Shown here: positions 1-64,000 of the stretch, one piece after another
Layout of the letters: every line of letters begins with the position of its first letter
Numbering within the stretch: the first letter of the stretch is position 1
DNA from: Coffea arabica
Lineage: Eukaryota > Streptophyta > Magnoliopsida > Gentianales > Rubiaceae
DNA: 64,000 nucleotides
Assembly: GCF_036785885.1 (NCBI RefSeq)
Contig: NC_092323.1
Span: forward strand, 9,556,501-9,620,500
Reading direction: 5' to 3'
Program-made: the position numbers and the translations under genes
Notes under the pieces: model-generated
Seen by the model: the letters and a program-made list of their open reading frames with translations, nothing else
Databases searched by the model: none
What the model was told of the DNA's origin: nothing

Positions 1-236
1 ATTTTCATATATGGTGCCAATTTCACCATGACCAATGGAAGGACCTAGTTCGCAACAGTCAACAAATTGGCATCTTATGATGTCATTCTGTTGAGGAAAC
101 CTGATAACTGTTAATCTCTGACATGCTGCAAAGACAATTTTATGAGGATGCAACCAGCCTTTCTTTTCTGCTGTCTGTTTTGACTGATGCTCCGGGATAT
201 CTCATCATTTCCAATCAATCTATGTAATTTCATCAG

Positions 237-3200
237 GTGGATATACCTGTACAACAAAGCTATCTGTGGTATGGCTCAAGCGCAGGAGACACTGATGGCC
301 AGGTATCGACTTCTGTGTAATTCGACTAAAATCAACTGTACAATTGCAATTCTACTTTTGAACCGATGAATTAATTATTGATTTCCATGTCTAATATCTT
401 ATTAGCCCTCTGGTGCTTATATTTTCCGCCCGGATGGTTCTCCTCCAAGAATTGTCTCAAGATTGGTGAGTGAAGAAATTTAACCCAACAGAAGATGCTC
501 ATTTTACGATTGACTTGAAAAATGCATAAATTCACACACATTTCTTGTTTCCTGACAACACTGAAAAATGAGAAATATTTTGTTTCTTAGCAGAGATCAT
601 TGGATGCTGGTTTGAAATGCCAAATTCTAGTAGCTTATCTACTCTATCCACTAACTAGCTCCAAAACTTTTGATATAACGTACAGGTTTCCTTGAAGGTT
701 ATACGTGGACCACTATTTGATGAGGTTCACCAGGAATTCAGTTCATGGATCCACCAGGTTTTGATCTTCGATGACTTTGTGTTTGTGGAATTAGAAATAT
801 GGGGGCTTCCTAAAATGCAATTGGTCACACACCCAGATAGTTACTAGACTTTCATAGTTTGGTCTATGCTTTTCAGGGAAACAGCACCTGTATTAGACAC
901 ATTTTTTTGTCTTTCTTCACTCAAGTCATGCAAATTTTTGCATTCAATGAAGTTCTGTCTTACTTTCAAATCTCAGGTCGTTAGAGTGTACAAGGAAAAA
1001 GAGCATGCAGAATTTGAGTTTACTGTAAGTCAATAATATTTGCTTGTTGTCTCTTATTACCGAAACCAATGTACCAAATGGACCTCACTTTTAATCAATT
1101 ATGAACTTATATGGTATTCTTTTCATTGAAGATTGGTGATATCCCCACAGATGATGGTATCGGGAAGGAGGTCATTACTCGATTGACTGCTAATATGGCC
1201 ACAAACAAAGTGTTCTATACTGATTCCAATGGAAGAGACTTTCTGAAACGGGTAATTGTCATGCAACTCTTTACAGAGAACACCAGAAAATCGCTTATCT
1301 TTATTATAAAGTTTCCCTGATTTGCTTCCATCTGCTTACTTGGTCACATGTATCAGGATTTTTGGGTCAACAGCACAAATGGCAGTCTTAATTTTCTGTA
1401 CTGTGAAATTTCCTTCACTGAAAAAGTACACTGGTTTGCTTTTGTCAAGAGAAAATTTTCGCTTTAATGCCACCACTGTTGAAAGTCTCCAAATATGTCT
1501 TACTTACATGAAGATCAGTTTCAGAGATAAAGTTCTTTTGGGTTCATCTGGAACCATAGGCTCTAAGTTTAGGCAGTTGATAAGTTAGTAGCAGCTTAAA
1601 GTTCACATTGGATTGCAATTTTTCAAAGAAAAATTTTTATGTTTATTGTGATCACACGTCTCAATTATCTTTTTATCTTATATACATCAAATCACTGTAG
1701 TATATTTTTCTACAAAAACTCAAAAAAATAGCAATCCAAATGAGACCTAAATCTTCCACTGGAAAGCTGCTTCTAACAGATCTATACACTTTACGGGCCA
1801 TCTATAAACCAATTCATTTAAAATTGTCAAATTAGCAAAATTCAAGGCCTCACTGTACAACTTGAGCAAATGCCTTGAAGCTTAACTGGAAAAAACATTA
1901 GCTCAGATATCGATTACATTGAGGTGGAAGTTTGTTGTAGTCTACTTTATCATAGTTAACAAAAACCTCTGTTATTCTGTCTTAAATTTGAGATGAACTG
2001 TCAACAGCCAAATGGTACTACTGTCTTAGAATGTTAAAACCTGTATTGTCGTAGTAGCAACAATGGTATGGGCAATGCTACTTTGACTTTGTCATACAAA
2101 TGATATGCTACTGGCACAGGAACCAATATGTCCACCGGAAAGTACTATTGCAATTTCCGGGTAATCACGCTCAGGAATGGACACTAGTTCCTGTTCGTAC
2201 AATCCCAATATGCAGGGTTCCATTGTTATTCTTGAGCTCTTCCTGGCTGAGCCGTTAGTACTTTTAGTTGATTATTAACTGTCTTGGCTAGCCTAGTTTG
2301 TCTGGCTTCCAGGAGACATAATCAAGATTTTACTTTCGTTAATATAATGTCGACTAGCTCCTTCTAAGAAAATTATAGAGCCTGAGATATCAGTGCTTAA
2401 AGTTCATAGACTTGTTATGTGATATCCATCTGATATTTCCAGTCTTTTACTTCACACTTTCTGGTTAATTTATTAATAATTTGCTTTGCATTATGTTGGT
2501 TCTCAGGTCCGAGATTTTAGACCTGACTGGCCTCTTCACGTTACACAACCAGTAGCAGGGAACTATTATCCAGTTAAGTTCTGAATCTTATATACTTGAA
2601 AACTGATGTTTACTGAACTTGAAACCTTTATCTAGTTAACTACTAACCAGTTACAGGAAAGGGTGTCAAAGATGAAAATTGAGCTCACAGCTCTGTCTGT
2701 CCTGGATTAGCTGTAATAAATTGATGTCTTATAAATGGTTCTATCTTTATGTGTATCCTTTGTTGTGTAGTGCTATTACATACATGATAGGCTTCATTTC
2801 TTGGCTTTTTTAGTCAAAGCCTAAGAAAGTACGTAACTTGAAAATGTACTAAAATCGCGTCTTTAGTAGATTGTACTGTCTCATATTGATATGTATGATG
2901 GGAATCAGACAATATATGACTCCAGATAGAATCATACAAAAGGCTTGTCAAATATTTGTCCCATTTCACCCTTTTAATCTTTTGGGCTGGGCAGATATAA
3001 TGAGCTAGAAATTGGGATGATATGAAGTTTAATATTCTCCAGTTTTTCGACCATTTTAAAGAATATATGCTGTGATTTTCTTATTTTGATGACTAAATCT
3101 CCATTTACTAATACAGCTTTTATGTCTAATTTTCAGCTTAATAGCGGAATCTTCATAGTGGATAACAGCTCTGAATTCTCTGTTTTGGTTGATCGTGCCT

Positions 3201-5062
3201 GCGGAGGATCCAGCATTAAAGATGGACAAATAGAAATCATGCTCCACAGGTTCAAGTAGCGTCTCTAAGCTACATATTTCTGACATTGTGCTGACTGATC
3301 TCATGATTGAATGCTTTAATGTGGGCATATGCCTATATCATTTTCCAGACGCCTAATTGACGATGATGGTCGTGGAGTGAACGAAGCACTTGATGAAGAA
3401 GTATGTGTTGGAACATTATGTCAAGGACTCACGGTATGGAGTTTCTTGACCATTCGGATTTGTTTAATTTCCTGATTGTATGGTGTCATAGACTTGAGAT
3501 GCAAATTCTAGATGTGGAAAGATCAGGTTCTTGATAATCCAGCAGCTAAAATCGCAAATGTAGTCAACATCGTAGCACTATTTGGTAAATTCGAGGATGC
3601 AAATCCTAGTCTTAGTTTCCATTCTGTGCTCCACAGATTTGGGATATCTTAGTATAACTAGGAAACTCTTGAAACTGTCAAGTTGGAATACACCAAAAAA
3701 GTTTTGACATTTTCTTGCCTTTGTATCTTCTGGGAGATGAAACTGGCCATTTGATATAAATTAAATTATAATCAGGTTCGAGGAAATTATTATGCAAGCA
3801 TCAATCAGCTAGGTGCTGGAGCTCGCTGGCGCCGAAGAACCAGCCAAGAAATCTACTCACCTCTCCTTCTAGCATTCACACATGAGGTAACAAGAATCCT
3901 TGTTGCCATCATAAAAAGTGACCAGAGTCTTCTGAATTGTAATCCTGTGCTAATCTTAAAGCTATGTTTCAGAAATCAGGTGATTGGAAATCTTCCCACT
4001 TGACAAAGGCAACCATTATGGACACAAATTATAATTTGCCCCCTAATGTGGCATTAATTACCCTGCAGGTAATTGCTTACGAAACCCCTCCACATGTTGC
4101 CTGATGTTTTATCTAGTACTCACGTTAGGTTTGCAGGAGTTAAATGATGGAAGCGTGCTTCTCCGTTTGGCACATCTCTATGAGGTATTTTCCACCACCA
4201 TGGTGCTTCCTCTTTCTTTCTTTTTCCTCCCTTTCAAATTCAAGTAAGAAATGAAGGACGGGTGGCTTAGTGGATTGCCATTTGCAGAGGATTGCAACTT
4301 ATGCTTAGGTTGATGAGTAGCTGGGCATTGGACGCTGGTAATTGAGATAATGAAACTAAAACTTTCCCAACCAACGAGAAGAATAATATGATTAAATGGC
4401 AGAAGTACTGGGGCATTTAAGACGATTCCACCTTGTTTCTAAAAGATAGATAATTCAGATGCATAGTCAATTGATGAACATACCAACTTGTTTAAGAGAT
4501 TCTTATGATGATCAGGCTGGTGAGGATACAGTACTCTCAACGTTAGCCGCTGTCGATCTGAAGAAGTTGTTTGGTGGGAAAACGGTACGTAACAAGAAGC
4601 CTCATTTCATCTTCTTCAGCGTTTCATCCATACCATAGCCATAGTATAAGATTGCACTTTTTCTGCTGATTTATGCACATAACTTAGGCTACAGGTTATA
4701 GGTACTGATTTGCACAGATAGATTAAAGATTACTATGTAAACAGCCATCGGGGAAGAGTATGGCCAGTTTTCGTCGTGCCAATAACCTTATCTACTATGC
4801 TTCTTGTGAATAAAATTCATATTGAAGAGTCTGCTCTCTCGAGTTTGAGTAAATTATTTTCCACAAAATGCAGATGAAATCAATAGTAGAAATGAGCTTG
4901 TCAGCTAACCAAGAGAAATCCAAGATGAAAAGAATGACTTGGAAAGTTGAAGGTGAGAACGCGAAAGATCCTGCACCAATTAGGGGTGGCCCTGTAAACG
5001 TCAGAGCACCCGTTGTTCATCTTGGCCCCATGGAGATTCGTACTTTCCTCTTGAAATTTTGA
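237..5062 (+). CDS. Alpha-mannosidase (GH38, lysosomal type), 3' part of gene
   Basis: This is the C-terminal 380 residues of a plant lysosomal/vacuolar-type alpha-mannosidase (glycoside hydrolase family 38), which trims alpha-linked mannose from N-glycans in the vacuole or apoplast. Exons read as 237-302, 406-465, 686-757, 977-1024, 1132-1251, 2507-2572, 3137-3249, 3349-3433, 3776-3886, 3973-4068, 4137-4184, 4516-4584 and 4874-5062, all with GT-AG borders and consistent phase. Recognisable family stretches are RPDGSPPRIVSRL, QPVAGNYYPLNSGIF, RWRRRTSQEIYSPLLLAF and HLGPMEIRTFLLKF before the stop. They belong to the beta-sandwich half of the enzyme. The zinc-binding and catalytic residues lie upstream of the window, so activity cannot be judged. 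The 1.25-kb intron at 1252-2506 carries a MITE. No internal stops or frame changes were seen. Bases 1-236 look like intron. Confidence 0.93.
1607..1740. mobile_element. MITE inside an alpha-mannosidase intron
   Basis: A roughly 130-bp AT-rich element is bounded by the inverted repeats TTGGATTGC (1608-1616) and GCAATCCAA (1731-1739). Its core resembles the two head-to-head elements at 47531-47814, sharing GTGATCA and an ACAT(C/T)AAATC..TGTAGTA-like segment. It lies wholly within the 1252-2506 intron, away from the splice sites. It has no coding capacity. No target duplication could be fixed by eye. Confidence 0.6.
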
Positions 5063-6101
5063 GAAGCTTATCATCCATTTTCCAGTATAGCTTTTCTTTT
5101 CTGGAATACGGTGTAATACTTAAAAGTTCTTAAAGACAATGATTAAAAGAAACATTCCTGATAATTAATTCTACACCGATCATATATAAGCCGAAGTTCG
5201 AAAAAAGCATTAAGCGAGTTTGATGGATTATGACATTTTGGTATAGAACACAACCTTTTCCGGGTGAACACCCACAGCATACGGGTGAAATTCCCTAACA
5301 TATGGAAAACTCACGGCTAATCTGGCCCTGGATGGTTGTACCTCTTAAGATAGATCTAGGCTACAGTTTTAAGATGATAAAGGCCAGTAATTAACACTAC
5401 CAGATATCAACAGGAACTCCCCCCTTTTTTTAAGATGGGAGCGTTTATCAGTGTCAGTATACATGAGCACCATTAATTCGTCTTTGAACATGCCTGACAA
5501 ATCTTCGGGAGATTTTCCAGGGACGAGACTTTGCCAAGTCATGTTATCTGACATCTTCAAGCAATGCTCACAGGTGACAAGACCAAATCAATGAAATTCT
5601 CATACAAACCAAAACAATTACTTCCCTTGAAAAGATGCAAGCACACAACAGAAGGGACCATAGAATCAGCCACATGTAAACAAATTACGAGAGACTCAGC
5701 ATTTACCTACTCTTCAGGTCTCTTGAAAAAATTAAGGCTTTGCCTTACAGGGATCTTGCAGCATATTGAACATTGATCATGTTCCGGGTTCAATTCCTAC
5801 TCATTCCAGAAGACAAAAACGACATGACAGAGCATTCACTAGAATGATTTTGAGCCTTAAAATGCATAGAAACATCTAGATAGAGAGAAGCACATTTGAA
5901 CAGAGCATCTTAGTACTTTCCTAAAGTCAAAACTGGATATAGATTGAGATCAGGATTTAAACATGTGAATGTCATTGCCTGGGAGTGAAAGCGCAAAGAA
6001 GCAGAAAAATTAAATCTAAAGGTTACAAATGACAAAACAAGGTTGCTGCAAAAACATCACCACTTTCAGCAACTCAGGAATCCCTAAAACTCCTAAGAAA
6101 T
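5063..6101. other. Convergent intergenic region, mannosidase / RPS24
   Basis: The two flanking genes converge here, so this stretch should hold both 3' UTRs. No gene is visible; the short open frames show no splice structure or recognisable family. A B-box-like GGGTTCAATTCC occurs near 5787 without a matching tRNA fold. Confidence 0.6.
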
Positions 6102-8275
<2,174 letters not shown>

Positions 8276-8501
8276 TTTCTGTGTAAAATAATCATCCACC
8301 CACCACTGAAAAAGTTAGTTAATAGCTCAAAGAAAGCAAAAGGCAGATCATGAGGAGTTGTTTGGAGAGAAGGTCGATACAATTGTCTCCTTCGATGCCG
8401 TCGGCCGCCGCAACGCCCCTCACCTGCCGATTCTGCTGCTCTCGCCGAGGTTGCTCTTTCTTCTCTCTCAGTTTGAAGTTTGCAGAGAAAAGTGCTAGAA
8501 G

Positions 8502-8604
8502 TAGGGTTTACAAGTTTTTAGATTGTTGCCCAATGGACGTATCATGGGCCAGACATACAAACTTTGTTATCGGACAAAAGTCCAAGAGTTATATCTTGGC
8601 CCAC
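8502..8604 (-). promoter_or_regulatory. RPS24 promoter: telo box plus TGGGCC (site II) motifs
   Basis: A telo box (AAACCCTA read on the minus strand) lies at 8502-8509. TGGGCC lies at 8545-8550, and GGCCCA at 8599-8604 is its reverse form. A telo box next to site II elements is the known promoter signature of plant ribosomal-protein and other growth genes. Its position 230-330 bp upstream of the eS24 ATG fits that role. The exact transcription start is not visible. Confidence 0.7.
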
Positions 8605-8686
8605 CTTTCTTGGTTTTAAATACGGCTTGGTTAACTTTTCTTTTGGTCTTGCGATTTTAATCTCAGATGATGGGCTTTTTTTAATG

Positions 8687-9205
8687 GGCAAAAACAAAAA
8701 ACCCCTTGTGATATAACTATTCTACAAAAAAACCTCCTGTAATCTCAAATCATACACATTGGTATCTCATGATTTAAAGAAAAGTGAAAAATTAACAAAA
8801 ATCTTTAAATTTAATGCGTTTGGATCAAACGCGCTGCAACTGCGCGTGGTTCTTCGGAAAAATAGTTTTTTAAGACAAATTTGACCTGAAATACCTGCTT
8901 TGCCCCTCAAACCTTAATAAAACTACCATGACTCTTCTTCAATTTCGCTCCAAAAAACCGAAGATTTTTGCTTATATTATTAGCGAATGAAACTGATGAA
9001 TCAAAAACCGTTTGTTTTAGGTTATTTTTTGCTTATATTATTAGGGTATTTCTGTCATTTTCACTCAAAACTGTTTGTTTTAATAATTTTTGTCAATGTT
9101 TCAAATTACTTCAAACCATGAGATACCGACACGTATGATTTGAAATTACAAGGGACTTTTTTGTAGGATGGCTATACCACGGGGGGCTTTTTTTTTGTCT
9201 TTGAC
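8687..9205. mobile_element. Non-autonomous DNA element with ~80-bp inverted ends
   Basis: The left end from about 8687 and the right end up to about 9205 are inverted copies of each other over about 80 bp. The match includes a C-rich block, CTACAAAAAA, TCAAATCATAC and GGTATCTCATG, at roughly 80-85 percent identity. The core is AT-rich and non-coding, with an internal repeat of TTTGCTTATATTATTAG near 8967 and 9028. The long ends suggest a Mutator-like or related MITE. No clear target duplication was found, so the family is uncertain. Confidence 0.65.
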
Positions 9206-9742
9206 ATAACACTGTAGTACTTTTTATGATATAATGTATATGAGATAAAAAAGGTAGTTGAAAATTGTGTTTTTCATACAAGTTGAATATTTTTCTTTTC
9301 ATGAGAATTACGCTAACCAAATAGATTCTTTGTCTCTTTTCCTATCCGAAATTTGCCAAGTGATCCAAGTTAAAGCTATGTCATCCTTATCGTAAACCTT
9401 TTTAACGAAAAATATAATCAACTAGATGTAGATGGGGAGCCAGGACTTGATATGGATGGAGTGAAACTGACTATGAGTTTAAACTTTTATTTTTAGCAAC
9501 CACACCACAAGAAACTGCTGTGTAATGTTCTAGCGCTCACCGCTTATTGGTACGCAGATATGCCTGATCCAGAAAGAAATTGAGAAAATTTACGTGACCG
9601 TAAAAACCATCATAAGACATAAGTGGCTTCTATATCAATCAACTAATATGCAAAGTAGACTTTCGAAGTCTGCATAAAACTTTGTACGTAAAGGGCACAT
9701 CCCTATAAGGAGCTAGTGATCAGTGGTATATAATTATATTTA

Positions 9743-9769
9743 CATATATATATATATATATATATATAT
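9743..9769. repeat. (TA)n microsatellite
   Basis: A run of TA dinucleotides about 26 bp long lies between the inverted-repeat element and the 3' end of the small gene at 9846. No function is evident. Confidence 0.85.
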
Positions 9770-9845
9770 CAACATAAGTACTACATATTTCTTTATAAAA
9801 AAAAAACCACCTTATTTGAGGCAGAAAAGAAAAGCATTCTCAGTT

Positions 9846-10398
9846 TTACAGGGCAAAATTACTATCTGAATCAACCAATATGGACCACAGAGCGTGCACA
9901 TCTTCGCATGAACATGATTTCACATCTTCGTATAAGACATATATTCCTCTGCTACCTGAAAAAGACGAGAGAGAAAACATATAGATTAACGTTAACTCAT
10001 GCCTGAAACAGATGAAGATAAGTAACGCACGAAAAGCGGTGCATTGACAAGCTAATTCGCATAAACGAACGAAGCACAGATCCAGTTCATACAGAAATTA
10101 ATTAGACCAAAGAGAACATAATAATTACTTCATCAGCATTTGCTAGGAGGAGAAGGGGAAAGAAATGATGATGATAATCAGTGCAAATAAAGTTTTAGAA
10201 TGGCTACTGTAAATGAGAAGAAGAATTTCCAAAAATGTTGGTCATAATCAATGGCGGCAAAAAATATAACATAGCGATGCAAAGGATTTTAGAGAAGATG
10301 GAGAGTGAGAGATGATATATTGTACGTCTTGTGCGAGTGGAGCTAAGGCGACCCCAGAACTTCTTGAATGGGTAGAGGAAGGATTGAAGCCACCCCAT
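9846..10398 (-). CDS. Small conserved plant protein of unknown function (60 aa)
   Basis: A two-exon gene reads 10398-10326 then 9955-9846, with a GT-AG intron of about 370 bp. It encodes a 60-residue protein: an N-terminal part starting MGWLQSFLYPFKKFWGRLSS, and a C-terminal part containing GIYVLYEDVKSCSCEDVHAL and WSILVDS. I recall plant proteins of this size and pattern (MGW start, GIY-LYEDVKSC, EDVH-LWSILV) that have no assigned function, so this is family recall rather than a search. The downstream frame opens only at an acceptor, and the phases agree (73 nt plus 110 nt gives 61 codons). An in-frame ATG at 10431 would add 11 residues; 10398 is preferred because the MGW start is the conserved one. 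No signal peptide or membrane segment is evident. The two cysteines in SCSCE are a notable feature. Confidence 0.75.
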
Positions 10399-10431
10399 TA
10401 AAACCAAGCCTTTCTGGTTCGACTTCTTCAT

Positions 10432-12296
10432 ATGTTAGGTGAAAAGTTGGAAGGAAATAAAATAGAGTGCTGGAAGAGCTTCCTTTAATAAAGGAAAATT
10501 CCGGATCACTATTCCTTTCTCGGTACTTTATCATTAGTTTTAATCTAATGGTATATTAGTAGTATCTATTATGTTGAGCAGGCCTACCCATGCATACAAT
10601 ACAAGAAGAAAACATCTTCTGCTGGTGTCATGTCACCTCAGAGGACAGATGAAGCTTTCCTGCGTGTTCTTGAAGCCAGGTAGACAGTAGACTCCTCTTC
10701 CATCATTTTTTCACATTTTACTCAAGTACTCTATCACGAAATACTACCACTACTACAATTAAATACTAGTAGTACTCTACTAGCTTCACTCTTCCTTTTA
10801 TGATGCAACATGTATGGCTAGTCTTTCTGGCCTGTGTGAAGGGAGTCCAGAAAAGCCATCTTGAAGACTCTTTTTTTCTTATCATTTTATCACCATGTCG
10901 GTTCACGCTATCAAAAGTGGAGGGGGTCAAAGAAAGTAACCATGGCACTGCAAGAAAAGGAAGAGTAAGCTGCAAGGGTTCGTAAAATACTACCCTAGTT
11001 AATTAAGCATGTAATTATTGGTTGTTGTTAGGGCATTTGGCAATATTGGTTCCTTCATTTACCCAACAAAAAACTAAACCCCGGCCAAGCCATCAAGCAA
11101 ATTGATTTAATTAGAATTGGGCCCTGAATGCTGATTTCGTTTGTGATTCAACTACAGAAGGCCGAATCAAGTAATCAAGACAAAAAATAAAAGAGACAAG
11201 AAGGTGTACGTGATGCTGAACACTACAATTATCTCACGAAAACAGGTTTAAAAAAGTACGGAATTGGCTTGGGTGGTTTAAAAAGGGTTGTATGGGTTAC
11301 GACGAACAGGACCAAGATAATCATTTCAAAAGCATAGATTCGAGTGTTAGTCATTTCAGCAATCAGGGGCGGATATACTAGCTGATGGTCAATTATGATG
11401 ACAATCAAAAGCTGGTGGCCCTGCAGTTCGTACAAGTGCGTGAATACGGAAGATTTCTCTTTTGAACGCTATTGAGCTTTAAGTTACAAGCCAGAAACGT
11501 TGGATGACCTTCGTGAGCAGCTCAGTGGTTTTTAGCATTGTACGTCATGCACAAACTTATCTATTTTGACAATAAAGCGTAATCTAATGGACAAGATGTT
11601 TCACCTAAAATCGATAAATTATGAGTTCGAATAATCAAGTGGATAAGCAGGAATCACTACTATTAATTCTTTTTTTTTTTTAAAAAAAAAAAAAACTATC
11701 TGTTTGAATTCTGAATGTCGTTGCTAGTGGCATAATTAGCTAATTAATGCGAAAATGGTTGCTTAATAAGTCTCCATCACCTACCCAATGTTTAATGTTT
11801 ATCATCGAGCGATTAGGCATGGAGCCAATGAAAATATTATGCAGTGCTTTCAGAAATTGAATGCTTTAATTCATTTATAACATCATATGTTTATTACTTA
11901 TATAATTTGCGTCATTCAACATGGTGCTTTGGCCTCCAAAATTCACGGGGTGTTTGGCAAAATGGATTTCAAATTTAATTATACTCATACATGACATTTG
12001 CTTGGGCCAATAGAAATAAATCAATGAGAATGACAAGTCTAAAATCTGGGTTTTCTGATTAACCACGTCTCACTAGAAAAATCATCTTAATTATCCAATT
12101 TATTCTCCTTGAGTCTAAAAATTAGAAACCAAAATGCCATCTTAATTCCATGTCTTATTCTCCTTAAATGTAAAATAAGAAAACAAAATGCCATGGCCTT
12201 TTCTGGTTTCAACAAATTGGAAAAAAAAAATTACAAAAAAAAAATAATTAATTATAAAACCCATTACACATTAACAAACACACTAAGGCCAGGACT
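10432..12296. other. Intergenic region, no protein gene seen
   Basis: This is AT-rich DNA with short, unconvincing open frames on both strands. It includes the promoter side of the small minus-strand gene, a possible SINE remnant near 11514-11690, and homopolymer A/T runs near 11670 and 12222. Nothing else could be supported. Confidence 0.6.
11514..11690 (+). mobile_element. Possible SINE remnant
   Basis: GAGCAGCTCAGTGG (11514-11527) resembles a Pol III A box. ATGAGTTCGAATAATC (11621-11636) is a weak B-box match. The segment ends in a T-run followed by an A-run near 11670-11694. The A-to-B distance is longer than usual, and no target duplication was found, so this is only a candidate. Confidence 0.3.
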
Positions 12297-12440
12297 TGTC
12301 TGGATGTCAATTTGTTTTTAAATAATAATTCGCTTATATTTTAAACTCATCTTTTTATATTCCCAATCACATTTTTATTCACATGCATTACATTAAAAAA
12401 GTGCTACAGTAATTATTTCAAATAATATTCTATCCAAACA
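12297..12440. mobile_element. MITE (GTTTGGATA family)
   Basis: Its ends are inverted: GTCTGGATG on the left and TATCCAAAC on the right. Between them is about 140 bp of AT-rich sequence. Read on the minus strand it closely resembles the element at 57712-57838, sharing ATTATTTGAAATAATT, AAAAATGTGATT and ATATAAGC, so the two are copies of one family. Confidence 0.6.
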
Positions 12441-12678
12441 AATGCAATTTATCCTTTTTCTACTCTTACGACTTGGAGTATTCATTAGCTATTTTTTATT
12501 CGAATGTTAATAATTCTTTTTTTTTTTTTTGAAGGCAGTATTGGTTAGTTATTTTGTTCAGCTTGTTGGCTGCAATTAGTTACTGGTACTATAAATTTCA
12601 TTATTTCAGTTATTGTTCAACGTGTAACGTAACGAGCGCGGGAATCTCCAGAGACAGTTAATCTCGAAACGGTCTGCC

Positions 12679-12709
12679 TACGTGTCTTTACCTATTCTCG
12701 CCACGTGTC
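12679..12709 (+). promoter_or_regulatory. ABRE / G-box pair upstream of senescence-domain gene
   Basis: TACGTGTC (12679-12686) and CCACGTGTC (12701-12709) are two ACGTGTC-type abscisic-acid response elements, the second with a full CACGTG G-box. They lie 100-130 bp before the chosen ATG at 12810. Members of this family are dehydration- and senescence-induced in Arabidopsis, so the sites fit, but the function here is inferred. Confidence 0.55.
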
Positions 12710-12809
12710 AAATAACTGTATTCATTTCCTTTCTCTAAGGGCAATCACTGCTGTTCTTCTTCCTCCTCCCTCAGACCGCCCTAATTTCGTAGTAACTTTA
12801 GATCCAGCA

Positions 12810-15809
12810 ATGGCGTCGGAGAAAAATAATCCTACTCGATCTCCAATGTACCCTCAGGTCATCGACCCAAATTACGAAACTACCCTCCCCCCATCTTCAT
12901 CATCGCCATCCTCTCGCCCCAATCTGTACCCTACCATTGACATGAAAGACCTCGTCGAGAACCTCTTTCCGGACGTTAATGACGAAACTCCCCCCGCAAA
13001 CATTTCTAGTGCCCCCTCTGCCCCTCCCGAATCCATGGAGGAAACTCTCCTCACTGTCCCCGGCGCCATCCTCCACTTGATCGACAAGCAATACTCCGTC
13101 GAGCTCGCCACTGGGGATTTAGTCATCCTCCGTCTCCGGCAAGGAGACAACACCGTTGCCGTTCTAGCCCGGGTGGCTGACGAGATCCAGTGGCCTCTGA
13201 CCAAGGACCTGGCCGCCGTCAAACTCGATCCTTCTCGTTATTTCTTCTCCTTCCGCGCCCCGATAGAGGGCGAAGGTTCGGACTCCAGCAGCGACGATGA
13301 AATTGATGACAAAAGGCAAAAGCAGAAGCAAAAGAAAAAGAAAAAGAAAAAGAAAAATAGAAAAGAATCGGAAAATATTGAGTCGTTAGACGTGTTAAAT
13401 TACGGATTGACGATAGCTTCGAAGGGCCAGGAGGATTTGTTGAAACAATTAGATGGAATTTTAGAGATTTCGAGCAGTTTTTCAGTACAACAAGTCGAAG
13501 AAAAGGTGGTGGCGCAGTTGGGTGGCGCGGTGGCCAGGGAGGTGTCGCCAGCTGACTTGGTGTCGGAGAAGAAGAAGGAGGTATTGGAAGAGCGGTGCGC
13601 AGCGTATTGGACCACGCTGGCGCCTAATGTAGAAGAGTACAGTGGGACTGCAGCCAAGTTGATAGCAGCTGGATCAGGCCAGTTAGTTATGGGGATATTG
13701 TGGTGTGGAGACGTTACCGTGGATAGGTTGAAATGGGGAAATGAGGTTTTAAAGACGAGAATGACCACAGGGTCCAAGGCTGAGGTTAGTCCCGATACCT
13801 TAAGAAGGATAAAAAGGTATGATTTTGTTTACTTCATTTTAGCTTGATCAGTCTGTTTCGTAATGTTCTTCATTCAATCTTAAATGTTGTACGTGTGTCC
13901 ATTGGCTATTAGTGAATGTTTAATCAGAGATTGGGGGAATGCAAATATTTTGACGGTAGAAACATGCTTCTATTTTGCTGTTTCAATAATTTTTTTGGGT
14001 TGATAGGTCTTTTATTTGGTTGATGCTATGGACGTTTCAGTAGAATCTTGCAGACCAACCAGTCTAACACTTAATGTTTGTTTTGGTTGTTTTCTTTGAA
14101 GGGTTAAGAGAGTGACAAAGATGACTGAGAAGGTAGCGCTAGGGGTCCTTTCAGGTGTTGTGAAGGTTTCAGGTTTCTTTACCAGTTCAGTTGCCAACTC
14201 CAAGGCTGGAAAGAAGTTCTTTGGCCTCTTACCGGGGGAAATGGTCCTTGCCTCTCTGGATGGATTCAGTATGTGCGACATTTACAATTTGTGCTTTGGA
14301 GTTCATGGTTTTTGACAAGTTCTATTTAACTGTTGGCTTCCCTTCTTCTGCTTGACTTTAATTCATCGAAGCTTAGTCAGTTATTAATCATTTCGCTGAG
14401 AATAATTGATAGGCTTGTAGAATTAGCTCAATTTATTCATCTTAGTTACACAACTTGGACAGCCTGACACTTAATTGGACCTTTAATGTTGATCTAGAAT
14501 TATACTCACTGAGTTATGCAGCTTACCTAGTATTACTCTAGGTTTGTGCTGCTTTATGATACCAAAAGCATGTTTAATCCTTGTCCGGTTTTCTAACTAT
14601 TAGTGATTGAATTGCCTCTTCAATGCATATATGTTTGGATTAAATCCATGACACTGTACTGAGCATTCAACTAAATGTTGTAGGATCGTATATATACTTT
14701 TGCTTTTCTGGATTGGTCTGACTTGTATGATTTTAATAGGTAAAATTTGTGATGCTGTCGAGGTAGCAGGAAAGAATGTAATGTCAACGTCATCGACCGT
14801 GACGACTGGACTTGTCTCCCATAGGTAACTTTGAACTTCGTGTGTTTGAGCTTGCATGCATGATTGGAAAATGAAAGCAGCTAGTTAGAACTGAAATTGC
14901 TGTTCCATCCGGTGGCCTAGCCTGCATCACCAAAAAAATCAAAGATAAATTACTTATAAAAAGGGATGACAGGGACTAAGAAGGAAAGAAAGTAGGTAGT
15001 GTATTTCCATCTTCCTCTTCATAAACTCGGCTTTTGGCCTATTGATTTCAGTCTCATGTCTTACAGTTGACTCTCTTGAAGTGGATGGTTGATAGCCTCA
15101 TAATTCCCATCTCTGGCAAATAGTTTCAGGGTTTCACATTAGAAAATAAATGTTTTTCAGTACCAATCAAATATTAATTTCAGGAAAAATTTTATCCATT
15201 ATTAATTGTATGTCTTTCATCATGCTTTTCTTATTCTAAATTTGCAAGTTTTGAGTCAAATAGAAATGTATATTGGTAATATAGTTAAATTGACCCATTT
15301 GGATTACAAATTATAATAAGTTACAGTATGAATTGGGCTTCATGCAGTGTATTTTAAAAGTTTTATTACCTTTCCAGAACATTTACACCATATGCTTCTA
15401 TCTCTCTAGTTGCATTTGTGACTTTTCTTTGTTTGCATAACCATCAATTTCCTTCTTTTAGCCTTTCATTTGCTCAATAGTGAGATTTTTTTTAAAATTT
15501 AAATAGGAGTACATCTATCCATTTATAACAGCAGTCCAGTCTGCATATTATGTGGGAATAGATAAACATTTAACCGTGTAAAGTATGGTGATCTAATTAA
15601 ATACTGATATGAAGAAAGCTTTGTTTTCCTTAGTTTTGTGTTTGTTTTTATTGTGATATCTGATACTTCTGGTTCAATAATGTTCTTCTCGGTCACTATT
15701 TTTTTAGGTTCACATTAAATGGGTATGTACTCTTTGTGAAAAGTACCATAATTTAGAGAATAAAAAAGGCTCGGTCATTTCGCAGTTGGTGCAATAGAAA
15801 TGCAATTGC

Positions 15810-15857
<48 letters not shown>

Positions 15858-16205
15858 AAAACTAGAGGGTGAATCTTTTACCTTTGAGATCCTAATGATT
15901 TGCACTAAATTTGGATCAATGGAAGCACATACAAATTTGATGAGTTGATATTCTTATATGTCATACATTGTAACGCCCTTCAATGGAATTGTAAGTTGCA
16001 CCTTTACCCGTGCAGATATGGGGAAGAAGCAGCTAAGGCAGCAAGTGAAGGGCTCGATGCTGCAGGGCATGCCGTAGGAACTGCATGGGCTGTTTTTAAG
16101 ATCAGAAAGGCACTAAATCCAAAAGGTGTTCTAAGCCCCCGTTCCTTGGCTAAGTCTGCTGCTAAATCTGTTGCTGCTGAGAAAAAAGCTAAGAGTTCCA
16201 AGTAA
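12810..16205 (+). CDS. Senescence/dehydration-associated protein (ERD7-like, senescence domain)
   Basis: Exons are 12810-13816, 14102-14268, 14740-14824 and 16016-16205, giving 482 residues. The N-terminal part has a proline/serine-rich stretch (PPSSSSPSSRPNLYPTIDM), then a region containing VPGAILHLIDKQYSVELATG as in ERD7-type proteins. A very lysine-rich linker (12 K in 16 residues) follows near residue 175. The C-terminal senescence domain includes RCAAYWTTLAPNVEEYSG, KMTEKVALGVLSGVVKVSGF, SVANSKAGKKFFGLLPGE and EGLDAAGHAVGTAWAVFKIR. ERD7 relatives associate with membrane lipids and lipid droplets and respond to drought, cold and ABA. The ATG at 12810 (context AGCAATGGCG) is the first ATG in frame. 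Two ABRE-like sites lie just upstream. The 1.2-kb last intron contains an (AAT)n repeat. The gene appears intact. Confidence 0.93.
15810..15858. repeat. (AAT)n microsatellite in intron
   Basis: About 14 AAT units ending in AAAT units lie in the last intron of the senescence-domain gene. Length is likely to vary between individuals. Confidence 0.9.
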
Positions 16206-19200
16206 TAGTTAAGGATGTTGTTTCTTGGCTCCGCTTATTCAGTTAAATGCTGCAAAGTAATTATGCCCTGTCACACATCTCCAATTTGACATGTCATGTA
16301 GGAGATCTGAGGCCTGGGTCTACTGTTGTAACTTTCTCTTCTAGGTGAAATTCATTTCAGGTAATTTTTCCCCCTTGTTATTCGTCTAACAGGATCATTG
16401 TGGAATAGGGGTCTGATTCAAATAAGAAGCCCAAAATATCAGCTTGAAAGCAACTCAATGTTTAAGCTCTAGTAAAGTTTTTTCATTTTTTCTACCTTAA
16501 CTCAATGATCCTGCTTCAGTTTCTTTTTAATAGGTAAACTATCCTACTCGAGCTACTAAGATAAGCTTCTTATATTTGAAGCTCACTTTGAAAGGAAAAG
16601 GCCCCTTAAAAAATGACGGTAATGGTTCAAGGCATTAAGTGGATTCCTATTGAGCCAGCACTCTTTTGGAAATCATTCATCAATAGGTGATAGGAAGATA
16701 AGATTACTTTAAATTTCTTGAAACGAAATGAAAAAATGCATATTGTGCTGGAGTGCAATCACATTTGGTAAATGTAGCAAATAAAAGATCACAATCTTAC
16801 TGTTTATACAATTGTTTAATCGATAACTCGCTAAAGGATGATCTTCATAAAGACCTGTGTTTGGCAATAACTTATCAGCGGCGGGAAGGGGGATGTGTAA
16901 TTTATAATTTTCATTTCATAATCTTCCAGGGGTGATGGTTACAAGTCAATGGCTAGCTGAAATCAACATTTTTCTTAACCTTCTGTACATAATGATATCA
17001 GGATAATCTTTCTGTTTAGTTTCATGCTTTCCTTTCTTCATTAGTTCAACTGAAATATCTAGATCAGCTATTGCAACAACAGTGACATTGAGTCTTTGGC
17101 TGAAATTCAGGTGTGATTATCTGTTTCAGGGTCTCGGTGACATTCTGAAATTTGCACTTCATTTTTTTTCTGTGCAAGATTAGGTTTGGATCAAGATTAT
17201 ATTTTGTGATGTTTTAGTTGCATTGTGAGTAGCTTCTAAGTTTCCTAGTGATTGAATTGGTGGTTATGATTAGTGCCTTTATGGTAAACTATGATTTTTT
17301 GCTTCTTCTCTTTTGCATTGGAGTTGAAATGATATCAGCTTTTGTAAGGAAGGTTGCTGTTATCTGCACCGCTATCTACACTTTGTGCTTGTTGACGTGA
17401 TCACAAATTATATAAACACATGGTTCAAACTCTTTGGACACAGTTTACAGTTCCAACTTTTTCTGCAGTGTCATCTGCAAAAATATTGTTATAAGGTTGG
17501 TAAACATCTTTTCTTTAGAAATCTTTATAGTCATATGTGACGTGTACGAGTGTATAATAATATAGCACTAGCCTTTTCTTTATTTTACTCATCTACATCC
17601 CAATTTGTTTAGAATATCAAATGTTGCTATCAGCATATACTCTATCATACCATCTTGAGTGACCTCTCTCTAATTTGTTGTTGTTTATCAAACTAACTTT
17701 GTTGGCTTCCTTTTCTCCTTTTCATGTATCAAGTATCAACTTCCTCACTTTCTGTCTTGGATATTCTCTAAATGTGGTTTTTCTTGAATTGTTTGCTGGT
17801 AAATGACTATTTAGTTGCTAGATATGTTGTTACAGCTAGGCAGTTGATAAGTTTCAGCTGCAAATGGCAAAAGATGATGGTCTTGTGTTGCAGAATCCTT
17901 CGTGATCTTTCAGTCCAGAATCAATAATTGGTTTTTTTTGCTGCTCCTGGTGATAACCACGGACGACAAACTTTTGAAAGATGAGTCCTGAGGTCCTTTT
18001 TAGGACTATCTAAATCTCAGCTGGGAATGCTTGGATGGCTCATTTAACCATGAGCAGAGGATAAGTGGTACATACTAAAATATAGGGACTACTGAACTCA
18101 AAGACTCTTTTCACTCCTTTAGTCCTTTTCGCTTTGTAGTTTGTAGTACCACTAACAGAAAAGATTGGATAAGTAATATTTTGTAATATGCTTGCGTCTG
18201 TAGTCATATTTATTTTATACCATGTCTTTTTAGTGGTCTCAACATTATAGACTCCCCACATATCCAATCAAATCCTCGTTTGAGGACTTCTAATACCAAA
18301 CCAGAACCAGAAGGGCTATTTCATTTTGTCATTGACGTGTTTTATGAGGTTGTGGGTAGGTGTTGTGATTGTGATATCTGTTCCTCAGCTCTGATGGGAA
18401 ATTATGAACCTCTGGAAATCCCAATGGCCTACCGTTACATTTTTTCCCCCTTAATAGATGAACAAAGGTGAGAAGTCTATTCTCTCTGCCCTGATGGGCG
18501 CGCCCTGTGCTAGAAGGGCGCGCGCATGGAAATTAGCAAGGTTGAGGCATAATCTCAACCTCATGGTTATGAGATCTCCTTCTCCAGGGACTTTCGGAAG
18601 GTCAAGCGTTGATTAAACCTTTCTAAAAAATTTTAGTTACAAAAAGTTTTTACTGGTTTTTTGGGTCTGATTAGCTGCAGGGTTCCATTGGTTAATAACT
18701 TTGTACTCGTAACTTACAAAGAAAGGATGCCTTTGATTCCGTTACTGCAGATGTCTTGAAGCAAAGCGTGCTTTCTGGTTGCATAAATGGAGTCATGTCC
18801 TTAAACATTAAAACAATCTTGATCATCCGTGAAGTTAATGTGCCGGCCATGACAAACTATCTAAAATGCTCAAAGGTTACGTAAGAAGTTTTGTGCAGAC
18901 CCATTTGTGCTAAAAAAAAAAAAGCTTTGAAGATAAGCCACAAATTTACCACGTTGCATGGTGGGCGTTTTTATTAAGCCACAGCCCATAAACTGTAAAG
19001 CAACAAAGGACGTAATTGGTGATGGTGCATATTGGTTATGGATGCCAGAAGTGGATTCACTAACCTATTGTTCTAGAGGATGAAAGCACATATTATTGCG
19101 TGCTTTCGGTCTTGAATTATTAACTGTAGCCGCCCCGGCAACTAGATTATTATGTACCAACTTGGGTTAAAAAAAAAAAAAAAAAAAAAAGGGCCCTTCT

Positions 19201-20282
19201 CTGTTATTCAGTATTGGAATCCTTTCAGCTTTGTTGTAAAATTGCAGCTTGAGTGAACGGAACCGATAAGCAAGGCAAACCTTTTGCATCGGCAGAGAAA
19301 CCCAGACCAGTAAAAGACCCAATAAACACTACAGTTCTTCTGGAATTCTGGTCATGATTGGGATTGGCCCGAAGTATGGTGTAAATAATGATCCTAGATT
19401 GGCAAAAATGATTCAGAACACTGGCATCTTTCAAGGACTGAAAAATTGGAGTTATAAGGCATGCTGGATCTCACAAAGTATTTTCACTTAATTTGCCATC
19501 ACCCCCATTTTTTTTATTTTTTTGGTGGATATGTCTAGAGAGGCAAACACGTGTTGGATATCAAGAATCACAATCTTGCAATACATGGTATGTCGATAGA
19601 GTTGAATGGGATTCTTTAATGGTGGTGCATTATCTTGTTGTTTGGAATCTGATGAGTAAGTCATAGTGCATGGAAGAGTGTCGCATAGATATGGCTCCAA
19701 GTCATTAGCTTAACCCTCATCACATAGCACTATGACACTATCGACCCTGGTCCCTCTAAGCTTATGTGATGGACACCATGGCCATGCACCTATAGTTAGT
19801 ACTAGTAAAATTGGTCCCCCTGTCCCCTGGTATTTCTACTTTCGGACCGTGAGAAATGACAAGATTCCATTGCCTGTAAGGGGTCAAGAACCTTAAATCT
19901 CCAAAATAGTTGTGTGATGCTCTCAGTTTCTTGCTCTTGAAAAGATAAATAGACATCCATGATTGAGCATAGTCAGTAAACGTTCCTGAGCTTTACTTCT
20001 TAATTTTAGATACCACAATGGCCAAATTAAAGAATTTAAAACAAATGAAAAGAGGGCGGAATTGTGGATGAGCTATCTGTGATTATAACACCACGCCTCC
20101 CACTTTTGAAAATTAAAGAGTAATGTGCCTCCATAAAGAGTGAAGCGACAGTTATACAATGGGAAACAGAAGCAGTCCACCAGTGTGGAATATAAGCCTC
20201 AAATCTCCCCCTCTCTCTGTCTCTCTCTCTTTCTCTCCCCGCGTCTTTTCAGAGTTTTTTCTATTCCCTCTATTTTAATTGA
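16206..20282. other. Intergenic region, no supported gene
   Basis: About 4 kb separates the senescence gene from AHK1. It holds the 3' UTR of the former and the promoter and CT-rich leader of the latter (about 20205-20240). A GC-rich patch with GGGCGCGCC and GGGCGCGCGC lies near 18500-18525, and a 22-A run at 19169-19190. Short open frames at 18280, 19225 (minus) and 19762 (minus) show no family or splice structure. No inverted-repeat element was recognised. Confidence 0.55.
19169..19190 (+). repeat. Poly(A) tract, 22 bp
   Basis: An uninterrupted A run. It could mark the tail of an old retroposed insertion, but no source sequence or flanking duplication was recognised. Confidence 0.8.
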
Positions 20283-20309
20283 ATGAAGAAGTTGCTATGT
20301 AATGTGTAA
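20283..20309 (+). promoter_or_regulatory. Eight-codon upstream ORF overlapping the first AHK1 ATG
   Basis: ATG at 20283 opens a frame of eight codons (MKKLLCNV) that stops at 20307-20309. It overlaps the long-frame ATG at 20302. The next in-frame ATG, at 20341, is about 31 nt beyond the uORF stop. If the uORF is in the mRNA leader it could reduce initiation at 20302 or favour 20341. Its use is inferred. Confidence 0.45.
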
Positions 20310-23300
20310 GTTGCGTCACTTCGATGCTCAAGAAGATGCAATGGCTCATGCAGCCAGCAACAGTCCCTCTGTTACCTTTGAGTCTCCACCATCTTCATTC
20401 AGGGCAATGGGGTTGTGGCTGAGAAGTTATGTTAACAGAATTCTTGCCTCTGCTAATTCTTGTAGAAGAAACCGATCTCGTTGCTGCAAGAGAACTTTCA
20501 ATAGGGATGTTGAAGCTGAAGAACTTCAGGATACAAGTACTGTTTGTCTCTCATCATACTACAGCGTTTTCATGGTTCGTCTTGCAATCATGGTATGTGA
20601 ATTTTGTCCCTGCAATGGACTATTAAGGTGATATTAGGCTATATAGTTATTACCAGGCCAGCATCAAGTATGATTGGTTGCGGAAGCTCTTGAAAGCAGT
20701 ACTAAAAATAGAAAGATGCTGCATATGCGCCTATTTTCCTTTTTAATGCTCAGTAAATGGTGAACCCATGACATTTGACTACTTATTGAGTACTCCGTCA
20801 TTGTCTCTTTCTCCTAATTAGCCAGTACATGGCCAACTTTTCCATTTCTGCAGAATGATTTAAATGGACCTACTTTTTATTATGCTTTTTCCTTGCTTTC
20901 CTTTTCTCGGGTTACAGTGGTGAAAACGATATAGGTTCCTGTCATGGACGTTGATCATCTTCTGGTTGTTTTCAAACATATTTGGATTCTAGTGCCTCAT
21001 GTTCGTGGCTTCAACTTTCATGCAGGTCATGCTTGCAATTTTGATTGGCATGCTAACTTTACTAACATGGCATTTTACTAAAGTTTATACACAAAGATCA
21101 CTGGATACATTAGCCTATGGACTTCGGTTTGAACTACTGCAGCGACCCATGCTACGAATGTGGAACATCATAAATTCCACTGTTGAAATAACAACAGCTC
21201 AGGTGAAATTGTCAGAATATGTAATCAGGAGGTACAGCAAGCCTGTCAATCAAGCACAGCAAGTTGAGGTTGTTGCTAAGTGGAGTCTTCCTTCTCTTTT
21301 CTTAATTTCTAGTCAATCAGTTTGCTGTAAATCGTGCCTGCAATTCTTCAATGTATTGTATATTTGTATTGTACATCTTACTTCTCCTGGCTGTTGTCTC
21401 TTTAACAGTTGTATGAAGTAATGAGAGACGTGACCTGGGCACTATTTGCAAGTCAAAGAGCTCTCAGCTCAATAACCATAAACTACAGAAATGGTTTTGT
21501 TCAAGCTTTCCATAGAGATCACAGGAGCAACAAAACTTCCTACATATACTCCGATCTCGTCAACTATTCAATAAACGGGTATGATGCCGATACGCTGTCT
21601 TCTCATCAAGGGTGGAATGATCAATCCATACATGGAAATATGTCTGCAATTTGGTATCGGCAACCTCTAGACCCTGTTACAGGTGAAAAGATCGGGAAAT
21701 CAAGCCCAATACCGCCAGATGAACTAATCAATATTGCTGGCATCTCACAAATACCTGATGGTGCGGCTTCATGGCACGTGGCAGTGAGCAAGTATACGGA
21801 TTCTCCGCTGCTTTCTGCAGCATTACCTGTTTGGGACTCATCTAAAGAAAGCATAGTAGCTGTTGTAGGTGTTACTACAGCACTTTATAGTGTGGGTCAA
21901 CTAATGAAAGAACTTGTTGGGTTCCACAGTGGACACATATACTTAACCTCTCAAGAAGGTTGGTTGCTTGCTACTTCCTCAAATACTCCTCTGTTAATGA
22001 ATTCAACAACGGGACCAAAGCTCATGATGGCTGTTGATTCGGAAGATCGTGTAATACGTTCTGGAGCTGAGTGGTTACAGAGAGTATATGGTGACAAGTT
22101 TCCTTTGAATGATGAAGTTCATATAGAAAATGCAAGGCTTGGTCATCAGCTGTATTACATAGACTCATTTTTCCTCAACTTAAAGAGACTTCCCATGGTA
22201 ACCTATTGAATACGTATGAACTCCATTTTCATGATAAGAAATACAAAATAATGATGCCTTATCATTTTTTGAATCGTTCATGCATAGATAAATATGCAGA
22301 TGATTTAACTTTACCAATATAATTTTGCTTATTTTGGCATCAGGCCCTGGTCAACATATGCTAACAAGAATTTACGTACAGGTGGGGGTTATAATCATCC
22401 CAAGAAAGTATATCATGGGCAAGGTGGATGAGAGAGCTTTCAAGACATTAGTAGTTTTGATATCAGCATCTGTTTGTATCTTAGTAGTTGGATGTGTTTG
22501 CATCTTTGTATTGACTAATGGGGTGTCAAAGGAAATGAAGTTAAGAGCAGAATTGATTAGCCATCTTGATGCGAGGAGGAAGGCAGAAGCATCCAGCAAC
22601 TATAAAAGCCAGTTTTTAGCAAACATGAGGTAAGAATCTACATCAGCTTTTTGGTTATGTACAGATAAGTGGATCAAATAATGTCCTTTCTTAGCGTTCA
22701 CATTCATGTTCTTTTTGGATCTTAACTTTCTGCTTAAGTCTAATCTTTGGCAACTCTGAACTGAAAGTATCCTAACTAACCTGGATCCCACACCATGTTG
22801 GGAATCTGAATATTCAGAAATCAAATTTCCGAGAATTTTGGATTTATAGTATGATGTATGGAGATTTATGAACCTGGAACTTTTCAAAAATCCTTTGCAG
22901 TCATGAGCTACGAACACCTATGGCTGCTGTGATTGGGTTGCTGGACATCCTGGTTTGTGATGATTGTCTCACCAATGAGCAGTATGCAAATGTTACGCAA
23001 ATTCGCAAATGTTCAACTGCTTTGCTCCGTCTTCTTAACAATATATTGGATCTCAGCAAGGTGAGCTATACATTCAAGGATCTTTCCTGTTAACTCTTGA
23101 ACCATTTGTTGCAACAGATCTCAACTTAAAGGGCATGACTCAATGTACTTTTCTACAGTTTTCATGTGGATATCTAGAAAGTTGTTGCTATTTTGTCTCG
23201 TGTGTGCGAATAAGCATTAACCTAAAAATTTATTCGTGGAACTAAAAGGTTTACAACAATGGATCCGTCTCTGGTCGGAGAGTTTCTTAAGTAGATTTGG

Positions 23301-26300
23301 GAGTTCCTGTGATCATAAGAGAATGTAATTGTCCAACAAGTTTGTAAATTCAACCTGTTTGGAAAAGAATTATCTTAGACAGGATTTTAGCTCTTTGGTT
23401 TCTCATTTTCCTCTATCCTTGTCTCATTTTAGTACAATTTGTATAGGTAGAGTGCAGAATTGATAGAGAACCTTTTCTTCTGTGTGAATGGTGTTGTTCC
23501 TCCTAAAGTATAGTGGAAGTGTATTGCCAGGCTTTGCAGTTATGGATTCTCTTCTGAAACTTTTCCACAGGTTGAATCCGGAAAACTAGTGCTGGAAGAA
23601 ACTGAGTTTGACTTGGGCCGGGAACTTGAAGGGCTTGTTGATATGTTCTCTGTCCAGTGCATTAACCACAATGTGGAAATCATTCTAGATCTCTCTGGTA
23701 TGCCCATATACCCAAACTGAATGACAAAACAACCTTTCCTCAAAGGTTAATATCTGCATTTTCTAGTATTGGTTGCTGCTTATTATGTTTATTGGTAGAT
23801 GACATGCCAAAATTAGTTCAAGGAGACTCTGCTCGAGTTGTTCAAATTTTTGCCAACCTCATCAGCAACTCTATCAAGTTTACAACTTGTAAGTTTGACT
23901 TGCTCATCAGCAGGACTCCATTGTAGCTTCTCAATCATCAAAGTAATTGAACTTGAAATTCACCACTGCTTGGTGTGAGGAAAAAATTTTACGAATAAAA
24001 AGCACTAAGAAAATTGACCGACCACTCAGATGAAAGAAACCACATGATTCAGGAAGGAGCACAGTGGTTTATTTGTTACAACAATGAAAAGCTAAGAGAT
24101 CATATTGCAGATCACATTTTAAGAAGATGTTAATTTGAATCAATTTTCAGATTGTTGAAACATCAGTACACCTACAATTCTTGAGTTTATTTAAGTACGG
24201 TGAAGGATACTCGACATTAACCTGTTAATATGGTTAGGAATAGACTTGAATATGCTCAAGGAAGAAAGTTAATTGAATGCATCCTGGCAATTTTAGATGT
24301 GAAGCATCTCTACAATTCTTGAAGTAAACTTGCAGAAAATAAAAAATTTTCTCCTGCCTACAGCTGGCCACGTCATTCTTCGGGGTTGGTCTGAAAATCC
24401 AAATTCTGTCCTTAGCAGCGGGAAGTGTTCAATTAGTCAAAAGGATTCTTGGCCAGGACAGAAGATGAAATTAAAGCTACATGGAAGCCACGGAAAGAGA
24501 TCCTTGAAGAAAGAAAACAAGATGGTTCTTTGGTTTGAAGTCGATGACACAGGGTGTGGTATGAACTTGCAGTTAGTTATACAAACCTAGACAGGAAATC
24601 TTGACGTTGTCTTTATCATTTCTTTTTCGTGAATTATGTAGGAATCGATCCAAGCAAATGGGAATCTGTATTTGAAAGCTTCGAGCAAGCTGATCCTTCA
24701 ACTACTCGCTTGTAAGTATACTGTATCAAGTAACTGCAGTTGATGCCCTAAAGATGAGCTTAACGAGTGCACCATCTTGAATTGTCTATTAAGTTCTCAA
24801 TTTTTTTAATCATTGTAGATCCAATTAATTACTGGAAATAAACTTTGAGAAAATTGTCCTTCTGTTTTTTCAATTTCAGGCATGGTGGTACTGGTCTCGG
24901 TCTTTGCATTGTACGAACCTTGGTAAGCTGAAAACATGCTTAAAATAATTTGTAATTCTCCTGAAACTTAACACTCATCCCTTAAGCAAAATTATTTCAA
25001 GTCTGGCAGCAGGTAGATGTCCCAGGTGCTTTATTTTTCATTAGCTGGTGAAATGGGAGAATATGATTTCATGCTTTCACTTTTTGCATTGTTCCAGAAG
25101 GTGGAGCTAAGATATGCATTAGAACCGATTGTGTGACCTGAATTATATACACCACAGCTACAAACATCTTTAGACTTGTTTCATGATGGAGTAAATTCAT
25201 CAGTGCGTCTTAGAGGAAAGCATCTCGACATATTTCAGTATAGTACTGCTGGAATTTTGAAACCTCTAAACAGAAACACTGACAGAAACAAAAGAAAAAA
25301 GCAACCATCTTGCTGTTTTTCATCCTTTTTCATGTTTACGTAAGGCAAAAGTTGTCCCAACAGGTTAACAAGATGGGTGGAGAGATCAAAGTTGAAAAGA
25401 AGAATGGGCCAGGTGCTCTGATGCGACTGTACCTAATTCTCAGCACACCTGCAGATCCAAATGGTGCAGGAAAGCATTGCCAATTCAAATTCAAAGAACA
25501 TAAATTGACAGTGAGTAAATTATTTGAAGTTCTTTCACCCTTGCATTGTAGAGTTTCAATCTTATTCTCTAATAATTCACAACAGCTACACTTCTTGGTT
25601 ATTTGTTGTGGGTAACATTAAGGCTAATACATAATCTGTATCATTGCAATGCTATTCATAATCGGCTGCAATTCCACTTTAATTTTGTTAATAAACCATA
25701 CAAAATAATATACCCAAGTAACTTATTGATGGACCTAATTTATCAGATCGATCATAATAAATTTGGATGCAGATGTTGCTTGCACTTAATGGAAGAATGG
25801 GTAGATCGACTATGGCCCAATGGTTACAGAAAAATTTGGTGCACACATATGAAGCATCTGAATGGAATGAACTGACACAAACTCTTCAGGAACACTTCAA
25901 AGCAAGTTACATGCATATTCCACCGGGTGAATTTTCTGAAAGTGAACAAATGCATACGCAAGGCATCAGCATCTCAGTTGTCGTCATAGTCATTGATATT
26001 GGGCTTCTTGAATTAAGCACGGATATATGGAGGGAACAGCTCGCTTACCTGGATAAATACAGTAGCATAGCTAAGTTTGCATGGATTTTGAACCATGATA
26101 CACCCAATGCTATTAAGGCAGAACTTCGTTGGAGAGGGCATCTATTGATGGTCAGTAGACCACTTTACAAGGCGAAAATAGTTCAGATTTTGGAAGCTGT
26201 GATAAAGGATCAACAGATGGAGCTTCAGAAGTATGTGACTGCTACAATAGAAGGAAATTTGAATGAATGCCATGAAATTGATGCTATTCATTCTTGGACT

Positions 26301-27296
26301 CCCAGCTCTGATGACTCTGACAAGTCAGAACATGATGATCTTAGACTTGCGAGTCCATTTTACAGGACACCTAATGCCTCTCCATCCCTAAATAGGACAC
26401 CTAACGGACATCATGCTGAATTTGCTCATGTGAGGTATGAAGAAAATGCTTGCAACAAGAAAAATCCAGGTCAGACGAGAGAAGAAGAGCAACAGTCTCC
26501 TATTACTTGCCTTAAAGAGAGAGAGACTGTGCGTATAAGTATGGATGAACAGAGTTCTTTAAAGGGACTACGTATACTGCTTGCAGAAGATACTCCAGTC
26601 CTTCAGAGAGTTGCTACTATAATGCTGGAAAAGTTGGGGGCCAAAGTTGTGGCTGTAGGAGACGGACTGCAGGCAGTCGAAGCTCTGAAATTCATGTTGC
26701 ATTCAAGTGAATTGAGAAAGGAGTCTCCCGTGGAAGATGACAACTCAGAAATTATCACCGCCAATGGACTTTCTTTGCTGCCATATGACTTGATCCTAAT
26801 GGATTGTCAGGTAGGATAGTTGAAATCAAGCCTAACTATTACAATGCTTTTGCATGTTGGTTGTTTCTAACTTTCTCATTCTGGTGGAAATTCATTGAGT
26901 CTAATAACAAGCTGATCTTACCCTTTCCACACTAAAAAATTGTCAAATACCAGAAATTCCATAGGACTCTTCAGGCATTGGCTAATTTGCACTATGATTA
27001 ATTACATATTGCACTTTAAGTAAGAGCTTTTTGTAAAGTCCTGATTTTCATATCTGATGTCATTATCTTCCCATTATCAGATGCCAAAGATGGATGGCTA
27101 TGAAGCAACAAAAGCAATCAGAAAGTCAGAATTGGGTTCTGGTTCCCACATCCCAATTGTCGCGCTGACAGCTCATGCAATGTCATGCGATGAAGCCAAA
27201 TGCTTGGAGGTGGGGATGGATGCTTATCTGACGAAGCCAATTGATCGCAAGTTGATGGTTTCAACTATTCTTTCCTTGACCAAGAGAACAGCCTAA
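20302..27296 (+). CDS. AHK1: Hybrid histidine kinase, AHK1 (osmosensor) type
   Basis: Thirteen exons read 20302-20592, 21026-21268, 21409-22197, 22382-22629, 22901-23060, 23571-23697, 23799-23888, 24364-24558, 24642-24711, 24880-24922, 25364-25510, 25773-26810 and 27081-27296. They give 1,218 residues, close to the roughly 1,200 of Arabidopsis AHK1. A first membrane segment (about 90-115) and a second (about 463-488, [19 protein letters not shown]) flank the sensor domain. The kinase core has the H box [10 protein letters not shown] (phospho-His 525), an N box ([14 protein letters not shown]), a G1 box (VDDTGCGID) and a G2 box ([11 protein letters not shown]). The C-terminal receiver has acidic residues 1073-1074 (LLAEDTP), phospho-acceptor Asp 1145 (LILMDCQ) and Lys 1199 (YLTKPID). 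The family autophosphorylates on His and passes phosphate by relay to HPt proteins, acting in osmotic stress and ABA signalling. Translation may start at 20302 or 20341. All key residues are present. Confidence 0.95.
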
Positions 27297-27993
27297 AACT
27301 ATTACATCAAGCTTCCAAACGCATAACAGCTTTTGCCATCTTTACTTGAACGGAAATGCTCAACTTCACAGGAGAAAGAAGCTGGAAAAAAACTGTATGC
27401 TCGAGAAATTTTTGCAGTGAGTACAGAAAATGGTGCAAGCCATGTTGTAGAAGTGCGATTGGTTTCTATAAGCATGTAATATGGTAAAACTTCGAGTTCA
27501 TGAGCTTAATTTTGTCTACTAAAATCGAAATCGTGTTCGTCCACGTTTGTAGCAACTAGCAATATATCAATCACCAAGTTGTTAGCTGGTTACTTCTTGG
27601 CGCCTAGCCATAATCAATATTGTATGCTCTCTTTCTCGGAATCTCCTAAAGAGCTCAAATGATGGGAACACACTTTGATTCTAGTAATAAAATACTTGCT
27701 CGTTCTTATATTCAAATAATGACTATCATCCAAAAACTAAATCCAAACTTTGGTTCGCAGAACAAATTAACTTCTATCAGTTGACTCTAAATAAGTGTTT
27801 ATTCATATTTGATATTAATAATTATATGAAAAATAAAGCAAACAAAATTATAATCACAAATATTGTTTACAAACTTTTAACCATCCGATAAAAGACAAAA
27901 TCAAGTACAAACAGATACCTTTTCCCTAAAAAAAAAATTAATTATACATTAGTAAACCTGTTTTCCCGGAGAAAAAAGAAAAACACATGATAA

Positions 27994-28067
27994 TGGCTCA
28001 TGCAGGTCTCGAACCTGAGACCTTCGCGTTATTAGCACGACGCTCTAACCAACAGAGCTAATACGCC
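27994..28067 (-). tRNA. tRNA-Ile(AAU) copy 1, degenerate
   Basis: This 74-base copy keeps the anticodon loop CTAATAA but has four changes from the array consensus. There is a 4-69 mismatch from two acceptor-stem changes (GGCG start, GAGCC end), A14 is changed to T, and a T-stem pair is lost. It is probably not functional, or only weakly so. Confidence 0.7.
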
Positions 28068-28463
28068 GGCTATGGTGATTGGATGCACTTTTTTTTCGGA
28101 ATCTCCTAAAAGGCTTAAAGGATCGGAACATACTCTGGTTCTAGAATTAAAATACTTGCTCATTCTTATACTCAAATAATGGCCATCATCCAAAACTTCA
28201 CTCAAACTTTGGTTCGTAGAACAAATTAACGTATATCAGTTGACTCTAAATAAGTGTTTATTCATATTTGATATTAATAATTATATGAAAAATAAAGCAA
28301 ACAAAATTATAATCACAAATATTGTTTGCAAACTTTTAACCATCCGATAAAAGACCAAATCAAGTACAAACACACAGTCACACACCTTTTCCACACAAAA
28401 AAAATATAGTTATACATTAGTAAACCGGTTTTTCCGTGAAAAAAAAAGATAAAAACATGCTAA

Positions 28464-28537
28464 TGGCCTATGCAGGTCTCGAACCTGCGACCTTCGCGTT
28501 ATTAGCACGACGCTCTAACCAACTGAGCTAATAGGCC
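28464..28537 (-). tRNA. tRNA-Ile(AAU) copy 2
   Basis: Full-length cloverleaf with anticodon AAT. It has one change from the consensus, at position 68, which turns a T-G acceptor-stem wobble into a T-A pair. All stems pair and A14 is present, so it should be functional. Confidence 0.92.
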
Positions 28538-28922
28538 GGCTACGGTTGTTGGATGCTCTTTTTTTTCGGAATCTCCTAAAGAACTCAAATGATCGGAACA
28601 TACTCTGATTCTAGTAATAAAACACTTGCTTATTCTTATACTCAAATAATGACCATCATCCAAAACTTCAACTCAAACTTTGGTTCGTATAACAAATTAA
28701 CTTATTTCAGTTGACTCTAAATAAGTGTTTATTTATATTTGATATTAATAATTATATGAAAAATAAAGCAAACAAAATTATAATCACAAATATTGTTTAC
28801 AAACTTTTAACCATCCGATAAAAGACCAAATCAAGTCAAACAGACACATTTTCCACACAAAAAAAAACAGTTATACATTAGTAAACCTGATTTCCCGGAA
28901 AAAAGAGAAAAACACATGCTAA

Positions 28923-28996
28923 TGGCCCATGCAGGTCTCGAACCTGCGACCTTCGCGTTATTAGCACGACGCTCTAACCAACGGAGCTAATAGGCC
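28923..28996 (-). tRNA. tRNA-Ile(AAU) copy 3, A14C variant
   Basis: Matches the consensus except that invariant A14 in the D-loop, which is also part of the A-box promoter, is C. The change affects the 8-14 tertiary pair and the internal promoter, so function is doubtful. The same change occurs in copy 6. Confidence 0.8.
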
Positions 28997-29384
28997 GGCT
29001 ACGGTGATTGGATGCTCTTTTTTCTCGGAATCTCCTAAAGAGCTCAAATGATCGGAATATACTCTGGTTCTAGAATTAAAATACTTGCTCATTCTTATAC
29101 TCAAATAATGGCCATCATCCAAAATTTCAACTCAAACTTTGGTTCGTAGAACAAATTAACGTATATCAGTTGACTCTAAATAAGTGTTTATTCATATTTG
29201 ATATTAATAATTATATGAAAAATAAAGCAAACAAAATTATAATCACAAATATTGTTTGCAAACTTTTAACCATCCGATAAAAGACCAAATCAAGTACAAA
29301 CACACACCTTTTTCACAAAAAAAATATAGTTATACATTAGTAAACCTGTTTTTTTCGGGAAAAAAAAAGATAAAAACATGCTAA

Positions 29385-29458
29385 TGGCCCATGTAGGTCT
29401 CGAACCTGCAACCTTCGCGTTATTAGCACGACATTCTAACCAACTGAGCTAATAGGCC
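29385..29458 (-). tRNA. tRNA-Ile(AAU) copy 4, degenerate
   Basis: Anticodon AAT is kept. Two changes break the D-stem (GAGC becomes GAAT), one breaks a T-stem pair, and one alters the base next to the T-stem. It probably represents a pseudogene. It shares two changes with copy 7, its counterpart in the duplicated block. Confidence 0.75.
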
Positions 29459-29476
29459 AGCTATGGTTGTTGGATG

Positions 29477-29982
29477 TAGGCCTGTCAACGGGTCGGGTCT
29501 AGACCGGGATCCGGACCGGATTCGTGAAATTATTGCGGGTATGGGTAGGGATTTAATTCCGTTTTCCGGATCCGGATCCGGATCCGTTTTGTCAAACAAA
29601 AAACGGATCGGATACGGAATATAGTATTCCGGCCCGTATTAGACCCGGATCCGGATATAAATGAATTAATAATTTAAAAAATATATATTTATCAATATAA
29701 TTTGATTAGGGTGATGTATTTGAATAAAGTCAATTTGATTTCTTATCTTATTTGATATTTTCTTTGCATTAGTTAGAAATTAGTTTACAAATATATTTTT
29801 TTCTCATTTTTATTAGAAATTATAAATTTTGCTAAATTTGTTCGGGTAGACCCGACCCAGATCCGGAACATAGAATAAAAGACCCGTCGGGTAAACGGGT
29901 CGGATCCGGGTCCGGTATAGTAATTCGGGTTCGGGTCCGGAATAATGAATTCCGGCCCGGACCCGGCCCGTTGACAGCCCTA
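29477..29982. mobile_element. hAT-type non-autonomous element, 506 bp, 8-bp TSD
   Basis: Its ends are inverted: TAGGCCTGTCAACGGGTC at the left and GTTGACAGCCCTA at the right. This matches the TAGGGCTGTCAA ends known for plant hAT MITEs. It is flanked by a perfect 8-bp duplication GTTGGATG at 29469-29476 and 29983-29990, the length typical of hAT insertion. The sub-terminal parts are rich in GGATCC/CCGG motifs (repeated GGATCC near 29565-29590 and GGGTCCGG near 29905-29960), and the centre is AT-rich. It has no transposase. It sits in the spacer between tRNA copies 4 and 5. Confidence 0.92.
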
Positions 29983-30361
29983 GTTGGATGCTCTTTTTTT
30001 TCGAAATCTCCTAAAGAAATCAAATGATCGGAACATACTCTGATTCTAGTAATAAAACACTTGCTTATTCTTATGCTCAAATAATTACCATCATCCAAAA
30101 CTTCAACTCAAACTTTGGTTCGTATAACAAATTAACTTATATCAGTTGACTCTAAATAAGTGTTTATTCATATTTGATATTAATAAATATATGAAAAATA
30201 AAGCAAACAAAATTATAATCACAAATATTGTTTGCAAACTTTTAACCATCCAATAAAAGACCAAATCAAGTACAAACACACACCTTTTCCACAAAAAAAA
30301 AAATATAGTTATACATTAGTAAACCGGTTTTTCCGGGAAAAAAAAGATAAAAACATGCTAA

Positions 30362-30435
30362 TGGCCCATGCAAGTCTCGAACCTGCGACCTTCGCGTTAT
30401 TAGCACGACGCTCTAACCAACTGAGCTAATAGGCC
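30362..30435 (-). tRNA. tRNA-Ile(AAU) copy 5
   Basis: Full length with anticodon AAT and A14. One T-stem change makes a G-T wobble instead of G-C. The fold is otherwise intact, so it is probably functional. Confidence 0.9.
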
Positions 30436-30820
30436 GGCTACGGTTGTTGGATGCTCTTTTTTTTCGGAATCTCCTAAAGAAATCAAATGATCGGAACATA
30501 CTCTGATTCTAGTAATAAAACACTTGCTTATTCTTATACTCAAATAATGACCATCATCCAAAACTTCAACTCAAACTTTGGTTCGTAGAACAAATTAACT
30601 TATTTCAGTTGACTCTAAATAAGCGTTTATTTATATTTGATATTAATAATTATATGAAAAATAAAGCAAACAAAATTATAATCACAAATATTGTTTACAA
30701 ACTTTTAACCATCCGATAAAAGACCAAATCAAGTCAAACAGACACATTTTCCACACAAAAAAAAGCAGTTATACATTAGTAAACCTGATTTCCCGGAAAA
30801 AAGAGAAAAACACATGCTAA

Positions 30821-30894
30821 TGGCCCATGCAGGTCTCGAACCTGCGACCTTCGCGTTATTAGCACGACGCTCTAACCAACGGAGCTAATAGGCC
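30821..30894 (-). tRNA. tRNA-Ile(AAU) copy 6, A14C variant
   Basis: Identical in type to copy 3: consensus sequence with A14 changed to C. It occupies the matching place in the second 1,384-bp block. Confidence 0.8.
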
Positions 30895-31282
30895 GGCTAC
30901 GGTGATTGGATGCTCTTTTTTCTCGGAATCTCCTAAAGAGCTCAAATGATCGGAATATACTCTGGTTCTAGAATTAAAATACTTGCTCATTCTTATACTC
31001 AAATAATGGCCATCATCCAAAATTTCAACTCAAACTTTGGTTCGTAGAACAAATTAACGTATATCAGTTGACTCTAAATAAGTGTTTATTCATATTTGAT
31101 ATTAATAATTATATGAAAAATAAAGCAAACAAAATTATAATCACAAATATTGTTTGCAAACTTTTAACCATCCGATAAAAGACCAAATCAAGTACAAACA
31201 CACACCTTTTCACAAAAAAAATATAGTTATACATTAGTAAACCTGTTTTTTTCGGGAAAAAAAAAAGATAAAAACATGCTAA

Positions 31283-31356
31283 TGGCCCATGTAGGTCTCA
31301 AACCTGCAACCTTCGCGTTATTAGCACGACGTTCTAAGCAACTGAGCTAATAGGCC
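31283..31356 (-). tRNA. tRNA-Ile(AAU) copy 7, degenerate
   Basis: Anticodon AAT is kept. Changes lie in the T-stem, next to the T-stem, in the T-loop (TTCGAGA becomes TTTGAGA), in the D-stem and at a D-loop base. It is probably a pseudogene and is the block partner of copy 4. Confidence 0.75.
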
Positions 31357-31745
31357 AGCTATGGTTGTTGGATGCTCTTTTTTTTGGGAATCTCCTAAAG
31401 AAATCAAATGATCGGAACATACTCTGATTCTAGTAATAAAACACTTGCTTATTCTTATGCTCAAATAATTACCATCATCCAAAACTTCAACTCAAACTTT
31501 GGTTCGTATAACAAATTAACTTATATCAGTTGACTCTAAATAAGTGTTTATTCATATTTGATATTAATAAATATATGAAAAATAAAGCAAACAAAATTAT
31601 AATCACAAATATTGTTTGCAAACTTTTAACCATCCGATAAAAGACCAAATCAAGTACAAACACACACCTTTTCCACAAAAAAAAATATATAGTTATACAT
31701 TAGTAAACCGGTTTTTCCGGGAAAAAAAAGATAAAAACATGCTAA

Positions 31746-31819
31746 TGGCCCATGCAGGTCTCGAACCTGCGACCTTCGCGTTATTAGCACGACGCTCTAA
31801 CCAACTGAGCTAATAGGCC
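31746..31819 (-). tRNA. tRNA-Ile(AAU) copy 8, consensus
   Basis: Full consensus cloverleaf of 74 bases with the discriminator A. The acceptor stem pairs GGCCTAT with ATGGGCC, the D-stem pairs GCTC with GAGC, and the anticodon loop is CTAATAA. The T-stem pairs GCAGG with CCTGC around the loop TTCGAGA. Anticodon AAU, with A34 normally edited to inosine, reads AUU, AUC and AUA. Confidence 0.96.
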
Positions 31820-32204
31820 GGCTACGGTTGTTGGATGCTCTTTTTTTTCGGAATCTCCTAAAGAACTCAAATGATCGGAACATACTCTGATTCTAGTAAT
31901 AAAACACTTGCTTATTCTTATACTCAAATAATGACCATCATCCAAAACTTCAACTCAAACTTTGGTTCGTAGAACAAATTAACTTATTTCAGTTGACTCT
32001 AAATAAGCGTTTATTTATATTTGATATTAATAATTATATGAAAAATAAAGCAAACAAAATTATAATCACAAATATTGTTTACAAACTTTTAACCATCCGA
32101 TAAAAGACCAAATCAAGTCAAACAGACACATTTTCCACACAAAAAAAAGCAGTTATACATTAGTAAACCTGATTTCCCGGAGAAAAAAGAAAAACACATG
32201 CTAA

Positions 32205-32278
32205 TGGCCCATGCAGGTCTCGAACCTGCGACCTTCGCGTTATTAGCACGACGCTCTAACCAACTGAGCTAATAGGCC
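32205..32278 (-). tRNA. tRNA-Ile(AAU) copy 9, consensus
   Basis: Sequence identical to copy 8 over the whole 74 bases, with A14 present. Expected to be functional. Confidence 0.96.
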
Positions 32279-32662
32279 ATCTACGGTGATTGGATGCTCT
32301 TTTTTCTTGGAATCTCCTAAAGAGCTCAAATTATCGGAATATACTCTGGTTCTAGAATTAAAATACTTGGTCATTCTTATACTCAAATAATGGCCATCAT
32401 CCAAAATTTCAACTCAAACTTTGGTTCGTATAACAAATTAACTTATATCAATTGACTCTAAATAAGTGTTTATTTATATTTGATATTAATAATTATATGA
32501 AAAATAAAGCAAACAAAATTATAATCACAAATATTGTTTACAAACTTTTAACCATCCGATAAAAGACCAAATCAAGTCAAACAGACACCTTTTCCAGAAA
32601 AAAAAAACAGTTATACATTAGTAAACCTGATTTCCCGGAGAAAAAAGAAAAACACATGCTAA

Positions 32663-32736
32663 TGGCCCATGCAGGTCTCGAACCTGCGACCTTCGCGTTA
32701 TTAGCACGACGCTCTAACCAACTGAGCTAATAGGCC
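32663..32736 (-). tRNA. tRNA-Ile(AAU) copy 10, consensus
   Basis: Identical to copy 8. Expected to be functional. Confidence 0.96.
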
Positions 32737-33122
32737 GGCTACGGTGATTGGATGCTCTTTTTTTTTTGAATCTCCTAAAGAGTTCAAATGATCGGAACGT
32801 ACTCTGATTCTAGAATTAAAATACTTCCTCATTCTTATACTCAAATAATGACCATCATCCAAAACTTCAACTCAAACTTTGGTTCGTATAACAAATTAAC
32901 TTATATCAGTTAACGCTAAATAAGTGTTTATTCATATTTGATATTAATAATTATATGAAAAATAAAGCAAACAAAATTATAATCACAAATATTGTTTACA
33001 AACTTTTAAGCATATGGTGAAAGACCAAATCAAGTACTAACAGACACCTTTTCCACCAAAAAAAAAAAACAGTTATACATTAATAAACATGTTTTCTCGG
33101 AGAAAATAGATAAACATGCTAA

Positions 33123-33142
33123 TGGCCCATGCAGGTCTCGAA
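33123..33142 (-). pseudogene. tRNA-Ile remnant (copy 11), 3' end only
   Basis: Only the last 20 bases of the tRNA (acceptor 3' strand and T-arm half) remain. The sequence then joins the spacer at TTTGGTTCGTAG, which normally lies about 200 bp away. The unit is 263 bp instead of about 460. Confidence 0.9.
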
Positions 33143-33385
33143 ATTTGGTTCGTAGAACAAATTAACTTATATCAGTTGACTCTAAATAAGTGTTTATTCA
33201 TATTTGATATTAATAATTATATGAAAAATAAAGCAAATAAAACTATAATCACAAATATTGTTTACAAACTTTTAAGCATATGGTGAAAGACCAAATCAAG
33301 TACTAACAACTTTTCCACCCAAAAAAAAAACAGTTACACATTAATAAACCTATTTTCTCGGAGAAAATGGATAAACACATGCTAA

Positions 33386-33406
33386 TGGCCCATGCAGGTC
33401 TCGAAC
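33386..33406 (-). pseudogene. tRNA-Ile remnant (copy 12), 3' end only
   Basis: As in copy 11, the tRNA is cut inside the T-loop and joined to the spacer, giving a 272-bp unit. The join falls where tRNA CTCGAAC and spacer CTCAAAC resemble each other. Confidence 0.9.
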
Positions 33407-33657
33407 TTTGGTTCGTAGAACAAATTAACATATATCAGTTGACTCTAAATAAGTGTTTATTCATATTTGATATTAATAATTATATGAAAAATAAAGCAAA
33501 TAAAATTATAATCACAAATATTGTTTACAAACTTTTAAGCATCTGATGAAAGACCAAATCAAGTACTAACAGACACCTTTTCCTCCAAAAAAAAAAAAAA
33601 ACAGTTATACATTAATAAATCTGTTTTCTCGGAGAAAATGGAAAAACCCAAGCTAAT

Positions 33658-33731
33658 TGGCCCATGCAGGTCTCGAACCTGCGACCTTCGCGTTATTAGC
33701 ACGACGCTCTAACCAACTGAGCTAATAGGCC
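33658..33731 (-). tRNA. tRNA-Ile(AAU) copy 13, consensus
   Basis: Full consensus tRNA at the right edge of the array, with intact stems and A14. It is the copy nearest the next protein gene and is transcribed away from it. Confidence 0.95.
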
Positions 33732-33871
33732 AGCTTCGGCGATTAATGTTCACAAATTTTAATCATGAATAGAAAAGGTAGGCGCAGTGTATTAAAGAAG
33801 GTGAAGCATGGGTGACACTGGGGTTGGATGCATAGGTGGAAGAAGAGGAAGAAAGGTGTTCGATTGCAGCG

Positions 33872-35564
33872 ATGAGGGAAGACTACGAGGTCAACCTCTA
33901 ATCTAAATCTAGTTTAATGTCTCTCTTCATTTCTGGAATTGAATATAATTTTAATCCTTTATTTAGCTTTGCAATTGGATAGGAGCCCTAGATTTTATTT
34001 TATTTTTTTTTAATATGAATCAACGTTTGTTACTTGCTTAATTGCTAAAGCCAAAATTCTGGCAGCATTATTCGTTTGCTGTTCGAGGTTAAGTGATTTG
34101 TATATATTTCTTCAGGTTGATGAATTTGCATTGGGTAATTCTGTGGTCAAACTATCAGAAGGGAAAACAATAAATGATTAAAAAAATAATCACTTTAATT
34201 TTGTCTGTCAAAATTATTTTAACTCAATTCCTGACTTGCTTGATATGTGGCTTTATCCATATATACACTGTCAGAGATGATGCCGCACCTATTTCATCCT
34301 CTTCAAGATGCTTGGCATCAGTAGTCTGTATGTAGCTGCACTGGTAGTGTTTGTCAGATTGAAAAGTATATCAGCTAATTCAGTTCTTGGTTATTAGGAT
34401 GTAGATACTGCACAATTTCTTTCTGTTTTTATTTCTTAGAGAATCCAACCGGTGGTGAGAGCTTTTCCGTGGACTCTTGTATGATTCTAGAACTGATCAG
34501 GAAGAGAGGGTGTTGTTAATTTTGCCTCTGGTAAAAACGCGTTGTAAATACAAACACTCTGGAATGCATACGGTAAAATATCTAACTTGGCCATTCTTCT
34601 TTCAAATAGAAAGGTAAGTTGGGTGGAAAACATGATTTTACCTTTTCAGTCTACTGAATTTGAATTACTGGGCATTCCCTTGTCAGAAGTTGTTCAAGTT
34701 AGTGAATGCATGGATTTTAGTGGCATGTCAAGGAGAGAAAAGTAGTGTGGTTGATGGATTTAATGTTAGCAAGATGAAAAAAGAAATCTTTGGCGTTTGG
34801 CACTTGCTAATGCCTTTTAACTTTCAATTTGCTGTTTGTGATATTGTTTAATTTTTAGATTTCTCTTTGAACTCATTCATACTACTTTCTAACCATAAGG
34901 TTTGAGTATTGATTGCCAGACTGAAGAAAAGAAGCAAGCTGCTGCTGATGTTCTGTTTCATTATTCCAAATTTGTTATGGCGTGTATTGGGAACCAAGTT
35001 CGACCCTGTGACTTGAGATTGCATTTGATGAAGGTAATTAGGTAGCTATTCAATTGAATGCATTAAGGTTAGCTCCAGTTAATATGTACCTAAGTTGATT
35101 GGAATATGCAGTGGTTACAATGTATCATGTGTCACTTGTCTATGCAATCTGTTCAATGATATGCATTGCATTAGATGAGGATAGGACTTTGTTGCTTTAC
35201 ATTACTCTCTCTTCTTCCGCCTGCATTCTGCATCAGTCTTCCCTAAAAAGTTCCTCTTTATTGGACTTCCCATGCTCTTGGTAGTTCTAGAGGTCTTCAT
35301 TTAAACAAAGATACGTTTGGAACTCTGCCAGGAGTAGTTCGATTATCATTATGGGTGGCAATAAGACACAAAGGAACATGTGCTCTTATGTTTTATACTA
35401 TTTATTTTCATCTTTCTGTCTTAATACTGCAGGAGGTTTCAGGGTTGCCCACAAAACTAAAGAAGGAGTCAGCTCGTATGGCCACTTCCCCTGATGCAGT
35501 GGGAGAGTCATCCAGTTCTGGCACTTCCAGGCTTGACAAAACAGAGAGTTTTAGAGCACTGTAG
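33872..35564 (+). CDS. Small conserved plant protein of unknown function (~87 aa)
   Basis: Exons 34920-35033 and 35433-35564 are clear. They give EEKKQAAADVLFHYSKFVMA, CIGNQVRPCDLRLHLMK and EVSGLPTKLKKESARM, ending SSGTSRLDKTESFRAL before the stop. The likely first exon, 33872-33889, codes MREDYE and joins in phase; its donor GAG/GTCAAC is weak, so this exon is tentative. The total is about 87 residues. The pattern (YSKFVM, CIG-QVRPCDLRLHLMKE, a C-terminal serine-rich SSSSGT and FRAL end) looks like a small eukaryotic-type plant protein I have seen as uncharacterised, and I do not assign a function. The promoter would fall in the 140 bp between tRNA copy 13 and the ATG. Confidence 0.7.
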
Positions 35565-37024
35565 TTGTTGGAATGACTTGTTCATTGCCTTTGCTATACT
35601 GATACCCATGTGAGTTTCATTTTCGATTTTTATTTGTTATACCCATGTAAGTTTCATCATGCCTTTGGGAGGCCAATGAAATGTATTTGCATACTAGCAG
35701 TTGTATTTTCATTCATTACCGTCAATGATAAGTGAATGCCAACCCATTATTCATGTTAAAGTTTTGCTGACATCTATTTTTACATTCCCCGGGAGGGAAA
35801 CGTACTTGTTGCAAGACATTTGTCAAGTGAGGCCATTCAGATTGATACACATTAGAATGTTAACAGAAATTGAGGCAAATCAAGTCAAGAGGAGTTCTGA
35901 TTATTAGTATCGACTGATATTTGTAAGGAGCTTGACCCGTTGTGAAGTTTGAAGGTGGAAAAGTTTGTCGGAAAAGGGGCCTCTAGACTTTCAAGCATAT
36001 ATTGCATGGGATAAATAATTGAGAAAATGGAGGATTGGAAGTTGAGATTTAGTTTACTACTCTATCTTATAGCTTTTTGATAGTGTACAAGAATAAATTT
36101 GGACTATTTATTTTAAACGGGAGTTTACATGGTTTGGACTAATAGCCTCGGACGATCATCCATTGATGCCTCAAAGTCCAGATTTGTGAAGTAGGGGAAA
36201 TGATGAATGTAGGTTTCTTCTATCCTGTAACAAAAGGTGGGCTATATTTTCTTGTATAAAAAAGTTTAAATTCATCATGCTAAAGGGCTCTATGTTTTCC
36301 TGGGTAAAAAGGTTTAAAGTTATTATGCTAAAGTAATTGCACTTTTGGGGGTTTGAAATAAGATCATATTACTATAGGGCACAAAATGGAATAAACCTTT
36401 TACTATTGCAAAAGTTGAACCCCTCGAAATTGCTGGAACTGCAAGAGACCAAGCAAGATTTCCTGAATTCTAGCTTTCATTTATTTCGATTTTTTTTAAT
36501 TCTTTATTCAAAATGCGATTCAATAAATGCACGAGTAGCCGCAGTATCTGACTGCCAGAAAATAGACATGAGTGCAAGAAATCACCATATATTACTAATG
36601 ATTATCACACACTCCTGGGAAGGAAAAAAAATAAAGAGCTGATTTTGGCTCCTCGAAGTAATTTGTAGTCTTTAATGTGGAGGGATTAAGTGAACAAATA
36701 AGTGCAAATGTGCAATATAGAAACTAGAAGCCAAACGACACATAAATTGTTCTAAGACGGGTTAGGTGGCATGGAAAAAATATGAATGTGAAGTCGTGGA
36801 TTTGAAATCTTACACTCACTAAAAAAAATTAGGAAAGAGTGAATGGGGTAAACCGTAAATGAGGGCTAAATGCCAAAACTTAACGGAAGGGTATAGGCGC
36901 AAGGAAATATTAGAAAACAGGGGTTTAAAACACAGAAAATGAAAATACAGATGATTTACATGTAAAAGTGGCGCGTAGCCAACGTGACAAACGATCGGAA
37001 AGGTATGCATTCTCTCCTCCTCTG
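35565..37024. other. Intergenic region, no supported gene
   Basis: The 3' UTR of the preceding gene is followed by AT-rich DNA. A short imperfect direct repeat of about 60 bp (AAAGTTTAAATTCATCATGCTAAAG-like, near 36263 and 36311) is the only local structure noticed. It is described here without claiming a family. Confidence 0.5.
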
Positions 37025-37033
37025 TTAAATTAT

Positions 37034-38724
37034 TTCAAAAACCTCTCCTGAGATTTATGACAGTTTCACTGTCCTCCCTGAGGTATTCAAAATATCATTA
37101 GCCCAATTCAAAATATCATTAACTTCCCTTAAAACTAATGTTATTATAAAAAATTAGCCCAATTCAAAAAAATCAACAATAAAAAAATGATTTCAAGAGT
37201 AAGAAGAATATTTTATACCAAAAATACCCCTTTAACTTATTACTAGTTGGTTATCAAAAGGAGGTATTAGTTAAAAATAGATAACAAAGGCTAAACTTTA
37301 GCATGAGTGTAATAGAATTTAGTAACAACGATTAGTTTTCATAGTACTATATAATATAGCAAAATCAAAGTATTGAAGAGGAAAATTGTTAATTTGGAAT
37401 CAAAATTTACGCGAAAAATTCTTAAACTCTTATAGCTAGTTTTGGGAGCTGTGACTGATGAGAAAAGAAAAGAAGGTGACAAAAAAAATATTCTTTCTAG
37501 TATTTGGTAGTTTTTGAGGGGCGGAAATGGATGGAAAGCGTCTAATTTGGACAGATGAGCTCCTACTGTGGTGGTTATCAAAGTTTTTCCCTTGAATGTG
37601 AGCGGAAAGTATTGGAAAAGCTGAGAATACCCAATAAAATTTTTCTAAATGCCAATTTTGTCCTCAAATGTGTACTGAACAAATTTTTATTGACATATAT
37701 ATATATATCTGTATATATATATATATCCAAAATTATCCCTTTTCCTACCTTAACTCCCAAACAACACTAAAATTTCTTCTTTTCCTTTCTCTTATAACTT
37801 AACATTTCCCATCTTTTTTTTTTCTAACCTAAATATCCAAACTAGCTATTAGTATCAGAATTTGAAAAACTTTTGAAAAAAAATTGAACAAGACAAAATA
37901 TGGCCTTTTATGAAAAAAAGTATCACAATAGATGGCTAATGATAAAAAATATAGATGGCTACTGATAAAAAAATATAGAATATGCTAAAATATGTTATGT
38001 TTTTTGAATTATTTCTTTAACTTATAGGGTCCATTTTTTCATATGATTAACAAGAAATTTCCATCATTTGTAATTATATAAAAAAAATAACCCTCAAGTA
38101 ACGTTTGGATTAATAAAAGGGTATGATTTTAATGGAAACGCAAATAAATCAAAGCAGAAAATTTTTTTCTAGCCATCTTGTTTGGATTACTTATACAAAG
38201 AAAAAAAAAGAAACACCAAATATTTTGAAAAAGAAAGAAAAGAATAGATTATGTGTGGTTACATTTTATCCATAACTTAATAAAATCTAATTGTAAACAT
38301 ATTTTAATACTTTACCGTCTTTTGTGTATTTTCATATTCATCTTGTTATTCTTATGAAAAATGTATGACATAATAATATTTAAATAAGAATTTTAATCTT
38401 TTCTTCGAAGAAAGAAATTACAAAAACTACTAAAATATAAAAAAAGAATTATAAAATGTTAACAATTATCATTATAAAATTTAGTATCCAAGATTTTCAA
38501 ATTTTTTTATATTCAAAATCATGGTTAATTCAGTACAAGTGACTAAATTATTTCTCTCCATATAAATATGTAATATTTCTTAAGTTAAAAGGATGGTAAA
38601 GTCATTTGACCATCCATGAGATTGGGTCCAAATGGCTTATAGGGGAGGTAAGTGATATTTTCAAAACTTCAGGGGAGGGCAGTGAAATTGTCAGAAATCA
38701 CAAGTAGGTTTCTGAAATTACCCC
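37034..38724. mobile_element. Mutator-like non-autonomous element, ~1.7 kb, 9-bp TSD
   Basis: The ends are inverted repeats of about 75 bp. The left strand TTCAAAAACCTCTCCTGAG.. GACAGTTTCACTGTCCTCCC matches the reverse of the right end, which reads TTTCAGAAACCTACTTGTG and GACAATTTCACTGCCCTCCC. Both sides are flanked by TTAAATTAT (37025-37033 and 38725-38733), a 9-bp duplication typical of Mutator elements. The left end seems to lack about 8 terminal bases (GGGGTAAT) that the right end has. The core is very AT-rich and contains no convincing coding region. Confidence 0.7.
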
Positions 38725-39006
38725 TTAAATTATACTATAGACGCAACGGCTAGCCTGTAAAACGGTAACCTGCAACGGTCAAATGATTCAAAACTTTTCT
38801 CCTTCCCATGCTTCGCTAAATTAGACCCTGAGTTGGCCTCCCTCCTCCATCTCTTCGCCCTACCTCTCTCTCCATTCTCCACCCTCCCTCCATTTCTGCA
38901 CCAAACCCACAAAGCAGTAGTATCCTCTCCTGAATAATTCCACATTTCTTTCAACGTCTCTTGCGCTCAAATCAAATTAACTGCTAAAACCCATTTGAAA
39001 CTGAAG

Positions 39007-40838
39007 ATGTTGCAAGATATGTGGAATGCACCTCCTGGATTCAGACCCACGAAATCCGCTCCTTCATCTCCTGCTAAGCCTCTCGGGGTCTCCAGAACTC
39101 GCTCTGAATCCTTCCATGTCGCTCACAAAGTCCCAGTGGGTGACACCCCTTACGTCAGAGCCAAAAATGTCCAAGTAAGCTACTTTTTTTCAAATGGGCT
39201 GCTTTAATTTTTTTCCCCTTTTTCTTCTTCAGAATTGAAACTTTTTGAAAACGGGTTAGACTCTCTTTCATTGTTTCCGGCATCTCTGTTTCAAATGGAT
39301 ATGGCCTTTTAATTTTTTCAGCACTTTCTGGATTTTACTGATGTTGTCTGCATTTGTGTTTTTATATTGCTCAGTTAGTGGATAAGGATCCAGAAAAAGC
39401 CATACCATTATTTTGGGCAGCCATTAATGCTGGAGATAGAGTAGATAGTGCTTTGAAAGATATGGCAATTGTAATGAAGCAGCAGAATAGGGCAGAAGAA
39501 GCTATTGAAGCTATTAAGTCACTGAGAAGTCGGTGTTCTGATCAAGCTCAAGAGGCTCTCGACAACATCTTGTTAGACCTCTACAAGGTATAATACTTCC
39601 TTTTACTGTCAATTATTTCCATTTAGAAAGTTAATTACAGTTATCAAAGTTAGCATTATAATCAAATATATGATCTTCCAGAGATGTGGGAGATTGGATG
39701 ACCAGATAGGATTGTTAAGGCATAAGTTATACTTAATTCAACAAGGAATGGCCTTTAACGGGAAGCGCACAAAGACAGCAAGATCTCAAGGGAAGAAATT
39801 TCAGGTGTCTGTTGACCAAGAAGCCACCCGATTACTGGTATTGATCCAGTGCCGAACTTCAATTGCATCCTAATTTGCTTCTTGCTTATACTGAAATCAG
39901 AATGTTCATGAAAATGGACAAAACTTTGTATGTTTCAGGGGAACCTGGGATGGGCATTAATGCAGCAAAACAACTATATTGAAGCTGAAGATGCTTACCG
40001 GAGGGCATTATTGATTGCACCGGACAATAATAAGATGTGCAATTTGGGCATCTGTTTAATGAAACAAGGGAGAATAGCTGAGGCCAAAGAGAATCTCAGG
40101 AGAGTCAAACCAGCAGTGGCTGATGGCCCTAGAGGCATCGATTCACATCTTAAGGCTTATGAGAGAGCTCAGCAAATGCTCCGGGATCTTGAGTCTGAGA
40201 TGATGAATAAAGGTGGAGATAGGGTAGAACAGAGCAAGTTGTTTGATGCATTCCTGGGTTCTTCAGCAATCTGGCAGCCTCAGCCTTGTAAAGAGCAGAG
40301 CAATGTGTCGACTGCAGATTCTTCTAATCACCACCGGGACGAATATGCTGATGAGAATATCAGTTCTAACCTAATACAGAACCAAATGGTTCCTCCTGTA
40401 CAGAAAAATGTCAAATCAAGTGTTGTTTATGGGAATTCACTCAACATTGATGCACCGCCATTTTATTTTTCAAAATCTTCCAAGGATCCAATCGGTACTC
40501 AGTTTCCAGAAACACTCAAGAGAACAAGATCTGGAAATGCTGCTAACTCGGCTAGAGCAAAGACAATGGGAGAGTTGATGATGATATCATCCCTAGAGCC
40601 AGAACAAAAGGTCCGAAAGCAATCAATTTCGCCAGAGAAAGATTCCGATAGGCTGGCAGATTTGCTACCAGATAGCAAGGACTTTGAAGAGGCAATACTA
40701 GCCGCGGTATTAGGTTCAGGCGATGAGTCTGGGAAATTTTTGGAATCCAGGAATGATGCAGGAGTATCTCAGCAAAAGGTTGATAAAAGGTTGAAGGTCT
40801 TTCAGGACATCACGCTGTCTTTGAGTCCAAGGGCTTAA
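39007..40838 (+). CDS. POLLENLESS 3-LIKE (MS5/TDM1 family) TPR protein
   Basis: Four exons, 39007-39174, 39375-39587, 39682-39837 and 39939-40838, encode 478 residues. Family landmarks are the start MLQDMWNAPPGFRPTKSAPS, then FHVAHKVPVGDTPYVRAKNV, IVMKQQNRAEEAIEAIKSLR, GRLDDQIGLLRHKLYLIQQG and GNLGWALMQQNNYIEAEDAY. The NNKMCNLGICLMKQGRIAEA region is a TPR motif. In Arabidopsis the founding member MS5/TDM1 controls exit from meiosis II in pollen mother cells, and several paralogues (POLLENLESS3-LIKE) are expressed more widely. This protein keeps the TPR block and has a long serine-rich C-terminal tail, as the LIKE members do. The start is the first ATG. Frame and splice borders are consistent, and no defect was seen. 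Confidence 0.93.
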
Positions 40839-41391
40839 CTAACATATTAGCCATACAGCAGCAGCTAATTGAATAATTTTATTTTAGGTTTTATCCAGTC
40901 TTAGCTTGGAGATGAACTTTTTCTCCTCAACTCATATTTCTCAATAAGGGAGTATGTCTTACTTGGTTCTACTTGTTCTAAAATAGGTTAAATTAATATC
41001 GAGGTTCTAACAGTCCTATTTATTAAACTTTGCCTTGTGGCTTGATGTAACAATTATTTTGACCTCACTTTCCCAATAAAATTCTTCCTTTCATGCTTAC
41101 TTCCGTGATGTTACTTCTGATTTAAGTTCATACCACCTTTTACTTCTTCTTTTTTTTTTCCCTTATTTTTTGTTCTTCTAAGAGCAAGCTTGTAAACCCA
41201 TTGGTGCGGAATGGCAACATAAAGATTACATTACAAAGGAAAATCCTTCAAAGGATATTGGTCTAAATGTTTGCCCCCATAGCATGAGAGGACAATTGCA
41301 TTATTTGATCTTCATGTGAATCACAACTGTGACAAGATATATAGTTGCTATGACATAATTCAATTGAACGTAAATAATTCAGAAATCTTGT
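40839..41391. other. Convergent intergenic region
   Basis: This short stretch between the stop codons of the POLLENLESS3-like and ascorbate peroxidase genes should hold both 3' UTRs. No additional gene is seen. Confidence 0.6.
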
Positions 41392-44379
41392 TTACTTGGC
41401 TCTTCTGTTAATTTCGTAGAAGTAACTCAAGATGACTACAGTTGCAGCAACAGCTACTCCAAATGCAGCTTGGGCTAATTTGAAACGAGAGGAAGGTGGG
41501 TTGAATCCAAGCTCTGAAAGTTTCTTATGTGAGGCTGCATAATCTCTGAAGAATGCCTCCTGATCCTGCCAGAGCCAAAGCAAAAACAATTACTGATCAT
41601 CACAAATTGGCTTCATTGAGTAAGGGTGCATAAAGTAATATAACAAAAGAGGGTGTGGTTTTTCTGTCCTTTCCCTTTTGTTCTTCAATTAGTTTTGTGT
41701 AGCAATATTTCCGTGGAGAAAAGTAATCCATCTCATATGATTTTTATGAACAATTTTCTGACCTGTATAACCATTGTTTACAATAGAGAATGTCAAAAAA
41801 AAAAAAAAAATTTTCAAAATCAGTAGTTATCCATTTTCCAAAAGCAGATTTTTCATTTCTTTTTTTTGTCAAATTCACAAGCACACTTGTTCTTTCAATT
41901 TTAGTACCAAAATGTACCTCCCAAGTCCCACCTCCATCATCTCAACCTTTTCCAGGGCTTTTACTGCTGCTTATACTAGGAAGAGTCTATGGTAAGACCA
42001 CCCCTATTTTCCCAATCCCAGAAGAATTTGCTGGCGAATGCACATCAGTCCCTCAGTCTCTAAAATTATACGTATTTGCAGATTATCTAACTGACACGTA
42101 TCAACCACACAAAATATCAGACAAGTTTACAAGCACATCTTTTGACAGGTATGATCCGCTTTGTTTCTGATTCTTGTTAATATCAACTTTAGAGCTAAGT
42201 CAAAGATTAGTGCAGAAGAACCAAGTTCCACTTCCTTGCAGTCTAACAATTTAAAAGTTGTGAAGAATAAGCTGCTCTACCTTTGCATAAATCTCCACAA
42301 ATCGACGAAATTCAGGGTCCTCTACCAGAGCTTTATCTGTGGGAAGTTTCAAGAGGCCTTCTGAATCGCCTTTCAGAAGCTCGCTGTCATATCACAATGT
42401 TTACAAACATTAAAAGATCATATTATTCCATAGATAGCAATCCAAAAAGATGCCAACTCTCTCTGTCTAATCTTACAAGAAATATGAGTTGTCAAATTTC
42501 AGAGGTTCATATGTCCAAGGTCCATCAAAACCAGATCGCTCTAGATGAGCCCTACCCTGGATAAACTTGGAAAGTTTATGTAAGCTCTTTACTTTGGTAA
42601 ACTATACAAAAAATCAAATGCTGTATATGTGGGTAAAAATTACCAATGTGTGGCCCCCAGAGAGCGCCACAATATCCTGATCAGAAAGACCCATCCTGTA
42701 GAAGACATCTCTTAAATGTGATACACCTGATGTGGGGGAGAAGGGAGGAAGGCGCGGATTAGAGAAATATAACTAGCTTCTAAAATCGTGTTTAACTGAG
42801 TGCAATCGTTCTTTAGTAAACATAAATGGCCTTCAAGCTCTTCATTGTAGGTCACTAAATGTTGCAATTTGCAAGGTCATCTTGTTAGTTGCATTCGAAG
42901 AAGAATATTAGCCAGCATATTCATTCAGTTAATTAGCAAGCATATCTATTAAATTGATATAAAAGGCAAAATTACACTTTGAGCATACACTAAATAAACA
43001 AGAAAACAGTATAACAACCCAATGTAAATTTTTGTGACATGACTAACCTTCCTTAGCATCAGGAAGGCGGCCTTCTTCCGGACAAACCACAGAGTCCTGA
43101 TGGAAAAGTAACAAGTTACTGAAGCACATTGTCTTTCTCTTCAGTTAAAGATAGCACAAAGAAAATTCGAGTTGGATGTTCATAACTTCCTCCATAGCAT
43201 ACCTTTCTACCTGGGACAAAATCAATGGTAGGGCCTCCAGTTACCTCAACTGCTACAACACCAGCCAGCTGAAAACTCAAGATATCAAAGAAAGGAAAAA
43301 CAAATCAAGGCTCCAGTTTGAACCTTGCAGAAGAATTGGAAATGCAATAGAAGGAAATATTCATAAAGCTAATATGTCCTTGCCATACTAAAAGCTTATA
43401 TGTCCTTGCCACACTAACTCATAGAATTCTCCATTTCTATGGTCATTACATGAATGAAGCAAAGCAGGTTCACCAAATTAAGCAGAAAGGCAACATAAAC
43501 CAGCAGCTACTAACAGAAACTAGAACAGGCAACTAAAATTACCTGATAGAGGTCAGCATATGTAATTTTTGGATGTTTAGCTTTTATGTCCTCTGCTCGC
43601 GAAGAAGAGAAAAAAAAGAAAAGAATGAATCCATTAATTCAGTGAACAAGAAAGTCATATTCAGCGTATGAAGTAGACACTGTATGTGATTCAAAAAACT
43701 AGATACTATATGAAATAAACTTAATAATCTTTATCGCAATCTTTTTCTCCGCACAAAACTATCAGATTCAGAGCATAGCTCATTAGCTACTCGAAACTGA
43801 AGAAACAATCTAAAACCATCATGTCATAAATGCCTAATCACCAGCAGAACTGCTCTAAAAAATCTCAGGAGGTATACAAATCTCTGCGTTACATGTACTT
43901 TAGTTTTTGAAATCATAAGGGGAAGGGTGGACTGACCACATAGGTCGACTGCAATTTTCAAGCCGTTATTGGCAGCATGCTTCAATTCTACCTCGTTCCT
44001 GATTGATCCATTAGGCCCTCCTGTCTTTGTTTTAGCATCATAAGTCCCCGCGTCGTGCCACCTACAAAGAAATATATACATGTATCCACCCTCAGGTTTT
44101 CAATTGAGCTCATAACCGACAAGCTTTATGTATATAACAAAAATCAAATGGTTCCTGTTCGTAAACATGCAAATGCAACTAAGGAAACAGACCCGAGAAA
44201 AGAAAAGAGAAAAAGGAGAAAAAAAAAAAAGGAGAGATGAAAGAAGAAAGAAATAGAGAGAGATACGCTAAGCGGAGCATGATAGGGGCGCAGTTCTTGG
44301 AGGAAATGAGAGCTCTAAGGTTTCTGCGAGCCCTCTCTATTTCCTTCCTGTACTCTGCATCCACCACCGGTGCCACCAT
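41392..44379 (-). CDS. APX3: Peroxisomal membrane-bound ascorbate peroxidase (APX3 type)
   Basis: Nine exons in order of translation are 44379-44267, 44061-43937, 43592-43543, 43268-43203, 43096-43048, 42726-42644, 42556-42477, 42383-42281 and 41565-41392. They give 280 residues, close to the 287 of Arabidopsis APX3. The class I haem peroxidase reduces hydrogen peroxide with ascorbate. The distal site [12 protein letters not shown] has Arg36, Trp39 and His40, and the proximal haem ligand is His160 in LSGGHTLGRAH. The C-terminus has a single membrane segment (about 255-273, [18 protein letters not shown]) followed by EINRRAK, the tail-anchor and basic cluster that send APX3-type proteins to peroxisome membranes. 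One difference is NSYFF where many relatives have NSYFV or NSYFL at a splice junction. A Mutator-type element ends about 265 bp upstream of the ATG. Confidence 0.96.
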
Positions 44380-44643
44380 TATCGTCCAATTTCTTTAGCA
44401 GTTCAAATGTAACTAAATTTCTTCAATCGATTCTCCAAATATAAGCTCTTAATTCTTGTACTGAGAAGAGAATGAGTGCGCAGAAGGAAGAAGAAATGGA
44501 TCTTAATCGTACAGAAGAAGAGAAGAAGACAAAGTAAAGAATACTTGCTTGGTTGGTTCGTTGGTCGTTAATTTGTTATGGAGGGAAATGATAAGCTGAT
44601 GAGTGATGAGGTTATAGTTTCGAATCAATTGTGTTTGTTTTTA

Positions 44644-46252
44644 GGGTTAATTACATTTACCTCCCCTGAAATTTGACCAAATAACGTATCGATCCCTGAA
44701 ATTTGACCAAATAACAAAAAGGTCCCTCAACCGTTAGTCTTTGCCGTTGACTGTTAGGGTTAATTACATTTACCCCCTTGAGATTTGATCAAATAACGAA
44801 TCGATCCCTAAAATTTGACCAAATAACATATTTCTCCCCCACACTAACTTCTGTCATTTATATGTAACGAAAATAGCCAAAAATCTAAATAACCCTTATT
44901 GATTTCCATCAAATTTTTAAGGATTAATTACATCTATCTCCCTTGTGGTTTGACCAAACTACTTTTAAATCCCTGTGGTGTGGTAATATTACATGTACCT
45001 CCTTTTTAAGTAATCTCGTCAAAGACACTTAAATAGAAGTAGTAAAATATCATATTTACCCTCTTTGTAAAACTTGTAGTTAGAGAAAACTTACCGTTAA
45101 AAAATCGAAGGTGGTTTCAATAATAACGAATTAAACTAAGAGTTTATTACTTAAATAAAACAGTTTTTAACCAGTATAAAAGAAAAAAAACCCAAGCATG
45201 TAATAATCAAACTTGATAAAATATGCGCATAAAGGAACAAAAGAAAGGAAATGAAGAAAAAAGGAAAGCTTAGAAAACAAAAAAGAAATTAAAATATGAA
45301 AAGCAAAGAAAGGAATGGAAAACAAAAGTAGAGTGAAAAAAGGAAACCGACAATTGAGCGATGAAAGAAAATTTATAGAAGCAATGTAAAGATTCACTCA
45401 ATCCACCACAAAAATGAGACGGACATGATTTTAAAAAATGAGACCATTACCTGATTCTCAAATATCCTTTGACTACTTAATCGGCCATGACAAAGTGTTT
45501 TGTGTAGAAAAGCCTTTTGCTAGTTTGGTTTTACAATGGGTTACTAATAAATAGAGTAAAATGCCAATAGAAAGCTGGTACTTCATTTATATAATATAGG
45601 AAAAGTATAAGGAGCTGGTACATTATGGAAAGAAAAAATGCGTACTACATTTTCAACCCTCTTATTCGCTAGAAATTTTAATTTTACTTTATCTTTTAAA
45701 TAAATTATTTTTTGAAAAAATAGGTACTTTGTTCATATAATTGGGAAAAGTCGTAAAGCACTGGTATTTTATGGGATAATGGGTATTACCCCATGTAATC
45801 CAAAATTTGTCACACTATTTCACCAAATTATAAAATACGTGTATGGCAAATTTTGCATTACAAGGTCTATCAAAATTTACTCTGATTTTATTTGTTAAAT
45901 AAATTAATAATTTGTTGGATTCAAAATTTTATCTGTTAACCAAAATTTTTTTCTGAAAACACAAAAATCGATAGGTCAAAAATTTGATGGAAATCAATAA
46001 GGGTTATTCAGACTTTTGGCTATTTCCGTTACATATAAGTGACAGAAGTTAGTGTGGGGGAGGAATCTGTTATTTGGTCAAATTTTAGGGATCGATTCAT
46101 TATTTGGTCAAATCTCAGGGGGGTAAATGTAATTAATCCTAACAGTCAACGGCAAAGACTAACGGTTGAGGGACCTTTTTGTTATTTGGTCAAATTTCAG
46201 GGATCGATTCGTTATTTGGTCAAATCTCAGGGGAGGTAAATGTAATTAACCC
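44644..46252. mobile_element. Mutator-like element with ~300-bp inverted ends
   Basis: The left end (44644-44940) and right end (about 45965-46252) are near-perfect inverted copies beginning GGGTTAATTACATTTACC. Each end has an internal near-duplicate: TTAATTACATTTACCCCC recurs about 120 bp in, with repeats of ATTTGACCAAATAAC. Flanks are TTGTTTTTA (44635-44643) and TTATTTTTA (46253-46261), a 9-bp target duplication with one difference, typical of Mutator-type insertion. The core is AT-rich and contains another diverged TIR-like segment near 44935-45070. No transposase is seen. The element sits in the promoter side of the ascorbate peroxidase gene. Confidence 0.82.
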
Positions 46253-46261
46253 TTATTTTTA

Positions 46262-47530
46262 CTTTTTACTCGACGCGAACTTTTAAAGCGCGTAGAAGAT
46301 AAGCGCCAAGATCACAATTCACAACGGAGTATAATTGGGTATTGCCGTGGACGTGAGCTGTGTGTCGACTGTCGAGCACTGTGGATGGGCCTCGTCTGCT
46401 TATCCATTACTCCTTGGGCTTTGGGTTTTTCCTGTAGGCTTTGCGTCGAGATGACTTTTTGCCTTGCAGGTTCTTTGTCGTTTGTTTATGTAAATGTCCA
46501 CTAAGAGCCCATAAGCTCACTCATTTCAGGGATTGGGTTTTTGGTCTTTGGACCCTGACTGTTTCTGAAAAATTCAGCCTCCCACGTATATCACAGAATC
46601 CATACTAAGCTCAATTCTCTTTTTCTTTTTTTTTTTTTTCTTTTTGATTCTAATTTTCCTCTTAATTGCGTAATCAGGTTTAGGTCATCGGGTTTCGAGA
46701 GAGAGAGAGTCATCAGTTGTGGAAATGCACAGGACTCAACGCTTTTCATATCCTGGATGGGGGGATCACTTGTAGGAATTCCTCAACAAAAAATAGGAAA
46801 ACCATATGATAGGTTGTAGTTCATATGAAAATCTCAAGAATTAAAATTTCTAGATTCAATTTTTCCTTCTTAAATCTCGCATCTCGTTTCTTCCCATTTT
46901 ATAAGTCAATAATCCTACTTTGAACAAGAAAGTCTAAAAAAAAAAAAAAAAAAATTCTCTGCAACTACAGCTATTTAATCTATTTCAAACCGGATCAGAT
47001 AGATACACTACTACACTCTCTGATTTTTTTATATCAAGAAGCATTATACTTCTTATGTGATGTACGAGAGAGGTTTAAAAAAAGGCTCTCCCTAGCCATT
47101 AGACCCAACGCCCAGTGATTAAAGTGTCAATTAAGTCGGTCTTTTATTGCATGACTCCTTATAAACAACTCTCTCCCAATCAAATTACTAGAAGTTAGGT
47201 GCTGCTCAGTTCTTCCGCATTAATTAATGCTGTTGTTTGTAACATGTGATGATGTCTGTCTCTTTATCTGTGTTTGCGTGCGTGGAGGTAAAAAATGTAG
47301 ATGGACTGGAGATGTTCAAAAGTATATGATGGTCCAGAATGTTGTTGGCATGTCAAGCAGAAGCGACCATGTGGAGTGCAAAATCTTCTTCTTACCATCA
47401 GCGATTCAGCGTTAATGAAATATATTATTAACTAAAACTATCAATCAGTCATTTGAGTTATTGGATCGCGGAGAAATCTGTCAATAAGAGTTGAAGAGGA
47501 TAAAAAAAAAAAAAAAAAAAGGACGCTCCG
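46262..47530. other. Intergenic region, no supported gene
   Basis: AT-rich DNA with long A- or T-runs (about 46625-46640, 46937-46953, 47502-47520). No coding region, RNA gene or defined repeat could be supported. Confidence 0.55.
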
Positions 47531-47664
47531 GTTTGGATTGTTATTTTATGCCGGAAAGTTGCGCCGTTTTTCGTGATCATATTTTTCTATTATTTTTTTC
47601 TCTCACATACATTAAATCGTTACAGTAATTTTTTCATAAAAAATCATGAAAATGCAATCCAAAC
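47531..47664 (-). mobile_element. MITE, left copy of head-to-head pair
   Basis: An element of about 134 bp bounded by GTTTGGATTG and CAATCCAAAC. Read on the minus strand it aligns with the element at 47680-47814 and resembles the intronic MITE at 1607-1740. Confidence 0.7.
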
Positions 47665-47679
47665 GTTGCAATTGGCCCC

Positions 47680-47814
47680 GTTTGGATTGCATTTTCCCTC
47701 ATTTTTCATGAAAAAATTATTGTAGTAATTTGATATATGTGAGAAAAAAAAGTAATAAGAAAATGTAATCATAGAAAACGACGTAATTTTTCGACGAAAA
47801 ACGGCAATCCAAAC
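47680..47814 (+). mobile_element. MITE, right copy of head-to-head pair
   Basis: About 135 bp with the same GTTTGGATTGC ends, in opposite orientation to the copy at 47531. Only about 15 bp separate the two, so together they form a long near-palindrome. Confidence 0.72.
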
Positions 47815-48990
47815 AAGGTCCAAAGAGTTTCCCATTGTAGTAACATGCCAAGAAGTGTAATACTTGGTGAAATGATTTTCCGAGATCAATTACAAAATAG
47901 TATATGACTCTTTTACTATTAAGTAGCCACCATGTTAATTTCACGGAACCAATTTTTTTGTAATGAATCTTTTTTAAAAAATAATACTAATAAAAGAAAG
48001 GGGTAAATTTGTCAGGATATTAGATATCTGTAATAGTGGGAGTAGTGGAGTCTGGACCTGTCTGTAAATTGAAATTCTCCGTGTCAGCTCGATTCCAATG
48101 TCACAGCTCCCTAGGAAAGTTAACCAATTTAATAATCACCCTCAATTAATTGATTCCCCCTTCTAATTCCTAATTAATTACCGGTAAATGACAAAAATTA
48201 GCCACCGCATTACCTCATGTATACAACTGTGGTATTGTACTATTAAATTACAGTTGAGTCCTCAAAATTTAGAAATTTTGGATTTAAGTCCTCCTTTCTT
48301 CTCTCACTTCTTAAATTTCACCCCTTATTTGAAATTCAATTTTTGCACACATATCATGAATCAAACGGTGATAGTGTATACACTTTCAGTGTATATAAGA
48401 TTTACACAAAAAAAAAGTGTAGTACTATACACTTAAAAATGATGCCATTGCCACTTCCCTTGGGTAAACCAGCGCTAATCCTTCTTTCACCAAGTCTTTT
48501 GTATTTTTTTTTTTCAATCAAATAGCAATCCTACTCTATTCAATACTAAAGGAAAACCAAACCATCCTATATAAGAACATTTGAGGAAAAGGACCCGTTA
48601 GACCAAATAAGTATACTAAAAAATTATAGGAAAATGACCGCCTAATCTAGAAAATACACTACACGCTCTCTAAACTTTTTTAGCATACGATGCAATTAAA
48701 TACCTAATTTACAATTCAGAGAGGGATTTGAATCTTATAATGATCACATCATCTCCCCAGTGCCCTCATTATTGGCCACTCCAGAAGAGAATCTCTTTAT
48801 AATCTTTTGTATTTAATCGATTTTTAGGGGGTAAATCGGCATGCATGCAAATATAAGGTTCGTATTCCTACAGTAACTTCTGTTTTCATATTTTTCCGTT
48901 CATTTTTCCTCTTTATTCCGTAGGCCTTGGAATTCGGACATTCAAGATTTTTGAGTATTGTAATAGTATAATAAATTTGCAAATCTACTT
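47815..48990. other. Intergenic region, no supported gene
   Basis: AT-rich non-coding DNA. A short GTGTATACACTTTCAGTGTATA-like imperfect palindrome lies near 48376-48398. No gene or defined element was seen. Confidence 0.5.
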
Positions 48991-48999
48991 CCAATAAAC

Positions 49000-50069
49000 C
49001 ACTTGGGATCCTCAGTGACATGTTTTCTATGCCAATCCAATGCCACCTATAACATTGTGCCAAGTGTCATGTTATTATTTACACTTTAATTGTTTAATAA
49101 TTCAACTTGGTTTGGTTTAACACAAGTTTTCTTTACCTCTAAAACTTTGAACCAAACTTAACCAACCGGTCTAATTCATATACCAATACTTGTGTAAGGC
49201 AACCACTCAAGATCAGTTGCTTTGGGAAAAAGAAAAAGATAACCCTAAACAAAATTGCCTCCAAAGTGGTTAATTTTGGTTCAATTCCTGTGTCGATGAA
49301 TCCAATAACAATCCCTTCACCAGCAGTTTCAGATCCACCTTCTTTTGCCCATCCCAGTTTCTCTGATACTACATCTGAAAATTCATATCCAGTACCGTAG
49401 CACTTTATTGGCATTTGTGAAGTAACTCCAGATTTTCCATCTGGGTCATGCAACAGAAAACTTGTAGGTGCTCGCCATTTTGCTGCTTCTGCCATTACTC
49501 AGAGGGATATTTAATGCTTCCCAAGATTATGCTTCACCTTTTGATGGTGATGGTCATGGGACGTAACTGTTTCCTTCGCAATAGATAGTTTCCCAGAAAG
49601 CTAGGGATGCCATCTGGTTTGTTCTTTGCTCGAGAAAGCTAGGGATGGTAGGGCTTTAATTTGCGTACTTCCTGAATAGATCTTGTCAATTTGCTTCAAC
49701 AGTCGAACAGTTTTAGCTTATTAGGCAACGGTGCCATAAGCTTTCAGGGACTTTTTCTCTTTTTGACTTTGTTCAAAGCAATCAACGATGAAAAGGTTTG
49801 GACTTTGGAGGCAATTTTGTTTAGGGTTATCTTTTTCTTTTTTCCAAAGCAACTGATCTTCAGTGGTTGCCTTACAAAAGTATTGGTATATGAATTAGAG
49901 CGGTTGGTTAAGTTTGGTTCAAAATTTTAGAGGTAGAGAAAACTTGTGTTAAACCAAACCAAGTTGAATTATTAAAAAATTAAAGTGTAAATAATAACAG
50001 GACACTTGGCACAATGCTATAGGTGGCATTGGATTGGCATAGAAAACATGTCACTGAGGATCCCAAGTG
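49000..50069. mobile_element. Pack-MULE-like element, 1,070 bp, perfect 9-bp TSD
   Basis: The two ends are inverted repeats of about 270 bp (49000-49267 and about 49797-50069), starting CACTTGGGATCCTCAGTGAC and highly similar throughout. The flanks are a perfect 9-bp duplication CCAATAAAC (48991-48999 and 50070-50078), the hallmark of Mutator-superfamily insertion. The interior carries pieces of a subtilisin-like protease gene plus unidentified sequence (about 49566-49796) and has no transposase. Capture of host exons between MULE ends defines a Pack-MULE. The insertion lies about 940 bp upstream of the DUF630/DUF632 gene. Confidence 0.9.
49276..49565. pseudogene. Captured fragments of a subtilisin-like protease gene
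   Basis: Two neighbouring pieces face opposite ways. On the minus strand, about 49336-49276 reads GEGIVIGFIDTGI, the catalytic-Asp region of plant subtilases. On the plus strand, about 49337-49565 reads HPSFSDTTSENSYPVP, GICEVTPDFPSGSCNRKLVG and ARHFAAS, then after a one-base frame change FDGDGHGT, the catalytic-His region. A stop follows PVP. The order and wording match SBT2-type subtilases, in which these parts are continuous on one strand. The fragment is non-functional as protease and probably arose by capture plus internal inversion. Confidence 0.78.
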
Positions 50070-51010
50070 CCAATAAACAAACAAAATATACAGAGGATTG
50101 GAAGTCGGAACTGATGCCTTGCCAGCATCTACGTACGTGGTACGTACTCTTGGTTTGGTAAGTACATCTGTAAGCATCATATTGACCTCAATGTGAAACG
50201 TTTTTACCACATTAAACTGGTCATCATGTCCGTTTGCAAAACTCTAGTCACAAAAAGTACCCTCCCAACATCCCAAACCAGCAAAGCACGTCCGTATCTT
50301 GAATCCAGTTCAAATGTTCCCAGTCGCTCGGTAGAAGACGTGAAGCTCTGCACGTGAATCAGAGAAGAAGCGTTTGTCGTAAATAACGGATACAGCAGCT
50401 GGGCATTTTGGTCTCGAACATGCGATTATAAAAGGTCACTCATGGCACTCTGCCCAATGACCTCATTGTCCTCCCCTCTTACTTCCCCAAACTCTTCTTA
50501 CTCTCTAGCGTTTTGTGTTTTCACTTTTCATCCACCCCACAACCACAATCCATCCATTCAAGAATGAGAGAGGAGCGAAGGGAACAACAATAAAAGATAG
50601 AAAGGAAAGATTTTGGAGCTGATGATGCACAAAGTGTGATGCCATATGGAAATGCAATGGAAACTGAAAAGTGGTGGCGACTGGTGAAGTTTTTACCTTT
50701 CCTTTTTATAGTGAAAAAAAAAACTGGAAATTGAAGGGGTGGTTTTTGCCCAATGTTTCTATAGTCAAAAAGCCCGTCTTATGTTTATGATGCAAATTTC
50801 AGTACCCAAAGGCGTGCTTCTTTGTTCAGAGTACTAACATACACAAAAGCAGAAAGATTTGTGGTTTTGTCTTTTGTTTCTTTCTTGTCTGCATCTTTGA
50901 GATGAAATCTTAGAAGAGCGTAAAGCTTGGCAGGATCAGAAAGAGGAACGCTAGTGCGTGTTGTGTGTGTTTTCGTTGCATGAGAGTGTGAGTTTCGGAG
51001 AAATCAAGAG

Positions 51011-54000
51011 ATGGGGTGCTGTTACTCAAGGATAAAGCAAGAGGAAATGGTTTCAAGATGCAAGGCAAGAAAGAGGTACATGAAACAGTTGGTTAAAGCA
51101 AGGCAAGCTTTCTCAGCTGCTCACAGCATGTATCTAAGGTCTCTCAGAAACACTGGCTCGGCTCTGCTTCAATTTGCAACCAATGAGACAAACCTTCACT
51201 ACCAAAACCACCACCTTCCGCCGCCACTGCAGCCGCCTTTGCGGCCGCCTCAACTCCCAGCCACCCCACCACCTCCGCCGGTCCCAATGAGTCCTGTTTC
51301 TGACAGGTGGACAACCTCCACCACCACCACCCACACCACCTCTTCCGCCCTCCCACCACCCCCTCCCCCTCCTCCTCCTCCTCCGCCTCCGGCACCGGCT
51401 TCCTCCACCTGGGATTTCTGGGACCCTTTCATGCCTTCATCGTCCAGGTCAGGGACGGAGGAGGAGTGGGAGGAGACGACCGTTGCTTCTGAGGTTGCCG
51501 CGACCACAACGGTTGGGGCAGCCAGCGTGGCGGCCCCACCGTCTGTCATCAGCGGGTTTTCGAAGGACACTGCCGCCACGTCGATTACAAGTGAGTTGGC
51601 TATGGTGGTCTCCACCAAGGGGAAAGACCTGGTTGAGATCATCAAAGAACTTGATGACTATTTTCTGAAAGCAGCTAATGCCGGCGGGCCGCTCTCATTG
51701 CTCTTGGAAGTCCCCACTTGTACCTTTTCCGACCTAAGATCCTCAGGTAATCTTAACGCCAGATTCAGATGCATGATGAAGCCATCCATATCTTGTCGTA
51801 TTATTTGTAATTTAAGGAAAAAAAAAAAAAAGAGAAGAGGAAATGTTCTTGTGAATAGCCCATATCTTGTCCATCCTGATATTTTGTATTTTGTGGCTTT
51901 ATTTGCAATTATAAGCAATTTATGAGTTGAGTATTGACTGTATGCGGCAAATTGAAGCAAAATTTCATTTGGGCTTTTAGTTACTTTTAATTAATTGTGA
52001 AAATTGGAGTGCAAGATTTAATGTTGTTGCGAAAATGGGATGCAGGTAGAGTTTATGGGAGTGGGAGGAATCTGAATCCATTGTTGTGGACGTGGAATTC
52101 GAGTCCGAAATGGAATGGTGGATTTGGGAAATGCATTGAGGACTCAATTGGGAATGTGAATGTTGGTGGTGGTGTAGGTGTAGGTGTAGGTGTTTCCACC
52201 ACAGCTACTAGTCATTGCTCAACTGTGGAGAGGTTGTACGCTTGGGAGAAGAAACTGTACCAGGAGGTCAAGGTACCTACTACCATCACCAAAATTTCAG
52301 ACTTTGCTTCCGTTTATTGTGCATATATTGATGTGGGACCACTGGACCCTGAATCTAGTGCAATTTTTTCATTTAGGACCCACAGATCGTTAATTTGCTA
52401 TTTTTTTTTCTTTCTTTTTTTGGTTTTTGGTTGGGTTCTTGGGATTGCTTTGGATGATCATAGAATGCTGAGAGTTTGAAGTTAGAACATGAGAGAAAGG
52501 CAGCCCAGCTGCGGAAGCTAGAGGTGAAGAGGGCTGATTATGTGAAGACTGAGAAAGCCAAGAAAGAAGTGGAGAAATTGGAATCAAGGATGATGGTTGC
52601 TTCACAGGCAATCGAAACCACGTCTGCTGAAATAATTAAGTTGCGGGAGTCAGAACTCTATCCACAGCTCGTTGATCTTGTAAAAGGGTTAGTCCTCTCC
52701 CTCCCTCCCTTAACATTTTTTGTTATTCGTCTTCTCTTTCTTCTGTTTAAAGCTTTTTCCTACGTGTGGACTGTAATTTAAATAAGTTAAATTAGGTGGT
52801 GGGAATGGACTAATGGAGCGTTAGTTAGTTCTCCTGTAATTCCTTCCTACATAGGAGTGAGTTTTAGTACCCTTTTAAGGTCTCTTTGACCACTTGGAAG
52901 ACCAAGACAAAGAGGTCAGAGGTCAAAGGTCAAGTTGAATTAGTACATTGTGTCGTGACATTATTATTATTAAAACTTCATCCGTATCCAATTGAATTCT
53001 ATCCGTGCATGTTACTTTTACTTTTTTGAGGTTATTTGACTACTTTTAGTGATTGGTCCCTGTCTTTTTAATGCCCTTTCCTCGGATACTTGACAATCAC
53101 ATTTCACACAACACAGTATAAAAGTACGTTTGTATAATGACAATGTAGGGTACATGTCCAACAGTCCAAGAAGCCCTAATAAGTAAACTACGTCCTTATT
53201 TCATTTATCTAGATGCTTCGCCAGAATCATTATCTTCTTGCATTCACCAATAACAAGCCTCACAAATCTTCATCTGGGTAGGATGAAGAAGCACCAAGAG
53301 GCTGGAGATGTTGATGACTTTGGAGTAAAAAAAGAAACTAAGTCAATCTGTTTATATGAGTTAAGCATAGTCGCCAGCCAGTCAAGGTCTGGAAATGAGA
53401 ATCTGCAAGGACTACAAGACCACTAAATGGATCTTGATTTTATGCCGTTGTGTCAAACATTCAGAGTAGCCACTAAATGAAGTCAAAATTGTCAATTTTG
53501 CATATTTTCTTGGAATGAATTATCTTCTATTCTTTTCCACGAGTTTCATCCGTCTCCTGCCTAGCTTGACTTTGCCATGCAAAGGCTATTCCTCTTGTTA
53601 TAAGAATTTGCCTAATTCTTCCCAAATCTTGTAAACCTGACTTTTTTTATTATTAACTCTTTTTCCCTGCAATTCATTGGTTATGCATATTTCCTAATCC
53701 TTGGTTTAGACGAGTTCAACATAAATGAGTGAGAAGTTATGTTGGAAGTTAATTGCAAACTGGGTATACCAATCAATGGAATCTTATGCGTGCAGCCTGA
53801 CAAATTACTGATGTACTTCACTTTTCCTGGTTTACAGATTGATGGGCATGTGGAGAAGCATGTATGAGTGTCACCAAGTACAAACTCACATAGTTCAGCA
53901 GCTGAAGTATGTCAACGCCATTCCATCTACAAACCCAACCTCTGAAATTCACCGGCAGTCAACTCTCCAACTTGAGCTTGAAGCACAACAGTGGCACATC

Positions 54001-54627
54001 TCCTTCTGCAACCTTGTTAGGGCCCAAAGGGATTACATTCAGTCCCTAACTGGCTGGCTCAGGCTTAGCTTGTTCCAACTCGGCAACAAACCAGCAGTCA
54101 GAACTGGACTGGATTCTGCAATTTACTCCTTTTGTGAAGAGTGGCAGCATACTGTCAACAATGCTCCAGACAAAGTAGCATCTGAAGGAGTCAAGGGCTT
54201 CTTAACAGTGATCCGTGCTGTTGTTGTACAGCAAACAGAAGAACAAAAACAGAAGAAGAAGTCAGATTCAGTATTTAAAGAGCTTGAGAAGAAGGCAATT
54301 GAGCTAAGATCACTTGAGTCTAAGTATGGTCCATATTATATGGCCGACAACTACAGCAGTACCAGAAGCAAGGATCCAGTAGGGGAGAAGCGAGCAAAAG
54401 TGGAGAATTTGAGAGTAAGAGCTGAGGATGAGAAGGCCAAGTATGAGAAGTCAGTTAGTGTAACGAGGGCAATGACACTGAACAACCTGCAAATGGGGTT
54501 GCCGCATGTCTTTCAGTCAGTGACCGGTTTTGCCAATGTCTGCACACATGCATTTGAGTCTGTCTATAACCAGGCTAGAGGTACTGATGAGATGCAGATG
54601 CATGATGTGAAGCGACTTTTGCCTTGA
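51011..54627 (+). CDS. DUF630/DUF632 protein (NRG2/REL2-like), N-myristoylated type
   Basis: Four exons, 51011-51746, 52046-52272, 52464-52687 and 53838-54627, give 658 residues. The start MGCCYSRIKQEEMVSRCKAR carries a Gly2/Cys pattern for N-myristoylation and palmitoylation and is the DUF630 domain (about 1-60). A low-complexity proline-rich region (runs of P near 80-135) and a serine/alanine-rich part follow. The DUF632 region begins near DLVEIIKELDDYFLKAANAG and continues through STVERLYAWEKKLYQEVK, KLEHERKAAQLRKLEVKRAD, LMGMWRSMYECHQVQ and LRLSLFQLGNKP, ending in a coiled-coil-like stretch (KSDSVFKELEKKAIELRSLE). Relatives include Arabidopsis NRG2 (nitrate regulation) and rice REL2 (leaf shape). 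Which role applies here is unknown. The gene is intact. Confidence 0.93.
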
Positions 54628-55504
54628 GAGAATAGGCTGCTCAACTCCTATATGGTTGGCCAGAGAAAGTGTGTACTTAGTTTTGCCTGTGTATACTTTG
54701 TTTTGACTGAAGAAAAAGGGTCAATTCTGATGCAGAATATTGACAAGATTATATCCTTGAAATTCGGTGAAATACAGTTCTGACTGTAAGCCATAAGAAA
54801 GGTCTCTGTCATGCAAGGCATCTTCCGTATGGAGGTAGCAAGATATTACTCGTGATTAAATGCATACTTCTGACAGAACGGTGGAAAACATTCAGCAGTA
54901 GAGGATCCTAAGTCTGTTTAAATTTTGATTTAGGTATTAGAGTTGTTTGTTTAAACAAGTATTAGTGTCCATATAAATTCCTTCTGTTTGTTCACTCTGT
55001 AGGATCTTTATCCAATTTTGCGTAGCCGCATCAGGTTTCTTTACGTCTGTCAGCTACTCATCATTCTTTTCTTGTCCTTTCTCTCCCTTTTTTGGTTCCT
55101 AGTTTATGTCAATTATTTCCCTGGTTTGAGTGTGGAGGCAAATTTGGAGCAGAAATTTTGCACTAGAGAATCTCCCCAATATTGGTGGAGGCAGATTACT
55201 TAGCGAACGAATTGAACACATCATAAAGGGTGCCAAGTATAAACCATATATGGAAAAGCCAGCAAAAGACCTAACATTCCAACATATATGCAACACAGAT
55301 GACAGTCTCAGAAGTTTACTCCATTCTCTATTGATCCTTTCATCTATAAGACGGAAGATATCATAGAGAAGGAGAGAGACCAACGGTCTAGATAAACAAT
55401 TACTGCGGGACAAAAAGACAGCATCCTAGAAGTGTACAAGTTCTGTTCCTCTTCTACTCTCCAAAAGGGGGAACAATAAGGTACTTACTAATACAATCGC
55501 TCCA
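54628..55504. other. Convergent intergenic region
   Basis: 3' UTRs of the DUF632 gene and the minus-strand MYB/SANT-like gene. The open frames in this region overlap on both strands and show no family, so no gene is called. Confidence 0.55.
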
Positions 55505-56597
55505 TCATGCAACCTGTGGATTAGTTGGGCCTAAGCATTTGGCAGACAACCACGTCAACCGCTTGTCAATTTTGAGAGATAAAAATGTCTCCCTTGCAAT
55601 GCGGTTGTTGAAGAGGTCCAATGCCGCATAATAAATTTGGTCACTTACGCCTTGCAGTTCATCCAATGCTCTCACACAATCTGTTATTGAATACCTGTCA
55701 TTAAATTTCTTAATAGCCGCAGCCCTGAGTTTTGAAGCAGCAGCCATCTCCATTATGGCTCCTGCAATGACCCCATCAATACCTTTACGCCCCCTTTTCT
55801 GCCCAATAACTCTAGAACCCACAGTTGATTGAAGATTCTCGCGATCATCAGCTGTTTCAGAGCCTTGCTCAGATTCTGAGTTAGATACGTCTTCCTGGTA
55901 CACATTCAAAGCTTGTGGATCCGAAGTTGACAGAGTTCCTCCGTGCTCATAGGATCCATTTGACCTATTATATTTCCCCCTTGTCCCAGGTAATGAGAAA
56001 ATGGTGCACAGTTGCTTGTACATTGGACATCCACTACTCCTTACGGGTTCAGAATCAGGATGTTCCTGTTAAATGTACATGACGAGTGATAGGTGGTCAA
56101 TAACTAATTAAAGAATTCAAACTGCTTTTGATAAATGAATCAGATTCCTGTTTAGACATCAAGGAATGAACTTCCCAAGCTAAAACAGGTCATAACTTGT
56201 CTAATTAGTCATGACAATAGAAACAGGAATTGCAAACCTTGATATATGCATCCCATACTTCATCAGTAGCCATGACAACACCAGTGGCTGGATCCCATTT
56301 AAAATCACCGTGATCAAGCAGGGACTTCACAATTACATATTGCTTTCTTAAGGCAGCATAACGGCTTTTCAATTGCTCATTGTCCCAAGCAAGGCCCGTT
56401 TTTTCACGGAAATCCTCACAGACACACTCCCATGCTTTCTTGTCAAAAGATTTATTGCGTTTATTCCCTTGGCGAACCTGCTCTACCAGCAAGTCCACTA
56501 ATATTCTGGTCAGCGCTGATGTCCACTTAGCCCTTGAGGGTGATTCTGACTGCTGTACAGGAGGTAGTCTCCTTGAACGAGTAGACCGGCTTGCCAT
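55505..56597 (-). CDS. MYB/SANT-like DNA-binding protein (LIMYB type)
   Basis: Two exons, 56597-56238 and 56065-55505, encode 306 residues. The N-terminal domain (about 25-115) includes SPSRAKWTSALTRILVDLLV, FDKKAWECVCEDFREKTGL, NEQLKSRYAALRKQYVIVKS and FKWDPATGVVMATDEVWDAY. This is the Myb/SANT-like domain found in plant L10-interacting MYB proteins and harbinger-derived relatives. The C-terminal half has an acidic/serine region, the basic QKRGRKGIDGVIAGAI and a helix-rich end (YSITDCVRALDELQGVSDQI). LIMYB represses translation-related genes in immune signalling, but many family members are uncharacterised. The ATG at 56597 follows CTGGCAG, which could be an acceptor of a 5' UTR intron. An in-frame ATG at 56615 would add six residues. 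Confidence 0.85.
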
Positions 56598-57711
56598 CTG
56601 CCAGATCAACACCATGCCGTCAAGTGACAGTTCAGCATATACCTAATAATGCTTCAAAAGGACAAACTACAACACATGATATGGGGAAAAAAAATCCAGA
56701 AAAAGAAAAGGCTAACTGCTGAAGCTCTATTTCTTTCATTTGTCTGGTCTGTTTTCCTTTCATTTTTGGAATTTAACTCAAAAAAGCTTGCGAAGGCATT
56801 ATTAAAAGATAGCCAACCTTTATAAAGTTCTTTCAACACCAATTTACTATCACAGGATCACACACAAGTTCAGAAGCGCTTAAACACCACGACTTTGCAG
56901 GCCTTGCTTTTGAGGTACGTGACATTTGTTAAGCATGTCAAGAAGTAGCATTTTAATCAAATAGATGTGGAAGTCAAGGCAAAGAAGCATCAAAATTTGA
57001 TGCTATTAAGGAACATCCAACAAGCAGCATCATGCATTTTCTGCTAGCAACACTTAACCACTAATCAAATTGTATATTACAACAATAATATCAACAAAAT
57101 GGTATGTTATATTAGTACTTCTATTTCAGTTACTCCAAATTTTCTTGGTTTCTTGTAAGAATAAGTTTCTTCTATCCTAATGATCAACTATAACCAACTC
57201 CAAATTGCAAAATAACAAGGCAAAAAGAAAAGGAAAATAAAAGGATGAAAAAAAAAGGGCCGATTGGAGGACAGCTTAATCCAGCCACCGTGCCCTTATT
57301 TTATGATTGGGGAGTAATGGCGGAGCATACCCAGCGGAAAAAAAAGGTCTTGATGGAGACTTGGATGGATTGATCAATTCAGTATGTTTGCTCGTTGACG
57401 ATGGTGTTGGAGGGCGAGAGTAGGGGTGGCGCCGCCGATGGACAGACTGAACCCTGAAGGCAGAGAATAAGAGTTGCCCGACACCAGTACAAGTGTCTTC
57501 CGATACACCCAGCTAAGTTTGTACCTGAGAGAATAATGTAATTATAAATTCCATATATTTTGAGTTTTCAAAAGGATAAGAAAATTATTATATAAACAAA
57601 AGAGAACCTAATTTGAAAATAATTTATGTGAGAAAAAAATAAACTCAATTCCTGAAATTCTACAGGCCTTGTGATTGAAACAGTAGCATAAGAAGACACT
57701 AAATTTGGATT
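56598..57711. other. 5' flank of the MYB/SANT-like gene
   Basis: AT-rich sequence with a more GC-rich patch at about 57300-57500 (minus strand). The patch may be a non-coding first exon: a minus-strand CCGCTGG/GTATGC donor near 57330 could splice to the TGGCAG acceptor just before 56597. That is inference only. No other gene is seen. Confidence 0.4.
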
Positions 57712-57838
57712 TGTTTGGATAAAGTATTATTTGAAATAATTTTTGTAATAATTTTTGTAATGTGAGATAAAAAAACATGTTAAAAATGTGATTATAATAT
57801 AAGCAAAATATTATTTGAAAAAATGAGATATCCAAACC
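57712..57838. mobile_element. MITE (GTTTGGATA family)
   Basis: About 127 bp with GTTTGGATA at the left and TATCCAAAC at the right. The interior shares ATTATTTGAAATAATT, AAAAATGTGATT and ATATAAGC with the element at 12297-12440 read on the opposite strand. Confidence 0.65.
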
Positions 57839-57882
57839 GTTAACCAAGTGCTTCATCACGGAGGAATTAAGAGCGGCGTGAG

Positions 57883-57914
57883 GGGGGGGGGGGGGGAGGA
57901 GGTTTTTTTTTTTT
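57883..57914. repeat. Poly(G) tract of 14 followed by poly(T)
   Basis: A 14-base G run (57883-57896) followed by GGAGG-like sequence and a 12-base T run. Such runs are rare in AT-rich plant DNA and are prone to length error. Confidence 0.8.
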
Positions 57915-58239
57915 GGCGTAACCTACTAGAGGAAATAATCAAAATTCGTATTTTGAGCAAAAATTGCTATTTTCAGGATGAAGAAAATAGGTAGCAGGAC
58001 GCATAATTCCGCGTAGTCGAAGGTTGCCTCTACAATTACAAACCATGTAGCAATTTTTTCAGCTACATATGACCAAAATCTGGGTGAGCTAAAGAATGCA
58101 CAAAATGATGACCCCCCTGAATTGCCGGACAAAACAAGGCTTCACAATGAAACTATTACATCTTGATACTAGAATTTACATAATTTACAAAAAGAACGCC
58201 GTGTTGAGGCGGAGAGATTCACCGGTTGCTTGACAAAGT

Positions 58240-61200
58240 TTACCAATCTTCTATTTCATCCTCACTTGTCATCTCACTTTTATCATCCAAAATAAGTCCA
58301 TCCAAGTCATCAGCCATGTGTTCTGGGGATGCTTCGTGAGCTTCAAAATCTTCAGATGCTTTATTTCCTATCCGCTTAAGGGCAGGTTTAATCTCCGTAG
58401 CAACAACTGACAGATCATACAAGTTTAGCCCATTATTAGCATCACGTTGCTGGCTTACCATTTGACGCTGCAAACACATCAAAGGGCGCAGATGCATTAC
58501 TATTAGGAGGCGAAAAGTGACAAAATGGGCAGAAGCTCACCGAGTACACAGACAAATTGAAGTAAAGGGTAAGAATTGACAATCGTTGGATGGCACATTT
58601 ACTCCAAAAGGACAATTTAGACACATGATAAAGAAAACCCACATTAGTATACGAATTGAGCTTACACTTGACGGACATCTGCTGCTATCACCCCCCAACA
58701 ACAAAAAAAAAAGAAGATCGTACTCCCAGTAAAGCTTTGTGGGCAAAGAACAAGTGACCACAGACAACTATGTAGTACAATTCGAACCAAAAAGGTTTTC
58801 TCGAGAAGCAACAACCTCTTGCAATTTGCAAAGCAATTCTTCTCTTTCAAGAATCAACAAGACTCCGAGTTGTGATGTGATTTAAACTATTAAATTTCAG
58901 CTTTGGAGATAAATTATTGGAGTTCAGATGCAATAACAAATTAGGCAAGATATACAGCCTTACGATGTTCGTGATAAAAACACCTGCATAGACACGTGTC
59001 CCTGCATTTGTCTAACCTTATAGTGCCACAAAGATTGCTCGACCTGCCAAAGCTTTGGACGGCGAATAGCATGCCACCTATATGGTTAATGAAACATATG
59101 AGAGTTCTAGGAAATAGCACGTTAATGAATTATATGAGAGTTCGAGAAATGATAATAGTCAAAAGGAAAAGCAATCTTGTTAGACACGATACCTAGTGGG
59201 AGCCAGATGGGAATTCCCAAACAGCACGCCTCGCACAGCAACTGAAGCAGCAGCTGACTGAACAACATTCTCAGCCTCAAAGTTTCTAGCCATCCTTCCA
59301 TTGACTGAAGCTAGCAACACGTCTGAATCACTCAGATATGATGCCACAACCCAGGCATCATCTATAGCCTCGTCATTTACAAAATCTAGAACTGCAAGAA
59401 AATAGACAAACACGGAGGCCCAAATATGCACAATCAGACTTTTTCTAGCAAACAGAATGAGTAAAAGAAGTTCCAATAACTGAATGTCCTCAAATATTTT
59501 GCACGTTTTTATAGAGATGATAATCGTAGATTCTAGTAAAACATCTATTTCATGAAAAAAAAAAAACATCCTGCTACATATCAATGTTACCATTTTCATG
59601 TAGAAAATCAGCAATTGGACGACTTTGGCTATGTGCTTGACGAAGGATAGATTCTGGAGAATCCATTTTCAGAGGCAACCTTACAAATTTCTCCTTCAAA
59701 TTAGTCGTATCTCTATCTAGAAAAAATAAGAAATGAGTCATATCAGAGGCTACAATTTCAATTCAATTCAACAAAGAAATAGAGATTCCTTCATGCAGTC
59801 TTTCCCATGCAACAGCAATAGAAGAACCTGGAATGAAGTGTTTGTAGCAACCCATAAGCGCCTCAAAGAAAGGTATTACTCATAAATGAACAGCTAATTA
59901 GCATGGAAATCCAATAAAACAGAGAGAAAGTATTTACATAGTGTATTTGTTGAGCATCTGTCTGAGACAGAAAATTATCCATTAGAAGAATATTTCAGAA
60001 TCTCATGAAACTTGTCCTTTTAACAGAAACAACAACATGCAAAAAGCATACTATGCTCCAAAGAAGTTTTCAAGCACACATTTCAGAGGAAAAAAAAAAT
60101 TAAGGCATAGAATGCAAGTCAAAATGATAACCAACATAAAGATGACAATTATGTAATCATGCAAAACTGGTAAAGAATCACATTACTTTAACATGATTGA
60201 AAAGATACAAATGTTTGGTAATAAGAGCTGATAAAATTAATTTACCCAACACCATGGAGGGTTCACTCTCTCTTTTGTTGTGCAAAAATTTCCCCAGTGC
60301 ATGAAACAGAGAAAGCGTGTCATCTCTGCCAAATGACAATGAAGGCTCGATGTATAAATCTGTCAGACCATCTGTTCTTTCTCTTAAAGAAGGGGTAGAA
60401 CCATCTGACAAACATAAAGAAGGTAGTTGATGTGGTTTCAGGCAGAAATACTGTAAGGATGTAATCGCATGTCTGATGTCACCTCCACTAGCTTTTGCTA
60501 GCAGCTCAATTTGTTCAGCACTCAATTCACATTCTTCTTCTTTGCATATTCTTGAAAGAGTTTTCTTCAGGGAATTAACAGTTATAGGGTTGAAAGACAC
60601 CTGAAGTATTTATAGAGATAGATCAGGGTAAACATATAATCGAGCACTGAATTCCATAGCAGATGGATTATAAAAGGCAACCTTACAAGCCCCAGCTTCC
60701 TGAAGAGATACATGGAGATCCTCCCAGTAGCGCATGCTATTGTCAGTGGAGTCAGCTTTGACATAATTGGTCATCAATATGACTGTTGGAACACATACTG
60801 ATTGCACAAGAAGATGCAGGCACCTATGAAGTCTTCCATAAGAAACTTTTCCATTTACCACTGGAAGATCATCGATTAAGAGTACAACTCGAGATCTTGG
60901 GCCCACAGTTGAAGAAATGAATCCATATTTCCCTATCCTTTCGACAAAACTTTCAAACTCTTCCAATTTTGAAGTGTACCTTAATCCTAGTCCAAAATTA
61001 GTGAAAGGAAAGTCATCCTGTTTATTAGAACAAGAAAATAATAATATTAAAAGCTCATGTTCATAATAGAAAAAAAATTGCCTTCACTGATGTCATTGAT
61101 TAAGCAACTCCTTCAGAAACTAATTCCCAATCCCCAGGAAGAGATGCACAACAGCAAATTGTAGCCAATGAGTGAAATCTCTATTCCAAGTCCTATAATT

Positions 61201-63472
61201 TGGACATTAATTAAAAAGAAAATTGAAATTTTATGAAACACATTTCGCAATCACCTTTTCGGTCACATACATCACATCATAGATAGTGCAACAGTAAAAA
61301 ACTAATGTGTGGTTGGAAGGGTCCAAGTGTCCAACATACCTCAACAAGTTTCCATCACAAAGAAAAGCTTTAAAAGGCATACGAACAAACAAATACAATG
61401 CAATCAGGGATGAAATTATTACCAGACTCAATTATCCAATTCCCGTACTACATTTGAAAAGGTATTCAAATGCATCCCTTGAAGTCATAACCATTAAAAT
61501 TTGCAAGGCCCAAAACTTGGTAAATGACAGGAGACTATAACTAAAGTGTGTTTTATATAAGACATGTGACAAGCTGACAGAACAATGTACTGTTATATCA
61601 CACTAAAAGCATCTAGGTTAATGTTATTAGAGTAAAAATACCTGAACTAGAGTTGTACAAATGTTCTTGCCATATTGTGGGAGTTGGTGTGTTCCATTCA
61701 CTTATTCTAGCTCCAAAATGAGAAGCAATTGCATAAACAGTTGCCTGTAACAAGATAAGCACCTTACAATTGTTCTTGTGACGTGGGAAAACAGATGATT
61801 AATCTCAGGGATTGACAATCATGATCAAAAGTGGGTCTAATTTATGACACAATAAATACACATAAATGAAAGAAACAAAGAACATACAGATTTCCCAACT
61901 CCAGCTGGTCCCACGAACAGAAGAACATTTTTACAGAGGGTTTCCTGTCCAATGTAAAAGAAGAATTAGCGTCCAACAAGGCAACTAGTTTTTAACATGA
62001 CAAACTGGTTAAAATGCATTGAAGTACATCCACACGGCAGCCACTGGGGGGGGGTGATGGGGGGAATGGGTTGCATTGTGAAGTGAGATGAGGATATGGG
62101 AAGCTGGCACTACCAGTACCGGTGCACAGACAGCATAGGTTATTCATTGATTTGAATGTGATGCAACAATAGCAGAAAAATGACATTGAACAATCATATT
62201 TTGGTTAGTGCTTCTTCATTTTGAGCTAAACAGTGCAATACAAGTGGCGATAACCAAAAGTTTGTTGGTAATAGCAGAGCATAAAAGAAACAAAAAACTG
62301 TTTTCTGTAGAAATTAAATGATAATCAACACTTTGGTTTTGCAACAGGATTTCCATTTGCAAAAGCAAAATACAAGGGCACCTTGGAGGCAGTCAATATT
62401 TCTTCAAACAGAACTTTTACTTCCTCAACCTGCAACATTCAAACGGAAGAATCACTGCAAAGCATATTCGGTACTTGAGTTGATACCTTGCATACAAAAC
62501 ACTTTTTAAATGATTCTTGTCCATACCTTCTTTTTGTGAACAGCAAGCTCTTCCAATGAACAGGGTTTGTATTTATCAGCCCATAACTCCCTGCTCATTC
62601 CATTCCCTGATATGTGTAAGCAAAAGTTAAATACCAAAATAAAGGAGTGGAATAAGTTCAAAGTTCAGGCTAGCACTCCCAGGCACATAAAATAAGAACC
62701 AAGATTCAGAAAAGAGGAAGTTTGTAACTAAATTAACTTTATGTGAACCAAGATGACACGTTAAGAAAGATTAAGCAATTATTAGTGGCAATCATACCAG
62801 TAGATACCTTGAATCCCCTAATCCCATCATCAAACTCCTCGCAAAACCGTCTAATCTGCATTATCGGAGTGTATCAAATTTCATGAACAGAAGGCCAGTA
62901 AAATGTTAGAACACAGCATAATCCACAGGGATAACTATGGTTGTTTCCGTTAGTATTATCAGTACACAAATTTTCCGGAATGCTACTGTCCAGCCTGACC
63001 AAAACATTGAAGTGATACTGAAATAACGTCATATAAAGAAGCTTATTAAGGGAAATTGCTCAAAATTTCATCTTGGAACTCATCAACAACCAGGAAAGAA
63101 TAAACCAAAGCACTCCCGTGCCGGCTGGCCCCCAAAACAACACAAAAGAAGGAACTCTAGAATCTTCAATCAAGCATACAAGTTCAAAAAAACATATACC
63201 AGACACATAAGGTGCAAAACAAAAAAAAAAGAAATTGCAGCAATGAGAACGATAATTACTTCATCAAAATCATTAGTTAAGGGCCCTTTACGCGGCCGAG
63301 GACCAGATTTTGAGAGGGAAGCCTTCTTTGCCCTCTTGTTGGGGTTAGTTGGAGGAACTGAAGCTGGTTTTGAGTAACTTAAATCCGATTTCAACGAAAA
63401 ATCTTTATCGTCATCATCATCTTCGGAGGATGATATTACAATCGTAGCGTTTCTCTTCCCCCTACCCTTCAT
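58240..63472 (-). CDS. RAD17: RAD17 checkpoint clamp loader
   Basis: Twelve exons in order of translation are 63472-63260, 62855-62798, 62606-62527, 62429-62382, 61944-61888, 61744-61642, 60986-60682, 60600-60246, 59716-59591, 59391-59193, 59077-59017 and 58467-58240. They give 610 residues, close to Arabidopsis RAD17 (about 600). An acidic and then basic N-terminus ([21 protein letters not shown]) precedes [19 protein letters not shown]. Walker A is VGPAGVGKS (about 144-152) and Walker B is VVLLIDDLP (about 225). The sensor region includes [18 protein letters not shown]. The C-terminus is acidic ([15 protein letters not shown]). With RFC2-5 subunits it loads the 9-1-1 clamp at damaged DNA for ATR signalling in the nucleus. 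An in-frame ATG at 63556 would extend the N-terminus, but 63472 fits better. The gene appears intact. Confidence 0.94.
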
Positions 63473-63556
63473 AGCCACCGGAAAGATAAAAACCCTAACT
63501 TGAATGCAGAAAATAAATGTCGCTGACAACAGATGATGAATGCTTATGGCATCCAA

Positions 63557-64000
63557 TAAATGAATTCAAGATTTCCGATGGGTTCACAAATAAAGAAAAA
63601 TTGGCATCGGAAATGGGATTAACTGGGGACTGCAGGTGGAGACGATTGCTTTACTAGCATAGTTCGACTTCTTTCCTAGCATGATTTGGTAAAGAAGGCA
63701 AAGCCGAATTCCCGGGGTTTTCTTTTCTTTTCTTCTTTATTTTTGGCGGGGAAATCAGTTTTAGCGTATCGCACAAGCCGAGGAGGCAACACCTTGGACT
63801 TAGAATATTTTTAAACAAACGGTGGTGCCATCTATACATACAAAATATATATATAATACTTAAGTAATGACAGTACAGTTGATATAACAACTTTTATCAT
63901 CTTTTAAATTTTAAATTTTGTTTTTACAAAAATTGATTTTTATCCTAATCACTTAATCATATTTTGTTAATATAACTATTCATAATCATTCTAAGTATTG
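63557..64000. other. Upstream flank of RAD17
   Basis: AT-rich 5' flanking sequence that becomes almost pure A/T after 63840. No further gene is supported before the window ends. Confidence 0.5.

Follow-up and report, generated by a model that had tools for sequence, protein, structure and literature searches.

A tandem cluster of tRNA-Ile(AAU) genes in Coffea arabica with a homoeologous twin, apparently old and reshaped by exchange

We analyzed a window of 64,000 nucleotides of the Coffea arabica genome, in which ARAGORN detected 11 tRNA-Ile(AAU) genes on the minus strand between 27994 and 33731, all with the anticodon AAT (11/11). The identical set of 11 was recovered with Rfam RF00005 at 45.5 to 68.7 bits, the cut-off being 29 bits; the lowest scores were those of w1, w4, and w7 (45.5 to 51.4 bits). 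Tandem Repeats Finder described a period of 459 in 11.9 copies from 27620 to 33142 (score 7215), with units arranged head to tail, and then a sub-array of 263 bp in 3.0 copies (32871 to 33678). Another two units have only a remnant of the tRNA at their end, with junctions at 33130 and 33393, which brings the total to 13, and a query with the spacer likewise found 13 units. These results confirmed the thirteen head-to-tail units of ~460 bp with a minus-strand tRNA-Ile(AAU) or its remnant, and their coordinates, as given in the initial annotation. The features are as follows.

27081..27293, plus strand: last coding stretch of a neighboring gene outside the array, encoding a response-regulator receiver protein (PF00072, 49.7 bits)
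27620..33732, minus strand: whole array, 13 units, tRNAs transcribed leftwards (ARAGORN, Rfam, Tandem Repeats Finder, spacer query)
27994..28067, minus strand: w1 tRNA-Ile(AAU), differs from the consensus at 4 positions, 51.4 bits
28464..28537, minus strand: w2 tRNA-Ile(AAU), 1 difference (acceptor stem; Rfam score raised), 68.7 bits
28923..28996, minus strand: w3 tRNA-Ile(AAU), A14 to C, 60.3 bits
29385..29458, minus strand: w4 tRNA-Ile(AAU), 4 differences, 49.2 bits; insert 18 bp upstream of its 5' end
29477..29982, no strand assigned: predicted hAT-like non-autonomous element, 506 bp, within unit w5
30362..30435, minus strand: w5 tRNA-Ile(AAU), 1 difference, 61.8 bits
30821..30894, minus strand: w6 tRNA-Ile(AAU), A14 to C, 60.3 bits
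31283..31356, minus strand: w7 tRNA-Ile(AAU), 5 differences, 45.5 bits
31746..31819, minus strand: w8 tRNA-Ile(AAU), identical to the consensus, 66.6 bits
32205..32278, minus strand: w9 tRNA-Ile(AAU), identical to the consensus, 66.6 bits
32663..32736, minus strand: w10 tRNA-Ile(AAU), identical to the consensus, 66.6 bits
32737..33142, minus strand: w11a, full spacer, then tRNA 3' remnant fused to spacer (junction 33130)
33143..33405, minus strand: w11b, truncated unit, 263 bp, tRNA 3' remnant at its end (junction 33393)
33406..33731, minus strand: w11c, truncated spacer and the outermost full tRNA-Ile(AAU) (33658 to 33731, identical to the consensus, 66.6 bits)

The last coding stretch of the response-regulator receiver gene stops ~320 bp to the left of the array. 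By the definition of a plant tandem tRNA cluster in PMC11700998 (three or more tRNA genes in a 1-kb stretch), w2 to w4 form such a cluster, with 3 tRNA genes in 996 bp (28464 to 29459); across the whole window array the density is lower, at 11 genes per 5.7 kb. One isoacceptor recurs in head-to-tail units that include the spacer (11/11 Ile-AAT on the minus strand, period 459), and T runs of the kind expected of a Pol III terminator lie within 45 bp after each array tRNA gene. A colinear array was found on the partner chromosome, where 10 tRNAs and 3 truncated units again make 13 units; the Rfam cut-off was passed by all 10 of its tRNA genes, as by all 11 in the window. The two arrays have matching end junctions, colinear flanks, and truncated units in common, and divergence in the near flanks is 0.9% and 1.3%. 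The consensus tRNA was carried by 4/11 window copies and 7/10 partner copies (11/21 overall), the tRNA thus being changed in 7/11 and 3/10 genes, with 1 to 5 changes in each non-consensus copy; in 5 units over both arrays, the tRNA has lost its 5' part.

The units form three types (alpha, beta, and gamma) with a period of three, and both arrays contain the same types in different orders, namely, alpha beta gamma three times in the partner and alpha beta gamma beta beta gamma beta beta gamma gamma, then truncated units, in the window. When unit order was shuffled, the period-three excess was matched by 15/5000 shuffles for the window and 2/5000 for the partner. Identity among full units ranged from 87.8 to 99.1% in the window and from 88.6 to 97.6% in the partner, and the block w3 to w5 is repeated as w6 to w8 at ~99% identity. 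The main type switches map beside a spacer core of ~130 columns (alignment columns 170 to 300), as unequal exchange predicts. Exceptions outside the core are w1, which is a multi-part mosaic, b7, which switches near the tRNA, and w11a, which switches at columns 114/115, together with very short left-end switches in b1, w3, w6, and w9. Three independent core switches fell inside 68/486 columns, for which the chance is 0.059, or 0.011 when the truncation junction is counted as a fourth, so that confinement of the switches to the core is no more than suggestive. Between dissimilar units, the longest tract of identity lay in the tRNA in 32/73 cases and in the core in 35/73. With three types in two orders, a period of three, and a duplicated block, the proposal of a local tandem tRNA-Ile(AAU) array shaped by unequal exchange or conversion, already made in the initial annotation, is supported.

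We compared the divergence of spacers and tRNAs within each array. Averaged over all pairs of the 10 full window units (with the insert excluded from w5), divergence was 4.3% for the tRNA and 7.5% for the spacer; the corresponding values for the partner, which has 9 full units, were 1.35 and 9.5%, so that the spacer diverges 1.8 to 7 times as much as the tRNA. The lower divergence of the tRNA relative to its flanks was reached by 25/10000 column shuffles. The earlier statement that spacers and tRNAs are equally conserved therefore does not hold: only the core is low, and it falls below the tRNA in the window array alone. That core (1.9%, below the tRNA at 4.3%) could indicate that the spacer is itself functional, for example by encoding another non-coding RNA or by acting as an enhancer, and that the array is kept for its sake, the more so as truncated units retain the core and lose the tRNA. 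We nevertheless consider this very unlikely, since the partner core diverges by 4.3%, above its tRNA, and since the same-type core divergence across chromosomes (beta, 1.3%; gamma, 1.9%) resembles that of the near flanks, so that no special constraint is needed. On these same grounds, we stopped treating core conservation as evidence of function. Apart from tRNA, none of the Rfam families reached its cut-off in the window and partner arrays.

The 506-bp insert in w5 is flanked on both sides by an 8-bp target duplication, GTTGGATG, and has imperfect terminal inverted repeats in which 23/28 end bases match; at least 40 further places match it at 89 to 96% identity. With the duplication and inverted repeats typical of hAT elements, it is, as judged from these features, a hAT-like non-autonomous element inserted late into one unit. 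Helitron annotations overlap the Arabidopsis tRNA-Cys cluster, for which capture of a tRNA gene by a transposable element has been proposed (PMC10701932). That the coffee units are such an element is scarcely credible, because all 26 spacer matches listed in the genome search fall in the two arrays, 13 in each, unlike a transposon family, and the single clear transposon in the array is a late insertion.

The high similarity of some units (99%) raises the question of whether copies were multiplied by the assembler. HiFi reads are usually longer than ~6 kb, and the array, at about that size, would be shorter than such reads. Moreover, individual copies have private changes, of the two near-identical blocks one has the transposon and the other lacks it, unit order differs between the arrays, and the window is free of N. 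The assembly statistics also match those of the HiFi and Hi-C assembly in PMC11018527. An artefact is thus most improbable, the worry being weakened though not closed.

The parent species of C. arabica split 4 to 6 million years ago, according to PMC11018527. Because a colinear array of 13 units lies between the same junctions on the partner chromosome, the array would be older than this split, which speaks against the recent lineage-specific array initially suggested. A recent origin confined to one lineage would accord with the ~99% identity of w3-w5 and w6-w8, which makes part of the window array young, but it conflicts with the equal unit number, matching end junctions, and common truncated units of both chromosomes, and very recent copying to the other chromosome after polyploidy is opposed by the 3 to 6% difference between units of the same type across chromosomes. 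We regard a recent array as highly improbable. Of the recent exchange also proposed at the outset, what stands is the block duplication, which looks younger, while the array as a whole is older. Judged by sequence, the plant tRNA cluster is genuine and fairly old, and "recent" fits only its internal block duplication. We claim no date for that duplication because the near flanks (0.9 to 1.3%) and the wider flanks (up to several percent) give different clocks.

We also considered a subgenome assignment in which odd-numbered contigs belong to canephora and the window (C14) belongs to eugenioides, but this is a hint only and too thin to adopt. An exon on C17 showed 0 differences across 140 aligned residues from the xanthosine methyltransferase of the caffeine pathway in PDB 2eg5, which we take to be a C. 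canephora protein.

Signatures of methylation and transcription were then considered. The CpG observed/expected ratio of the spacers (0.84 and 0.71, versus 0.50 to 0.51 in 20-kb flanks) does not suggest long heavy CpG decay. Among 15 distinct tRNA changes, 9 were C to T or G to A and 4 lay at CpG; in the spacers, variable sites comprised 7/10 CpG, 7/11 CHG, and 42/87 CHH. Methylation-driven decay was set aside on the 4/15 changes at CpG and the absence of CpG depletion relative to the flanks, which are not decisive. Active tRNA genes carry a transcription-associated mutation signature, in which divergence is raised next to the tRNA. Of 30 dispersed tRNA gene pairs, 1 was left out since the tRNA was missing from one of its members, and a further 11 because their alignment identity was below 0.92; in the remaining 18/29 aligned pairs, masked divergence in the near 50 bp was 2.81 times that at 101 to 300 bp (bootstrap, 1.93 to 4.01). 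The same masking gave 1.85 times for the array overall, with 3.69 for beta, 2.20 for alpha, and 0.60 for gamma. The unmasked array excess was reached by 2/10000 shuffles, while stricter masking left no difference (2459/10000). Being lost with strict masking and uneven among unit types, this signal does not amount to proof of past activity of the array.

Taken together, these data favor, with a probability of roughly 0.87, an ordinary plant tandem cluster of one isoacceptor, tRNA-Ile(AAU), with a homoeologous twin, which would be old and reshaped by exchange. One tRNA-Ile gene with ~390 bp of neighboring DNA would have been duplicated head to tail before the parent species separated, a timing suggested by the array, end junctions, and truncated units common to both chromosomes. 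Later, unequal exchange or conversion between units would have remodeled each array, with most switches within or next to the spacer core, and would have yielded the alpha-beta-gamma period and the duplicated three-unit block of the window. Copies would be born and decay, as consensus, altered, and 5'-truncated tRNAs coexist, and intact copies could in principle supplement the tRNA-Ile(AAU) made from ~21 well-preserved dispersed genes. The three-type higher-order repeat of 13 units in both parent lineages could also be read as a selectively kept reserve of tRNA-Ile(AAU), which we consider unlikely; if it were so, exchange in the spacer core would spare the tRNA genes, turnover would renew copies without breaking genes, and the homoeologous pair would be a natural experiment on the use of clustered plant tRNA genes. 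A merely passive array would still neatly illustrate how copies arise and decay through unequal exchange. Plant tRNA clusters are common, but little is known of how old they are, how they turn over, and how they are used; in coffee, two versions of one array that diverged in two parent species now share one nucleus, with equal unit number and different order and decay. In such a dated pair, private changes in the mature tRNA could reveal which copies are transcribed.

Tandem tRNA-Ile clusters are already in print for other plants, including a species coded Cpu, presumably Ceratodon purpureus. According to PMC12652284, Cpu has tRNA-Ile(AAT) tandem clusters of 26, 18, and 14 genes, resembling coffee in isoacceptor; Cpu, however, is a bryophyte, and its copies are 100% identical. 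Zea mays, a monocot, has a tandem of 28 tRNA-Ile genes on chromosome 2 and three smaller Ile clusters, the only Ile stretch reported among the 68 angiosperm genomes of that survey (PMC11700998); the likeness to coffee lies in the tandem repetition of tRNA-Ile genes. The novelty suggested for an Ile(AAU) array is weakened by these reports, and the coffee array adds another such cluster. The Arabidopsis Pro and Ser-Tyr-Tyr clusters are likewise large and tandem, with different isoacceptors, and are described as methylated and, by measured expression, mostly silent (PMC12308677); many copies of the coffee array, known here from sequence, may by analogy be quiet. Similar in form is the tRNA-Cys(GCA) cluster on chromosome 5 of Arabidopsis thaliana (PMC10701932), with tandem ~420-bp units of one tRNA each at 84 to 94% pairwise identity, a tRNA pseudogene at its edge, and copy number shifting by whole units. 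There, 4 to 6 units and Helitron annotations are found, whereas coffee has 13 Ile(AAU) units with a late hAT-like insertion, three unit types with a period of three, and two homoeologous arrays.

We determined the tRNA content of the window with ARAGORN, which found 11 tRNA genes in the whole stretch, all tRNA-Ile with anticodon AAT and all on the minus strand between positions 27994 and 33732. Rfam recovered each of these 11 genes, with scores between 45.5 and 68.7 bits (cut-off, 29), and had no further match above cut-off in the window. In two window units, a 3' remnant of the tRNA is joined directly to spacer sequence (junctions at 33130 and 33393), and a spacer-only query gave 13 matches in the window array, thus bearing out the initial annotation, which had placed thirteen units here at coordinates that also proved correct. 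The array and its surroundings comprise the following features:

27620-33142, tandem repeat, period 459, 11.9 copies (Tandem Repeats Finder)
32871-33678, tandem repeat, period 263, 3.0 copies (Tandem Repeats Finder)
29477-29982, hAT-like element of 506 bp, 8-bp target duplication GTTGGATG, 23 of 28 terminal bases in agreement
27081-27293, receiver domain of the gene left of the array (gene 20999-27293), 49.7 bits

The gene left of the array, which has this receiver domain and a weak, below-cut-off dCache match (21409-22206), probably encodes a hybrid histidine kinase.

The most useful feature of the cluster is its homoeologous twin, a second tRNA-Ile array located on contig C13 (the window is G000:C14:9556501-9620500). 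The genome searched comprised 1,197,963,845 bases in 131 contigs; Table 1 of PMC11018527 lists a C. arabica HiFi assembly (hifiasm plus Hi-C) with a size of 1,198 Mb and 132 scaffolds. Dispersed tRNA-Ile matches sit in adjacent-contig pairs (e.g., C3/C4, C11/C12, and C21/C22), a pattern that fits an allotetraploid having 11 pairs of chromosomes. The stretch from C13 aligns colinearly with the window, blocks of more than 1 kb outside the array region being 88.6 to 97.0% identical (82 array-overlapping blocks were counted only), and it holds 10 tRNA-Ile(AAT) genes by both ARAGORN and Rfam, together with three truncation junctions. Genome-wide, the spacer query gave at least 26 matches, 13 per array (the tool warned that its counts are lower bounds), and none of the matches listed fell outside the two arrays. 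The junction sequences at both ends are common to both arrays, bar single differences, and divergence of the near flanks between the chromosomes is 0.94% over 318 columns on one side and 1.34% over 1939 columns on the other. Since the twin is colinear, the junctions are common, and the near flanks are close, the array and its truncated units appear to be older than the divergence of the parental species, which PMC11018527 puts at 4 to 6 million years. C13 and C14 may be chromosome pair 7, as their place in the contig list tentatively suggests; chromosome 7 of C. canephora has 55 tRNA genes, second to chromosome 2, according to PMC7549347. Elsewhere, C17 and C18 carry exons that match two kinds of coffee enzyme in the PDB, xanthosine methyltransferase and dimethylxanthine methyltransferase; the C17 exon has zero differences from 2eg5 across 140 aligned residues.

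We then compared the units of the window (w) and partner (b) arrays. Full units of the window array share between 87.8 and 99.1% identity; for those of the partner array the range is 88.6 to 97.6%. With units cut at the tRNA into types A, B, and C, the partner order is A B C three times. The window has units of mixed type: a left part A with a right part B (w4 and w7), left C with right B (w5 and w8), and left A with right C (w10). Cutting in the spacer core (columns 170 to 300 of the 486-column unit alignment) turns these five mosaics into plain types, giving alpha beta gamma three times in the partner and alpha beta gamma beta beta gamma beta beta gamma gamma in the window. A period of three is unlikely to have arisen by chance; its signal was reached in 15 (window) and 2 (partner) of 5000 order shuffles. 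The main type switches fall in columns 129-163, 167-197, and 129-153, and the chance of three switches this clustered is 0.059, or 0.011 for four including the truncation junction. None of the three lies inside the tRNA, despite identity tracts as long as those in the core (the longest tract lay in the tRNA in 32 and in the core in 35 of 73 dissimilar pairs). Against a strict core-switch rule, w1 is a mosaic of several parts; further switches lie in b7 (column 383), w11a (114/115), and b10a (162/163 and 261/262), and tiny left-end switches occur in b1, w3, w6, and w9.

Units w3 to w5 and w6 to w8 are 98.9 to 99.1% identical unit by unit, a block duplication inside the window array. The hAT-like element sits in w5 and has at least 40 other family members in the genome at 89 to 96% identity (the best of 858 candidates scored). 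Because the element is absent from w8, which is otherwise nearly identical to w5, the insertion is probably later than the duplication.

The initial annotation had also held the spacers to be as conserved as the tRNAs, a claim that stands for the core of the window array but not for the spacers overall. Mean pairwise divergence of full units was 4.3% in the tRNA versus 7.5% in the spacer for the window and 1.35% versus 9.5% for the partner, with core values of 1.9 and 4.3%, respectively. Variable columns at C/G and A/T numbered 12/41 and 2/33 in the tRNA, 9/29 and 8/101 in the core, 32/52 and 28/97 in the left spacer, and 16/25 and 16/60 in the right spacer. The spacers are therefore less conserved than the tRNAs, core excepted.

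Consensus tRNAs are found in w8 to w11 (4 of 11) and in b2, b3, b5, b6, b7, b9, and b10 (7 of 10). The remaining array tRNAs carry 1 to 5 changes, including A to C at position 14 (w3 and w6) and C to T at position 57 (w7, b1, and b4). Among 23 tRNA-Ile(AAT)-like genes across 20 dispersed loci, 16 equal the array consensus, while one change is present in 4, two changes in 1, and six or seven in 2; the two arrays account for 21 of the 44 such genes found in the arrays and these loci. The decayed pair is homoeologous (stretches L052 on C12 and L053 on C11, 6 and 7 changes, five in common). A small tRNA-Cys(GCA) tandem with a 140-bp period has 3 copies on C3 (stretch L096, 3111-3463; G000:C3:2369111-2369463), and one on C4 (stretch L097, 3014-3355) has 2 copies by ARAGORN.

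Raised divergence beside a tRNA gene may be an indirect trace of transcription. Around dispersed tRNA genes, the nearest 50 bp diverges 2.81 times as much as positions 101 to 300 (bootstrap, 1.93 to 4.01; other runs similar; 18 of 29 aligned homoeologous pairs from stretches L036 to L095 used). In these 18 pairs, homoeolog divergence rises about 3-fold within 50 bp upstream; dispersed tRNA bodies are almost unchanged (7 of 1334 columns). The same near/far measure in the array was 1.85 overall (beta, 3.69; alpha, 2.20; gamma, 0.60), and near-tRNA divergence there was significant unmasked (2/10000) and nonsignificant under strict masking (2459/10000). Array CpG content did not indicate heavy methylation decay.

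Taken together, the window feature is a real tandem cluster of tRNA-Ile(AAU) genes, of moderate age, that unequal exchange and decay have shaped. No paper describing this coffee array was found in the open-licence literature searched; tandem tRNA-Ile clusters in plants are already known from print. The plant coded Cpu, which has such clusters, is a bryophyte. Its tandem tRNA-Ile(AAT) clusters are reported in PMC12652284. PMC11700998 reports tandem tRNA clusters as common in eudicots, in 40 of 44 genomes, and 28 tandem tRNA-Ile genes in maize. Arabidopsis tRNA clusters are methylated and largely silent, one being reactivated in root tips, according to PMC12308677. Closest in form is the Arabidopsis tRNA-Cys cluster described in PMC10701932, with units of about 420 bp, 84 to 94% identity, and a pseudogene at its edge.
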